From: an uncultured Thiodictyon sp.
GTDB taxonomy: Bacteria > Pseudomonadota > Gammaproteobacteria > Chromatiales > Chromatiaceae
Assembly (NCBI GenBank): GCA_903837595.1
Contig: CAILVI010000413.1
Location: 1 to 50,817, forward strand
Length of the DNA stretch: 50,817 nt
Direction: 5' to 3'
The notes below the pieces were generated by a model. It was given only the letters and a program-made list of their open reading frames with translations. It searched no databases and had not been told where the DNA came from. Below, piece after piece: positions 1 to 50,817 of the stretch (position 1 is its first letter; each line of letters opens with the position of its first letter). The position numbers and the translations under genes were made by a program.

Positions 1-19
1 GCTAAAGCCGCTCCCACGG
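1..19 (-). repeat. Edge of a REP-like repeat
   Basis: Read on the minus strand the first bases contain the core GGGAGCGGCTTTAGC. It resembles the GTAGGAGCGGCT core at 14702-14713 and the short dispersed REP-like sequences common in gammaproteobacteria. The element is cut by the window edge, so its full structure cannot be judged. I see no gene in 1-159. Confidence 0.4.
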
Positions 20-159
20 GTGCTGCGCGCTCGGTCCTTGTGATTGCGGCTCAACGAAACCCCGCGCCGGATGACGATGGCCGGCTACCTGCCGTGGTCC
101 GCCGTATCCTCAAATTTGGCATTGTCGCGGGGCGAGGGCGCTGGTCCGCGCAGCGGGCC

Positions 160-624
160 CTACCGGGCGGGTAGCGGCTCGGCGATCAGCGCGCGCACCC
201 GGGCCAGCATCGGCTCCAGGGCGGCGGTGGCGGTGGGGCTCAGGGCATAGTTGGCGTAGTCGAATGACTGACCGGTGGCAGAGACAAGATAGGCGGCGGG
301 TTCGCGCTGGTAGAGGGTCTGACACCAGGCGAGGAGCTCCCGCGGGTCCAGGAAGTGGGCCATGCTGGAGAGCGCGGTGGCGTCAGGCTCCAGGCGGCGG
401 ACCCGCACCTCACCCGGTTCGCCCTCCACGGTGGCGTCGAGAAAGATCACCCGGTCGGCGGCGGCGATGTCCTCCGTGAGTTCCGCAGTGAGTATGTGGC
501 GGGCGATGACGGTAACCCCTGCGGGCAGGGGGCCGGCCTCCAAGGCGTCGGCCGCCAGCGGGCCGATCGCGTCGTCGCCGCGGATGGGGCTGCCATAGCC
601 GATGATCAGGGTCTTGGGGTTCAT
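160..624 (-). CDS. hoxW: Hydrogenase maturation protease (HoxW-like)
   Basis: Peptidase M52 family endoprotease that removes the C-terminal tail of the NiFe hydrogenase large subunit once the metal site is assembled; the expected substrate is the HoxH encoded at 4090-5517. The protein (154 aa) begins MNPKTLIIGYGSPIRGDDAIGP, the family's N-terminal nickel-sensing signature, with the key acidic residues at D17/D18. I chose the ATG at 624 because it gives the normal N-terminus and lies 10 bases after the pflA stop; an upstream in-frame start would overlap pflA. It is the third gene of a pflB-pflA-hoxW unit and is not next to hoxH, which is unusual and links hydrogenase maturation to pyruvate formate-lyase expression. 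Assignment to the Hox enzyme is inference from context, since no other hydrogenase large subunit with complete ligands is in the window. Confidence 0.88.
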   Translation of the reverse strand: MNPKTLIIGYGSPIRGDDAIGPLAADALEAGPLPAGVTVIARHILTAELTEDIAAADRVIFLDATVEGEPGEVRVRRLEPDATALSSMAHFLDPRELLAWCQTLYQREPAAYLVSATGQSFDYANYALSPTATAALEPMLARVRALIAEPLPAR

Positions 625-634
625 GTTCTCTGGC

Positions 635-1420
635 TCACAGCGGTGCCGTGGTCCCTTCGGAGCCGCCATAGACGGTCGCAATCCCATGCTCGCGAAAGAT
701 GGCAACGGCATGGGCCGTCTGTTCGTGCGTGGGGGTTGGCGTGTCGCTCAGGGTATAGGTCATGCCCTGTTCGGCCCATTTATGGATGCCCATGTTGTGG
801 AACGGCAGGACCTCCACACGCTCGACGTTCGGCAGGTCCGCCGCGATCTGCGCCACGGCATGGATGTTGTCCTCGCCATCGGTCAGGCCCGGCACGAGCA
901 CAAAGCGCACCCAGATCGGCATGTCCCGCGCCCGCAATCGTTGCGCGAACTCCAGCGTCGGCTCCAGCGCCTTGCCGGTGATGCGCTCATACAGTTCCGG
1001 CAGGCCGGCCTTGATATCGAGCAGGACGAGATCCGTGACATCAAGCAATGAGTCAGGCGCGCGCCAGCCGGGGAAACCGCTGGTATCCAGCGCGGTGTGT
1101 AGCCCCATCTTCTTGCAGCCCCGCAGCAGTGCCTCGGTGAAGGCGGGCTGCACCAGCGGTTCGCCGCCGCTGATGGTCACACCACCGTGGGTATGCTGGA
1201 GATAGGGTTTGTAATCGGCAATCTCCTTGAGCAGTTCGGTGCTCGCCACCTGCCGGCCGTTGTTGATGTTCTGGCAGTCGGGGTTGTGACAATACAGGCA
1301 GGTCAGCCAACAGCCGCTCAGGAATACGACGAAGCGGACGCCGGGACCATCGAGGGTCCCGGCGGATTCCACCGCATGGACGTATCCGTCCACAGAGCCT
1401 GCTTCAGGCACAACAGCCAT
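635..1420 (-). CDS. pflA: Pyruvate formate-lyase activating enzyme
   Basis: Radical-SAM enzyme (261 aa) that installs the glycyl radical on PflB. The radical-SAM cluster motif CX3CX2C is visible at C37, C41 and C44 (GCWLTCLYC), followed by the glycine-rich TISGGEP motif and a TIM-barrel pattern typical of PflA. Length is close to the E. coli enzyme (246 aa). Its start overlaps the 3' end of pflB by 17 bases, so the two are translationally coupled, and hoxW follows 10 bases after its stop. The substrate is almost certainly the adjacent PflB. Glycyl-radical chemistry is oxygen-sensitive, so the operon is expected to serve dark anaerobic fermentation; that is inference from the family. Confidence 0.96.
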
Positions 1421-3722
1421 GGAAGGTCCGGTTGACGACGTCCAGCTGCTGTTCCCGCGTCAGCCTGACAAAGTTGACGGCATAGCCCGATACGCGGATG
1501 GTGAGCTGTGGATAGTTCTCCGGGTGCTCCATCGCATCCAGCAGTGCCTCGCGCTCCAGCACGTTGACATTGATATGCTGGGCCCCGTTGCTGTGCGGGT
1601 TCAGGCCGAAATAGGTATCCAGCAGCCCGGTCAGATTGGCCACCCGGTCATGCTCGGTGCGCCCGAGTGCGCCCGGGACGATCGAGAAGGTATAGGAGAT
1701 GCCGTCCTGGGCCTGGCGGTAATCGAGCTTGGCCACGGATGACATGGAGGCCAGTGCGCCCTTCAGGTCGCGCCCGCTCATCGGATTGGCACCCGGGGCA
1801 AAGGGCTCGCCCTTCTTGCGCCCGTCCGGCGTCGCCCCGGTCTTCTTGCCATACACCACGTTGGAGGTGATGGTCAGGATCGACTGGGTGTGCATCGCGT
1901 TGCGGTAGGCTGGGATCTTCTTGAGCTTCTCCATGAAGGCCTCGGTCAACCAGCGGGCGATCGCGTCCACCCGCTCGTCGTTGTTGCCGAAGCGCGGCGG
2001 ATCACCCTCGATGATGAAGTCCTGGGCCAGGCCATTCTCGTCACGCACCGCCGTGACCTTGGCATATTTGATGGCAGCCAATGAGTCGGCGACCACCGAC
2101 AGGCCGGCCATGCCGCAGGCGAGGGTGCGCAGTACATCCTTGTCGTGCAGCGCCATTTCGAGCCGCTCGTAGGAATATTTGTCATGCATGTAATGGATGA
2201 CGTTGAGCGCGCCCACATAGGTGCGGGCCAGCCAGTCCATCATCGGCAGGAAGTGGGAGATCACCTCCTCGTAATCCAGCACATTGGAGGAGATCGGCTC
2301 CAGGGCCGGCCCGATCTGCTCGCCGCTCAACTCGTCGCGGCCACCGTTCAGGGCATAGAGCATGCACTTGGCGATGTTGGCGCGGGCGCCGAAGAACTGC
2401 ATCTGCTTGCCGATGCGCATCGGTGATACACAGCAGGCAATGCCATAGTCGTCACCCCAGAAGCCGCGCATGAGGTCGTCGTTCTCATACTGGATGGACG
2501 AGGTGCGGATGGAGGTGAGTGCGCAGAAGTCCTTGAAACCCTGCGGCAGGGCATGGGACCACAGGACGGTCAGGTTCGGCTCCGGCGCGGCACCCAGGGT
2601 ATCGAGCGTATGCAGGAAGCGGAAGGATGACTTGGTCACCAGGGTGCGGCCATCGGCGCTCATGCCCCCGATCGACTCTGTCACCCAGGTCGGGTCGCCC
2701 GAGAACAGTGCATCATAGTCCGGGGTGCGCAGGAACTTCACGAGCCGCAGCTTGATGACGAATTGGTCGAACAGTTCCTGGGCCTGCGCCTCGGTCAGTC
2801 GGTGCGCCTTGAGATCCCGCTCGAAATAGATGTCGAGGAAGGTCGAGGTGCGCCCCAAGGACATGGCCGCGCCGTTCTGTTCCTTGATCGCGCCCAGATA
2901 GCCGAAGTAGAGCCACTGGACGGCTTCTTGGGCGGTACGGGCCGGTCCCGAGATATCATAGCCGTATTTGGCCGCCATGCCCTTCAGATCCTTCAGTGCC
3001 CGGATCTGGTCGCTCAACTCTTCGCGCTCGCGAATGACCTCGTCGATCATGCGCGCCTGGTCGGTCACATCCTTTTGCGCCACCCGTTCGGCAATCAGGT
3101 AGTCCACGCCGTACAGGGCGACGCGGCGATAGTCACCGATGATCCGGCCGCGGCCATAGGCGTCGGGCAGGCCGGTGATGATGCCGGACTTGCGTACCGC
3201 GCGCATTTCCGAGGTATAGCCGTCGAAGACGCCCTGGTTGTGCGATTTGCGATAGCGCCCGAAGACCTCTTGGATCGAGGGATCGATCTTGTAGCCATAG
3301 GCCTTAAGCCCGTCGACCACCATCTTGACCCCGCCGGTGGGCATGATCGCCCGCTTGAGTGGCTTTTCGGTCTGCAGGCCGACGATGATCTCGATTGCAG
3401 GGTCGATGTAGCCCGCGTCATGGGACATCAGGTCGGACGGCACACTGGTGTCGGCGTCGAGCACGCCGCCCTTCTCGTATTCTTGCCGCCGCAGGTCCAG
3501 AACATGGTCCCACAGCGCCTTGGTCGCCTTGGAGGCCCCGGCGAGAAAGCTGTGGTCACCCGTGTAGGGCGTGACATTACGCGTGATGAAGTCGCGCACG
3601 TCGATCTCGTGCTGCCAGGGGCCGGGGGTAAATCCAGCCCAGGACGTCTCGGCCGTATTGCCTTGGCCCCATGCCTGCCCGTCGCCGGCGAGAGCGGCGG
3701 TTTCAGTGTCTTGTCTGGTCAT
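1404..3722 (-). CDS. pflB: Formate C-acetyltransferase (pyruvate formate-lyase)
   Basis: Cytoplasmic glycyl-radical enzyme (772 aa; E. coli PflB is 760) converting pyruvate and CoA to acetyl-CoA and formate. The adjacent catalytic cysteines are C430-C431 in GIACCVSPM, and the radical glycine is G746 in RVSGYAVNF near the C-terminus. Both diagnostic elements separate it from the diol-dehydratase-like family members. The ATG at 3722 follows an AGAAGGA ribosome site. First gene of pflB-pflA-hoxW; a 367-base leader with a good sigma-70 promoter and a palindrome lies upstream. An unusual detail is the extra Cys-Cys-Ala at the extreme C-terminus, absent from the E. coli protein. Formate could be excreted or used elsewhere; no formate dehydrogenase or FocA channel is in the window. 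Confidence 0.97.
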
Positions 3723-3854
3723 GTCCTTCTCTTTGAATTCCGGATAGTTTATCTGTTAGGCGTCGTTGCGGGGCAGTCGCGCTGGTCTAGCCGCGGTTTG
3801 CGACCAGCGTTGCGCAGCGCGTTCGCCATCCGCGGCGGGGTATGTCCTAGTGTT

Positions 3855-3867
3855 TATGTCAGACATA
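3855..3867. promoter_or_regulatory. Palindromic candidate operator upstream of pflB
   Basis: TATGTCAGACATA is a perfect inverted repeat around one central base, about 65 bases downstream of the best predicted -10 box and about 130 bases before the pflB ATG. If the weaker TTGACA element at 3905-3900 is used, the site falls near that transcript's start. It does not match the FNR consensus TTGAT-N4-ATCAA. It could bind a dimeric regulator; the identity is unknown. Confidence 0.35.
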
Positions 3868-3931
3868 CAGGGACTAAGCATTGTGGCCCTGGTCATGGTT
3901 GTCAACCGTGCCACCGGCACGTCAGGTGCCT

Positions 3932-3960
3932 ATTATAACGATTGATAGAGGTAATGTTAA
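3932..3960 (-). promoter_or_regulatory. Sigma-70 promoter for pflB-pflA-hoxW
   Basis: On the minus strand TTAACA (3960-3955), a 17-base spacer and a perfect TATAAT (3937-3932) predict initiation near 3925, giving a leader of about 200 bases before pflB. This is the closest consensus match noticed in the window and is AT-rich against GC-rich surroundings. Confidence 0.6.
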
Positions 3961-4032
3961 GTGCGGGTAGCCATTAGTCACTTCAATGCTGTAGCCGGAA
4001 CCGCCATCGAGGCGCCCAACGGGTTGGACAGC

Positions 4033-4059
4033 CCAGGCGCGCCCGGTTGGCGCGCCTGG
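4033..4059 (-). terminator. GC-rich hairpin after hoxH
   Basis: Perfect 11-bp arms CCAGGCGCGCC and GGCGCGCCTGG with a 5-base loop, starting 30 bases past the hoxH stop. No clear U-tract follows on the minus strand, so it may be a weak terminator or an mRNA 3'-end protector. A hairpin of the same size lies between the DUF29 gene and hoxU (7295-7320). Confidence 0.5.
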
Positions 4060-4089
4060 ATGGCCTCATCGGCGTTCGCTCGACGCGCC

Positions 4090-5517
4090 CTAACCCCGGC
4101 TCAGCCGATCCACCACCAGGCCCGCGCTGTCCTTGAGCTCGATCACGAGCGGCATCTCACCGAAGGCGTGGGAGGCGCACGACAGGCAGGGGTCGTAGCA
4201 GCGGATCACCGCCTCGACCCGGTTCAACATGCCTTCCTGCAGGTTGTTACCGTCGACATAGGCATCGGCGACCTCGCGGATGGCCATATTCATGGCTAGA
4301 TTGTTGTGGCCGGTCGCGATGATGAGGTTCACCCAGGTGACGAGCCCGTCGTCGTCGATCTTGTAGTGGTGCATCAGGGTGCCGCGTGGCGCCTCGGAGA
4401 CGCCGATGCCCTCATCGCGATTGCTGCGGGCGCGGGCGCGGACCCGGGTGTCCAGGATCTCGGGGTCTTTGAGCAGGCGCTCCATCATCTCGAGCGCATA
4501 GATGATCTCCACCAACCGCGCATAGTGGTAGTGGAAGCTGCTGGCGATGGGGCCGGACTCCTGGAGCATGTGGAATTCGGCGAGCGCTACGTCGGCGTAG
4601 GGGGTGCCGCAGCTGTTGGCGTTGTTGAGCCGGGCCAGGGGGCCGACGCGATAGACGCCTTGTGGATAACCCATGGGCTTGTAGTAGGGGAACTTCATAT
4701 AGCTGAAGTCCTCCACCGCCTCACCCACCAACCGCTCGTATTCCCAGGTGGGGACCATGTCCTCGAGGAGGTGGCCGCGGGCGTCCTTGACGCGCAGGAA
4801 GCCGTCGTAGTGCTCCAGGTTGCCCTCGGGGGAGACCAGGCTAAGGAACAGGGTGTCCTGGGTGCCGAAATGGCTCGCCTCGTCCTTGAACTTGGGGACC
4901 AAGGTCTTGAAGAAGGCGTAGGTGCGCTTGGCGATCTCCAGCCCCTCGGGGAGCATCTTGAGCATCGCCTCGCGCTTCTCGGGCGTCAGGGCCTCGGCGA
5001 CACCGCCCGGTACCACCCAGGTCGGGTGGATCTTCTTGCCGCCCAGGGTCTCGATGATGGTCTGGCCGATCTGCCGCAGCCTGATCCCATCACGGGCGAG
5101 TGCCGGGTCCTGGCGCATCACGCCGAAGATGTTGCGGGTGGCCGGGTCCGAGTCCCATCCCAGGAGCAGGTCCGGGGAGGACAGATGGAAGAAGGACAGC
5201 GCGTGCGACTGGGTGATCTGGGCCAGGTTGATGATACGCCGCAGCTTCTCGGCGGTCGGCGGGATCGTGACCGAGAGCAGATGGTCGCACGCCTTGTTGG
5301 AGGCCAGCACATGGCTCACCGGGCAGATGCCGCAGGTGCGGGCCGTCAATGCCGGCATCTCGCGATAGGGGCGGCCCTCGCAAAACTTCTCGAAGCCGCG
5401 AAACTGGGTGAGGTGGAAGCGGGCGTCCTGCACCTCGCCCTGGTCGCCGAGTTGCAGGGTGATACGGGCATGCCCCTCGATGCGGGTAACCGGTTCGATG
5501 GTGACGGTGCGGCTCAT
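4090..5517 (-). CDS. hoxH: NAD-reducing [NiFe] hydrogenase large subunit HoxH
   Basis: Catalytic NiFe subunit (475 aa) of the cytoplasmic bidirectional NAD(P)-linked hydrogenase (group 3d). All four nickel ligands are present: C62 and C65 in RTCGICP, and C444 and C447 in DPCLSCASH. Maturation is expected to cleave after H450 and remove the 25-residue tail that follows, the job of HoxW (160-624). The ATG at 5517 gives the family's normal N-terminus (MSRTVTIEPVTRIEGH). It is the last gene of the hoxEF-DUF29-UY-orf-H cluster and is separated from the preceding small ORF by 71 bases. A hairpin follows 30 bases downstream. The complex may consume or evolve H2 depending on the NADH/NAD+ balance. 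Confidence 0.97.
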   Translation of the reverse strand: MSRTVTIEPVTRIEGHARITLQLGDQGEVQDARFHLTQFRGFEKFCEGRPYREMPALTARTCGICPVSHVLASNKACDHLLSVTIPPTAEKLRRIINLAQITQSHALSFFHLSSPDLLLGWDSDPATRNIFGVMRQDPALARDGIRLRQIGQTIIETLGGKKIHPTWVVPGGVAEALTPEKREAMLKMLPEGLEIAKRTYAFFKTLVPKFKDEASHFGTQDTLFLSLVSPEGNLEHYDGFLRVKDARGHLLEDMVPTWEYERLVGEAVEDFSYMKFPYYKPMGYPQGVYRVGPLARLNNANSCGTPYADVALAEFHMLQESGPIASSFHYHYARLVEIIYALEMMERLLKDPEILDTRVRARARSNRDEGIGVSEAPRGTLMHHYKIDDDGLVTWVNLIIATGHNNLAMNMAIREVADAYVDGNNLQEGMLNRVEAVIRCYDPCLSCASHAFGEMPLVIELKDSAGLVVDRLSRG

Positions 5518-5588
5518 GGGTGCAGTCCCCTTAGAATAAAGTCAGTGGAACGGTCCGGCCGGTGTGGCACGGCGCGCGTTCAAGCGGA

Positions 5589-5882
5589 TCAGGTCGGAGT
5601 GGTCCCGGTCTCATTGGCCAGGGCACGCTCGGTGATTTCATGATAGAGCGAGATCAACTGGGTGGCGATTTGGTTGTATTCCGGGTGGCGATCCCACAGC
5701 GGCTTGAGTTCTCTGGCGCTGGTGAAGACCTCATTGAGGAAGTCGATGTCGAAGCTGTCCAGTGCGCCACCCGCGTCCACCTTGGCCTTGAGGTCCAACA
5801 GGCGGGGCAGGCGCTGGGTGCGCATCCGCTCCAGCAGGGCGACGATGACACCGGAGTCGGTTTGGGCGGTCTGGTCGGTCAT
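5589..5882 (-). CDS. Unknown 97-aa protein between hoxY and hoxH
   Basis: Small soluble protein with no signal peptide, membrane segment or cysteine. It is predicted mostly helical, with charged heptad-like stretches around residues 15-80 (ALLERMRTQRLPRLLDLK; ARELKPLWDRHPEYNQIA). The ATG at 5882 (MTDQTAQ) was chosen because it is the start nearest the conserved-looking body; an in-frame start at 5933 would add 17 residues overlapping the hoxY-proximal spacer. It lies between the two hydrogenase-module subunits, 66 bases after hoxY and 71 before hoxH, in the same direction. I do not recognise the family. Position suggests an accessory, assembly or regulatory partner of HoxYH, but that is inference. 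Confidence 0.72.
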   Translation of the reverse strand: MTDQTAQTDSGVIVALLERMRTQRLPRLLDLKAKVDAGGALDSFDIDFLNEVFTSARELKPLWDRHPEYNQIATQLISLYHEITERALANETGTTPT

Positions 5883-5948
5883 GTGCAAATCACCAGGGAT
5901 CAAAAAATGGACGCTAAGGGTCAGGAGGGACACGCGGCCGCTCGTCGA

Positions 5949-6518
5949 TCAGGCCCCGAAGCGGGTCACCTTATTCGGGTCCGGCGTGCGCCCCTCGAGC
6001 AATTCACTCAGCACATAGAAAATGGCGTCGGCGTGGGGCGGGCAGCCGGGGACGAAGACGTCGACCTCTACGCACCCGTGGATGGGGCGTACCTGGCGGA
6101 ACAGGGCCGGCAGGCCGACCGTCGGGATCTGGGGCTGGAGATCGACGGTCTCCCGGAAGGCCCGATTCAGCACGGCCTCCAGCTTGAACGGGTTGCGCAT
6201 CGCCGGGACATTGCCGGTGACGGCGCAGTCACCCAGGCTGATCAGTAGCTTGCAGTGTTTGCGGAATTCCTGTGCGTGATGCAGGTCGGCTTCGTTACTG
6301 ATGGATCCTTCCAGGATGCCCACGTCGACCTGGTCCGGTAACACCTTGGTGTCCACCAGTGGGCTATAGACGATGTCCAGCTTCTGGGCCAGGTCCACCA
6401 GGCGTTCGTCCATGTCCAGGAATGACATGTGGCAGCCGGAGCAGCCGTCCAGCCAGGCGGTGGCTACCGTGATCTTCTTATCGCTGACTGGGGTCGCGCT
6501 GACTGGGTTGTCGGTCAT
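5949..6518 (-). CDS. hoxY: NAD-reducing hydrogenase small subunit HoxY
   Basis: Small subunit (189 aa) of the HoxYH hydrogenase module; it carries the proximal [4Fe-4S] cluster that passes electrons from HoxH to the HoxFU diaphorase. Visible cluster ligands are C26 and C29 in DGCSGCH, the cysteine in LGDCAVTGN and the one in PGCPPHAD. The frame is open upstream to 6884, but that part overlaps hoxU in another frame. The ATG at 6518 overlaps the hoxU stop by four bases (ATGA) and gives the normal N-terminus. The length is normal for HoxY and the protein has no Tat signal, consistent with a cytoplasmic enzyme. Confidence 0.95.
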
Positions 6519-7261
6519 TGATGTGTCGCTCCTTGGGCGTGCCTGCGGCGGGCGAGGATGGGCAGGAAGTGTTTGTCTTTCACCATCTCTCCCGCGGACG
6601 TGCCCTGTTTCACCAGGGCCCCGGTGGGGCAGACCTGCACGCACTTGCCGCAGCCGGTGCAGGTGTCGCTCTCGCCCCAGGGGCGGGCCAAGTCGGTGAT
6701 GACCTGGCAGTCGCTGCCGCGCCCCATCACGTCCCAGGTATGGGCGCCCTCGATCTCGTCGCAGACCCGCACGCAACGGGTGCACAGGATGCAGCGGTTG
6801 TGGTCGAGGCGGAACATCTCGTGTGAGCTGTCGACCTGATTGCGCGCCTGCCGGTAGGGGACGCTCACATGATCCACCCCGCACTTCTGCGCCATGGCCT
6901 GCAATTCACAATGGCTGTTGGAGACGCAGACCGAGCAGACGTGGCTGCGCTCCGCAAAGAGCAACTCCACGATGGTGCGGCGATAGCGGCGCAGGCGCGG
7001 CGTATCGGTGGAGACCTGCATGCCTTCGGCCACCATGGTGGAGCAGGCGGCGTAGAGCCGGGACTGGCCGGCCATCTCCACCAGGCACAGGCGACAACCG
7101 GCCCAGACGCTCAGGCCGTCCAGGTAGCACAGGCTCGGGATCGGGATCTTGTTCTCCCGGCAGACCTCAATGATGGTCTCATCCGCGCGGGCGGAGAAGT
7201 CTTTCCCGTCGATGGTCAGCGTGACGACGCGGACACTGGGTGCTGTTGCGGGTGGGGGCAT
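6515..7261 (-). CDS. hoxU: Bidirectional hydrogenase diaphorase subunit HoxU
   Basis: Electron-transfer subunit (248 aa) homologous to the N-terminal part of NuoG. Near the N-terminus is a [2Fe-2S] domain (C45, C56, C59, C73), then a His-Cys3 region ([13 protein letters not shown]) and two [4Fe-4S] motifs ([11 protein letters not shown] and [12 protein letters not shown]). I prefer the ATG at 7261, which has a GGAG ribosome site five bases upstream; a TTG at 7294 is an in-frame alternative adding 11 residues. Unlike the other hox junctions, hoxU is not overlapped by the gene before it: 171 bases and a strong hairpin separate it from the DUF29 gene. It overlaps hoxY by four bases. Confidence 0.95.
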
Positions 7262-7294
7262 GGGGGCTCCGGTTGCGTCGGGTGTCTTGGTCAA

Positions 7295-7320
7295 CCAGGC
7301 CCGCCTCCCGGCGGGCCTGG
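7295..7320 (-). terminator. Hairpin between the DUF29 gene and hoxU
   Basis: Perfect 11-bp stem (CCAGGCCCGCC / GGCGGGCCTGG) with a 4-base loop, 34 bases before the hoxU ATG. No U-tract follows on the minus strand. It could be a partial terminator, an attenuator lowering hoxU relative to hoxEF, or a stabilising structure at a processed mRNA end. Confidence 0.45.
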
Positions 7321-7432
7321 GGTATGGATCTGTGATCAGGCGGAAGCTTGGGGCATCGGGGGTGTACCGGTGCCCCTATTAGCAGTGCGATTCATGTCTT
7401 GTCCCATAATATCAGTTGCCTGACTTCCGATT

Positions 7433-7867
7433 TCAGTCCGGCAGGTGATCCGGGTCAAGCAACTGATCCACGGTGAACGGGCACTGCGCCGGAAAGGTTT
7501 CTAACGTCAACCCAGTCTCCAGGCTCGCACGACTGCGCGCCGCCGGGTAACGGCGCGTCGCAATCTCCGGCAGCTTGGTTGCAAGGCTTGGGCTGTCCTC
7601 CAACAATTCTGCGATCTCGTCGCGGGCATTGTTGATCCACCGCCGCCAACTCACACCGCGCAGGCCCGGCTGATAGCGCCATTTGAGCAGATGCAGTATC
7701 AGGATCTTGAGGTGGCCGGCCAGGGCATGCTTCTGCTGTTTGCCCATGTCTTCCAATTCCTCGGCGATTTGATCGACATCCACCTCCGCCCAGCGACCCG
7801 CACGCAGACACGCGGCGCTATCGGTCGCCCAGGCGTAGAAATCACGATCGTGTTGCAGGCTTGACAT
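7433..7867 (-). CDS. DUF29 family protein inserted in the hox cluster
   Basis: DUF29 (PF01724) protein of 144 aa and unknown function. Family features: N-terminal DRDFYAWATDSAACLRAGRW, the EELEDMGKQQKHAL helix, LILHLLKWRYQP, and a C-terminal PFTVDQLLDPDHLPD. The ATG at 7867 shares one base with the hoxF stop (TGATG), so translation is coupled to hoxF. A GTG at 7870 would add one residue. It sits exactly between hoxF and hoxU, genes that are normally adjacent. Two more DUF29 genes occur in the window (29052-29489 and a truncated one at 41889-42092). DUF29 is abundant in cyanobacteria and purple sulfur bacteria with no established role, so a hydrogenase role cannot be claimed from position alone. 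Confidence 0.88.
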   Translation of the reverse strand: MSSLQHDRDFYAWATDSAACLRAGRWAEVDVDQIAEELEDMGKQQKHALAGHLKILILHLLKWRYQPGLRGVSWRRWINNARDEIAELLEDSPSLATKLPEIATRRYPAARSRASLETGLTLETFPAQCPFTVDQLLDPDHLPD

Positions 7868-9480
7868 CACTCGGCCTTCAGTTTTTCCTCATACTCGTTG
7901 CGGAAAAATCGCAGCGTACTCAAGACCGGATTCGGCGCCGTCTGACCCAGCCCACACAGGCTGGTGGCCTGCACCACCTCGCACAGTTCCTCCAGGAGCG
8001 CCAGGTCCTTGTGGGTGCCCTGACCCTTGGCGATGAGGTCCAAGAGCGCGTGCATCTGCTGGGTGCCGGCCCGGCAGGGGACGCACTTGCCGCAGGACTC
8101 GGTCATACAGAACTCCATGAAATAGCGCGCCACATCGACCATGTCGGAGGTCTCGTCCATCACGATCATGCCGCCGGAGCCCATGATGGTGCCGAGCGTC
8201 TTCAAACTATCGTAGTCCACCGGGATGTCCAGGTGTTCCGCCGGGATACAACCGCCGGAGGGACCGCCGGTCTGCACCGCTTTGAAGGCCTTGCCGTTGG
8301 GGATGCCGCCGCCGATCTCCTCGATGATCTCGCGTAGCGTGATGCCCATCGGCACCTCGATCAGCCCGATGTTGTTGATGGCGCCAGCGAGCGCGAAGAC
8401 CTTGGTGCCCTTGGAGCGCTCGGTGCCGATGCCCGCATACCAGTCACCGCCCTCGCGAATGATGGGGGTGATGTTGGCGAAGGTCTCCACGTTGTTGATG
8501 AGCGTCGGGCAGCCCCACAGCCCCGACTCGGCCGGGACGGGTGGGCGCGGTCGGGGCTGGCCACGATTGCCCTCGATCGAGGCCATCAGCGCGGTCTCCT
8601 CACCGCAGACGAAGGCCCCGGCACCGAGCCGGATCTCCACATCGAAATTGAATTGGGTCTCACAGATGTGATTGCCCAGGAAGCCCGCGCGCTTGGCCTT
8701 GCGGATGGCGGTCGTGACGCGGTCCACCGCGAGCGGATATTCGGCGCGCAGATACACGTACCCCTTGTTCGCGCCGATGGCGTAGGCCGCGATGGCCATG
8801 CCCTCGAGCACCCGGTGGGGGTCAGACTCCAGGATGGCGCGGTCCATGAAAGCGCCCGGGTCGCCCTCGTCGGCGTTGCAGACGACATATTTCTGCCCGG
8901 TCGGCATCTTGGCGATGGTCGACCACTTGAGCCCCGTTGGGTAACCGCCGCCGCCGCGCCCGCGCAGACCGCTGGTGGTGACCTCGGCCACCACCGCGCC
9001 CGGGGTCATCTCGGTCAGTGCCTGGACCATCGAGCGGTAGCCGCCGACGGCCACATAGCCGGTGAAGCTTTCCGGGTCGATGATGCCGGTGTGCTCGCGC
9101 ACGATGCGTTGCTGCCGGGTGAAGAAGGGCGCGTCGGTTGGGAAGCGGATCCGCGCGACCGGCTCCCCGCCCACGCTCGCCACGAGGTCCGCAGCGTCGT
9201 GCGGCGTTACCTCGCGATAAAGGACCTCCTCGCTCGGCGGCGCGTCCGTTTGGGCGACGGCCACCATGGGTCCGGCCGAGCACAGGCCCATACAGCCGAC
9301 TGACTTGACCCGACAGGTGCCGGGGCCGTGCGCCTTGTGGGCCTCGGTCAGGGCCTCCAACACCGGCGGGGCGCCGGAGGATTGACAGCTCGTGGCCATG
9401 CAGACGCGGATCTCGGTGTCGATGCCGGCGAACTTGTCGCGGTGTTTCTGGGCCAACTCGTCGATATCATCAATATTCAC
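7867..9480 (-). CDS. hoxF: Bidirectional hydrogenase diaphorase subunit HoxF
   Basis: NAD(H)- and FMN-binding diaphorase subunit (537 aa). An N-terminal thioredoxin-like [2Fe-2S] domain has ligands C27, C32, C63 and C67. A NuoF-like core follows with the NADH/FMN glycine-rich motif (GLRGRGGGGYPTGLKW) and FMN site (CNADEGDPGAF), then a C-terminal [4Fe-4S] site (C463, C466, C469 and C509). It exchanges electrons between NAD(P)H and the iron-sulfur chain to HoxUYH. It starts with GTG at 9480, overlapping the hoxE stop by four bases. Its stop overlaps the following DUF29 start by one base, so hoxE, hoxF and the DUF29 gene form a coupled set. Confidence 0.96.
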   Translation of the reverse strand: MNIDDIDELAQKHRDKFAGIDTEIRVCMATSCQSSGAPPVLEALTEAHKAHGPGTCRVKSVGCMGLCSAGPMVAVAQTDAPPSEEVLYREVTPHDAADLVASVGGEPVARIRFPTDAPFFTRQQRIVREHTGIIDPESFTGYVAVGGYRSMVQALTEMTPGAVVAEVTTSGLRGRGGGGYPTGLKWSTIAKMPTGQKYVVCNADEGDPGAFMDRAILESDPHRVLEGMAIAAYAIGANKGYVYLRAEYPLAVDRVTTAIRKAKRAGFLGNHICETQFNFDVEIRLGAGAFVCGEETALMASIEGNRGQPRPRPPVPAESGLWGCPTLINNVETFANITPIIREGGDWYAGIGTERSKGTKVFALAGAINNIGLIEVPMGITLREIIEEIGGGIPNGKAFKAVQTGGPSGGCIPAEHLDIPVDYDSLKTLGTIMGSGGMIVMDETSDMVDVARYFMEFCMTESCGKCVPCRAGTQQMHALLDLIAKGQGTHKDLALLEELCEVVQATSLCGLGQTAPNPVLSTLRFFRNEYEEKLKAE

Positions 9481-9977
9481 TTGGCGGTCTCCAGCTCAAG
9501 GCGTTCCATCAGTTTCTCCGGGGTCAGCTTGCCCATGAGTTGGCCGTCCACGACCGCGGCCGAGGCCAGACCGCAGGCGCCGACACAGCGCGCGGTGAGG
9601 ACCGACAGCTCGTCATCCTCCGTGGTCTCGCCCGGCTTCACGCCGTAGCGCTCCTCGATCGCACCCAAGAGTGCGCCGGCGCCTTTGATGTAACAGGCGG
9701 TGCCGGTGCAGACCACGCAGGCGTGGCGGCCCTTGGGCTTGAGCTGGAACAGGTGATAGAAGGTCGCGACCCCGTACACTTTCGACAGGGGCAGGTCCAG
9801 TGAGCCGGCGACGAACCGCATGGCCGTCTCGTCCAGGAACCCAAAGGACTCTTGCACACTGTGCAGGGCCTCGATCAGCGAATGGTCGGCGTAGCCGGTA
9901 CGGCGCATCGTTGCGTTGACGAGCTTCCAGCGCTTGTCGTCGCTGGGCAGGGCGGGCCGGGTTTGCAGCAGGGACAT
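9477..9977 (-). CDS. hoxE: Bidirectional hydrogenase subunit HoxE
   Basis: NuoE-like thioredoxin-fold [2Fe-2S] protein (166 aa) found in the five-subunit HoxEFUYH enzymes of cyanobacteria and purple bacteria. Cluster ligands are C90, C95 (CTGTAC), C131 and C135 (CVGAC). A strong AAGGAGG ribosome site precedes the ATG at 9977. It is the first gene of the hox cluster and diverges from the gene at 10248 across 270 bases. That intergenic region has a 10-base palindrome TGGTGCACCA at 10107-10116. I could not find a convincing sigma-70 or sigma-54 promoter for the operon there. Confidence 0.95.
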   Translation of the reverse strand: MSLLQTRPALPSDDKRWKLVNATMRRTGYADHSLIEALHSVQESFGFLDETAMRFVAGSLDLPLSKVYGVATFYHLFQLKPKGRHACVVCTGTACYIKGAGALLGAIEERYGVKPGETTEDDELSVLTARCVGACGLASAAVVDGQLMGKLTPEKLMERLELETAK

Positions 9978-10247
9978 GTCCCCTCCTTGTCGAGGGCCGT
10001 CAAAATGGATTGGGTTGAGCCGGGGGACGGGTCGACAGACGTCACGCGCGCGGCACCGGCCGGGTAGAGACTAACGCGCTAACGCCGCCCGGTCCATCCT
10101 TGTTTTTGGTGCACCACTGTCCGTATGTGCAAAAGCGGCGCGCGCGTTGCCCCGGAGGGCCGTCACGGCCGCTCCCCGCCGACGTGGAAAGCGGTCCTCA
10201 CTGGCCCCACTGTCGCGGTATCCACCCATCCGTCGCGGACCCCGCCG

Positions 10248-12293
10248 ATGACCAGCGCCCATCCACCCGGCCCCACCAACCGGCTCGCCGAGACCGCCAG
10301 CCCCTATCTTCAACAGCATGCCGCCAATCTGGTGGACTGGTGGCCGTGGTGCGCGGAGGCCCTGGCCCTGGCGTGCGCCCAGGACCGGCCCATCCTGCTT
10401 TCCATCGGTTACTCGGCCTGCCATTGGTGCCACGTGATGGCGCACGAGTCTTTCGAGGACCCGGCTACCGCGGATCTGATGAATCGGCTCTTCGTGAACA
10501 TCAAGGTGGACCGGGAGGAGCGGCCGGACCTGGACCGCGTCTATCAGGTCGCCCACCAGCTCATCACCGGGCGCCCCGGCGGTTGGCCGCTGACTGTCTT
10601 TCTGACGCCGGACGCACTGTGCCCCTTCTTTGCCGGGACCTACTTCCCGCGAGCGCCCCGCCATGGTCTGCCCGGTTTCAGCCAACTGCTGCTCGGCGTG
10701 GAGTCGGCCTATCGCGAGCAGCGTGAGGCGATCCGGGCCCACGGGGTGGACCTGATGGCGACCCTGTCGGGGCTGGCGCCGGCAGGTTCCGCGCAGGTCC
10801 CGCAGGCCGCGGTGATGGACTCCGCGGCGGGACTGCTCGCGGAGCACTTCGATGGTGAGCAGGGCGGGTTTGGCGGGGCGCCGAAGTTTCCTCATGCCAC
10901 CAATCTGGAGTTCCTGCTGCGCCGCTGGGCGGCCGCCGGACAGCAGGACGAGCTGGCACTGCGGATGGCCACCTTCACCCTGGCGCAGATGATCCGTGGT
11001 GGCATCAACGACCAACTCGGCGGCGGCTTCTGCCGTTACGCGGTGGACGAACTGTGGATGATCCCGCACTTCGAAAAGATGCTCTACGACAACGGCCCCC
11101 TGCTGGCGCTGTGCTGCGACGCCTGGGCTGCCACCGGTGAGCCATTGTTCCGGGACGCGTCCGTGGCGACCGCGGATTGGCTGGTGCGCGAGATGCAGTC
11201 ACCGGCGGGCGGCTACTATGCGAGCCTGGACGCCGACAGCGAGGGTCACGAGGGCCGCTTCTATGTTTGGGACCGGGAGCATGTGCGCGCGCTGTTGACG
11301 CCAAAGGAGTACGGCCCCTTTGCGGCCGTCTACGGACTCGACCGGCCGGCGAATTTCGAGGGCCGGTGGCACCTGCACGGCTACCGCACCCCGGCCGCGG
11401 TGGCCGAGCATCAGGGGTTGCCGCTGGCGCAGGTCGAGGCACTGCTCGCCACCGCCCGCGCCACGCTGGCGGCGGAGCGCGAGGGTCGGGTGCGCCCGGC
11501 CCTGGACGACAAGGTCCTGACCGCCTGGAATGCGCTCGCCATCAAGGGCATGGCCCGCGCCGCCCGGGTCCTGGGACGCCCGGATTATCTGGAGTCGGCG
11601 CAGGCGGCCCGCGAATTCATCCACCGGACCCTATGGCGGGACGGCCGCTTGCTTGCCGCCTGCCGGGGTGAGCGTGCGCAGTTCACTGCCTACCTGGACG
11701 ACTATGCCTATCTGCTGGATGCGCTGTTGGAACTGCTCCAGACCCGGTGGTCGGCGGCCGATCTGAAGTGGGCGGTGGAACTGGCGGAGGTCCTGCTCGA
11801 TCAGTTCCACGACCCGGACGCGGGCGGCTTCTGGTTCACCGGCCGCGACCACGAACCACTGATCCAGCGGCCCAAGCCCTTGGGTGACGAGTCCATGGCG
11901 TCCGGCAACGGCATCGCCGCCTGGGCACTGCAACGCCTGGGGCACCTGGTAGGCGAACCCCGCTACCTGGACGCGGCGGCCGGGACGCTCAAGCTCGCGG
12001 CCGACTCCATCCGCCGTCTCCCCTCGGCCCATGCGAGCTTGCTGTTTGCGCTGGACGAGTGCCTGGACCCGCCCGAGACAGTCATCATCCGCGCCGACGC
12101 GGACCTGCTGGACGACTGGCGGGCCGCCGCGCAACAGGGCTACCAGCCGCGGCGACTGGTGCTGGCCATCCCCGACAGCGAAACCCACCTGCCCGGCGTG
12201 CTGGCGGGCATGAAGCCGGGCACCGGCCCGCGCGCCTACCGCTGCCGCGGGACCCAGTGCGAGCCGCCGGTCGAGGACCTTGCGCAGCTGTGA
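10248..12293 (+). CDS. Thioredoxin-domain protein, YyaL/DUF255 family
   Basis: 681-aa protein of the widespread YyaL/SPATA20-like family. An N-terminal thioredoxin-like domain (DUF255) starts with [24 protein letters not shown] and carries the redox motif C58-H-W-C61 (SACHWCHVM). The remainder is a six-hairpin glycosidase-like alpha/alpha barrel. Full length matches the family. The ATG at 10248 was chosen because homologues start just before the NRL motif; an upstream in-frame start at 10125 would add 41 residues of unrelated sequence. The biochemical role of the family is unsettled (thioredoxin-like and sugar-binding roles have been suggested). It diverges from hoxE and is coupled by a GTGA overlap to the small secreted protein downstream. 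Confidence 0.9.
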
Positions 12294-12721
12294 AACACCA
12301 TGTGATGTGCGCCGGCTGCCTGCTGGGCGCAGTCGTCGTCGGTCTGGTCCTGCCAGGGGTACCCCGGGCCGACGGGCAGCAACAGGCCGCCCAGGGTTGG
12401 CTGCAACTGGAGCGGGATCAGCGGGAGGCGCGTCGCCAGGCCGAACCCATGACGCCGCAGGAGTCGCAGCGGCTGCAACTGCGCGAGTGGCAGGAGTCGA
12501 CGCAGTTGCGCCAGACCCTGCAGGGGCAGCAGCGTGACCTCGATCTGCTGGAGCAGTCGCGCCGCCGGGACTTGGAGCGGTCGTCGCCACTGTCTCCAGC
12601 TGATATCCAGACCTTCGGACAGGAGATGCGCAACGTGCAGGCATTGGATGCGTTGCGTCTGCGACAGGACACGCAGCGTTTCATTGAGGGCACGCCGCTG
12701 GGGCGGTCCGGGACCCCCTAG
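12290..12721 (+). CDS. Secreted Gln/Arg-rich coiled-coil protein, unknown
   Basis: Unrecognised 143-aa protein. I chose the GTG at 12290, overlapping the upstream stop by four bases (GTGA), because it supplies a complete signal peptide: MKHHV, then a hydrophobic stretch ([14 protein letters not shown]) and a likely cleavage near ADG. The ATG at 12305 would lose the positive n-region. The mature part is rich in Gln, Arg, Glu and Leu ([20 protein letters not shown]), predicted to form long helices or coiled coil, so a periplasmic location is expected. It is translationally coupled to the DUF255 gene, suggesting co-function, but nothing in the sequence shows a role. Confidence 0.7.
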
Positions 12722-12737
12722 GGTTTTCCGGCATCGT

Positions 12738-12760
12738 CCGGCTGAAGCCTCGACCTCCAG
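12738..12760 (+). repeat. 23-base dispersed repeat, copy 1
   Basis: The sequence starting CCGGCTGAAGCCTCGACCTC recurs exactly, in opposite orientation, at 41795-41817, and with two substitutions at 14784-14806. All copies lie between genes. It contains GGCTGAAGCC, the hallmark of REP-type repeats. Confidence 0.65.
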
Positions 12761-12873
12761 TTTGCGCGCGGGTTCTGGGTTGACATCCCAGGCCCGTTGA
12801 TATTCCATTGCCGTGGTTCGGGAAGCGGGCTCGCCCGCCGTCCCGGGAATACTGACACCGGGGAACGCCATCA

Positions 12874-14586
12874 ATGACGGAAACACGGATTGCCACTCAG
12901 TGCCCCGGCTGCTTCGCCGCCCCGGGGCGGTCTGGTCCCTGCTCGCGCTGCGGCTATGACGAATGCGCCGGGCGCAGCGGTTTCCTGTTGCCCCACCGCA
13001 CCCTGCTGCATGGTCAATACCTGGTCGGCAAGGTGCTCGGCAAGCCGGGTACGTTCGGCATCACTTACCTGGGCTGGGACCAGCGCCTCGAAACGCTGGT
13101 CGCCATCAAGGAATATCTGCCGCGCGAGTGGGCTGGGCGCGCCACCGATGCGCTGACCGTCGTACCCCACTCGCGGGAGGATGAGGGCGGGCTCTTTCAA
13201 TACGGCCTGGACCGCTTTCTGGTCGAGGCGCGCACCCTGGCCCGGATTGACCACCCGCATGTGGTGCGGGTGCGCACCTATTTTCCGGCCAACGGGACCG
13301 CCTATCTGGTCATGGACTATTACCCGGGGTTCTCGCTTGCCGAGCACCTGGAGCAGCGGGGCGGACGCCTGCCGGAGGATGAGGCGCGTCAACTCATCCT
13401 GCCCATCCTCGAAGGATTGAGCGCCGTCCACGCCAAGGGTTTCCTGCACCGCGACATCAAGCCGCTGAACATCTACCTGGCGCAGACCGAGGGCGGCGCT
13501 TCGCGTCCGCTGCTGCTGGACTTCGGTGCCGCCCGTGCGGGCATGGGTGAGCGCAGCAGGACCGTGATCTATAGCGGCGGCTATTCACCCATTGAGCAAT
13601 ACCACGAGAAGGGCAAGCAAGGCCCCTGGACCGACATCTATTCCACCGCGGCCGTGTTCTATCGCCTGGTGACGGGTAAGTCACTGCCCGAGTCCATCGC
13701 CCGCCTGGTCGGGGACCCGCTCAAGCCGGCCGCTGACTTTGGTGTCTCTCAGGCACTCAGCGACACCCTGACGGTGGCCTTGGCGATGCAGCCCGAGGAG
13801 CGCCCGCAGACGGTTGCGGATTTTCAGACCAGGCTGGTGCGCTCCGACCCCCTCCCAGAGATGGTCCGCATCCCCGCCGGTCGCTTCTCGATGGGCTGCC
13901 AACCGGGCGAGAAGGAGTGCGAGGATGATGAGAAGCCAGCCCATTGGGTCAAGGTGGCAGCCTTCGAGTTGGGCAAATTCGCGGTGACCTTTGACGAGTG
14001 GGACGCCTGCGTCGCCGATGGCGGCTGCAGCCACCAACCGGATGACGCGGGTTGGGGGCGGGGCAAGCGTCCGGTGATCGACGTCTCCTGGGACGATGCC
14101 CTGCAGTATGTGACCTGGCTCAGCCGCAAGACCGGCAAGACCTACCGCCTGCCGACTGAGGCCGAATGGGAATATGCGGCCCGCGCTGGGACCACGACCG
14201 CCTTCAGCACCGGCGACTGCATCAATACCGACCAGGCCAACTACGACGGGGACGACGATCATGCCGACTGCGGCGCCAAGACCGGCGTATACCTGGGGAA
14301 GACCCAGCCGGTCGGTAGCTATCCCGCCAATCCCTGGGGCCTGTATGACATGCATGGGAATGTCTGGGAGTGGGTGCAGGACTGCTGGCATGGCAGCTAT
14401 ACCGGTGCCCCGCAGGATGGCTCGGCATGGCTCGATTCTTCCGAAGACAGTGGGCGGCGCGTGGTGCGCGGCGGTTCCTGGGGCGTCGACGCGATGGTCC
14501 TGCGCACCGCCCTTCGCGGCAGGGTCGGCTCTGGCAGTCGGTACGACGCCCTCGGTTTCCGCGTGGCCAGGACGCTTGCCCCTTGA
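12874..14586 (+). CDS. Ser/Thr protein kinase fused to an FGE-sulfatase-like domain
   Basis: 570-aa fusion. Residues 10-26 form a small zinc-ribbon-like motif (C10, C13, C23, C26). Residues about 47-320 are a eukaryotic-type kinase with a glycine loop (GKPGTFGITYLG), K79 in VAIKE, catalytic loop H192-R-D194-IKP-L-N199 and D216-F-G; all core catalytic residues are intact. Residues 330-570 are a formylglycine-generating-enzyme-like (C-type-lectin-related) domain with RLPTEAEWEYAARAG, YDMHGNVWEWVQDCW, VVRGGSW and LGFRVAR. No membrane segment is visible, so it is probably cytoplasmic. The C-terminal stretch between GGSW and LGFR sits where the variable region of diversity-generating-retroelement targets lies; see findings. 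Such fusions usually act in signalling and the FGE part is often a ligand-binding scaffold, not an oxidase; that is family knowledge. Confidence 0.9.
   Translation: MTETRIATQCPGCFAAPGRSGPCSRCGYDECAGRSGFLLPHRTLLHGQYLVGKVLGKPGTFGITYLGWDQRLETLVAIKEYLPREWAGRATDALTVVPHSREDEGGLFQYGLDRFLVEARTLARIDHPHVVRVRTYFPANGTAYLVMDYYPGFSLAEHLEQRGGRLPEDEARQLILPILEGLSAVHAKGFLHRDIKPLNIYLAQTEGGASRPLLLDFGAARAGMGERSRTVIYSGGYSPIEQYHEKGKQGPWTDIYSTAAVFYRLVTGKSLPESIARLVGDPLKPAADFGVSQALSDTLTVALAMQPEERPQTVADFQTRLVRSDPLPEMVRIPAGRFSMGCQPGEKECEDDEKPAHWVKVAAFELGKFAVTFDEWDACVADGGCSHQPDDAGWGRGKRPVIDVSWDDALQYVTWLSRKTGKTYRLPTEAEWEYAARAGTTTAFSTGDCINTDQANYDGDDDHADCGAKTGVYLGKTQPVGSYPANPWGLYDMHGNVWEWVQDCWHGSYTGAPQDGSAWLDSSEDSGRRVVRGGSWGVDAMVLRTALRGRVGSGSRYDALGFRVARTLAP
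14470..14575 (+). other. Candidate variable region at the kinase-FGE 3' end
   Basis: The segment between the GGSW and LGFRVAR codons corresponds by position to the variable region of retroelement-diversified FGE/C-lectin proteins. Where non-diversified relatives have many Asn (AAC) codons, this gene has GGC, GTC, GAC, TAC and GCC, all explainable by changes at adenines of AAC. No template repeat or reverse transcriptase is in the window, so this is a hypothesis only. Confidence 0.3.
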
Positions 14587-14615
14587 TCCTTTAGTCCTTT
14601 GCCTCTTGGGGGGTT

Positions 14616-14654
14616 CCAAGGTCGGCTTAAGCCCCCTTGGCCGATTGTTTTGTT
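14616..14654 (+). terminator. Stem-loop terminator after the kinase gene
   Basis: CCAAGG (14616-14621) pairs with CCTTGG (14635-14640), enclosing the palindrome GGCTTAAGCC. The stem is followed by the T-rich run gattgttttgtt. It lies 30 bases after the kinase stop. Confidence 0.5.
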
Positions 14655-14701
14655 CGGCGCTGGGCTGGGTCACGTCTTGGCGCGGTGCGACCCCGCTCCC
14701 C

Positions 14702-14762
14702 GTAGGAGCGGCTCCCGGCCGCGACGGGTCGGCGCAAATCCGTAGGGTCCGCTGCGCGGACC
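14702..14762 (+). repeat. REP-like repeat cluster
   Basis: GTAGGAGCGGCT followed by CGGCCGCGAC is a REP-like core. It is followed by GTAGGGTCCGC-TGC-GCGGACC, a perfect 7-bp hairpin. Similar cores are seen at the left window edge and, as a longer inverted element, at 49315-49402. Confidence 0.55.
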
Positions 14763-14783
14763 GAACCCCGGACGCGATCCCAG

Positions 14784-14806
14784 CCGGCTGAAGCCTCGGC
14801 CTCCGG
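14784..14806 (+). repeat. 23-base dispersed repeat, copy 2
   Basis: Matches the repeat at 12738-12760 except for two A-to-G changes, in the same orientation. Confidence 0.6.
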
Positions 14807-14854
14807 TCTGGACGCGGTTCCCCTGAACTTCGGCCGGGCGGCGGACGCGTGCTA

Positions 14855-14872
14855 GACTAACGCCCATTAGTC
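14855..14872. promoter_or_regulatory. Inverted repeat upstream of the Phd antitoxin
   Basis: GACTAA-cgccca-TTAGTC ends 17 bases before the antitoxin ATG and overlaps a possible -10 box (TAGACT, 14853-14858). Phd/YefM antitoxins autorepress through such sites, so this is a candidate operator. Confidence 0.45.
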
Positions 14873-14889
14873 CACAACGAAGCCCCGCC

Positions 14890-15099
14890 ATGCTGACCGT
14901 CAACATCCACGAAGCCAAGACCCATCGCTCCCGCTTGGTCGAGCGTGCGGCGCAGGGCGAGTCATTCATTATCGCCAAGGCCGGCCATCCCTTGGTCAAG
15001 GTGGTGCCGCTGCTGGCGGGGGAGGGCGGCGCGACGCAGCGGCTCGGTTTTCTCACGGGCGAGATCCGGGTCCCGGAGGATTTCGACCGCATGGGTTAA
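14890..15099 (+). CDS. Orphan type II antitoxin, Phd/YefM family
   Basis: 69-aa protein with the Phd/YefM pattern: MLTVNIHEAKTHRSRLVERAAQGESFIIAKAGHPLVKVVPL, an N-terminal DNA-binding fold, then a short acidic toxin-binding tail (GEIRVPEDFDRMG). The usual partner is a VapC-like PIN ribonuclease immediately downstream; none is present. Instead the gene runs tail-to-tail into a TumA-type regulator, their TAA stops sharing the palindrome TTAA (15096-15099). A candidate autoregulatory repeat lies upstream. It may have lost its toxin or act in trans on a distant one. Confidence 0.85.
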   Translation: MLTVNIHEAKTHRSRLVERAAQGESFIIAKAGHPLVKVVPLLAGEGGATQRLGFLTGEIRVPEDFDRMG

Positions 15100-15470
15100 G
15101 CCGCTTTGGCCCTGGCCAGGGTGACCTGGATCTGAATCTCCTCCCAGGGCACACAGACCAATCCTGCCGCATTCCGCTCAACCAGCCCCAGATCCAGCAG
15201 TTTGGCGGTGTCTGAGTCCACCTCATGGACGTCGCGCCCCAGGTGTCTGGCCAAGGCGGCGACGGTGACTGACCCCAGCCCCTTGAGTGCGTCCAACAGC
15301 GCCAGCCGTGCCGGGGTAAGCTCGTCGAAGAGCTGCGAGACGGTGGCAAAGCCCAATTGATAGTCCGCCGCCGGCAGTGCTTCGCCCGCCGTCGCCCGGT
15401 GCGCCAGGTCAGTCAGTTCGGCCTTGGTCCGTGCCCAGTCCGCCACTCGTACAATCGCTTTTCTTGCCAC
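15096..15470 (-). CDS. HTH antitoxin/regulator, probable TumA-like partner
   Basis: 124-aa protein with a winged-helix domain (LTPARLALLDALKGLGSVTVAALARHLGRDVHEVDSDTAKLLDLGLVERN) resembling MarR/HVO_A0114-type DNA-binding proteins that accompany TumE toxins. I chose the GTG at 15470: a perfect GGAGG lies five bases upstream and inside the end of the toxin gene. An ATG at 15494 would overlap the toxin by 23 bases and has no comparable ribosome site. It follows the TumE-like gene by one base, so the pair is one operon, toxin first. The expected role is to neutralise the toxin and repress the operon; this is inferred from family and order. Confidence 0.78.
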   Translation of the reverse strand: MARKAIVRVADWARTKAELTDLAHRATAGEALPAADYQLGFATVSQLFDELTPARLALLDALKGLGSVTVAALARHLGRDVHEVDSDTAKLLDLGLVERNAAGLVCVPWEEIQIQVTLARAKAA

Positions 15471-15471
15471 C

Positions 15472-15753
15472 TCAACCTCCCAGCCGTTCCACATCGGCGA
15501 TAAAATCGGCCATCAGTCGTTCGATCGACACGAAGGCATAGGACACCTCCAGGTTACCGAGGTGCTTGTGATCCCCCTTGCCGCGCTCGTTGTCGTAGCG
15601 CACCAGGCAGGTGCCGGCGCGTCCGCAGTAGAGCCGGTATTTGTAGGGGTGAGTGCAGCCCGGAACCGGCACCGGGACTTGCCACACCACAGCCTCAACG
15701 GTCAGACCGTTGGGCAGGACGTCGCGCAGTTGGTAGACGGGCGTTGCTGGCAT
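15472..15753 (-). CDS. TumE-family toxin (DUF6516)
   Basis: 93-aa basic protein with the TumE/DUF6516 pattern: VVWQVPVPVPGCTHPYKYRLYCGRAGTCLVRYDNERGKGDHKHLG, then an amphipathic C-terminal helix (IERLMADFIADVERLGG). The GKGDHKH segment is the conserved core. The ATG at 15753 gives the family's usual length; the frame stays open far upstream but overlaps the divergent phosphatase gene. First gene of a two-gene toxin-antitoxin operon with the HTH gene one base downstream. The molecular target of TumE-like toxins is not something I can read from this sequence. Confidence 0.8.
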   Translation of the reverse strand: MPATPVYQLRDVLPNGLTVEAVVWQVPVPVPGCTHPYKYRLYCGRAGTCLVRYDNERGKGDHKHLGNLEVSYAFVSIERLMADFIADVERLGG

Positions 15754-15990
15754 CGTTTTATGGTAGGCAATCGCTTGCCGTTCTGCCAGGGTTCGCGATG
15801 CGGTACCGGGCTGACGTCCGACCTGACGATGGGATAGACGGTCTTTACCGCCCCAACATTCTGCCGTAGCCTGTGGCTCAGTGAAACACACAACGGCGCC
15901 CTTGTGTGTGCTTGTGTGCCAGAGGTTAGTACGCTTGGGCGAACATATGTACGCAGATGGAAGAAAAAAGGAAAGAGAGATTAAACAGTT

Positions 15991-16479
15991 ATGAACGATA
16001 ACGCACGAGTCAAGGTTCTGTTCGTCTGCATGGGCAACATCTGCCGCTCCCCCACCGCCCACGGTGTCTTCCGGCACCTGGTGCGGGAGGCCGGCCAGGA
16101 GGCGGTGATCCAGATCGACTCCGCCGGGACTCACGCCTATCACGTCGGCGAGCCGCCGGACGCCCGGGCGACGGCGACGGCGCGGGCGCGCGGCGTCGAT
16201 ATCAGTGACCTGCGGGCGCGCCGGGCGTCGTCTGAGGATTTCCTCTACTACGACTACGTCCTCGCCATGGACCAGGACAACTATCATAGCCTAGCCCGCA
16301 TCTGCCCCCCGACGATGGAGCCCAAGCTATTGCTCTTCATGGATTTCGCGCCGGACCTGAAGTGCCGGGAGGTGCCTGACCCCTACTATGGGGGCGCGCG
16401 CGGTTTCGATCAGGTGTTCGACCTGGTGGAGGCCGCCGCCCGCGGTCTGCTGGAGCATCTCGCCGGCCAGGGCCGCTAG
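15991..16479 (+). CDS. Low-molecular-weight protein-tyrosine phosphatase
   Basis: 162-aa cytoplasmic enzyme hydrolysing phosphotyrosine. The P-loop C13-MGNIC-R19-SP (CX5R-S) is at the N-terminus, and the general acid is D130 in DPYYGG. Length and motif spacing are typical. In gammaproteobacteria such enzymes often partner BY-kinases in exopolysaccharide export, but no wzc/wza-like gene is nearby. The stop overlaps by four bases the end of the convergent porin gene. A 237-base spacer separates it from the divergent toxin-antitoxin pair. Confidence 0.93.
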   Translation: MNDNARVKVLFVCMGNICRSPTAHGVFRHLVREAGQEAVIQIDSAGTHAYHVGEPPDARATATARARGVDISDLRARRASSEDFLYYDYVLAMDQDNYHSLARICPPTMEPKLLLFMDFAPDLKCREVPDPYYGGARGFDQVFDLVEAAARGLLEHLAGQGR

Positions 16480-17639
16480 AAGGCGGCGGTGGCGCGTAGT
16501 CCGTAGATCCAACCCTCCGTGCTCCCCCCCGACCGATACTGGTCCTGCATGTATTGGACGTCCGCGCTCAAGGCGAAGTGTTCGTTGAAGGCCAGGCGGT
16601 AATAGGTTTCGAAGACATCGGTGCGGGCGATATCCATGTTGCCCCCCGGCAGGTAGGCGAAGGCTAGGCCGATCGTGTCGTGCTCCCGGCCCCAGCCGGC
16701 CCCTTTGAAGTTGAAACCGCCGGAGTACTCGGCCCCATAGTCCACCAAGGCGTGTTGCGTCTGCCAGCCGACACGCAGAAAAACGCCCACTACCTTGCCC
16801 AGATCTTGGTCGCAGGACAGTGCCAGGCCGGCGCGGCGCTGCCTGCTGGCTGGGGGCGGGTCCGTGACCGGGCTTGCGTTCGGGTCCACCGTGGGCGCCG
16901 GGCTCAAGAAGGAGCGGGACGTGCGGACAGACATCAATCGGTAGTTTCCTTCTCCCAGTGTGGTTTGGAGTTTGTAATCGATTTGCGCGGCGAACCATTC
17001 GAAGTGGTAGCCGTCGCTGTTCTGCGGGACGCTCGTGCCCACGCCGCTCAATGCCCAGTTGCCGACCTTCCACACGAGCACCCCGCCCCAGTGATAGCTG
17101 GGGATGACGGCGTTGTGCGCGTTGGCGAATACCTCGTTCATGAACTGAGTCGCTTCATCGTTGGCAAAGGCGTTTTGGTCGACATAGACGCCCGGATCGA
17201 TGATGCCACCGGTGATCTGGACGGTGTTGGCCGTCGCGAACTCAAAGGTGTGTGCGTACCATGCTTCAAGCAGGTTATTGCGGTTGCTGCCGCCGATGTG
17301 CGTGACATTGGCTGCCAGATCGGCGGCCCAAGGGGCAAGCGCGAAGGGGGATACCGGGTTCAGTCCGTTCCAGGCGGCAAAGCCCAGCTTGGCGAAAAAC
17401 TGGTCCTGTTTGGTTGCGTTGTAGGTGATCTCTGGCTGGAAGACAACCGCGCCACGGCAGAGTGTGCCGTGGGGGGCGCCGCGGGTGATCTGCTGGCATT
17501 GCGCGGCACTGGTTAAGATGCCGCTGATTTCCAGGGTGTCGTTGACCTCGTAGGGCCAGGCCGTACGGCCGACTCCAGCGGCCAGGGTGATGGCCAGGGT
17601 CAAGGCGGTCGATCGGCGTCGGGTCTTGCTGTTGAGCAT
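16476..17639 (-). CDS. OprB-like carbohydrate-selective porin
   Basis: 387-aa outer-membrane beta-barrel protein. Residues 1-28 form a signal peptide (MLNSKTRRRSTALTLAITLAAGVG). The body has alternating aromatic/hydrophobic strands and OprB-type motifs (GGIIDPGVYVDQNAFANDE; WGREHDTIGLAFAYLPGG; VFETYYRLAFNEHFALSADVQYMQD). It ends in aromatic F (GLRATAAF), the outer-membrane insertion signal. Members form substrate-selective pores, often for sugars. It is monocistronic, convergent with the phosphatase gene and divergent from the Kunitz lipoprotein gene. Substrate cannot be told from sequence. Confidence 0.85.
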   Translation of the reverse strand: MLNSKTRRRSTALTLAITLAAGVGRTAWPYEVNDTLEISGILTSAAQCQQITRGAPHGTLCRGAVVFQPEITYNATKQDQFFAKLGFAAWNGLNPVSPFALAPWAADLAANVTHIGGSNRNNLLEAWYAHTFEFATANTVQITGGIIDPGVYVDQNAFANDEATQFMNEVFANAHNAVIPSYHWGGVLVWKVGNWALSGVGTSVPQNSDGYHFEWFAAQIDYKLQTTLGEGNYRLMSVRTSRSFLSPAPTVDPNASPVTDPPPASRQRRAGLALSCDQDLGKVVGVFLRVGWQTQHALVDYGAEYSGGFNFKGAGWGREHDTIGLAFAYLPGGNMDIARTDVFETYYRLAFNEHFALSADVQYMQDQYRSGGSTEGWIYGLRATAAF

Positions 17640-17842
17640 CGGTTAGTTCCGGGATCTGTTGGTTCGGTGCGTGTCCGGGCGCCGCGCCCCAGGCGACGCC
17701 CCAAGCGCGTGGCGGCGAAGGTAGCACGACTGAAATCGACGCGGTACCCGGTCGGCCGCCGCGACCCGCAGTGAGTGTGTCCCCGGATAAGGCTAGAATC
17801 TCCGCCCTGTACGATCGGTGTCGGGTGTTGCTTGGGGGCCTT

Positions 17843-18115
17843 ATGCGTGTTGTGTGTTGGTGCTGGATGCTGGTGGCGGTGGTATTGCTCGGTGGCTGTG
17901 GCGGGGGCGGCCAGTCCGTGGTCAGCAATCCGGAGGACCTGCCGGTCAGTTGTGTGGCCAAGCCCGGCGTGGGCAGCTGTCACGGCCACTACCGGAAGTT
18001 CTACTACGATTATCGCAGCAACCGCTGCAAATCATTCAACTACAGCGGCTGCGGCGGCCGGGTACCCTTCGAGACCCTGGAGGACTGCGTGAACTATTGC
18101 GGGGCCGTTCACTGA
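17843..18115 (+). CDS. Kunitz/BPTI-domain lipoprotein
   Basis: 90-aa protein. A lipoprotein signal peptide ends in the lipobox LLGGC (C19), then a Gly-rich linker, then a Kunitz-type serine-protease-inhibitor domain. Its six cysteines are spaced C-8-C-15-C-7-C-11-C-3-C, against C-8-C-15-C-7-C-12-C-3-C in bovine trypsin inhibitor, so one residue is missing in the last long loop. The hallmark F-YYDY and FETLEDC elements are present. The P1 position, just after the second cysteine, is His and not Lys/Arg, so trypsin inhibition is unlikely. The ATG at 17843 was chosen for the lipobox; an in-frame start at 17771 would bury it. Kunitz domains are mainly eukaryotic and uncommon in bacteria. Confidence 0.85.
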   Translation: MRVVCWCWMLVAVVLLGGCGGGGQSVVSNPEDLPVSCVAKPGVGSCHGHYRKFYYDYRSNRCKSFNYSGCGGRVPFETLEDCVNYCGAVH

Positions 18116-18262
18116 AGTCTACTTCCCCCCGGTGTCGGTCGGAAACCGCGCCGCAGGCTGGTCGTCGGAACGGCGTGTTAAGCTGGCTTAACAGTTCGCG
18201 AGTCGCCCGGCTGCGGGGCGCGCCGCCATGACTGCCTTTGTGTGACCACGAGTACCACTTCT

Positions 18263-18772
18263 ATGTCCCCTGAACTCCTGATATTGCGCCATGCCAAGTC
18301 CGACTGGGACTCCGGCGCCGGCGCAGATTTCGATCGCCCCCTGACCGGGCGCGGCAAGCATGACGCGCCCAAGATCGGCGCCTGGCTGCTGTGCGAGGGG
18401 CTGGTGCCGGATCATGTCGTCAGTTCGCCGGCCGAGCGCGCCCGCCAGACGGCGGTCAAGGTGTGCAAAGCACTGGGCATCGACAAGGATCGGATCGCCT
18501 GGGACCCCAAGATCTATGAGGCGACCCTGAGCGCACTGCTCGGAGTGCTCGGGCGCTGTCCTCCGAGCGCGTCCAGGGTCCTGCTGATCGGCCACAATCC
18601 GGGGCTCGAGACACTGCTCGAACACCTGTGCGGCGATCCTCTGGAGCCCTCGGACGACGGCAAGCTGCTCGCCACCGGGACCCTGGCCCGGCTGGAATTG
18701 CCGACGGGTTGGGCGCCGCTGGTGCCCGGCTCGGCCCGACTCATCTCTATCATCCGCCCGCGCAATATTTAG
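18263..18772 (+). CDS. sixA: Phosphohistidine phosphatase SixA-like
   Basis: 169-aa member of the histidine phosphatase superfamily, SixA branch. The catalytic motif is L-R9-H10-A-K-S-D-W near the N-terminus, with the distal RLE/VVSSPAERARQTA and GHNPGLE motifs. SixA removes phosphate from phosphohistidine on HPt domains and, in E. coli, on the nitrogen phosphotransferase system. The ATG at 18263 gives the normal N-terminus; a GTG at 18242 would add seven residues. The stop codon lies beside a 17-base palindrome (18771-18787). Confidence 0.88.
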   Translation: MSPELLILRHAKSDWDSGAGADFDRPLTGRGKHDAPKIGAWLLCEGLVPDHVVSSPAERARQTAVKVCKALGIDKDRIAWDPKIYEATLSALLGVLGRCPPSASRVLLIGHNPGLETLLEHLCGDPLEPSDDGKLLATGTLARLELPTGWAPLVPGSARLISIIRPRNI

Positions 18773-18787
18773 CATAAATCTTATGCT
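18771..18787. promoter_or_regulatory. Palindrome at the sixA 3' end
   Basis: AGCATAAATCTTATGCT is a perfect 7+7 inverted repeat with a 3-base centre, starting inside the sixA stop codon. It is AT-rich and lacks a T-tract, so it is more like a protein-binding site than an intrinsic terminator. The next gene starts 268 bases downstream. Confidence 0.35.
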
Positions 18788-19054
18788 TGCACTGGCCTCG
18801 GACTGCCCCAGTTACCGCCTCACCACCTGACGCGGCAGTGCTGATGGGCCTAAAGTCGGGGCTACACTCGCTCTGTGGAGATTGAATCTCGTGTCTCTTG
18901 CCGAATTGGCGGCCTTGGGGTCGGCCCGGCGCGCCATGTGGGCGGTAGCGCAAGGGGGGAACAGTCCCTGCGTCCTTCCCGCCGAATGACACCCAAGCGC
19001 CCGGGCAGGCAGCGCCGCGAGCGCGTCCACAAGATGCGATGAGGAGTGAACAAA

Positions 19055-20191
19055 ATGTCGAAGCGTTTGATTCAGACGGCGGCCTGCGGCTTGGTCCTGG
19101 CGGTCGGCGCCACCGATCTGGCGGCGGGCGGCAAGTCGCGTGTGTTCGGTGACGGGAGCGTACTCGCGACCATCCCCCCGCAGGCAGCCTACTGCGCCGG
19201 ACAGCCCGGCTGTAACGGCGGCTACCCGGAAGGGGTGGCGGTCGTTGCAGACCTCGTGTACGTCGCCGGACCGGCGACCTTCGGTACGAGCGGCAAGGGT
19301 CCGAGTGTGGTCACGGTCATCCAGAAATCCACTGGCCGGCATCTCACCGAGATCCCGATCGCGGGCGAGGACAGGACGCAGGAGCACGCGCTGAGCGGCA
19401 TCACGGTCGACGGCAACGGCAATGTCTACGTCCTCTCGACGCAGTTGGGCGTCGTGCGGATCGAACGTCACGGCCAAGCGTACACGCAGTCTGGGTATGC
19501 CACGGCCCTGCCGGACCTGCCGGTATGCTCCCCCGGTGGTGCCTCGCCTTGCTCGCCGACCCTGGTCGATCTGCCGCCGATCTCCAACGAAATGACCTTC
19601 GACGACAGCGGTTATCTCTACATCACTGACTCGCTCCAGGCGACGATCTTTCGTGTCGCACCCGGCGGCGGCGCGCCCGAACCCTGGTTCCAGAGCCCGC
19701 TGCTGGCGGGCAACCTCGCGGCACCGCTGCCGTTCGGGGCCAACGGCATCAAGCTCAGCCCGGATCGCACCTATGTCTACGTCAACGAGACCTTCGACCC
19801 CGTCGACCTGACCGTCGGGCACGTCTATCGCATCCCGCTGGTGGACCAGCCGGCCCCGGCGGACATCGAACTGTTCGCGACCTTCACGGGCTTCGCGGCG
19901 CCGGACAGCCTGGTGTTTGGCAAATCGGGCCGGCTCTATGTCTCGCTCGCCGGCTCGAACCAGATCGCCGTGCTCGATGAGGGCGGGACCGAGATCACGC
20001 GCATCAGCGGCCCCGCGGGCAGTGCCCTCCCGCTCGACGGTCCCGCGACCATGGCCTTCGACGACGCGAACAAGTCGCTCCTCGTCGCCAATCACGCCAT
20101 CCTCGGTAACCCCTCCGACTGGGCCATCCTGCGCATCTTCGTCGACGAGAAGGGTGACCCCTACCCGAACGCCCTACACGGTTGTCACTGA
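19055..20191 (+). CDS. Secreted SMP-30/gluconolactonase-like beta-propeller
   Basis: 378-aa protein with a signal peptide (MSKRLIQTAACGLVLAVGATDLAAG). Repeated propeller strands follow, of the SMP-30/NHL type: GITVDGNGNVYVLST, MTFDDSGYLYITDSL, GIKLSPDRTYVYVNET, LVFGKSGRLYVSLAG and MAFDDANKSLLVANH. Cysteines near the N-terminus (C50, C55) could form a disulfide in the periplasm. The ATG at 19055 has a GAGGAG ribosome site eight bases upstream; a GTG at 19046 overlaps that site and is unlikely. Members include lactonases, but metal ligands cannot be assigned with confidence, so substrate and activity are open. Monocistronic. Confidence 0.8.
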   Translation: MSKRLIQTAACGLVLAVGATDLAAGGKSRVFGDGSVLATIPPQAAYCAGQPGCNGGYPEGVAVVADLVYVAGPATFGTSGKGPSVVTVIQKSTGRHLTEIPIAGEDRTQEHALSGITVDGNGNVYVLSTQLGVVRIERHGQAYTQSGYATALPDLPVCSPGGASPCSPTLVDLPPISNEMTFDDSGYLYITDSLQATIFRVAPGGGAPEPWFQSPLLAGNLAAPLPFGANGIKLSPDRTYVYVNETFDPVDLTVGHVYRIPLVDQPAPADIELFATFTGFAAPDSLVFGKSGRLYVSLAGSNQIAVLDEGGTEITRISGPAGSALPLDGPATMAFDDANKSLLVANHAILGNPSDWAILRIFVDEKGDPYPNALHGCH

Positions 20192-20241
20192 GCCCGTGGG
20201 TTGCGCCTCCGTCGGCGGCGCAACCGTCAGTATCTCCACCC

Positions 20242-21120
20242 TCAGCGCACCTCGGCCAGCAGTCGGTCGATCATCCCGCGCGCCTGTCCCAGGTAACCGC
20301 TGCCAAATAAATTCAGATGGTTGAGTATGTGGTAGAGGTTATAGAGGGTCTTGCGGACCGTGTAGCCAGGGTCCAGCGGCCAGGCCTCCCGGTAGGCCGC
20401 GTAGAAATCCGCACCGAAACCGCCGAAGAGTTCGGTCATGGCCAGATCGGCCTCACGGTCTCCATAGTAGACCGCCGGGTCAAAGATCACCGGCGCCCCA
20501 TCGGGGAGCCAGCCCAGGTTCCCGCCCCACAGGTCACCATGCAGGAGTGCCGGCTGGGGTCGGTGGGTCAGCACGGCGTCGAGGTCGCAGCGCAGCTGCT
20601 CCCCGGCGTCCTGTAGGCCGCGGGCATAGCCGTTGCGTGCGGCCAGTTCGAGCTGGAATCCCAGCCGCTGGTCGCGCCAGAAGGCGGCCCAGTCATGGCT
20701 TGGGGTATTGGACTGGGGGGTGGCGCCGATGAAATTGTCCCGCGACCAGCCGAAGGTCGCCGATCCGCTGCGGTGCAACTCGGCCAACTGTCGTCCGGCG
20801 GTGGCGCCGCGGGTGGGTCCACCCAGTTCCAGCCGCTCCAGTACCAGGAAATTGCGGGTCGCGGTCTGGCCCCAACAGACCGGCGCTGGTACGCGCAGCG
20901 CGCCGGCTGCGGCGAGCTCGGCGAGCCCCGCGGCCTCCGCCTCGAACATAGTGTGCCGGGCGGCGGCGTTGGTCTTGACGAAATAGCTACGCTCTCCGGC
21001 GGTTAAAATCACCGCGTCGTTGATGCAGCCGCCGCCCACCGGGCGCGCGGCCGCGGTGGGGGCGAAGGGCTGGCCGGTGGCCGAGGCGATGTGCTGGGCG
21101 ATCACTGCCCAGTCAGTCAC
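20242..21120 (-). CDS. Fructosamine kinase family protein
   Basis: 292-aa kinase of the fructosamine-3-kinase/ketosamine-3-kinase family, related to aminoglycoside phosphotransferases. It shows the nucleotide-binding GGGCIND, the lysine in YFVKT, and the catalytic HGDLWGGN (H194, D196, N201) followed by a metal-binding D in FDPAVYYGDRE. The family phosphorylates fructosamine or ribulosamine adducts on proteins, which then fall off: a deglycation step. It starts with GTG at 21120, overlapping the preceding deacetylase by eight bases. Last gene of the seven-gene operon 27616-20242, whose first gene is a DJ-1/PfpI protein, another family linked to glycation damage. Confidence 0.92.
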   Translation of the reverse strand: MTDWAVIAQHIASATGQPFAPTAAARPVGGGCINDAVILTAGERSYFVKTNAAARHTMFEAEAAGLAELAAAGALRVPAPVCWGQTATRNFLVLERLELGGPTRGATAGRQLAELHRSGSATFGWSRDNFIGATPQSNTPSHDWAAFWRDQRLGFQLELAARNGYARGLQDAGEQLRCDLDAVLTHRPQPALLHGDLWGGNLGWLPDGAPVIFDPAVYYGDREADLAMTELFGGFGADFYAAYREAWPLDPGYTVRKTLYNLYHILNHLNLFGSGYLGQARGMIDRLLAEVR

Positions 21121-22000
21121 GAGGGCGGCCCTCGCGGCTGTGCGGGGGGGCGCCAGGGTAGTCTCCCGCGATGACCTGGTGAATGGTCCTCACATAGGTG
21201 CCGTGTACCGCGCGCCGTTTCAGCCAGAACAGGAATCGCACCAGGGTGTCCTCGTTCACTGAATAGAGGTCGCAGCCATCGCAGATCTTGTGAAAGACCA
21301 TCGTCACCCAACCGCCGCCGTGGGCCTCGGCCGCTGTGACGTGGTGCTGCAAGGCGGCCAGGCTGTCGGTTGCGATCACGCTTTCGTTGCTGTAGAGGAA
21401 ATAGGGGTCAGGTGGGGGCAGTGCCTCTGCCGCAGGACAGGTTGGGCAGTCCCCCGATGCGCCGACACTGCGCGCGCTTTCGTACCTGCCGATCGGCTTA
21501 TGGAAGGGGCCGTAGGTGCCGGGGCAGCCGCCGGCCACGATGTCCCGGGTGGCGGGGCCGGTGGAGGCGAAGGGATAGGCGAACGAATACACAGCGTTGC
21601 CATACCACTGCCGCAACTGCTTCAGGTCATCGCAAATGGCCTTGCGCTGGGCCACCTCGCTCAGTGTGGCAAGGTCGACGTGGTCGATGGTGTGTCCGCC
21701 GATGTCGTCGCCGTTGTAAAACAGCGTATCGAGTTCGCGCTTGGTCAGAAAATCGCCATTGTTGATGCGCCCGGACCGGCGTATCGCATCGGAGTTGACG
21801 TAGAAGGTCGCCGGCAATCCGGTGTCGAGCAGCGGCGCGATGGCGGCCGACTGCATCAAACCGTCGTCGAAGGTCAACGACACGATCGTCGCGTGGCCCG
21901 CCGCCTGGAGTGCTTGCGGCGCATTCAAAGCCAACAGGAAGCTAAGGCATAAGCCTTTGATAACGAGACTCGCCCTTGGTAAACGCGATGATTTCGCCAT
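21113..22000 (-). CDS. Secreted polysaccharide deacetylase family protein
   Basis: 295-aa NodB-homology protein. Residues 1-34 form a signal peptide. The metal and catalytic motifs are SLTFDDG (D45, D46) and GGHTIDH (H103, H107), with a later FAYPFA motif. Family members remove N- or O-acetyl groups from cell-surface or extracellular polysaccharide in the periplasm or outside. The gene starts one base after the oxygenase stop and overlaps the kinase start by eight bases, so it is firmly in the operon even though its exported product differs from the cytoplasmic neighbours. Substrate unknown. Confidence 0.9.
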   Translation of the reverse strand: MAKSSRLPRASLVIKGLCLSFLLALNAPQALQAAGHATIVSLTFDDGLMQSAAIAPLLDTGLPATFYVNSDAIRRSGRINNGDFLTKRELDTLFYNGDDIGGHTIDHVDLATLSEVAQRKAICDDLKQLRQWYGNAVYSFAYPFASTGPATRDIVAGGCPGTYGPFHKPIGRYESARSVGASGDCPTCPAAEALPPPDPYFLYSNESVIATDSLAALQHHVTAAEAHGGGWVTMVFHKICDGCDLYSVNEDTLVRFLFWLKRRAVHGTYVRTIHQVIAGDYPGAPPHSREGRPRD

Positions 22001-22001
22001 G

Positions 22002-24263
22002 TCAATGCTCCAGCCGTCCTCGCTGCTCCAGGTCCTGTGTCCGCTGCTGCACCCGCCGTTCGTAACTCGCCTGGTTCTTGGTGCAGACCAAGGTATGGGG
22101 ACTACCCCGTTTGTCGGTGGCCAGATTCAGGTCGCTGCCGCTGTGCCTCGCCACCTCGCTCACATGGGTGCGTGCGTTCTGCGCGGCCTTGAGCCGCCAG
22201 ATCGACTCCATGGGGGAGGCGAGGAAGCGGGAGAGACCCTGGCAATCGTTGCAGGAGCAGGTGAGGCCCGCCGGGCGGCTGAGATCCGCCGGTGGCTCCA
22301 GCGGTTCGGCGATGCGTTGGTTCAGATGTGCGAGGACGCTCTGGCGTAGCGCCGCAACGGCCGTGGTTCGCGGACCCGCGACGGTCGCGGCGTGTAGCAC
22401 GAGGGCGGCGGGGAGTAGGATGTTGTCCATGCCGTAACGTTCGGGGTGTGCCATGAAATGCTCCAGCGCCCGGTCGGCCAGTGTTGGGTCGATCCGCCCG
22501 AGTGCGGTCAGGGCCTGGACGACCAGTTCGGGGGTTGGGGGCTCGCGCCGCGGGTGCAGACCGAACGGGGGGCTGGGTGGCGGCTGCTCTTGCGTGGTGA
22601 GCGCGGCGAGCAGTGCGAGTGCCGCAGCGCGCCAGGGCTCTGGCCCGCCCGCGGGGTCCGCGCTCATGCGCCCCAATAGGTCTGCGCAGGCGGCCGGCTG
22701 GCGGGGTGCGTTGCCGGCGACGATGGCCGCCAGCAGGTTCGCGGCGCGCGCGCTGGGCAGCCGGGCGAGCATGGCCGCCAGCTGCTCGTTGTCGTGCGGG
22801 CCATAGGCCCCGACCGCGGACTGTCCGGCCAGGAAGACCGCGGCGCACTCGGGGTCGTTGAGGCGCGCCAGCGCATCGAGCAGTGCCCGGGTCCGGCCGG
22901 CCTCGCTCGCCTCTTTGCGCGCCCAGTCTTGTTGTGGCCAGGTGGCGCCGATCTGGGCGGCGAGTGCGCGCGCCTGCGCGCGCAATGGGTCCGCGGGTGC
23001 CCGGCCGGCCGCTTCCCAGTGCCGCACCAGCTCCCCCAGGAACGGCAGGCTGACCTCCAGGCCCCCAGCCGCGAGGACGGCCGCCCGGTTGGCGTGGGGC
23101 CAGAGGACGAGCGCGGCGCATTGGTAGGTGCGCTCGAAGGAGGCGCCCGCGTTTCCGGTGGCCTCGGAAAACTCGGGCTCCGCGTCGTCCCCGGCCGCGA
23201 ATGCCCCTGGCGGAGCGACCTCGTCGCCGCAGAAGGGCAGGGCGCCCATGGCCGGCCGGGTGCCGTCCGGGTGGCGCCAGTCGTGGAGCGACTCACTGCT
23301 TTCGGTGACTTCGCCGACCTCGAACTCGGGCTCATGCCAATCCCCGCCGCATTCCGCGTAGCCGTATTCCTCAATGCTCGCGAGTGCCAGGAAGAGGTCG
23401 CAGTCGGCCGCGCGGGTGGCGGCGCTCACCACGGCGGTGATCGCGGCATCCGTGCCCTTGAGGGTGTCGAATCCCAACTCGGCCTCGGTATAGGCGTGCT
23501 CCAGCGGATAGACCAGCTTCAGGGGCAGCGCGGGGGCAGAGTGCCGCGGGTTGCCCCAATCGCGCAGCAGCGCCGTCAACTGGGCCTGCTCGGTGTCGTA
23601 ATCAGGCGGCTGGGGGAGCTGTTCACCATCCGGGCGGATCAGGTTGTAGATCAGGGTCAGCCGGTGGCCGGACCGGATTGGCAGGACCTCGTGCAGGCAG
23701 TCCGCATAGAAGGCGGCAAACGCGGCCTCGGACGGCTCGTCCCGGTGCAGGTCCAGCCGGACCTCCTGACCCCGGTGCCGCACCAGCAACTCCCCGCCCG
23801 CAAAGTCCCCGGGCAGGACGACGACCAGGGTGGCGAACATCCCGGGCGATTTCTCCGTGTCGCGGTGCGAGAGGAAGAAGCTGCCCTCCTCGTAGACCAG
23901 CAACTTGTAGAGTTCGGCTTCCACCCGTCCGGTCACGCCAAACGCGGCAGCGACCCGCGTCACCACGGCAGCCAGGTCCTCGGCCCAGCGCCGGCCAGTG
24001 ATCTGTACCCGGGCGGCGTCGAGTTGCCAGGTGCGCCGGACCCGGGTGTCCACCAGCGTTTCGGTGCCGCGTCCATAAGGTGCCTGCTCGGCGATTGACT
24101 TGATTTGCTCGGCCTGCATGGACAGCAGTGGCAGCGCGATGGCGCCGACGCCCTCGACCTCCAGACGGGGCGGGTGCAGGTCAAAGGTGCCGGTGGCATA
24201 GAAGTCGCCGGGGCGCTGGACTCGGGCCAGGCATTGCGCGAGTGCGGTGGCGAGATCGGACAT
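22002..24263 (-). CDS. 2-oxoglutarate/Fe(II) oxygenase with long C-terminal extension
   Basis: 753-aa protein. The N-terminal part (about 80-215) is a prolyl-4-hydroxylase-like double-stranded beta-helix with iron ligands H133-x-D135 (HRDTEK) and H191 (CLHEVLP), and the 2-oxoglutarate-binding R201 (SGHRLTLIYNL). Downstream are about 530 residues, Ala/Leu-rich and helical, with a Cys-rich piece near the C-terminus (TCSCNDCQGL). I do not recognise a named domain there. The ATG at 24263 has a GGAG upstream; an in-frame start at 24338 is possible but less likely. Expected activity is hydroxylation of a protein or small molecule. Located 98 bases after the RyR gene and one base before the deacetylase. 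Confidence 0.87.
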   Translation of the reverse strand: MSDLATALAQCLARVQRPGDFYATGTFDLHPPRLEVEGVGAIALPLLSMQAEQIKSIAEQAPYGRGTETLVDTRVRRTWQLDAARVQITGRRWAEDLAAVVTRVAAAFGVTGRVEAELYKLLVYEEGSFFLSHRDTEKSPGMFATLVVVLPGDFAGGELLVRHRGQEVRLDLHRDEPSEAAFAAFYADCLHEVLPIRSGHRLTLIYNLIRPDGEQLPQPPDYDTEQAQLTALLRDWGNPRHSAPALPLKLVYPLEHAYTEAELGFDTLKGTDAAITAVVSAATRAADCDLFLALASIEEYGYAECGGDWHEPEFEVGEVTESSESLHDWRHPDGTRPAMGALPFCGDEVAPPGAFAAGDDAEPEFSEATGNAGASFERTYQCAALVLWPHANRAAVLAAGGLEVSLPFLGELVRHWEAAGRAPADPLRAQARALAAQIGATWPQQDWARKEASEAGRTRALLDALARLNDPECAAVFLAGQSAVGAYGPHDNEQLAAMLARLPSARAANLLAAIVAGNAPRQPAACADLLGRMSADPAGGPEPWRAAALALLAALTTQEQPPPSPPFGLHPRREPPTPELVVQALTALGRIDPTLADRALEHFMAHPERYGMDNILLPAALVLHAATVAGPRTTAVAALRQSVLAHLNQRIAEPLEPPADLSRPAGLTCSCNDCQGLSRFLASPMESIWRLKAAQNARTHVSEVARHSGSDLNLATDKRGSPHTLVCTKNQASYERRVQQRTQDLEQRGRLEH

Positions 24264-24361
24264 GGGGGAGGGCTCCAGGAGCGAGCAATGGGTGTGGGGT
24301 GACGTCATCGGTGGGGCGGTCAATTTCAGTACCTGCACCGGCCGGTAGCGGTGCGGCGGTC

Positions 24362-26098
24362 TCAGTATTCAAATCCCCACTCGACCTGTCCGCCGAGCGG
24401 GTCCAGGACCACCCGTTTGGCCGCCCCCGCCGCGGCGGGCGCGGTGCCCAGGCAGATCCTGATCTCCGCGCGCGTGGCGAACCAGTGCTCCAACTCACCC
24501 GCCCCCGGGAGCGCGATACGCCGCTCGGCATGGGTCAGGAGTCCGAGCAGATCGAGTCGCGCGGCCTCATCCGGCTGCGTCGCCAGGGTTTCACGCAGCG
24601 GCTGTGGGCAGAGCAGAAAGAGTCCGGCCCCGGCCTGCTCCAAGGCGATGCGGGTGACCAGGCGCGCGGCCGGATCGGCCAGGGTGCCGGCGATGACGAG
24701 TGAGCGGTCCGGGTAGCGCGCCACCAGCCGCTCCAATACCTGCGCGGCGAGCTGCTGCACGCGCTCGTCCGCGGGGCAGTCCGCGACGGGTGGCGGCAGG
24801 CCCAGGATCAGCATCCGCACGACGCCGAGCCCCGAGCGGGCCAGCAGGGTGGGCACGCCACGTACGGCAAAGCGGTCCAGGTCCTTCATCGGCTCGCTCA
24901 AGTCGGGATAGGGGATCAGTTGGGGGTGGTGCCGGCGGGCGTTGTCCCGCACCGGGGCGTAGCTCCAGCCGTCCAGGTGACGGTCCGCGGCCCAGCGCAG
25001 GTGTTCGATCACCGCCAAGCGCTCCGCCTCCAAGGGGGCGAAGGTGAATGAATCCACCCGCTCTTCCTGGATCGCCCGGCAGTCCATCACCGCGAGCTTG
25101 GCCCACAGGTGGTCCGCCTGGTGCCGATTGGCGTCGCGATAGGATGCGCTGAGCCGCGACCAGGGGCGCCCGGCCGGCTCCCGCTCCGGGTCGCGTCCCT
25201 GGGCGGCGATACTGTCGGTATAGCTCTCATGGATAGTCCTGGCCAGCTCATCACCCAGACCATCGAACAGCACCGCAGGCCGGCAGGCCTCGTCCAGATA
25301 GGAAAAGGGGAAGGTTTGGCCGTCCCAGTCTGCCAGGGTGCCGGACGGGACCGCGTCTCCCACCTCCAGCAGGATCGGCGGGGAGACTCCCTGTGCCTGC
25401 GCCAGCCGCCGCACGGTGCGTGCTGCCGCGCTGGCCGCGGCAACCGGTGGGTCCGAGCACACCAGGACCAGCGACACGGGCGGCGCCTGGGCCAGCCCTG
25501 GCAGGTCCGGTCCAACCCATTGGATTTCAGCGACCTCGCCCGCGTGTGGGTAGGCCAGCGTGAAGTCGGTCTGTGCCTGCGCCTGCGCGGTCACGACGGT
25601 CACCCGCGGCCGCCACTCGCCGTAGGGAATCAGGCGCAGGGCCTGGGCCAGCAGCGCGCGTGCCGGGGGGGCGAAGCCGACCAGCAGCAGGTGGGGAACC
25701 TGACCGAATACCGGGTCCAGACCGCAGTGCAGGGGCCAGCGCGCGAGCAGCACCCGGGCGGCCCGGTCCTCGAGCGCAAAGGTCTCCAGGGTGATGGGGC
25801 CGTCCGGGTCGAGATCTGGCAGGGTCGGCGGCGGGTCCGCCTGGTGCATCAGGATGAGGCGCAGCGGCGCGACCCGTCCGCCGCGGGTGCTGAGCTGTCC
25901 GAGCAGGTTGGCGATCACTTCGGCCGGTTCCGGCGGATCGGCCAGGACCAGGGTCCGGCAGGCCTTGAGGTCGGAGAGGTCTGCCACGGGCCGCACCTGG
26001 ACGCGCCGGCCCAGTAGTGTCAGACCCGCGACGATCCGCCGCACCAAGGGCTCGGCCCCGGCGACCCAAATGGGCGGTTGACGCAACAGCCAGGTCAT
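24362..26098 (-). CDS. RyR-domain protein with Rossmann-like flanking domains
   Basis: 578-aa protein. Residues 1-250 contain two Rossmann-like segments (PPIWVAGAEPLVRRIVAGL; HLLLVGFAPPARALLAQAL), reminiscent of TrkA-N. Residues about 288-415 are a ryanodine-receptor RyR domain (IHESYTDSI, NRHQADHLWAKLAVMDC, LAVIEHLRWAADRHLDGWSY, MKDLDRFAVRGVP). Residues about 465-555 look like another nucleotide-binding fold (SLVIAGTLADPAARLVTRIAL). No membrane segment is seen, so it is not a channel itself. Bacterial RyR domains have been proposed, from comparative genomics, to sense nucleotide-derived ligands. Its start overlaps the OsmC stop by four bases. The role of the flanking domains is my inference. 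Confidence 0.82.
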   Translation of the reverse strand: MTWLLRQPPIWVAGAEPLVRRIVAGLTLLGRRVQVRPVADLSDLKACRTLVLADPPEPAEVIANLLGQLSTRGGRVAPLRLILMHQADPPPTLPDLDPDGPITLETFALEDRAARVLLARWPLHCGLDPVFGQVPHLLLVGFAPPARALLAQALRLIPYGEWRPRVTVVTAQAQAQTDFTLAYPHAGEVAEIQWVGPDLPGLAQAPPVSLVLVCSDPPVAAASAAARTVRRLAQAQGVSPPILLEVGDAVPSGTLADWDGQTFPFSYLDEACRPAVLFDGLGDELARTIHESYTDSIAAQGRDPEREPAGRPWSRLSASYRDANRHQADHLWAKLAVMDCRAIQEERVDSFTFAPLEAERLAVIEHLRWAADRHLDGWSYAPVRDNARRHHPQLIPYPDLSEPMKDLDRFAVRGVPTLLARSGLGVVRMLILGLPPPVADCPADERVQQLAAQVLERLVARYPDRSLVIAGTLADPAARLVTRIALEQAGAGLFLLCPQPLRETLATQPDEAARLDLLGLLTHAERRIALPGAGELEHWFATRAEIRICLGTAPAAAGAAKRVVLDPLGGQVEWGFEY

Positions 26099-26556
26099 GC
26101 CGACTGGTGCAGGACCTCGCCGGACTGGTCCAGGATGGTGACCAGCATCGGGATGCCCTGGCGGATGCTCGCCGAAACCACACAGAAGTCCTCGAACAGG
26201 TCCTTGCAGCGCGCGAAGCGGGGGGCCTCCTTGACCACGTCGGCGACGATCAACCTGACCTCGATCCGGTTGACTCGCAGGCGCTTCTTGTCGTTGCGCG
26301 CCACGCCGCAGCTGGCCTCCGCCCGCAGACAGTTGGCCGGGGGCTCGTCTTTGAACACGCAGAACAATAGGCTGGCCGCGAGGCAGTTGGCCGCCGCCGC
26401 CGCCAGCATCCGCGAGGCGTTGGGTCCGGCCTGTTCGCCTAAGGGCGGGCCCTCATCCATGAGCAGGTCAGGGGCGCGCTTCCAGTCGAACTTGGCGGTG
26501 ATCTGGAAGCCTTCCTGCTGCTCCAGGTGGATGGTAAAGAGGCCTTCTTCGGACAT
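26095..26556 (-). CDS. OsmC family protein
   Basis: 153-aa protein with the OsmC fold: FTIHLEQQEGFQITAKFDW, the helix PNASRMLAAAAANCLAASLLFCVFK carrying the first conserved cysteine, and a second conserved cysteine in EDFCVVSASIRQGIP. OsmC/Ohr proteins reduce hydroperoxides with a cysteine pair, and both cysteines are present. The ATG at 26556 is preceded by GAGGGGG at a suitable distance; the open frame upstream overlaps the next gene and is ignored. It overlaps the RyR gene by four bases and follows the cyclotransferase gene by 13. Substrate is unknown, and it could be a non-peroxidatic OsmC-like protein. Confidence 0.85.
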   Translation of the reverse strand: MSEEGLFTIHLEQQEGFQITAKFDWKRAPDLLMDEGPPLGEQAGPNASRMLAAAAANCLAASLLFCVFKDEPPANCLRAEASCGVARNDKKRLRVNRIEVRLIVADVVKEAPRFARCKDLFEDFCVVSASIRQGIPMLVTILDQSGEVLHQSA

Positions 26557-26569
26557 GCGAACATCCCCC

Positions 26570-27019
26570 TCACGCGGACGAATCATTGCACCACGTCGAC
26601 TGTCGACGTGGACGGTTCTTGGGGTCACGGGTGTGGCGCACCCCGGCGGCGCGGCAGGACTGCGGGTCGGCGACCAGGGCGCGCCAGTCGCCGCCCGGCA
26701 GCCGCGCCCGGTCCCCCCGATGGCCGCGGTAGAGATAGACCCAGGCGCTGCCGTAGGGGGTCGGCAACCGCCGGCGGGTATAGAGCCTGGGGTATTCCTC
26801 CAGCCGGTCCAGTTGTCTGAGGCCGCCCGTGTCGAGTCGAAACACCTCGCCCACGAGCGCCGTCGCGCCGGTCCGCACCGCTCCGGGGTAGGCGCCCAGC
26901 AGCACCAGGCTGAAGCAGGGCGCGGTCCGGTGGGGCCCCAGAAACTGTGCCCCGGCCAGCAACTCGTGATTGACCTCACCGCGCAGGAGGGTGCCATAGA
27001 CGAAAACCTGGTGCTGCAT
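26570..27019 (-). CDS. Gamma-glutamylcyclotransferase family protein
   Basis: 149-aa AIG2/GGCT-like protein. It begins MQHQVFVYGTLLRGEVNHELL with the substrate-binding YGTL loop and contains EVFRLDTGGLRQLDRLEEYP, whose acidic residues include the likely general base, plus the AWVYLY strand. Family members cyclise gamma-glutamyl amines, for example releasing 5-oxoproline from glutathione-derived peptides. After residue 115 a basic tail departs from the usual family end. It starts nine bases after the DJ-1 stop. Confidence 0.87.
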   Translation of the reverse strand: MQHQVFVYGTLLRGEVNHELLAGAQFLGPHRTAPCFSLVLLGAYPGAVRTGATALVGEVFRLDTGGLRQLDRLEEYPRLYTRRRLPTPYGSAWVYLYRGHRGDRARLPGGDWRALVADPQSCRAAGVRHTRDPKNRPRRQSTWCNDSSA

Positions 27020-27028
27020 CGACGCTGC

Positions 27029-27616
27029 TCACGCCTCGATGCGGCTGCCCAGCACCTGAAGGAACTTGCGGATCCACTCCGGGTGGGCGGGCCAGGCCGG
27101 GGCGGTGACCAGGTTGCCGTCGGTGTAGGCGTTGGAGGCGTTCTCGTTGACCTCGCACCAGTGGGCGCCGGCGCGTTCCACCTCCGGGCGTACGGCCGGG
27201 TAGGCGGTGCAGCGCTTGCCGTCCAGCACGCCGGCGGCGGCCAGGATCTGCTGGCCGTGACAGATGGAGGCGATCGGCTTATCACTGGCGGCAAACTGCC
27301 GCACGATCTCGATCACCCGCGGGTTGAGTCGCAGGTACTCGGGGGCGCGCCCGCCCGGGATGATCAGCGCGTCGTACGCGGCCGGGTCCACTAGGGCGAA
27401 GTCAGTGTTGATGGCGAACAGGTGCCCGGGCTTCTCGCTGTAGGTCTGGTCGCCCTCGAAGTCGTGGATGGCGGTGCGCACACAGTCCCCGGGGCCCTTG
27501 TCCGGACAGACGGTGTGGACGGTGTGTCCGACCATCTGCAACATCTGGAAGGGGACCATCGCCTCATAGTCCTCGACGAAGTCGCCGACCAGCATCAGGA
27601 TCGTTTTCGCTGTCAT
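27029..27616 (-). CDS. DJ-1/PfpI family protein
   Basis: 195-aa flavodoxin-like protein of the DJ-1/PfpI superfamily. The nucleophile elbow is C119-H120 in ASICHGQQI, with an acidic residue near the N-terminus (DFVEDYE), the usual catalytic arrangement. Members act as glyoxalase III-type enzymes, proposed deglycases, proteases or chaperones. Its place at the head of an operon ending in a fructosamine kinase favours a carbonyl/glycation role, which is inference. First gene of the seven-gene unit; it diverges from the S1-domain gene across 182 bases with a dyad and a TATACT box. Confidence 0.9.
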
Positions 27617-27710
27617 TGGGTGGCCCTGCCGGTGATGATGTCAGTGAGATGGCAGACTATAGCATCGGCGGCGCGAAGCGTCGGCGCCGCGTACGCAAGA
27701 GTCGATGCAG

Positions 27711-27733
27711 TTGTGCGGGTATACTGGGCACAA
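27711..27733. promoter_or_regulatory. Dyad around a -10-like box, DJ-1/S1 divergent region
   Basis: TTGTGC (27711-27716) and GCACAA (27728-27733) are perfect inverted arms spaced by 11 bases. The spacer contains TATACT (27720-27725), a good -10 hexamer for the S1-domain gene on the plus strand. A bound dimer would cover that promoter. The -35 region is weak. Confidence 0.4.
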
Positions 27734-27798
27734 CCGCACGACTTGCGGCACAGCCCGGGCCTCACCGCCCATCCCTGCCCATCGTCCAGAGCACAGTG

Positions 27799-29049
27799 AT
27801 GTCCAGTTCCGATAGTTTTGAAGACCTCTTGAAGCAGTTCAACCAGGCCAAGCCCGCGAAGCAGGCCGAGCCCAAGGTGGGCGAGAAGGTGCGCGGCACC
27901 GTCGTCGCCATCGGCGAAGACTGTGCATTCATTGACTTAGGCGGCAAGACCGAGGGGCGGATGGACTTGGCGGCCCTGCGCACACCCGAGGGTGAGCTCA
28001 AGGTCGCCGTGGGCGACGCGATCGAAGCGGCGGTGACCGGTAAAGATGCGGACGCCGGTTTTCTCCTGCTCGGCAGTCAGCATGGACATAAATACCACGG
28101 TCTGGAGGAGGTACGCCAGGCCTACCACCAAGGCCTGCCGGTGCATGGCCAGGTGACCGGGGCGGTCAAGGGCGGGGTGGAGGTGCTGATTGCGGGGATG
28201 CGCGGCTTTTGCCCGGGCTCCCAGATCGATATCCGCTTCGTTGAGGACCTGTCCGAGTTCGTGGGTCAACGGCTCGACTTCCGTATCACCAAGATCGAGG
28301 GCGGGCGCCGGCCCAATCTGGTGGTCTCGCGCCGCGCCATCCTCGAAGAGGAACAACGCCAGCGCGCCGCCGAGACCCGTGCCCAGATCAAGGAGGGTGC
28401 CACACTTCCCGGCATCGTCACCAGCATCAAGGATTACGGCGCCTTCGTGGACATCGGCGGTATCGAGGGCATGATCCATATCAGCGAACTCGCCTTCGGC
28501 CACATCAAGCACCCGAGCGAGCTCCTGACCGCGGGCCAGGCGGTGGAGGTGGCGATCCTGCGCATCGAACCGTCCAAGGACGGCAAGGGGCGGGACAAGA
28601 TCGCGCTGTCCATTCGCGCACTGTCCCGGGACCCTTGGGCGGATGCGGTGGAGAGCTTCCCGGCCGGCACGCGGGTCACCGGCACCGTGAGCCGCCTCCA
28701 GCCCTTCGGCGCCTTCGTGGAGTTGGCCCCCGGGGTGGACGGGCTCGTGCATATCAGCGAACTGGCCGCCGGGCGGCGGATCAACCATCCGAGTGAGGTC
28801 CTGAATATCGGGGACAGCGTGGAGGCGACGGTGCTGGGGGTCGACATGGAGCGGCGCCGGATCAGCCTGACCCTGGACGCCTCCAAACAGCCCTCCGACA
28901 TCCCGGATGTGCGCAACTACGCACCGCCCAAGCCGGTCTCCGCCAAGGGTGCCGGCACCGGCGCGGCCAAGACCGCCGAGCCGGCGTCTGAGAAGACCAT
29001 GGGCAGCTTCGGCGCCTTGTTGCAGGAGAGTCTGAATAAGCAGCGGTGA
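27799..29049 (+). CDS. Multi-S1-domain RNA-binding protein
   Basis: 416-aa protein with four S1-type OB-fold repeats, roughly residues 28-95, 110-190, 200-285 and 295-375. The last two are clearest: GIVTSIKDYGAFVDIGGIEGMIHISEL and GTVSRLQPFGAFVELAPGVDGLVHISEL. The N-terminus is short and helical; the C-terminus is a disordered Ala/Lys/Pro linker. It resembles ribosomal protein S1-like proteins but has four domains, against six in S1, and it stands apart from cmk/ihfB, so it is a paralogue. It probably binds RNA or ribosomes. The ATG at 27799 is the first in the S1 reading context. A DUF29 gene follows almost immediately. Confidence 0.9.
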   Translation: MSSSDSFEDLLKQFNQAKPAKQAEPKVGEKVRGTVVAIGEDCAFIDLGGKTEGRMDLAALRTPEGELKVAVGDAIEAAVTGKDADAGFLLLGSQHGHKYHGLEEVRQAYHQGLPVHGQVTGAVKGGVEVLIAGMRGFCPGSQIDIRFVEDLSEFVGQRLDFRITKIEGGRRPNLVVSRRAILEEEQRQRAAETRAQIKEGATLPGIVTSIKDYGAFVDIGGIEGMIHISELAFGHIKHPSELLTAGQAVEVAILRIEPSKDGKGRDKIALSIRALSRDPWADAVESFPAGTRVTGTVSRLQPFGAFVELAPGVDGLVHISELAAGRRINHPSEVLNIGDSVEATVLGVDMERRRISLTLDASKQPSDIPDVRNYAPPKPVSAKGAGTGAAKTAEPASEKTMGSFGALLQESLNKQR

Positions 29050-29051
29050 CC

Positions 29052-29489
29052 ATGCAGCAGTCTCTCTACGACCAAGATCTCTACGGCTGGGCTACGCAGA
29101 CGGCCCGGTTGGTGCGCGAGCGGCGGTTCTCCGAGATCGACGCCATCAATCTCGCCGAGGAATTGGAGTCCATGGGCAAGACTGAACTGCGGAGTCTGGA
29201 GAGTCGGCTGATGGTGCTCCTGGCGCACCTGCTCAAGTGGGAATACCAGCCGGAACAACGTTCCAAGAGTTGGCGGCGGACCCTGATCGAGCAACGCAAG
29301 CGGATCAGTCGGCTCTTGGACGACAGCCCCAGCCTGCGGCCAAAGCTTCCCGAACTCCTGGTGGACGCCTACGACAGCGCGCTGCGCTGGGCGGCGGATG
29401 AGACCGGCATGGATGAAGCCGATTTTCCGCCGACCTGCGGCTATTCGCTCCAGCAATTGTTTGATGCGGATTATTATCCAGACACTTAA
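29052..29489 (+). CDS. DUF29 family protein
   Basis: 145-aa complete DUF29 protein: LYDQDLYGWATQTARLVRERRFSEIDAINLAEELESMGK, then LLAHLLKWEYQPEQR and a C-terminal SLQQLFDADYYPDT. It is parallel in every block to the copy in the hox cluster (7433-7867). The ATG at 29052 starts two bases after the S1 stop. A GTG at 29046 overlaps that stop (GTGA) and would add two residues. Co-transcription with the S1-domain RNA-binding gene and a CDP-alcohol phosphotransferase gene is likely. No function is established for the family. Confidence 0.9.
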   Translation: MQQSLYDQDLYGWATQTARLVRERRFSEIDAINLAEELESMGKTELRSLESRLMVLLAHLLKWEYQPEQRSKSWRRTLIEQRKRISRLLDDSPSLRPKLPELLVDAYDSALRWAADETGMDEADFPPTCGYSLQQLFDADYYPDT

Positions 29490-29504
29490 GATCGATTGCT
29501 GAGT

Positions 29505-30206
29505 GTGACCCAGATCCCTCTCTTGCTCACCCTGCTGCGCGCGGGTCTCGCGCTGGGTGTCGTCCTGCTGGCGCTTTTTGCCCCAGTGCCGGTCGCCTTC
29601 GCCGCCTGTCTGGCCGTCGCTGCCGTGTCAGACTATTTCGATGGCGCGATTGCGCGGCACCTGAACATCGTCACGCCCCGGTTGCGGCGACTCGATTCAC
29701 TGGTGGACTTGCTGTTCCATCTGGCCGCACTGTTCGCGCTCTGGTGGCTGTACCCGCAGGTGATCGCCCGGCACGCAGGACTCATCGCTGTCCTGGCCGG
29801 GCTGGGAGTTGCTCGGTATGCTTTCGCCTATGCCAAATTCCGCCGCGAGGCGAGCTATCACCTGTGGTCGTCTAAGGTGTGGGGGTTCGCGCTGTTCCTC
29901 GCGTTCTATTCGCTGCTGGTCTTGCAGTCCGACGGGATTGGGATAATGCTGGTGCTCGCTCTGGGTATCCTGGCTGGCTTGGAAGACCTGGCGGTATCGG
30001 TGGTGCTGCGCGAGTGGCGCACCGATGTGCCGACGCTCTTCCATGCCTGGCGGTTAAGCCGTACGGCTGATGCACTGGCGTCAGCGAGGTTGGGGTGTAG
30101 TGCCCCAGCGGTCTCGGCCTGCGCTGCCGGCCAGGCGCTCCACAGCCCCGCGATGGCCGTCACTGCGGTCTCACCGCCGAGCGGCTGCAACTCGGGGCTG
30201 CCCTAG
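29505..30206 (+). CDS. CDP-alcohol phosphatidyltransferase family protein
   Basis: Integral membrane enzyme (233 aa, about five or six hydrophobic segments) transferring a phosphoalcohol from a CDP-alcohol. The family motif D-x2-DG-x2-AR-x8-G-x3-D-x3-D appears as DYFDGAIAR followed by LRRLDSLVD. All four aspartates are present, but the conserved glycine is leucine. The start is uncertain: GTG at 29505 gives the natural N-terminal helix (QIPLLLTLLRAGLA), while a TTG at 29496 is an alternative. The last 50 residues are low-complexity and probably not conserved. Third gene after S1 and DUF29. Substrates unknown. Confidence 0.8.
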   Translation: MTQIPLLLTLLRAGLALGVVLLALFAPVPVAFAACLAVAAVSDYFDGAIARHLNIVTPRLRRLDSLVDLLFHLAALFALWWLYPQVIARHAGLIAVLAGLGVARYAFAYAKFRREASYHLWSSKVWGFALFLAFYSLLVLQSDGIGIMLVLALGILAGLEDLAVSVVLREWRTDVPTLFHAWRLSRTADALASARLGCSAPAVSACAAGQALHSPAMAVTAVSPPSGCNSGLP

Positions 30207-30439
30207 GCCCCCTCCGCGAGGACCATCTGGGTCTCGTCGGTGGCGGCGAATGGATGACCAAGTCGACCGATCAGTTCGGCAAGCTCGCTGTGCGATGCGC
30301 CCAAGACGAAGAGGGCACGGGTCAGCAGAACGAGGGAATTGGATGAATCCGGGTCCAGTCGAAGATCAGGCGGCCCCGACACGCTTGCCTCTGCCAGCGG
30401 TGACCACGCACCTTGCACGCGCCGTGGCCCCGGTGATTA

Positions 30440-30713
30440 CATCGCCCGCCAGCGAGAAACGATGGACGAGCTGGACGAGGAAATCGATGAGTCCGTCGGT
30501 GATCTCGCCGCGGCGCTGCCAGTAAGACTCCGACAGTAGGGTTTAGCGCACCGCGAGGGCAGGGCGTCGCAGGTCGCGCACCGACTCCGTTGCCGCCCGG
30601 GCGCGGTAACGGGGCAACAGTTTCGGCGCGGTGTCCGTCCAGGCCCTGGCGGGCAGTTCCAAGGCCCGCAACAGGCTCAGCTTCGCGGCTTCATGCTCGA
30701 CGCTGGCCAGGCC
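30440..30713 (-). pseudogene. Tn3-family transposase fragment
   Basis: Translated on the minus strand, ELPARAWTDTAPKLLPRYR, RAATESVRDLRR, an in-frame TAA (30545-30543), and then TLLSESYWQRRGEITDGLI and DFLVQLVHRF follow the order seen in Tn3-type TnpA N-terminal halves (LP...YRxRA...LRRH...TLLAALCWLR..EITDTLVDLLIxxVHR). The stop codon and the loss of similarity on both sides show it is dead. Only about 90 codons of a roughly 1000-codon gene remain. Confidence 0.65.
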
Positions 30714-31221
30714 GATGCGGCCGGTATCGGATTTCAGGAGCCTGAAGGCCGCGCACGTCCGCTCCCCACCTCCTCCGTCCCATCGTCCGCCCCGTCGGCG
30801 GCGATTCGACCCCAAGCTTGTTTGCGAGATCGCTGTCTTATGGTCCGTGTCGACCCCCTTTGATACCGTTCCCGGCGATCGCACCGCGTTATCTCGGTCA
30901 AATCTGGAGTGGCTGCCTGAGCACATGGCGCTCGACAGCAAAACGGAAATCAGCGTACACTCAAAATCACGTTTGAAAAATCCTTTGGGCCACTTGCCAG
31001 GAGTTGCTCGGATGCAGAATCAGTGCCTCGCCGACCTGCATACACCCGGGTGCCCATCGCCCGGGTGGACTCCCGCGTTACTTTCCCCTGTCTTCGACCA
31101 ATCCCGCTGCAGCCCAAGCGTCGCAGCCAGGATCGGCTTAGTCCACAAGCAATTTCTTCGTCAAGTGCGGTGCGCGTCCGGCCATGACCGAGCCCGTTGT
31201 GCGCGCGCGGCGAATAGCACC

Positions 31222-31547
31222 TTAAGTCGCTAGTGCTGAACGATGGGCATGCTCCCGCGAGTTCGCGCTGGGTCTATGCGTCATCTCACGCCCGCTGTCC
31301 GGTGGGGGCTCAGAGGCTAACGCGATAATCGCGAACATCTGCTCCGGGGTGAAGGTCGGGGGTGCGCCGGATGGTGGGGCATTGGACAAGCATCTCAGCG
31401 CTACCCTCGGTGTTAGGCGTCCACCGACGACGCCACGTCTGCACCGTTCTGCGCCCGATCCCGAGTGCTGCGGTGGTCTCGCATACACCTCGCCCGTCCG
31501 CCTCGTTTATCCCAAGAGGCGCAAGCGGCGAGTCGGACGTGATCGAG
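31222..31547 (-). pseudogene. IS630-family transposase N-terminal remnant
   Basis: Two minus-strand frames overlap. One (to 31310) gives the helix-turn-helix VCETTAALGIGRRTVQTWRRRW; the other (ending at 31222) gives APPSGAPPTFTPEQMFAIIA and LASEPPPDSGREMTHR. In intact IS630-type transposases these blocks are consecutive in one frame, so a frameshift lies near 31390. Similarity then stops before the catalytic DDE domain. The remnant ends about 75 bases upstream of the sheath ATG. Confidence 0.75.
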
Positions 31548-31621
31548 GGGCTGGTACCCGCGCGCGTCAGCGGCTCACCGCATCGCCTCGACTTCGTCCA
31601 CCACCTGATACGGAGGCAACG

Positions 31622-33280
31622 ATGGCAGGTCCCAAGTTCAATCAACTCACCACACCGGGCGTCTATCTCACCGAGTTGAGCGCCTTTCCGCCCTCCGTTG
31701 TGGGTGTGCAGACCGCCGTGCCGGCCTTCATCGGCTACACCGAGAAGGCCGAGATCAGCGGCCAACCGGTCTATCTCAAACCGGTCAAGATCTCCAGCCT
31801 TGCGGACTATACGGAGATATTTGGATTCGCCTATCAGCCCACCTACGATATCGTTGCAGTCACAGTCGATGGCGACATTAATGCCGGAAAATACGACTTC
31901 AAGGTGATCGATCAGAGCGACCCGGATGTACCCAAACCGGCCTACTACCGCCTGAAACAACAAGGCACAACCCAATTTAACCTGTACCAAAGCTTGAAGC
32001 TCTTCTACGCCAATGGTGGCGGCAACGCGTACGTGGTTTCGGTAGGTCGCTACAGTCCTGACGACAACAAGGTGGAAAAGCAGCCCCTGCTCGATGGTTT
32101 GGCGGCCGTTGCCGACATCTCCGGGCCGACCATGTTGGTGGTTCCCGATGCGGTGCTGCTTCCGCCAACAGACCCGGATAAGGGCCCGGCGTGGGTATCG
32201 GGTGATTTTCAGGCAGTGGTGGATGCGATGCTGAAGCAGGCGGGGAGTCTGCAAGACCGGGTGGCGATCCTCGACGTCTACGGCAGTCTGTCCGCAACAG
32301 ACCAGACAACGCTGGATCAGATTATCGCGCAGTTCCGGACGGACGTCGGCTCGGAGAACCTGAGCTACGGCATGGGCTATTTCCCGTTTCTCGACACCAG
32401 CGTGGTCGATGCCACGGACTATAGCTACGACAACATCGCCGAGACATCCAGGCCCATCTTGATGCAAATACTGGGTTGGCAGGACTACTCCCTGTATCGC
32501 GCGGACGGTATAGTCACCGATGGAAATAGGTACACTGAAGACGTTTACAGCGATACCAGCTTTCGCCGGATTTGCGCCGACATCGCGAAAATCGCGGCCG
32601 AATGGGCGAGCACCGACGGGGGAAAGACCAGCAATCGGAACCTGCTGGGCGCATTGCCACTGCTGGGCGACATCTTGAGCATCATCGCCGACAAGGCCAG
32701 CATCCTGCCGTCGAGTGGGGCGATCGCAGGGGTCTTCACCACCGTGGACAACAGTCGCGGCGTTTGGAACGCACCGGCCAACATCGCGGTGAGCAACGTC
32801 AACGGGCCGACCTATAGGCTGACCGACCAGCAGCAGGGCGACCTCAACGTGCCGGTGGACGGCAAGGCCGTGGACGCGATTCGCGATTTCGTCGGGCGCG
32901 GCACCATCGTTTGGGGTGCGCGTACCCTGGACGGCAACAGCAACGATTACCGCTACATCCAGGTGCGGCGCACGCTGATCTACATCGAGCAGTCGATCAA
33001 GGCCGCGTTGCAGCCGTGCGTGTTCGCCGCTAACGACGGCAACACTTGGACCGCGGTGGTCGCGATGGTCTCCAACTTCCTGCAGGGCTTGTGGGCGCAG
33101 GGCGGTTTGATGGGGGCCAAGGCCGACGAGGCCTTCTCGGTGCAGTGCGGGCTTGGCAGCACCATGACCGGCCTGGACATCCTCAACGGTTACATGGTCG
33201 TGCAGGTCACCGTGCAGATGATTCATCCGGCCGAGTTCATCGAGCTGACCTTCAAGCAGAAGATGGAGGGCGTGGCCTGA
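31622..33280 (+). CDS. Contractile injection system tail sheath protein
   Basis: 552-aa phage-tail-sheath-family protein. It opens with PGVYLTELSAFPPSVVGVQTAVPAFIGYTEKA, the sheath signature of extracellular contractile injection systems (Afp/PVC/MAC-like). The C-terminus has the conserved core YRYIQVRRTLIYIEQSIKAALQ ... GYMVVQVTVQMIHPAEFIELTF. The sheath surrounds the inner tube and contracts to drive it through a target membrane. The ATG at 31622 has a GGAGG site seven bases upstream. The tube gene follows after 54 bases. No baseplate, spike, AAA+ ATPase, cap or toxin gene is within reach on either side, so it is an isolated pair. Confidence 0.93.
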   Translation: MAGPKFNQLTTPGVYLTELSAFPPSVVGVQTAVPAFIGYTEKAEISGQPVYLKPVKISSLADYTEIFGFAYQPTYDIVAVTVDGDINAGKYDFKVIDQSDPDVPKPAYYRLKQQGTTQFNLYQSLKLFYANGGGNAYVVSVGRYSPDDNKVEKQPLLDGLAAVADISGPTMLVVPDAVLLPPTDPDKGPAWVSGDFQAVVDAMLKQAGSLQDRVAILDVYGSLSATDQTTLDQIIAQFRTDVGSENLSYGMGYFPFLDTSVVDATDYSYDNIAETSRPILMQILGWQDYSLYRADGIVTDGNRYTEDVYSDTSFRRICADIAKIAAEWASTDGGKTSNRNLLGALPLLGDILSIIADKASILPSSGAIAGVFTTVDNSRGVWNAPANIAVSNVNGPTYRLTDQQQGDLNVPVDGKAVDAIRDFVGRGTIVWGARTLDGNSNDYRYIQVRRTLIYIEQSIKAALQPCVFAANDGNTWTAVVAMVSNFLQGLWAQGGLMGAKADEAFSVQCGLGSTMTGLDILNGYMVVQVTVQMIHPAEFIELTFKQKMEGVA

Positions 33281-33334
33281 TCCGTGCCCAGCGCCATCGC
33301 CCGCATTCACACTATTCCACAATGAGGAGTCGCC

Positions 33335-33787
33335 ATGACAGGTGAAGTTCAAGACAACGTATGGCCCTTGCCCAAGTTCTATTTCTCGGTCAAATTGGGC
33401 GAGGACGATTCGGTGAGCTTCCAGGAGGTCGACGGCCTGGAGAGCGAGACCCAGGTGATCGAGTACCGCCACGGCAACAGCCCGATCTGCTATCCGATCA
33501 AGATGCCCGGTCTGAGCCGGGTCGGCAATGTCACCATGCGCAAGGGCATCTTCGTCAACGACGAGAAATTCTGGGACTGGTACAACGAGATCAAGCTGAA
33601 CACCATCGCCCGTTGCACCGTGGTGATCAATCTGCTCGACGAGACCGGCAGCCCGAAGATGACCTGGACCCTCAACAACGCCTGGCCGACCAAGATCACC
33701 GGTACTGAGCTGAATTCCGAGGGCAACGAGGTCGCGGTCGAATCGGTGGATATCGCTTACGAAACCCTGACCATCGCGACCGCATAA
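33335..33787 (+). CDS. Contractile injection system tube protein (gp19-like)
   Basis: 150-aa phage tail tube family protein: WPLPKFYFSVKL, VSFQEVDGLESETQVIEYRHG, MPGLSRVGNVTMRKGIF, WDWYNEIKLNT and a C-terminal VAVESVDIAYETLTIATA strand. These match T4 gp19-like/Afp1-type tube subunits that stack as hexameric rings inside the sheath. A GAGGAG ribosome site precedes the ATG. It pairs with the sheath gene. The next gene is on the opposite strand and unrelated. Confidence 0.93.
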   Translation: MTGEVQDNVWPLPKFYFSVKLGEDDSVSFQEVDGLESETQVIEYRHGNSPICYPIKMPGLSRVGNVTMRKGIFVNDEKFWDWYNEIKLNTIARCTVVINLLDETGSPKMTWTLNNAWPTKITGTELNSEGNEVAVESVDIAYETLTIATA

Positions 33788-33933
33788 GTAGCAGACGATT
33801 TCCGTTGAGTACAGTCACCAAGTCATCGGGGATGATACCGCGGATGGCTGCACAGGGCTTAAGCTGTTCGGGCTGCATCGTCGGGGTCTGCGTCCTTGTT
33901 CTTAGCGTTTGTGCAAGTCTCGCCTGGAAAGGT

Positions 33934-34485
33934 CTAGTCGTTCTGGTGATCGCCCGGATCGGCGCTCGGTGCCGCACCCGGCGCAATGGCCGCCAACAAC
34001 CCCCGCAGCAGTTCCAACGGCGCGGGCGGGCAGCCGGGGATCTTCACGTCAACCGGTATGACGTTCTCCACCGCCCCGCGGCTGGCATAGGAGACGCCGA
34101 ATTCACCGCCGTCGCAGGCGCAAGTGCCGGCTGCGATGATGAGCTTCGGTATCGGGGTCGCGGCCCAGGTGCGGCGCAGCGCCGTCTCCATGTGCCGGGA
34201 GACCGGGCCGGTCACGAGCAGTGCATCGGCGTGGCGCGGGGAGGCGACGAAGTGCAGGCCAAAGCGCTCCAGGTCGTAATAGGGGTTGTTGAGCGCATGG
34301 ATCTCCAGCTCGCAGCCGTTGCAGGAGCCCGCATCGACCTGGCGAATGGCGAGGCTGCGCCCGAGCCGGGCATGGACGTGGCGCCGCAGCTCGATACCGA
34401 GCCGTTCCAGCTCCGCATCATCGGTGGCGGGCGCCGCCTCGGTGACGACGCCGGTTTTCAGTGATTGCTTGAGTATGCGAAACAT
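33934..34485 (-). CDS. hyfI: HyfI/NuoB-like iron-sulfur subunit of a hydrogenase-related complex
   Basis: 183-aa small subunit carrying one [4Fe-4S] cluster near the large subunit. Ligands are in GSCNGCELEI (two Cys), AGTCACDGG and IPGCPPAPLELL. It resembles HyfI/HycG of group 4 complexes and NuoB. It is the last gene of the operon that begins at 41708. The cluster site is intact even though the partner large subunit lacks part of its NiFe ligand set, so it may carry electrons in a redox process other than H2 chemistry. Confidence 0.88.
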   Translation of the reverse strand: MFRILKQSLKTGVVTEAAPATDDAELERLGIELRRHVHARLGRSLAIRQVDAGSCNGCELEIHALNNPYYDLERFGLHFVASPRHADALLVTGPVSRHMETALRRTWAATPIPKLIIAAGTCACDGGEFGVSYASRGAVENVIPVDVKIPGCPPAPLELLRGLLAAIAPGAAPSADPGDHQND

Positions 34486-34490
34486 GGCGG

Positions 34491-36155
34491 TTATAGGTCC
34501 TCGCCCGAATAGGACCCATTGACCGATTTATTGCACACCGGGAAGTCCGGGACGATGTTGCCCATGATCAGCTGCTCCAGGGCCGGCCAGGTGAACCAAC
34601 TCGGGTCGCGCGGGAAAAAGCGGGCGATGCCTCCGTCGGTATCAAAGCGCACGAAGGTCATGATCTCCCCGCGCCAGCCATCGACCAACCCGAGACCGAC
34701 CGCCCCGGGTGGTGCCGGGCGCAAGGGGACGCGGATCTTTCCCGTCGGTAGGGTCCTGATCAAACGGTCCATCAGGATCAGGCTTTCCTGGATCTCGGTC
34801 ATGCGTACCCGCACCCGGGCGGCGACATCGCCGTCGCTCTCCTGCGGCACCACGACCTCCAGCATGTCGTAGGGCGGGTAGGGGCAGTCACGGCGCACGT
34901 CGAAGGCCAGGCCGCTCGCCTTGCCGACGCTGCCGGTGCAGCCCAGGTTGCGGGCCTGCGCGGTGCTTAGGTGCCCGGTGGTGATCAGGCGGTCGTTGAG
35001 CGAAGGGTGATCGTCGATGACGTCGAACAGCGGTATCGCCGCCGCGCGCAGCGCCATGTGATCCGCCTGCAACAGCGCCGATGCGTCCGCCGACAGGTCG
35101 GCGGCCACGCCGCCGGGGCAGATGGCGTCCATCATCAGCCGGTGTCCGAAGAGTTCGCGACTGCGCCGCTGCCACAGTTCGCGCAGGCGCGCGCACTGCA
35201 TATGGGCGAAGCTGAAGCCCACGTCGTTGCAGATCGCGCCGATATCGCCGAGGTGATTGGCGACGCGCTCGCGCTCGGCCATCAATGCACGCAGCCAGTC
35301 GGCGCGGGGTGGGGCGGCACACGCGGTGGCGCGTTCCATGGCCTGACAGGCGGCCCAGGTGTGGGCGACCGTGGAGTCGCCGCAAACCCGCGCCGCCAGC
35401 CGGGCGAGCCCCTCCGGGTCGCGCCCCTCGGCGATCTTCTCGATGCCCTTGTGGACATAGCCCAGGCGCTCTTCCAGGCGCAGCACCTCCTCGCCCATGG
35501 CCTGGAAGCGGAAGTGCCCGGGCTCGATGATACCGGCATGGACCGGGCCTACCGGGATCTCGTAGACCCCACTGCCCTGGACCGTCAGGAAGGGGTAGTC
35601 GGCATCTGCCGGCACACGGCCGCCGGAGCGTCCGGCCGTCGGGAAGTCGGTGCGCAGTGGAAACGCGTCTTCTTCCCAGGCCTGGTGACGGGTCCAGCGA
35701 CGCGGATCGGGGTGGCCCTGAAAGACCACCCCGGTCAGGTCGTGGCAGTGGCGCTCCAGGCGGTCCAGTCCCGGGTAATGCGGGGTCTGCGAGGGGAGGA
35801 CCGGGCGCTCCAGGGGTACCGCGGTCTCCAGGACCAGATAGCCCCCCAGGTGCTCCAGGCAGGCATAGACGGCGATGCGTTGCGGGTCGTGTTCGCCGTC
35901 GAGGTCGGCGGCAACGCCCGCGACGAGGTTGGCGGCAAAGCTGGCCGGGACACCGGCGCCCTCGGACGCGTCGGCCCATACCCCTGCGTGGCGCAGTCCG
36001 ATGTGCGCCGCGACCTTGGCCGCGGCGCCCCAGTCCTCCGGGTCCAGTACCAGTCGCAGCGCCGGTGCCAGGAGCGCTTCATCCGCCGCACGGGCGAGCA
36101 GGTGCTCGGCCGCCAGTCGGGCCAGAAAGTCCGGGAGCCAGTCGCGTCGGCTCAT
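34491..36155 (-). CDS. hyfG: HyfG/HycE-like large subunit with incomplete NiFe site
   Basis: 554-aa protein combining an N-terminal NuoC-like (30-kDa) domain (about 1-185) and a NuoD-like/hydrogenase large-subunit domain. In true HycE/HyfG the metal ligands are RVCGxC and DPCxxC. Here the first motif is RVC258-GDSTVAH (second Cys replaced by Ser), and the C-terminal motif reads VPDFPVC541NKS (first Cys replaced). Only two of four ligands remain. This fits energy-converting-hydrogenase-related (Ehr-type) proteins and probably not an H2-producing enzyme. There is also no long tail after the last motif for a maturation protease. Other Cys (C309, C424) could serve elsewhere. The product is probably cytoplasmic, docked on the membrane arm. 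hyfI follows after five bases. Confidence 0.88.
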   Translation of the reverse strand: MSRRDWLPDFLARLAAEHLLARAADEALLAPALRLVLDPEDWGAAAKVAAHIGLRHAGVWADASEGAGVPASFAANLVAGVAADLDGEHDPQRIAVYACLEHLGGYLVLETAVPLERPVLPSQTPHYPGLDRLERHCHDLTGVVFQGHPDPRRWTRHQAWEEDAFPLRTDFPTAGRSGGRVPADADYPFLTVQGSGVYEIPVGPVHAGIIEPGHFRFQAMGEEVLRLEERLGYVHKGIEKIAEGRDPEGLARLAARVCGDSTVAHTWAACQAMERATACAAPPRADWLRALMAERERVANHLGDIGAICNDVGFSFAHMQCARLRELWQRRSRELFGHRLMMDAICPGGVAADLSADASALLQADHMALRAAAIPLFDVIDDHPSLNDRLITTGHLSTAQARNLGCTGSVGKASGLAFDVRRDCPYPPYDMLEVVVPQESDGDVAARVRVRMTEIQESLILMDRLIRTLPTGKIRVPLRPAPPGAVGLGLVDGWRGEIMTFVRFDTDGGIARFFPRDPSWFTWPALEQLIMGNIVPDFPVCNKSVNGSYSGEDL

Positions 36156-36213
36156 GGTCGCAGGTCCGATTGACGTTGCATGAGGTTCATGTGTAGCGAT
36201 GCCCTGCGGGAGG

Positions 36214-37734
36214 TCACAGCAGACGGGTTCCGGTGATCAACCCGGTGGCGCGGTCCAGCCAATTGGCCAGGAACGCCGGGATCGCCAGCCCCAGCCACAG
36301 TACGAGCGTCAGGTGGACCGCCACCGGGATCATATTGGCCTCGACCGGGCGTTGGCCCTCCGGGGGAATGCCGTAGACCATGGGGTGCAGGTGCCGGAAC
36401 AGCCCCGCAAAGGCGACCGCGAGCCCGGAGAGCAGGGCCAGCGTGAACCAGGGCGCCGTCTTCATGGTGGCCGTGAGTAGCAGGAATTCGCTCATGAAAA
36501 CACCGAAGGGCGGGAAGCCGGCAATCGCCGCGACCCCGATCAGGAGCGACCAGCCGACCGCCGGTTGGGTGCGGATCAGGCCGCGGATGTGCTCGATCGA
36601 CTGGGTGCCGGCGATGTGGGCGGCGTGACCGACGGTGATGAAGATCGCGGACTTGGTCAGCGAATGCACCAGCATGTGCAGCAGAGCGCCGAAGGTGGCG
36701 AGCGGTCCGCCCAGGCCGAAGCCGAAGGTCATGAGTCCCATGTGCTCGATGGATGAGTAGCTGAACATGCGCTTGATGTCGCGCTGGCGGTGCAGGAAGA
36801 GACCCGCGACCATGAATGAGACGAGGCCGAACCCCATGAGCAGGTAGCCGGCCAGGTGCGGGGAGCTACTGTGTACGAGTGAGCCGTCCACCAGCATCTT
36901 GAGCCGCACCACCGCGTACAGTGCGACGTTGAGCAACAGCCCGGAGAGCACCGCGGACATCGGTGTGGGGCCCTCGGAGTGGGCATCGGGCAGCCATTGA
37001 TGCATGGGCACCAGGCCGACCTTGGTCCCGTAGCCCACCAGCAGGAAGACGAAGGCGAGCCGCATCACCGCCGGTTCCAACCGTCCGGCCTCGGCGTAAA
37101 GGGTGCTCCAGTTCAGACCGGCCGCGGGGTCGCTGATCACCTGTTGGGCGGCAAAATAGGTCAGCACGGTGCCGAACAGTGCGAGCGCGATGCCGACGCC
37201 GCACAGGATGAAATATTTCCAGGCAGCCTCAACCGCCTCCGGCGTGCGGTAGAGTGACACCAGCAGCACGGTCGCGAGCGTCGCCCCCTCCACCGCGACC
37301 CACATGACACCCAGGTTGTCGGTGGTGAGCGCGACCAGCATCGTGAACATGAAGAGCTGGTACATGGAATGATAGGTGCGCAGCCGGTTCGGGCCGATGC
37401 GCCCGGTGTCGATGACGTGGCGCATGTAGGGGCGGGAGAAGATGCTGGTGGTCAGTCCGACGAAGGCGGTCAATACCACCAGATAGACGTTGAATGCATC
37501 GACCCGGAAGGCCAGACCGGCGATGCCGCCGGAGAGGGAACCGGTGATCGAACCGGGCCCAGTGTCGACCGCGTCACCGACCAGTGCCACCGTCCAGCCG
37601 AGCCACAGCGCCGCCCCCAGTGAGACCACCGAGACGCCCAGATTGAACCAGCCAGCGGGCGCCGCCGGGCGGATCAGGCCCAACACCAGTGCCCCCAGGA
37701 GCGGTGTCAGCAAGACCAGCGTCAGCGCGTTCAC
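36214..37734 (-). CDS. hyfF: HyfF-like membrane proton-pump subunit
   Basis: 506-aa polytopic membrane protein of the NuoL/M/N (Mrp antiporter) family, HyfF branch, with about 14 hydrophobic segments. Family residues visible include the glutamate in WVAVEGATLA, the lysine in GYGTKVGLVPMHQWLPDAHSEGPTPMSA, and the broken-helix region with HMLVHSLTKSAIF. These form the proton or sodium translocation path. It starts with GTG at 37734, overlapping hyfE by four bases (GTGA). A 58-base gap separates it from the large subunit. Confidence 0.92.
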   Translation of the reverse strand: MNALTLVLLTPLLGALVLGLIRPAAPAGWFNLGVSVVSLGAALWLGWTVALVGDAVDTGPGSITGSLSGGIAGLAFRVDAFNVYLVVLTAFVGLTTSIFSRPYMRHVIDTGRIGPNRLRTYHSMYQLFMFTMLVALTTDNLGVMWVAVEGATLATVLLVSLYRTPEAVEAAWKYFILCGVGIALALFGTVLTYFAAQQVISDPAAGLNWSTLYAEAGRLEPAVMRLAFVFLLVGYGTKVGLVPMHQWLPDAHSEGPTPMSAVLSGLLLNVALYAVVRLKMLVDGSLVHSSSPHLAGYLLMGFGLVSFMVAGLFLHRQRDIKRMFSYSSIEHMGLMTFGFGLGGPLATFGALLHMLVHSLTKSAIFITVGHAAHIAGTQSIEHIRGLIRTQPAVGWSLLIGVAAIAGFPPFGVFMSEFLLLTATMKTAPWFTLALLSGLAVAFAGLFRHLHPMVYGIPPEGQRPVEANMIPVAVHLTLVLWLGLAIPAFLANWLDRATGLITGTRLL

Positions 37735-38429
37735 TGGCCCTCCGTCCTGGTCTCACCAGGGGTTTCGCTCAATCGATTGAGCCGGTCCACGTCCAGTGAA
37801 TCGATGCTCTCGCGGATCTGCAGGAAAAAGACGCCGAACAGCACCATCGCCACGAGCACGTCGAAGGCGACCCCCAACTCCACCACCAGCGGCATGCCGC
37901 CGGTGGCCGACACGGCGGCCAGGAAGAGCCCGTTCTCCATCGACATGAATCCCAGCACCTGGGCCACCGCTTGCGTGCGGAAGACCATCATCAGGAGCCC
38001 GATCAGCACCACCGCGAGACTGACTGCAACGATGTTGCGGGTGAAGGTGAGTTCCGCCTGGATCATGGGCAGCACCAGCCAATAGCTGAAGATCACCAGG
38101 GCCACCGCGGCCATGGTCACGAGCGTGGGGCTCTGCAGTGACTCGGTGTGACGCTCCAGTTGCAGGCGGCGCACCAGCCGGTGCAGCATCCAGGGAATCA
38201 GGATCGCCTTGAGTGCCAGCGTCAGCGCTGCGGAGAAATACAGGTGCGGCACCTGTCCGGTCGCTGCGACCACCGAGGTCACCGCCGCTACCAGCGCGCC
38301 CTGCCAGGCAAAGGCGTGGATCGCCGAGATCAGCCGGGTCTGGGCCAGCAGCACAAAGGACAGGAACAGTACGATCGCCGCCAGCACCAGCACCAATTGC
38401 TGGAGCAGCGGCAGCGTAGTCATGTTCAT
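37731..38429 (-). CDS. hyfE: HyfE-like membrane subunit
   Basis: 232-aa membrane protein with about six or seven hydrophobic helices. It matches HyfE, the hydrogenase-4 subunit that combines MnhC/NuoK-like features (MSMENGLFLAAVSATGG is NuoK-like). I chose the ATG at 38429 because a GGAGG site lies seven bases upstream; the ATG at 38423 is an alternative. It overlaps hyfC by four bases and hyfF by four bases. Confidence 0.88.
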   Translation of the reverse strand: MNMTTLPLLQQLVLVLAAIVLFLSFVLLAQTRLISAIHAFAWQGALVAAVTSVVAATGQVPHLYFSAALTLALKAILIPWMLHRLVRRLQLERHTESLQSPTLVTMAAVALVIFSYWLVLPMIQAELTFTRNIVAVSLAVVLIGLLMMVFRTQAVAQVLGFMSMENGLFLAAVSATGGMPLVVELGVAFDVLVAMVLFGVFFLQIRESIDSLDVDRLNRLSETPGETRTEGQ

Positions 38430-39391
38430 GCCCCCACCTCCAGGATCACATGGCTCAACAGCCCCAGCAGCGACAGCAGGAGCGCCAGGTTCAGAAAGGC
38501 GGGGGCGCGGAAGATCCGCATCTTCGCGAGTACCGTCTCACCCACGGCCAGGGCCACCCCGAGCACCGCGAGTTTGGCCAGCACCGCGGCCAGCCCCAAC
38601 CCCAAGGCGGCGGCGCTGACCCCGCGTCCGATCCCCCACGGCAGGAATACATTGGCGATCAGGGTCCCGTAGAGCAGGAGCTTGATCTGGGCCGCCCACT
38701 CCATCATGGCCAGGTGCCGCCCCGAATACTCAAGCAGCATGGCCTCATGGATCATGGTCAGTTCCAGATGGGTCGTCGGGTTGTCCACCGGGATGCGGCC
38801 GGTTTCGGCGATGGCCACCAGTACCAGCCCGCCCAGGGCGAATAGATAGGACGGGCGCAGCATGAAGCCATCGGCCAGATGCTGGTCGATCACGCTCGAC
38901 AGGTTGGTGGAATGGGCGGTCATGGTGAGCGTGAAGACCGCCATCAGCATGGCCGGCTCGGCCAAGGCCCCGATCATCATCTCCCGCGACGCCCCCATGC
39001 CGCCGAAGGCGGTGCCCACGTCCATCCCCGCGAGGGCCAGGAACACGCGGGCCAGGGCCAGCAGCCCGACCAGCACGATGATGTCGGCGATGGCCGCGGT
39101 GGGCAGGTCCACCACCAGCAGGGGGACCGTCGCCGCCGCCATCCAGGTGGCGGTAAAGACGATATAGGGCGCGGCGCGGAACAGTGGGGAAGCGGTATGG
39201 GCGACGCGCACCTCCTTGGCCAGGAGCTTGTAGAGGTCCCGATAGGCCTGGAGCAAGGGTGCCCCGCGCCGGTTTTGCAGGCGTGCCTTGACCTTGCGCA
39301 CCCAGCCCACCAAGAGCGGTGCCAGGGCGATGTACAGGAATGACTGGACGAACGCGATGCCCCAGCCGGGCAGGGTCAGGTAATGATCCAT
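38426..39391 (-). CDS. hyfC: HyfC/NuoH-like membrane subunit
   Basis: 321-aa polytopic protein of the NuoH/HycD/HyfC family linking the soluble redox arm to the membrane arm. Characteristic segments are RRGAPLLQAYRDLYKLLAKE near the N-terminus and AETGRIPVDNPTTHLELTMIHEAMLLEYSG in the middle, whose acidic residues line the quinone/E-channel in complex I. The ATG at 39391 starts within the last codons of hyfB (16-base overlap). The long open frame upstream is hyfB sequence in another frame. Confidence 0.92.
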   Translation of the reverse strand: MDHYLTLPGWGIAFVQSFLYIALAPLLVGWVRKVKARLQNRRGAPLLQAYRDLYKLLAKEVRVAHTASPLFRAAPYIVFTATWMAAATVPLLVVDLPTAAIADIIVLVGLLALARVFLALAGMDVGTAFGGMGASREMMIGALAEPAMLMAVFTLTMTAHSTNLSSVIDQHLADGFMLRPSYLFALGGLVLVAIAETGRIPVDNPTTHLELTMIHEAMLLEYSGRHLAMMEWAAQIKLLLYGTLIANVFLPWGIGRGVSAAALGLGLAAVLAKLAVLGVALAVGETVLAKMRIFRAPAFLNLALLLSLLGLLSHVILEVGA

Positions 39392-41403
39392 AGGAGCCCC
39401 ACCAGGGTTGCGAGCGTCCAGCCGAGATAGACCCGGACACTGCCCGATTGCAGCCGGACCACCCGTTTTGCCGCCGATTCCACCGCATCCGCGATGGGCA
39501 GATAGAGCCACCCCCAGAAGCGGTCGCCGATCTTCAGCCGATGGCGGGTGGTGCCGTCCTCCTGCTCCGTGACCGATTCGTCGATCGTAAACAGTAGCCC
39601 GAAGATCCGGCGGATCGGTTGGGCGAAGGCGGTGGCGGTGTACTGCATCCGCGGCGACGGGGGGGCGAAGCCGCAGTCCCAGGCGTCACCCCGACGCACC
39701 CAACGCACCGGCGCGCCGCGTGCCCACAGGTGGTTGAGCCCCCAGAAGGCCGTCAGGCCGATCCCGGCGAGCATCAGCACTACCAGCGGGCCGCTGTAGC
39801 TGGCGGTCTGCGCCGACACTGGGGTCAGCCACAGCCAGCCGTGGGTGCCGGCCTGGGGCAGGCCGCTGCCGAGCACCTCGCGGGGCACCGCGTCGATCAG
39901 CTGGATGGCCCAGGTCGGGAAGGCCCCGAGCAGCAGGCACAGCACGGCCAACCAGCCCTGACCCGCCTGCATGCCCCAGGGCCCCCGGCGGGCGCGGCGC
40001 ACATGGCGCGAGCGCGCCTGGCCGAGGAAGGCGACCCCGTAGACCTTGACGAAGGTGGCCGCCACCAGTGCCCCGGTCAGGGCCAGGACCGCGGAGACGA
40101 TGGGGACGATGCTACGCAGCACCCCGCTCTCCAGTTGCCAGGCCTGGAGTGCCGCCTGGAAGGTCAGCCACTCGGAGACGAAGCCGTTGAAGGGGGGGAG
40201 GGCGGAGATGGACAAGACCCCGACCAGGAAGAAGAGTCCAGTCCAGGGCTTGCGGCGCAAGAGCCCGCCCATCTGATCCAGGTCGCGCTCGTGGGTACTG
40301 TGCAGGATGGCCCCGGCCCCGAGGAACAGCAGTCCCTTGAACACCGCATGATTCAGGCAGTGATACAGGGCGGCGACGAAGGCCAAGGCGCCCAGGGCGC
40401 GGAAGCCCGTGCTGAGAAACAGCAGGCTCAGGCCCAACCCGATGAAAATGATCCCCAGGTTCTCGACCGATGAATAGGCGAGCAGCCGCTTCAGGTCGCT
40501 CTGCATCATGGCCGCGAGTACGCCGTACAGGGCCGAGACGCTGCCGATGCTGAGCACCGCCACACCCCATTGCCAGGGGAACTCACCGATCAGGTCGAAC
40601 ACGACGCGGATGAAGCCGTACACCGCCACCTTGAGCATGACCCCGGACATCAGGGCCGAGATATGCGACGGGGCCACCGGGTGGGCGGCCGGCAGCCAGG
40701 CATGCAGCGGCACCAGGCCAGCCTTCATGCCGAAGCCTACGAAGGCCAGCGTGAAGGCCACCCCAGCCCACATCGGCGGCAGTTGGGCCACGCGCAGTTC
40801 GTTGAATGAGAAGCCGGTACCGAAGGCCGCCAGCACCCCGTAGGCCAGCAGGATCATGAGTCCGCCCACATGGGCCATCAGCAGATACAGGAAGGCGGCG
40901 CGTCGGTTGGCACCGTGTTCGTGGTGGTAGGCAACCAGGAAATAGGACGAGAGCGACATCAGTTCCCAGGCGACCATAAACAGGAAGGCGTCGTCCGCCA
41001 GCACCACCATCAACATGCCGGTCACGAAGAGACCGCTGAATCCGCCTAAGGCGGTGAGTGAATCCTCTGAGTGCTCGAAACCGCGGACATAGGCCGGGCC
41101 ATAGAGCCCGACGGCGCAGGTCACGACCCCGATCAGCAGCAGAAAGAACCCGGCCAGGGCGTCGAGTCGGATATGCCAGGGCAGCCAGGGGAGCCCGAGC
41201 GGCAGCGTTGTCTGGATCGAGCCCCCGAGGACCAGCGCGGCGAGGCCTGCTGCCAGGGCCGCCAGCCCGGCCAACCCGAGCAGTGGCGTGGCTACCGTGC
41301 GTAGCGTTGCGGGCACCCGCTTGGCGAGCAGCGACACCGCCGCGGAGGTGAGGGCCAGCACGACCGCGAGTCCCGCCAGGGCCAGGGCGGTCTCCATCGT
41401 CAT
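39376..41403 (-). CDS. hyfB: HyfB-like membrane proton-pump subunit
   Basis: 675-aa antiporter-like membrane protein of the HyfB/HycC branch (about 16 segments). It shows MVAWELMSLSSYFLVAYHHE with the pump glutamate, FGMKAGLVPLHAWLPAAHPVAPSHISALMSG with the conserved lysine, and the ALYHCLNHAVFKGLLFLGAG helix. The C-terminal lateral segment (FAQPIRRIF) is typical of the HyfB group. The ATG at 41403 overlaps the regulator gene stop by four bases (ATGA). First structural gene of a hyfB-C-E-F-G-I set. hyfA, hyfD and hyfH homologues are absent from the run. Confidence 0.92.
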   Translation of the reverse strand: MTMETALALAGLAVVLALTSAAVSLLAKRVPATLRTVATPLLGLAGLAALAAGLAALVLGGSIQTTLPLGLPWLPWHIRLDALAGFFLLLIGVVTCAVGLYGPAYVRGFEHSEDSLTALGGFSGLFVTGMLMVVLADDAFLFMVAWELMSLSSYFLVAYHHEHGANRRAAFLYLLMAHVGGLMILLAYGVLAAFGTGFSFNELRVAQLPPMWAGVAFTLAFVGFGMKAGLVPLHAWLPAAHPVAPSHISALMSGVMLKVAVYGFIRVVFDLIGEFPWQWGVAVLSIGSVSALYGVLAAMMQSDLKRLLAYSSVENLGIIFIGLGLSLLFLSTGFRALGALAFVAALYHCLNHAVFKGLLFLGAGAILHSTHERDLDQMGGLLRRKPWTGLFFLVGVLSISALPPFNGFVSEWLTFQAALQAWQLESGVLRSIVPIVSAVLALTGALVAATFVKVYGVAFLGQARSRHVRRARRGPWGMQAGQGWLAVLCLLLGAFPTWAIQLIDAVPREVLGSGLPQAGTHGWLWLTPVSAQTASYSGPLVVLMLAGIGLTAFWGLNHLWARGAPVRWVRRGDAWDCGFAPPSPRMQYTATAFAQPIRRIFGLLFTIDESVTEQEDGTTRHRLKIGDRFWGWLYLPIADAVESAAKRVVRLQSGSVRVYLGWTLATLVGLLWIIT

Positions 41404-41708
41404 GGTGCCGACTCCGTTCGCGACTCCCCAATCTGTTCAGGGCTTAGCTCCGATGTGGCGGTCGGTGTCTTCAGACGTACGCCGCGCCCGCCGACGCCAG
41501 TGGCAGCACCCTCGGCGATGAACTCGACCCCGGCCCGCTCCAGTGCATCCACCAGCTTGACCAGCGAGTCGACGTTCCCGCGCACGTTGCCCTCGCTGGC
41601 CTCCATGCGCTGGATGGTCGGCAGCGACAACCCCGCTGCCTCGGCGAGACGGCGTTGGTCGAGACCCAGCAGGGCGCGGGCGGCTCGGAGTTGGGCGGCG
41701 GTGAGCAT
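41400..41708 (-). CDS. XRE-family transcriptional regulator
   Basis: 102-aa protein with a Cro/C1-type helix-turn-helix (LRAARALLGLDQRRLAEAAGLSLPTIQRMEAS, residues 7-38), followed by a short dimerisation-like helix (LVKLVDALERAGVEFIAEG), as in small XRE regulators. It is the first gene of the hydrogenase-related operon and its stop overlaps the hyfB ATG. That arrangement suggests it controls its own operon, but autoregulation is inference. Its divergent upstream region faces the truncated DUF29 gene. Confidence 0.87.
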   Translation of the reverse strand: MLTAAQLRAARALLGLDQRRLAEAAGLSLPTIQRMEASEGNVRGNVDSLVKLVDALERAGVEFIAEGAATGVGGRGVRLKTPTATSELSPEQIGESRTESAP

Positions 41709-41741
41709 GCGCGAGACATCGGTTGTGATGCTTGAGGCGTT

Positions 41742-41771
41742 AGAATAGCCACTTTTGGCTTGAGTCGGCAA
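41742..41771 (-). promoter_or_regulatory. Candidate promoter of the XRE-hyf operon
   Basis: Minus strand TTGCCG (41771-41766), 18-base spacer, TATTCT (41747-41742). It would start transcription about 27 bases before the regulator ATG. Matches are moderate (4/6 at each box). Confidence 0.35.
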
Positions 41772-41794
41772 GCGGGAAACGGCCGGGGATGCCG

Positions 41795-41817
41795 CTGGAG
41801 GTCGAGGCTTCAGCCGG
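41795..41817 (-). repeat. 23-base dispersed repeat, copy 3
   Basis: Exact reverse-orientation copy of 12738-12760, in the divergent region between the XRE regulator and the truncated DUF29 gene. Confidence 0.65.
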
Positions 41818-41888
41818 TCGCGGCCCGACGCGTCGCAGAGTTCCTGATAAAATAGGCATTCATTGGCTCTTGACCCAGGTGCCGTCCC

Positions 41889-42092
41889 ATGTCGACCCTC
41901 GCCACTGCACCCGCCGACTACGAACAAGACCTGTATGCCTGGCTGACCGGCAACGCGGACCTCTTGCGCCAAGGCCGCCCCAGGGAGATCGATGCGGTGC
42001 ATATTGGGGAAGAATTGGAAGACATGGGCAAGCGCGAGCGCCGCGCGATCGAGCGTTATCTGCACGTGCTGATCCTGCATTTGCTCAAATGA
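41889..42092 (+). pseudogene. Truncated DUF29 gene
   Basis: Encodes only 67 residues: YEQDLYAWLTGNADLLRQGRPREIDAVHIGEELEDMGK, then RERRAIERYLHVLILHLLK and a stop. The N-terminal half matches the other two DUF29 proteins block by block, but the WRYQP region and the whole C-terminal half are missing. The stop overlaps the ATG of the next gene (ATGA). It could be a decayed copy or a functional half-domain now coupled to the membrane-protein gene behind it. The clean junction right after HLLK favours a recombination or deletion event. Confidence 0.7.
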
Positions 42093-42430
42093 ACAGCAAA
42101 CGCCTCGTCGAAATTACCCTCACCCTGGTCCTGTGGTACTTCCTCGCCGGGCTGGTCCTCGGGCGCGTGCTCCATGTGCTGCCGCCCGAGTATGACCACG
42201 AGGCATTCTTTCTCACCAGCGCGGCTCTACCCTGGTCGCTCCTGCTGCTCGACTTTTTGGAGCAGCCCCGGTCCGCCCTCGGTGGCGTGGTGCAGCAGGC
42301 CCTGTTCCTGCTGCTGACCGCGGGCGCCGTGGCCTGGAACGCCTGGCTGGTGAATCAGATGGTCGTGCAGACCATCCGCCTGGGGCGTATCCGCCGTGGC
42401 GGCATACGCCCGCGAAACCCTCGATCTTAA
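42089..42430 (+). CDS. Small membrane protein, unknown
   Basis: 113-aa protein, MNSKRLVEITLTLVLWYFLAG onward, with three likely membrane helices (about residues 7-28, 42-56 and 68-90) and a basic Arg-rich tail (RLGRIRRGGIRPRNPRS). I do not recognise a family. The ATG at 42089 overlaps the stop of the truncated DUF29 gene by four bases. It ends four bases before the stop of the convergent bamD. The stop-start overlap suggests the upstream half-gene now serves at least as a translation leader. Confidence 0.65.
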   Translation: MNSKRLVEITLTLVLWYFLAGLVLGRVLHVLPPEYDHEAFFLTSAALPWSLLLLDFLEQPRSALGGVVQQALFLLLTAGAVAWNAWLVNQMVVQTIRLGRIRRGGIRPRNPRS

Positions 42431-42434
42431 GGGG

Positions 42435-43277
42435 CTAGTTCCGGTCGAGCTCCAGATAGTCCCAGAACTTGCGGCCGAGGGTCACCTCGCCAGGGGCCGG
42501 TTCGTCCGAGACGAAGCGCCCGGCCTTGCGGTTGACGTCCAGGACTCGTTGTGCATCGGCCGCCAGTTTCTCCTCACCCAGTGCCTTGTAAGCCGCCACC
42601 AGGACCTCGAGTGCCTCCTTGACCGCACTGGTGCGTTGATAATGCTCGATCACATAGGTGCAGCGGTTCGCCGCGGCCACATAGGCCCCGCGCTTCATGT
42701 AGTAGCTGGCCACGTTGACCTCGTTGTGCGCCAGGTTGTTGCGCAGATAGACCATGCGCTGGCGGGCATCGACGGCATACTTGCTGTCCGGGAAGCGCTT
42801 GACCAGCTCCGAGAAGTCCGTGAAGGCGTCCAGGGCGGAGCCGGGGTCGCGCTGGGAGGCGTCGGTGGGGACGTAGCGGTCCAGGTAGCCGACACTGCGG
42901 TTGTAGTTAATTATGCCCTTCATATAGTAGGCGTAATCGACATACGGATTCTGGGGGTAGAGCTTGATGAAGCGGTCGGCCGCGGCGATGGCGGCCTCCG
43001 GCTCTTCTGCCCTATAGTTGGCGTAGGCGACGTCGAGTTGGGCCTGCATGGCGTAGCGGCCGAAGGGGTAACGGGACTCGAGTTTCTCGTAGAGTTCGAT
43101 CGCCTTCTTGTAGCCGCCCGAGTCCATCTCGGACGCGGCCTCCGCGTAGAGCTTGGAGGCGCTCCAACCTTCGGTGTCGTCGTACTCCTTGCCTTTGAAC
43201 ATGGAGCAGCCGCCGAGGGTCCCGATCAGGAACGCAATCAGCAGCAAAGTGGCCAGTCGTGTTAGGGTGCGGCTCAT
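42435..43277 (-). CDS. bamD: Outer membrane protein assembly factor BamD
   Basis: 280-aa lipoprotein component of the BAM beta-barrel assembly machine. The lipobox is LGGC24 after a signal peptide (MSRTLTRLATLLLIAFLIGT). The mature part has tetratricopeptide-like repeats (YKKAIELYEKLESRYPFGRYAMQAQLDVAYANY; AIAAADRFIKLYPQNPYVDYAYYMKG), as in the family. It is anchored in the inner leaflet of the outer membrane. Divergent from rluD, the standard gammaproteobacterial arrangement. Length is slightly above the E. coli protein (245 aa). Confidence 0.95.
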   Translation of the reverse strand: MSRTLTRLATLLLIAFLIGTLGGCSMFKGKEYDDTEGWSASKLYAEAASEMDSGGYKKAIELYEKLESRYPFGRYAMQAQLDVAYANYRAEEPEAAIAAADRFIKLYPQNPYVDYAYYMKGIINYNRSVGYLDRYVPTDASQRDPGSALDAFTDFSELVKRFPDSKYAVDARQRMVYLRNNLAHNEVNVASYYMKRGAYVAAANRCTYVIEHYQRTSAVKEALEVLVAAYKALGEEKLAADAQRVLDVNRKAGRFVSDEPAPGEVTLGRKFWDYLELDRN

Positions 43278-43320
43278 GTCGGCAAGTTACCAATATTTTA
43301 AGCCGGTGAGTATACCCGAT

Positions 43321-43349
43321 GGCACGGGGCCGGGTCCCGGCCCCGTGCC
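43321..43349. promoter_or_regulatory. Perfect 29-base hairpin in the bamD-rluD divergent region
   Basis: Arms GGCACGGGGCCGGG and CCCGGCCCCGTGCC (14 bases each) surround a single T. It ends 21 bases before the rluD ATG. It is very GC-rich and has no T-tract, so it is not a normal terminator. It may act as an operator, a cruciform or a 5'-leader structure on rluD mRNA. Confidence 0.6.
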
Positions 43350-43370
43350 GATTGTTGCACGGGGGTGCCC

Positions 43371-44351
43371 ATGAGTGTCGAGCCGGCGGTTCGGGTGCAG
43401 CGCGGGCTGCGCTTGGACGGCGCCTGTGCCGGCCTGCGCCTGGATCAGGCCCTGGCGCAGGCCTGGCCGGAGTTTTCCCGCGGTCGCGTCCAGCAGTGGA
43501 TCGAGGCCGGACAGGTCTTGGTGGACGGGGCCCCGCGCCGCTGTCGCGACCGCGTCTGGGGTGGCGAGGCGGTTTGCCTGGATGTCGAGCTGCGCGGGGA
43601 TGGTCGGGACTTGCCGCAGGCGATTGCGCTTGACGTCGTCTATGAGGATACGTCGATCCTGGTGATCAACAAGCCCGCGGGGCTGGTGGTCCACCCCGCC
43701 GCCGGGAACCCGGACGGTACCCTGCTCAATGCCTTGCTGCACCATGCCCCTGGGCTGGCCGCCCTGCCGCGGGCGGGGATTGTGCATCGGTTAGACAAGG
43801 ACACCAGCGGGCTGCTGGTGGTGGCCAAGACGCTCCGGGCCCACTGCTCACTGGTTGAGCAGCTCAAGCGCCGCAGCGTTCACCGGGAATATCGGGCGCT
43901 GGTGGTCGGCGACCTGGTGGCCGGCGGCGCGGTGGAAGCCCCTATCGGTCGGCACCCGACCCAGCGCACCCGCATGGCCGTGGTCGCCGGCGCTCGTGCG
44001 GCACTCACCCGTTACCGGGTGTTGGAACGCTATCCAGGTCACTGTTTGCTCGGGGTGGAATTGGAGACCGGGCGCACTCACCAGATCCGGGTGCACCTGG
44101 CCCATGTGCGCCACCCGCTGCTGGGCGACCCGGTCTACGGGGTGCGCCCGCGGCCGCCCAAGGGCTGCGACCCGGCCTTGACCGCGGCCATCCAGGCGTT
44201 TGGGCGACAGGCCCTGCACGCCATCCGCCTCGGACTCGATCACCCCGAGACCGGCCGGCCGCTGGTCTGGGAGGTCCCCATGGCGGCCGATCTTGAGTCT
44301 CTGATCGAGTGCTTCCGACGGGAGAGGGCACGTGCAACTGATCCGACCTGA
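43371..44351 (+). CDS. rluD: 23S rRNA pseudouridine synthase RluD
   Basis: 326-aa enzyme that makes pseudouridines in helix 69 of 23S rRNA (1911/1915/1917 in E. coli). An N-terminal S4 RNA-binding domain (LRLDQALAQAWPEFSRGRVQQWIEAGQVLVDG) precedes the catalytic domain with the aspartate motif HRLDKDTSGLLVVAK and GRTHQIRVHLAH. The ATG at 43371 follows GGGGGTG; a GTG at 43365 would add two residues. It diverges from bamD and overlaps pgeF by 20 bases, the conserved gammaproteobacterial order. Confidence 0.95.
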   Translation: MSVEPAVRVQRGLRLDGACAGLRLDQALAQAWPEFSRGRVQQWIEAGQVLVDGAPRRCRDRVWGGEAVCLDVELRGDGRDLPQAIALDVVYEDTSILVINKPAGLVVHPAAGNPDGTLLNALLHHAPGLAALPRAGIVHRLDKDTSGLLVVAKTLRAHCSLVEQLKRRSVHREYRALVVGDLVAGGAVEAPIGRHPTQRTRMAVVAGARAALTRYRVLERYPGHCLLGVELETGRTHQIRVHLAHVRHPLLGDPVYGVRPRPPKGCDPALTAAIQAFGRQALHAIRLGLDHPETGRPLVWEVPMAADLESLIECFRRERARATDPT

Positions 44352-45087
44352 CTGGCCGGCCCCCCCCTGGGTCCAGGCCTGTTGCACCACCCGGCTGGGC
44401 GGCGTGAGTACCGGGGTGTGGGCTAGTCTAAACCTGGGTGATCATGTGGGGGATGAGCCCGGACGGGTCGCCCTTAACCGGGCGCGGCTGAGCGCCGCGC
44501 TCAACTTGCCCGCCGAGCCGTTGTGGCTCAAGCAGGTCCACGGGTGCGCCGTGGCGGAGCTGGCCACCGCGGACCTTGGTTGTACCGCGGATGCCGCCAT
44601 CGCCCGGCAGAGCGGTGCGGTGTGTGCGGTGCTGACCGCCGATTGCCTGCCGCTGCTCCTGTGCGATCGGCGCGGGCGCCGGGTGGCGGCCGTCCATGCC
44701 GGTTGGCGCGGCTTGGCCGCGGGGGTGATCGAAGATACGATCAGTGCCTTGGGCGAGTCCCCCTTGGATATCTTGGCCTGGCTGGGTCCGGCGATCGGTC
44801 CTGCGTCTTTCGCGGTGGGACCCGAGGTGCGTGCGGCCTTCCTCGCGACTGACCCGGCGGACGGCTGCGCCTTCCACGCCGGTCCGGGCGATTGCTGGCT
44901 GGCGGACCTCTTCGCGTTGGCCCGCGCCCGGCTCGCCCGGGCCGGGGTGACGCGGGTCTTCGGCGGCGGCGACTGTACCTATGCGGACCCCGAGCGCTTT
45001 TTCTCCTTCCGCCGCGACGGTGTTACCGGGCGGATGGCGAGTCTCATCTGGCTGGGGCCGCCCACCGGGAGCAGTTTTTTTGCGTGA
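44332..45087 (+). CDS. pgeF: Peptidoglycan editing factor PgeF (YfiH/DUF152 family)
   Basis: 251-aa laccase-fold protein. Conserved motifs are KQVHGC, LTADCLPLLL and VHAGWRGL, whose Cys and His residues bind zinc, plus GGGDCTY near the C-terminus. Family members have been described as removing misincorporated serine-containing peptidoglycan precursors and as purine nucleoside phosphorylases. It starts with GTG at 44332 behind a GGGAG site, inside the end of rluD. The start and order match other gammaproteobacteria. Confidence 0.93.
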   Translation: MQLIRPDWPAPPWVQACCTTRLGGVSTGVWASLNLGDHVGDEPGRVALNRARLSAALNLPAEPLWLKQVHGCAVAELATADLGCTADAAIARQSGAVCAVLTADCLPLLLCDRRGRRVAAVHAGWRGLAAGVIEDTISALGESPLDILAWLGPAIGPASFAVGPEVRAAFLATDPADGCAFHAGPGDCWLADLFALARARLARAGVTRVFGGGDCTYADPERFFSFRRDGVTGRMASLIWLGPPTGSSFFA

Positions 45088-45298
45088 GAGGCAATCTAAC
45101 TTGTTGAAATCCTCCTGCCCGACCTCTACCGTGAGATAATACCTTCGCGGCGGGCCGGGCCGGCCGCGTCGCAGGTTTCGTCGCTTAGTGTGATCCTGAT
45201 TCGCACCGGTCCCCGCCGGCTTTCTCTGGAATCTACCGGCAGTGCCTGTTTTCGCTTCACTTATCGGTCTTCTTCAGTCACTTTTATCGAGCATCTTC

Positions 45299-47398
45299 AT
45301 GAGACCCCGCCTACCCCTGTTTCTGACCGCCGTGGCACTCTGTTTCAGCGCTTGGGTGGCCGGTGCCTCGCCGCGGCAGGTATCACTCTCCGAACTGTTT
45401 CCCACCCAGGCGCAGGCCAAGACCGCAATCGTCATCAACAAGGTCTTGGAGCGTTACCACTATCGCAAAGTGACCTTCGACGATGCCTTTGCCCGCGCGG
45501 TGCTCGACAATTATCTGGAGGCACTGGACCCCAACCGGTCCTTCTTCCTGGCGCGGGACGTTGAGCGCTTCGAGGGTGGCGCCCGCCGCCTCAACGACAA
45601 CCTGCGGCGCGGCGAGCTTGACAGTGCCTTCGATATCTTTCGCGTCTACCGGATGCGGGTGGACGAGCGAGTCGCCTATGCCCTGAAGCTCGTTGGAGGC
45701 AAGTTCGATTTCACCGCCAACGAGAGCTACGCCTTCGACCGCTCCAAGGCGCCTTGGGCCAAGACCGATGCGGAGCTCGACGAGATCTGGCGTCAGCGAG
45801 TCAAGAATGACTTCCTGAGCCTGCGCATCGCCGGCAAAGGCGACGACGACATCCGTGAGCGGCTGCGCCAGCGCTACGACAGCCTGGCCCGGCGCATCCA
45901 GCAGTTCACCGGCGAAGACGTCTTCCAGACCTTCATGAGTGCCTACACCGAGACCCTGGAGCCCCACACCAGCTATATGTCGCCGGCCACTTCCGAGAAC
46001 TTCGACATCAGTATGAAGTTGTCGCTGGAGGGGATCGGTGCGGTGCTGCGTTCCGACAACGAGTACACGGTCATCCAGCGCACGATCCCTGGCGGACCGG
46101 CGCGGGACTCCGGCCAGGTGTCCGCCGGGGATCGCATCATCGGCGTCGCTCAGGGCCTGGACGGCAAGGTCGAGGACGTGGTCGGTTGGCGGCTGCAGGA
46201 CGTGGTGGACAAGATCCGCGGTCCCAAGGGCTCCGTGGTGCGTCTGCAACTGCTGGCCCAGACCGGCGCTCACGAGGGCGGTGCCCGCGAGGTGTCGTTG
46301 GTGCGCAACGAGATCAAGCTCGAGGATCAAGCCGCCAAGGAGTCCATCATCAAAGACCTGCCCAACGCCCCCGGGCTCAAGATCGGGGTGATCGAGTTGC
46401 CCGTGTTCTACCGTGACTTTGACGCCGAGACCAAGGGCAAACGCGACTTCAAGAGCACCACTCGTGACGTGCGGCAACTCCTGACCAAGCTGGTTGGGCA
46501 GGGGGTCGACGGGGTCGTGATCGACCTGCGCGGCAACGGCGGCGGTTCTCTGGCCGAGGCCACCTCGCTCACCGGGCTCTTCATCGACACCGGGCCGGTG
46601 GTCCAGGTCAAGGACACCTTCGGCAAGGTCGAGGTGGAGCGCGATACGGACCCCGGTGTGGCCTACTCTGGGCCCCTGGCGGTGCTGGTGGATCGCGACA
46701 GCGCCTCTGCCTCCGAGATCTTCGCCGGCGCGATCCAGGACTATGGTCGGGGACTGGTGATCGGTGAGCCGACCTTCGGCAAGGGCACCGTGCAGACCCT
46801 GGTCGATCTCAACCGCTATGTGCCCGGGGACCAGACCGATCTGGGTCGCCTGCGTCTCACCATGGCAGAGTTCTTCCGCGTCAGCGGGGGCAGCACCCAG
46901 TTGAAGGGGGTGGAGCCGGACGTACACTTCCCGGCCGCCGACGATTCCGGTGATCACGGCGAACGCTCGTTGCACAATCCGCTGCCTTGGGCCCGTATTG
47001 ATGCGGCCGATTATCACCGCGCCCAGATCCCCGACGCGGCTGCGCTCACCCGGGCGTCCGTCCGGCGGATCGGCCAGGACCCTGGCTTCCAGATGCTGGA
47101 GCGGCGCAATCAAGTGCTGCGCGAGATCAAGGAAGAGAAGCGCATTTCGCTGCGCGAGGCCGACCGGCGCACCGAGGACAAGCACCGGCGCACCCTGTTC
47201 GAGGACGAAAAGGACCGCTTCCTGCGCGCCCGCGGCATTACCCCGGTGAAGGAGGACTCAGACCAAGTCGACGAGGATGCACTCGACGCCCAGCGCAATG
47301 CGATCGCCCGCATCCAGGTGGAAGAGGCCGCGCGGGTGCTAGCCGATGGCATCCAAGCGGAGGGCGCGACCCGACCCAAGGCCGCCATGCGCAACTGA
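45299..47398 (+). CDS. prc: Tail-specific protease (carboxy-terminal processing peptidase)
   Basis: 699-aa periplasmic S41 serine protease. A signal peptide (MRPRLPLFLTAVALCFSAWVAGA) is followed by the helical N-terminal domain, a PDZ domain (about 240-325; LSLEGIGAVLRSDNEYTVIQ), the peptidase core with S470 in SASASEIF and K495 in FGKGTVQ, and the DUF3340-type C-terminal helical region. Prc trims protein C-termini and regulates peptidoglycan hydrolases. I chose the ATG at 45299 because it begins the signal peptide; an upstream start at 45242 would put 19 extra residues before it. A 211-base gap separates it from pgeF. Confidence 0.94.
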   Translation: MRPRLPLFLTAVALCFSAWVAGASPRQVSLSELFPTQAQAKTAIVINKVLERYHYRKVTFDDAFARAVLDNYLEALDPNRSFFLARDVERFEGGARRLNDNLRRGELDSAFDIFRVYRMRVDERVAYALKLVGGKFDFTANESYAFDRSKAPWAKTDAELDEIWRQRVKNDFLSLRIAGKGDDDIRERLRQRYDSLARRIQQFTGEDVFQTFMSAYTETLEPHTSYMSPATSENFDISMKLSLEGIGAVLRSDNEYTVIQRTIPGGPARDSGQVSAGDRIIGVAQGLDGKVEDVVGWRLQDVVDKIRGPKGSVVRLQLLAQTGAHEGGAREVSLVRNEIKLEDQAAKESIIKDLPNAPGLKIGVIELPVFYRDFDAETKGKRDFKSTTRDVRQLLTKLVGQGVDGVVIDLRGNGGGSLAEATSLTGLFIDTGPVVQVKDTFGKVEVERDTDPGVAYSGPLAVLVDRDSASASEIFAGAIQDYGRGLVIGEPTFGKGTVQTLVDLNRYVPGDQTDLGRLRLTMAEFFRVSGGSTQLKGVEPDVHFPAADDSGDHGERSLHNPLPWARIDAADYHRAQIPDAAALTRASVRRIGQDPGFQMLERRNQVLREIKEEKRISLREADRRTEDKHRRTLFEDEKDRFLRARGITPVKEDSDQVDEDALDAQRNAIARIQVEEAARVLADGIQAEGATRPKAAMRN

Positions 47399-47401
47399 AT
47401 C

Positions 47402-47418
47402 TTGGCCCGCTGGGCCAA
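47402..47418 (+). terminator. Hairpin after prc
   Basis: TTGGCCC-GCT-GGGCCAA, a 7-bp stem starting four bases past the prc stop codon. It is followed by AAAATTC, not a T-tract, so termination strength is doubtful. Confidence 0.4.
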
Positions 47419-47444
47419 AATTCAGTTGGCTAAAATATGGCGCC

Positions 47445-47498
47445 CGTGACACCGCTGTGCGGTGTCACGCATGAGTCAGGCGTTCTGCGCCGCGAGCG
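47445..47498 (+). repeat. 54-base direct repeat, first unit
   Basis: Begins CGTGACACCGCTGTGCGG, includes the perfect hairpin GTGACACC-gctgtgc-GGTGTCAC, and continues through TCAGGCG and TGCGCCGCG. About 80% identical to 47532-47585. Confidence 0.7.
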
Positions 47499-47531
47499 CC
47501 AATGGTCGCAGCGATGATCAAGGCTATTGCT

Positions 47532-47585
47532 CGTGACACCACTATGCGGTGACACGTATGTCTCAGGCGCTCCGCGCCGCGGGTG
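47532..47585 (+). repeat. 54-base direct repeat, second unit
   Basis: Begins CGTGACACCACTATGCGG and keeps the hairpin with one mismatch, starting 87 bases after the first unit. It ends 40 bases before the preferred gshA start. Only two units exist, so this is not a CRISPR array. Confidence 0.7.
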
Positions 47586-47625
47586 CGAGTGCTTTTTCCA
47601 CGCAATGACAAACAAGGACCGCACC

Positions 47626-49230
47626 GTGAACGCTTCCTCCGCTACTCTGGTTCAGCGCCTACGCGCGCTGGAACGTGCCGCGCAGTCAGATGACTTGGCG
47701 CAGGCGCTGAAGGGTAACCGCATCGGTCTGGAGAAGGAGTCACTGCGAGTTTCTCCGACCGGGCGTCTCGCCGCCAGCCCCCATCCGCCCGGACTCGGCT
47801 CACCCCTGACCCATCCGCACATCACCACTGACTTTTCCGAGGCACTCATCGAGCTGGTGACCCCGGCCCTGGGTGACTCCGCGGCGGTGCTCGACTTTCT
47901 TGCCGACATCCATACCGTCGTGTATCGCCACCTGGGGGACGACCTGCTCTGGGGCACCAGCATGCCCTGTGTGTTGGACGGCGCGCGCAACATACCGCTG
48001 GCCCGCTACGGGACCTCCAACGCCGCGACCATGAAGACGGTCTACCGCCGTGGCCTGGGTAACCGCTATGGGCGAACCATGCAGTTGATCGCCGGCGTCC
48101 ATTTCAACTTTTCCTTCGGCGACGATTTCTGGCGGCTCTACCAGGACCAGGAAGGGGACCGGGGGGATTTCGGGGCGTTCCGCTCCGAGTCCTATATGGC
48201 CATGATCCGCAACCTGCTGCGGCTCGGCTGGCTGGTACCCTATCTCTTCGGCGCCTCGCCGGCGGTGTGTCGGAGCTTTGTACAGGGGCGCGACACCGAC
48301 CTGGTTCCCTTCGATGCCAATACCCTCTACTACCCCTATGCCACCTCGCTGCGCATGGGTGATATCGGCTACCAGAACCAGCAAGAGCAGGGCACTGGCC
48401 TCAAGGCCAATTATGACAGCCTGGATGCCTATATCCGCAGCCTCACGTGGGCGATCGAGACCACCTGTCCCCAATACGAACAGATGGGGGTCAAGGTGGG
48501 TAACCGCTATGAGCAGCTCAATGCCTCGGTCTTGCAGATCGAGAACGAATACTATAGCTCGGTGCGACCCAAGCAGATCATCGACTGGATGGAGAAACCG
48601 AGCCTGGCCTTGCGCCGCCGCGGTATTCGCTATGTCGAATTGCGCTCGGTGGATCTCAATCTCTTCGAGCCGATCGGGGTGGGGATGGAGCAACTCCTGT
48701 TCCTGGAGACCCTGATGCTCTATTGTCTGCTCGGCGACAGCCCGCGTGTCACCCCCGCTGAGCGGTGCGCCATCGACGACAACCAGGTCCGCACCGCCCA
48801 CCGTGGGCGCGAGCCCGGGCTGACGCTCAACCGCGGCGGGACACCGGTCGCGTTGCGCCGTTGGGCGGGGGAGGTGCTGGAGGCCATGGCGCCGGTGGCC
48901 GAATTGCTCGACGGTGTTGCGGATGGCCCGCGCACTCGCAGCCTGATTCGCCAGCGCGACAAGGCGGCCGACCCCGACTGCACCCCCTCCGCGCTCATGT
49001 TGGCCGAATTGCGCGCCACCGGTGAGTCGTTTTTCGCCTTGGCCGAGCGCTATTCCAGCGCCCATCGGGCGCGCCTACGCGCGCGCACCCTGACCCCCGA
49101 GCGCGAGACCCTGTTCGCCGAGCTTGCCGCCGAGTCCAACCGCCGCCGCGCGGCGATCGAGTCCGCCGATGATGTGGATTTCGATACCTTCCTGGCTCGT
49201 TATTTCGCCCAGGGGCGGGCGGTGGAGTGA
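47626..49230 (+). CDS. gshA: Glutamate-cysteine ligase
   Basis: 534-aa enzyme catalysing the first step of glutathione synthesis (ATP + L-Glu + L-Cys to gamma-glutamylcysteine). It has the GshA type 1 layout: IGLEKESLRVSPTG near the N-terminus, ITTDFSEALIELVTP, GVHFNFSF, and RYVELRSVDLNLFEPIGV. E. coli GshA has 518 aa. I prefer the GTG at 47626 because AAGGA lies seven bases upstream; the ATG at 47605 would add seven residues and has no ribosome site. The upstream region carries two 54-base repeats. Gamma-glutamyl metabolism also appears in the cyclotransferase at 26570-27019. Confidence 0.94.
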   Translation: MNASSATLVQRLRALERAAQSDDLAQALKGNRIGLEKESLRVSPTGRLAASPHPPGLGSPLTHPHITTDFSEALIELVTPALGDSAAVLDFLADIHTVVYRHLGDDLLWGTSMPCVLDGARNIPLARYGTSNAATMKTVYRRGLGNRYGRTMQLIAGVHFNFSFGDDFWRLYQDQEGDRGDFGAFRSESYMAMIRNLLRLGWLVPYLFGASPAVCRSFVQGRDTDLVPFDANTLYYPYATSLRMGDIGYQNQQEQGTGLKANYDSLDAYIRSLTWAIETTCPQYEQMGVKVGNRYEQLNASVLQIENEYYSSVRPKQIIDWMEKPSLALRRRGIRYVELRSVDLNLFEPIGVGMEQLLFLETLMLYCLLGDSPRVTPAERCAIDDNQVRTAHRGREPGLTLNRGGTPVALRRWAGEVLEAMAPVAELLDGVADGPRTRSLIRQRDKAADPDCTPSALMLAELRATGESFFALAERYSSAHRARLRARTLTPERETLFAELAAESNRRRAAIESADDVDFDTFLARYFAQGRAVE

Positions 49231-49314
49231 CCGGCCTTGATCGTTATTCCGACCGCCGCACCGCGCCTAAAGTCGCGCTCGCGACACGACTCCAGAGACT
49301 GTGAGCGTATTCCC

Positions 49315-49402
49315 GTAGGATGGGTTGAGCGCAGCGAAACCCATCGTCAGAGCTAAGGCCAAGCGTTGTTTGATTGGTTTCGCTGCGCTCTGCCCAGCCT
49401 AC
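49315..49402. repeat. 88-base inverted-repeat element
   Basis: Left arm 49315-49341 (GTAGGATGGGTTGAGCGCAG...) and right arm 49376-49402 are inverted copies matching at 24 of 27 positions. The left arm can itself fold through GATGGGTT...AACCCATC. This composition is known from dispersed intergenic elements in many proteobacteria. It lies between gshA and the nuclease gene and has no coding capacity. Confidence 0.65.
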
Positions 49403-49467
49403 AGCGAAGTCATGGGTAGCGCGATGGCCGGCATGATGACCAAAGCGCCCCAATCCGAGATCAATCC

Positions 49468-50448
49468 ATGGCCGAAACTGCCGACCAGCCGACTCCCGCA
49501 ACCGACAATGACACCCCTTGGAAGAATGCCCTGGAGCACCACTTCCCGGAGTTCCTCGGCTTTTACTTTCCTGACGCCGACGCCGGAATCGACTGGACCC
49601 GCGGCTATCAATTCCTTGACAAGGAATTGGCCCAAGTCGTTCAGGATGCCGAACTGGGCAAGCGCTATGTCGACAAGCTCGTCTGCGTCCACCGGTCCGA
49701 TGGCACCGAGGATTGGGTCTATATCCATATCGAGATCCAGGGTGGCCACGACAGCGCCTTCGCCAAGCGGATGTTCACCTACAACTGCCGGCTTTTTGAG
49801 CGCTACGACCGGCCCGTCGCCAGCCTCGCCGTGCTGGCGGACGACAACTCCACCTGGCGTCCGAGTGCCTTCGGCTGGGATCTCTTCGGTTGTCGGCACG
49901 TCCTGGAATATCCGCTGATCAAGCTCCTCGACTACGCGGCCCGGCTGGAAGCCCTGCTCGCGGACCCCAACCCCTTTGCCCTCGTCACCGCCGCACATCT
50001 GCTGACCCGTCTGACTCGGGGCGACGCGCAACGCCGATATGCGGCAAAATGGCGACTCGCCCGACTACTCTACGAACGGGACTGGGACAGGCAGCGGATC
50101 ATTGATCTTTTCGCCGTCATCGATTGGATGATGCGGCTGCCGCCGGATCTGGAGAACAAACTCTGGCAGGAACTCACCACCCTGGAGTGCAACAAAACCA
50201 TGCCTTACGTCACCTCTGTCGAACGCATCGGGTATCAACGCGGCCACCTGGAAGGCCGCGAAATTGGCCGCGAGGAAGGCCGCGAGGAAGGCCGCCATGT
50301 GGAAGCCTCCGCCCTAATTCAAAAGTTGCTCCGGCGCCGCTTCGGCTCACTGCCCCCGGGAATCGAGGAGCGCATCGAAGCCCTGGGTGAGGCGCTGCTG
50401 GATTTCACCGCGGTTACCGACCTGGATGCCTGGTTGCGTCGGCACTGA
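49468..50448 (+). CDS. Rpn-family PD-(D/E)XK nuclease with DUF4351
   Basis: 326-aa protein of the Rpn/transposase-31-like group. The N-terminal domain has the restriction-nuclease core: D69 in YVDKL and E89-x-Q91 in YIHIEIQGG. A helical middle follows, then a low-complexity GREIGREEGREEGR segment, then a C-terminal DUF4351 (LIQKLLRRRFGSLPPGIEERI ... FTAVTDLDAWL). Rpn proteins are DNA endonucleases that promote recombination in E. coli. This type is multi-copy in cyanobacteria and purple bacteria. The GREEGR repeat encodes in-frame tandem units that may vary in number. Upstream is the inverted-repeat element. Confidence 0.87.
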   Translation: MAETADQPTPATDNDTPWKNALEHHFPEFLGFYFPDADAGIDWTRGYQFLDKELAQVVQDAELGKRYVDKLVCVHRSDGTEDWVYIHIEIQGGHDSAFAKRMFTYNCRLFERYDRPVASLAVLADDNSTWRPSAFGWDLFGCRHVLEYPLIKLLDYAARLEALLADPNPFALVTAAHLLTRLTRGDAQRRYAAKWRLARLLYERDWDRQRIIDLFAVIDWMMRLPPDLENKLWQELTTLECNKTMPYVTSVERIGYQRGHLEGREIGREEGREEGRHVEASALIQKLLRRRFGSLPPGIEERIEALGEALLDFTAVTDLDAWLRRH

Positions 50449-50509
50449 GCCAGTCCCAGCAAGACTATCAGAACCCAGTCCAGTGATCACCGAGCGGCGC
50501 GGTCCATCA

Positions 50510-50817
50510 GTGCCTAGCCTCACCGACCTCCCGCTGAAACTCACCTACCGCACCGGTCGCGACGACCTGGTGCGTGCCTTCTTCGTTCCCTGCCTCGAAG
50601 CCGCCGTGCTCTACCGCCGCGCCGCCGGCTACTTCACCAGCGCCGGCCTCGCACTGGCCGCCCGCGGTGTCGCGAGCCTGGCGCTCCGGCGCGGACGCAT
50701 GCGCCTGGTCGTCTCCCCGCACCTGGAACCGGACGACTGCGCCGCCCTGGAACGCGCCCGCGACACCCCCGCCGCCGTCCTGCGCACCATCGCCGCCCGC
50801 AGCCTGGCCGAGATCGA
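50510..50817 (+). CDS. PLD-like domain protein, possibly a helicase (partial, runs off the edge)
   Basis: The N-terminal 102 codons of a longer gene, starting with GTG at 50510 and open to the window end. The product starts LPLKLTYRTGRDDLVRAFFVP, then LEAAVLYRRAAGYFTSAGLALAARGVASLALRRGRMRLVVSPHL. This resembles the N-terminus of large proteins with a phospholipase-D-like domain followed by a superfamily 2 helicase, often found in defence or DNA-processing islands. The diagnostic HKD and helicase motifs lie beyond the edge, so the assignment rests on resemblance only. Confidence 0.6.
   Translation, partial: MPSLTDLPLKLTYRTGRDDLVRAFFVPCLEAAVLYRRAAGYFTSAGLALAARGVASLALRRGRMRLVVSPHLEPDDCAALERARDTPAAVLRTIAARSLAEI

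Follow-up and report, generated by a model that had tools for sequence, protein, structure and literature searches.

A RyR-domain protein of Chromatiaceae, a candidate nucleotide sensor, co-occurs with a divergent MCE-type transporter

Seven co-directional open reading frames on the minus strand fill positions 20242 to 27616 of the analyzed window, a contig of 50,817 nucleotides from an uncultured Thiodictyon sp. of the family Chromatiaceae. The first encodes a DJ-1/PfpI protein of 195 aa (27029..27616; Pfam DJ-1_PfpI, E 8e-47) and is followed, after a gap of 9 bp, by a YtfP-like gene for a gamma-glutamyl(amine) cyclotransferase-like protein (GGCT) of 149 aa (26570..27019; GGACT, E 1e-24) and, after a further 13 bp, by a gene for an OsmC-family protein of 153 aa (26095..26556; OsmC, E 8e-7). 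The latter overlaps by 4 bp the gene for a 578-aa protein (24362..26098; Pfam RyR, E 1e-11) whose RyR domain occupies residues 358-422 (24833..25027). Then come a 2OG-Fe(II) oxygenase gene (22002..24338; 2OG-FeII_Oxy_3, E 3e-8), separated by 23 bp, or by 95 bp with the oxygenase start at 24266, and, 1 bp further, a polysaccharide deacetylase gene (21113..22000; Polysacc_deac_1, E 3e-15), which overlaps by 8 bp the fructosamine kinase gene (20242..21120; Fructosamin_kin, E 2e-105), a clear member of its family with solved relatives. On one side of the block lies a divergent S1-domain gene, on the other a convergent SGL-type gene. A scan for promoters and terminators gave uninformative counts of 0 and 0. 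The presence, naming and tight packing of all seven genes, as given in the preliminary description, were confirmed by the ORF coordinates and by a Pfam match for each.

The RyR domain scores 45.1 bits against a curated PF02026 cut-off of 27.4 and belongs to that family. The similarity extends far beyond the domain: hhalign matched the family profile, from residue 9 through residue 559, with six RyR proteins from other families at a probability of 100 (E 2e-54). These are membrane-anchored, channel-like RCK-RyR proteins, and the alignment begins at their residue 112. No hydrophobic segment of the window protein passes the threshold (best 19-residue mean 1.51 versus 1.7), no membrane segments were found ahead of its RCK-like part, and it has no Pfam match to TrkA_N. 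The possibility that it is itself a channel was rejected, the membrane segment being missing by both the hydrophobicity scan and the start of the alignment. The protein is predicted to be soluble and homologous to the cytosolic part of the channel-like proteins.

Four residues of the domain, H366, W369, H391 and D408, are invariant in 44 aligned RyR proteins (duplicates and fragments were skipped beforehand, and locus L036 was also excluded). In a looser set of 45, with kinase fusions and genome G052, H366 and D408 are kept in 45/45 and W369 and H391 in 43/45. The available text of a 2026 preprint (PMC13232231) describes in the phage protein RyDEP a pocket for a cADPR-type signal made of H75, W78, H100 and D117, with H75 and D117 as the catalytic pair. 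The offsets of 3, 25 and 42 residues are the same in both proteins; the mapping was made by spacing, and the end-points of the match to chain 35tm_A would permit D406 as the last residue. The proteins tested in that text are phage proteins, and no function is given there to a bacterial RyR protein. From its sequence, the window protein is a candidate nucleotide sensor.

Orthologs of the RyR protein were assigned to 39 of 146 Chromatiaceae genomes, the window genome included, and the surroundings of the gene were searched with tblastn (E 1e-3) over approximately 7 kb on either side where the contig was long enough; some contigs stop near RyR, so that the downstream view is partial at those loci. 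At least one of the DJ-1, GGCT and OsmC genes lies upstream of RyR at 30 of the 39 loci, counting the window (OsmC at 27, GGCT at 22, DJ-1 at 21). Chance packing of these three genes with RyR was rejected, since the gene order recurs across the family. The 2OG oxygenase and the fructosamine kinase were each found at 0 of the 38 other ortholog loci in this search, and the deacetylase adjoins RyR at a single one (G035). These three genes are local neighbours outside the conserved core, and a conserved unit of all seven was rejected, three of its members being without real recurrence at the 38 other loci. The idea of a seven-gene glycation and electrophile-damage system was therefore not borne out, although the neighbourhood check proposed with it held for DJ-1, GGCT and OsmC. 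Among the literature matches listed, no description was found of RyR with Mla or of an operon running from DJ-1 to fructosamine kinase; no paper joined 'RyR domain' and MlaE among the best 30 of 199 matches ordered by term count, and PMC9503650 and PMC7824862 mention neither RyR nor ryanodine.

Another recurrent neighbour is LSDAT, a TRPM-type SLOG protein, whose gene lies just upstream of RyR at 18 of the 39 loci; at locus L039 it matches LSDAT_prok with E 1e-64. Burroughs and Aravind have reportedly worked on SLOG, TIR and RyR. LSDAT scores over the cut-off in 21 family genomes, 19 of which also have RyR (G048 and G083, below the cut-off, were left uncounted), and 3 of 369 genomes of the class carry LSDAT; it is absent from the window and from the window genome. 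The earlier suggestion of an NAD-derived nucleotide as the signal that the RyR domain could sense is strengthened by this upstream LSDAT, by the identical pocket spacing and by the available part of the phage RyR preprint (PMC13232231).

The strongest partner of RyR is a transporter of the MCE (Mla) type, which lies outside the seven-gene block first described.

The set of 39 genomes with the RyR ortholog, out of 146 in the family, coincides exactly with the set in which a divergent MlaE permease was found. RyR co-occurs exactly with this permease, unlike with the redox genes. The match to the permease starts at most 110 bp from the RyR stop, directly downstream, at 15 of the 39 loci; three more have it within 3.5 kb, and in the remaining 21, the window genome included, it is elsewhere. 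The cassette genes match MlaE, ABC_tran, MlaD and ABC_trans_aux in Pfam, and at locus L042 MlaE (3e-38), ABC_tran (1e-26) and MlaD (2e-5, barely over the cut-off) together identify an MCE transporter. In the window genome the cassette is on another contig (C488) and a second MlaE is on contig C425. Viewed without a STAS profile, the cassettes showed no recognisable MlaB and no small gene between their members. Presence of RyR and of the permease agree within four mixed genera, in which part of the genomes have both and the others neither (g57, g27, g23 and g28; the g28 negative is 83% complete), and their distances correlate with r 0.85 over 23 ortholog genomes, as is expected under co-inheritance. 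Since the genomes are related, the counts of RyR and permease are not independent events.

Five genomes with a weaker RyR match (G004, G028, G052, G076 and G105) were kept out of the 39. In four of them a divergent MlaE overlaps or abuts RyR (-4, -4, -4 and +5 bp); in G052 no permease match was found beside RyR, and the second RyR genes of G028 and G105, which are kinase fusions, have no adjoining permease match. Genomes whose MlaE match was weaker (E 1e-38 to 5e-21), ten in number, were also kept out, among them G079, where permease and ATPase matches occur without RyR as broken, separate frames on a 3.2-kb contig. Beyond the window genome, RyR matches were found in 3 of 368 genomes of the class and 8 of 382 of the phylum. 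None of the eight fetched phylum loci, nor the class loci L099, L100 and L103, has an Mla match with queries derived from Chromatiaceae, which very divergent genes could escape.

The reading that we prefer, with a probability of about 0.4, is that a soluble RyR nucleotide sensor controls the MCE transporter and is made alongside thiol repair. The RyR pocket would bind an ADP-ribose-type or another adenine nucleotide, and RyR would relay the signal to a dedicated ABC transporter of the MCE type, which consists of MlaE, MlaF, MlaD and an ABC_trans_aux lipoprotein and is predicted to move lipids between both membranes. RyR possibly docks on the transporter ATPase, like MlaB in the canonical Mla complex. 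LSDAT would be a second, TRPM-type nucleotide binder co-produced in many relatives, and DJ-1, the cyclotransferase and OsmC would repair thiol and carbonyl damage arising in the same conditions, presumably stress. A small nucleotide signal may thus control lipid transport in purple sulfur bacteria. It is possible, if rather doubtful, that the whole amounts to a ligand-gated lipid transporter, in which the sensing half of a nucleotide-gated channel, detached from its pore, has been re-used as a regulatory subunit of the MCE system, so that an NAD-derived second messenger would control envelope lipid traffic while thiol-repair enzymes are made alongside. Against sensor control of the MCE transporter count the window, with no LSDAT and its cassette on another contig, and the separation of RyR and permease in 21 genomes; so do the restriction of the pairing to Chromatiaceae, the permease without RyR in G079, and the RyR genes of G052 and of the kinase fusions that have no adjoining permease.

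Another reading makes RyR the regulatory sensor of an operon against glycation and electrophile damage, with DJ-1, OsmC, the cyclotransferase and fructosamine kinase as the repair enzymes. In its favour, three of these enzymes are conserved beside RyR and their active-site residues are kept: C58 and C125 of OsmC are invariant in 27 sequences, the YGTL motif and E58 of GGCT in 22 (best solved relative YtfP), and in DJ-1, whose closest solved relative is DJ-1 homolog D, E15 and E18 are invariant and C119 is present in 19 of 20. However, fructosamine kinase was found at none of the 38 other ortholog loci, and while the permease tracks RyR exactly, 8 of the 39 RyR genomes lack OsmC and 16 lack DJ-1. 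Orthologs of DJ-1 and OsmC occur together in 13 RyR-negative genomes, so these redox genes can exist apart from RyR. For these counts the limit was E 1e-27 for DJ-1 (40 genomes, including one fragment, G081), E 1e-28 for GGCT (33 genomes) and E 1e-3 for OsmC (75 genomes, some partial). We regard such an operon as improbable.

An anti-phage role, in which RyR and LSDAT would sense a cADPR isomer made by a TIR protein and convert the MCE transporter into an effector that damages the envelope or clears the signal, is equally improbable in our judgement. RyR proteins of other families adjoin or lie near TIR, caspase-like or patatin/phospholipase-like genes, an LSDAT-SLATT protein adjoins a WD40 protein whose first residues resemble TIR by eye, and TIR_2 matches number 16 in the window genome, 14 of them over the cut-off. 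In the available text of PMC13232231, phage RyR proteins counter Thoeris. A search with the window RyR domain brought up 200 phage records with E values of 1 or lower, the lowest being 1e-6, each with less than 60% identity and over less than 80% of the domain query, so related RyR domains are present in phages. The viral contigs scanned with alignment A1 contained no relative that could be confirmed, and 72,556 plasmid records gave six weak matches, two to RyR and four to LSDAT. In Chromatiaceae, however, no TIR gene was recognised next to RyR in the family loci inspected by eye, without a TIR profile, PADLOC recognised neither the window RyR nor LSDAT, and the cassette accompanies redox genes and is common to many species of one family.

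That RyR and permease were merely inherited together in some lineages of one family, with no working link, would fit the confinement of every ortholog to that family and their proximity in only 18 of 39 genomes. This too is very unlikely, as the two agree within the four mixed genera, while OsmC, DJ-1, GGCT and LSDAT do not track RyR so, and divergent RyR is accompanied by divergent MlaE, the two genes overlapping by 4 bp in three of the four cases. Lastly, an enzyme cleaving cADPR-type nucleotides beside an unrelated transporter would suit H366 and D408, which in 45/45 stand as far apart as the two catalytic residues of RyDEP, but is highly unlikely, since in the available text of PMC13232231 the other homologs tested kept the pocket and only bound the signal or did not bind it, and since the exact co-occurrence with the permease would be left unexplained.

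The matching occurrence with one transporter gives the bacterial RyR domain a concrete, testable partner. The sensor-transporter reading, if true, would describe a nucleotide-regulated MCE lipid transporter through which redox stress and NAD-derived signalling are tied to the balance of membrane lipids, and would offer a soluble system for finding the ligands of RyR domains.

Four known systems bear comparison. With RyDEP and other phage RyR-domain proteins (PF02026; PMC13232231, as far as its available text goes) the window protein shares both the identity and the spacing of the four pocket residues reported, but its domain is set within a 578-aa chromosomal protein with an RCK-like first part and is paired with a transporter. 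The RCK (TrkA_N)-RyR channel-like proteins align over nearly its whole length; it differs from them by the missing N-terminal membrane segment and TrkA_N match and by having an MCE transporter as partner. LSDAT, the SLOG domain of TRPM channels (PF18171), is matched as LSDAT_prok by the gene upstream of RyR in relatives, where it is a stand-alone soluble protein. Finally, the Mla/MCE transporter with its MlaB regulator, as portrayed in the accessible part of PMC7367683, resembles the cassette in its MlaE, ABC ATPase, MlaD and ABC_trans_aux lipoprotein; here, in contrast, the permease is divergent and, in the window genome, accompanied by a second MlaE, the view without a STAS profile showed no recognisable MlaB, and the RyR gene heads the cassette at 15 of the 39 loci.

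The conserved core to which the RyR gene of the window (24362..26098, minus strand, 578 amino acids) belongs is RyR together with an MCE transporter, often with an LSDAT protein (TRPM-type SLOG) and with DJ-1, a gamma-glutamyl(amine) cyclotransferase-like protein (GGCT) and OsmC. The seven tightly spaced minus-strand open reading frames at 20242-27616 are present as the preliminary description reported, Pfam backs the names given to all seven, and the gene arrangement is real. Its reading as a seven-gene unit against glycation and electrophile damage with RyR as the sensor is only partly correct. RyR protein matches have been found in 44 of 146 Chromatiaceae genomes, 39 of them being clear orthologs (E 8e-123 or better; next match 3e-32); the best named match comes from an uncultured Thiodictyon, and others include Lamprocystis, Thiocapsa, Thiocystis and a Chromatiaceae bacterium. 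The stretches around the RyR matches were retrieved and searched with the window genes, and upstream neighbours were counted on the same strand within 5 kb of RyR. Besides the window, 38 ortholog loci carry OsmC in 26 cases, GGCT in 21, DJ-1 in 20 and LSDAT in 18 (with the window 27, 22, 21 and 18 of 39). In 30 of the 39 loci, window included, one or more of these DJ-1, GGCT and OsmC genes lie upstream, so the proposed association of RyR with the three is borne out; the search with the window genes found the 2OG oxygenase and fructosamine kinase at none of the other 38 loci and the polysaccharide deacetylase at one (genome G035). All these counts are lower bounds, since contigs sometimes stop a short way from RyR.

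Clustering of the called genes revealed a permease, an ATPase, an MCE protein and a lipoprotein downstream of RyR, for which Pfam gives MlaE, ABC_tran, MlaD and ABC_trans_aux. The divergent MlaE permease, searched in the 146 family genomes, is present in exactly the 39 with a RyR ortholog. The next match is in genome G079 (L135, G079:C361), which has no RyR; the matches to permease and ATPase there sit in different frames of a 3.2-kb contig, a pattern that a decaying cassette or a poor assembly would give. The remaining nine weaker matches show at most 36% identity. RyR and permease also agree in four genera of mixed content (g57, 1/4; g27, 1/5; g23, 3/4; g28, 3/4, its negative genome being 83% complete). 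The other partners follow RyR less strictly: OsmC occurs in 31/39 RyR-positive versus 44/107 RyR-negative genomes, DJ-1 in 23/39 versus 17/107, GGCT in 25/39 versus 8/107 and LSDAT in 19/39 versus 2/107, and the Fisher values for such co-occurrence ignore shared descent and are not taken as probabilities. In 15 of the 39 loci no more than 110 bp separate the RyR stop from the start of the permease match, and in three others the distance is at most 3.5 kb; in the other 21 genomes the permease lies elsewhere, away from RyR. Five genomes have a weaker RyR match: in four of them RyR overlaps or abuts a divergent MlaE gene, and in the fifth (G052) no MlaE gene lies beside it. Among 23 genomes, RyR distances correlate with those of the permease (r 0.85), as co-descent alone would also yield. 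The 7.8-Mb genome to which the window contig, C413, belongs carries the permease and ATPase on contig C488 with MlaD and the lipoprotein about 9 kb further on, and a second, better scoring MlaE on C425. Among the RyR loci examined, other families included, the pairing is seen only in Chromatiaceae. We put the probability of a functional RyR-MCE link at roughly 0.85.

In many relatives a protein of 223-287 amino acids is placed between OsmC and RyR; that of Thiocapsa marina matches LSDAT_prok, the SLOG domain known from TRPM channels, at E 1e-64. LSDAT exceeds the cut-off in 21 of the 146 family genomes, and the family search found none in the window genome. At two fetched loci whose LSDAT is not near RyR, a short lipoprotein-like frame with a Kunitz/BPTI-like cysteine pattern, recognized by eye, stands just upstream of LSDAT (L101:6549-6827; L102:6546-6830); the window has such a frame at 17771-18115. 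A single open frame of 314 amino acids from the GGCT start holds GGCT and OsmC in two genomes, G137 and G066 (L063:5895-6839; L064:5937-6881), a probable fusion linking gamma-glutamyl chemistry with OsmC. In genus g38 the gene after RyR, on the same strand, is thioredoxin-like; genus g16 has a thioredoxin-like gene close by on the opposite strand (L077, L079, L081, L082).

A profile of the 44 family proteins, compared with six RyR proteins from other families, gave probability 100 and E 2e-54, with the alignment beginning at template residue 112. By hydropathy all six have N-terminal hydrophobic segments, and four (L099, L100, L114, L115) match Pfam TrkA_N; the window protein has no hydrophobic segment over the threshold, and neither it nor L113 and L117 matches TrkA_N. 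Judged from its sequence, the window protein therefore resembles the cytosolic portion of a channel-type protein, with the membrane segment missing. Its putative pocket residues H366, W369, H391 and D408, invariant in 44 aligned proteins, correspond to H75, W78, H100 and D117 of phage RyDEP (PMC13232231, a preprint) when mapped by spacing and not by a printed alignment, the end-points of the match to chain 35tm_A allowing D406 as an alternative for the last residue. In that preprint, six of eight other homologs tested bound the signals without cleaving them. Phage records contain related RyR domains, with 200 matches of E 1 or better and the best at 1e-6, and a nucleotide ligand is therefore slightly favoured; an ADP-ribose-type or adenine nucleotide seems the likelier choice.

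In other families RyR adjoins a TIR gene (L099), a patatin gene with a gene weakly matching SLATT/DUF4231 nearby (L114) or a phospholipase-effector-like gene (L117), or lies near TIR-nSTAND1-WD40 and caspase-domain genes (L113); at L096 an LSDAT-SLATT gene has as its neighbour a WD40 gene that, judged by eye, begins like TIR. Two Chromatiaceae genomes, G028 and G105, encode a protein kinase domain followed by RyR (L088:5990-7255; L089:6962-8263), possibly a nucleotide-regulated bacterial Ser/Thr kinase. With such varied neighbours and fusions, RyR resembles a sensory module that serves different outputs. Another family of the class has a short gene for a RyR domain on its own, similar in size to phage RyDEP (L103:6995-7330), about 3.3 kb from a gene reading as TIR by eye (L103:10594-11424). 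On Arcobacter plasmid CP146529.1 (L134:4943-6432) a gene annotated as NAD-binding protein and an adjacent, separate RyR-domain gene, beside a DUF4062 gene, are possibly a split form of an RCK-RyR protein. In the window genome TIR_2 is matched at 16 places, 14 of them over the cut-off, an unusual wealth of candidate makers of NAD-derived signals.

The closest solved relatives of the window DJ-1 and GGCT are DJ-1 homolog D and YtfP, respectively; OsmC has none at E 0.01. Residues with a catalytic role are conserved in the DJ-1, GGCT and OsmC sequences, and these proteins probably repair thiols and carbonyls in the same conditions as RyR. The best reading is that RyR is a nucleotide sensor for the MCE lipid transporter; its direct control of the transporter is suggested tentatively. 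In Escherichia coli the ATPase joins the Mla complex only with MlaB, a small cytosolic STAS protein (PMC7367683), and by analogy the cytosolic RyR protein could act like MlaB on the transporter ATPase.
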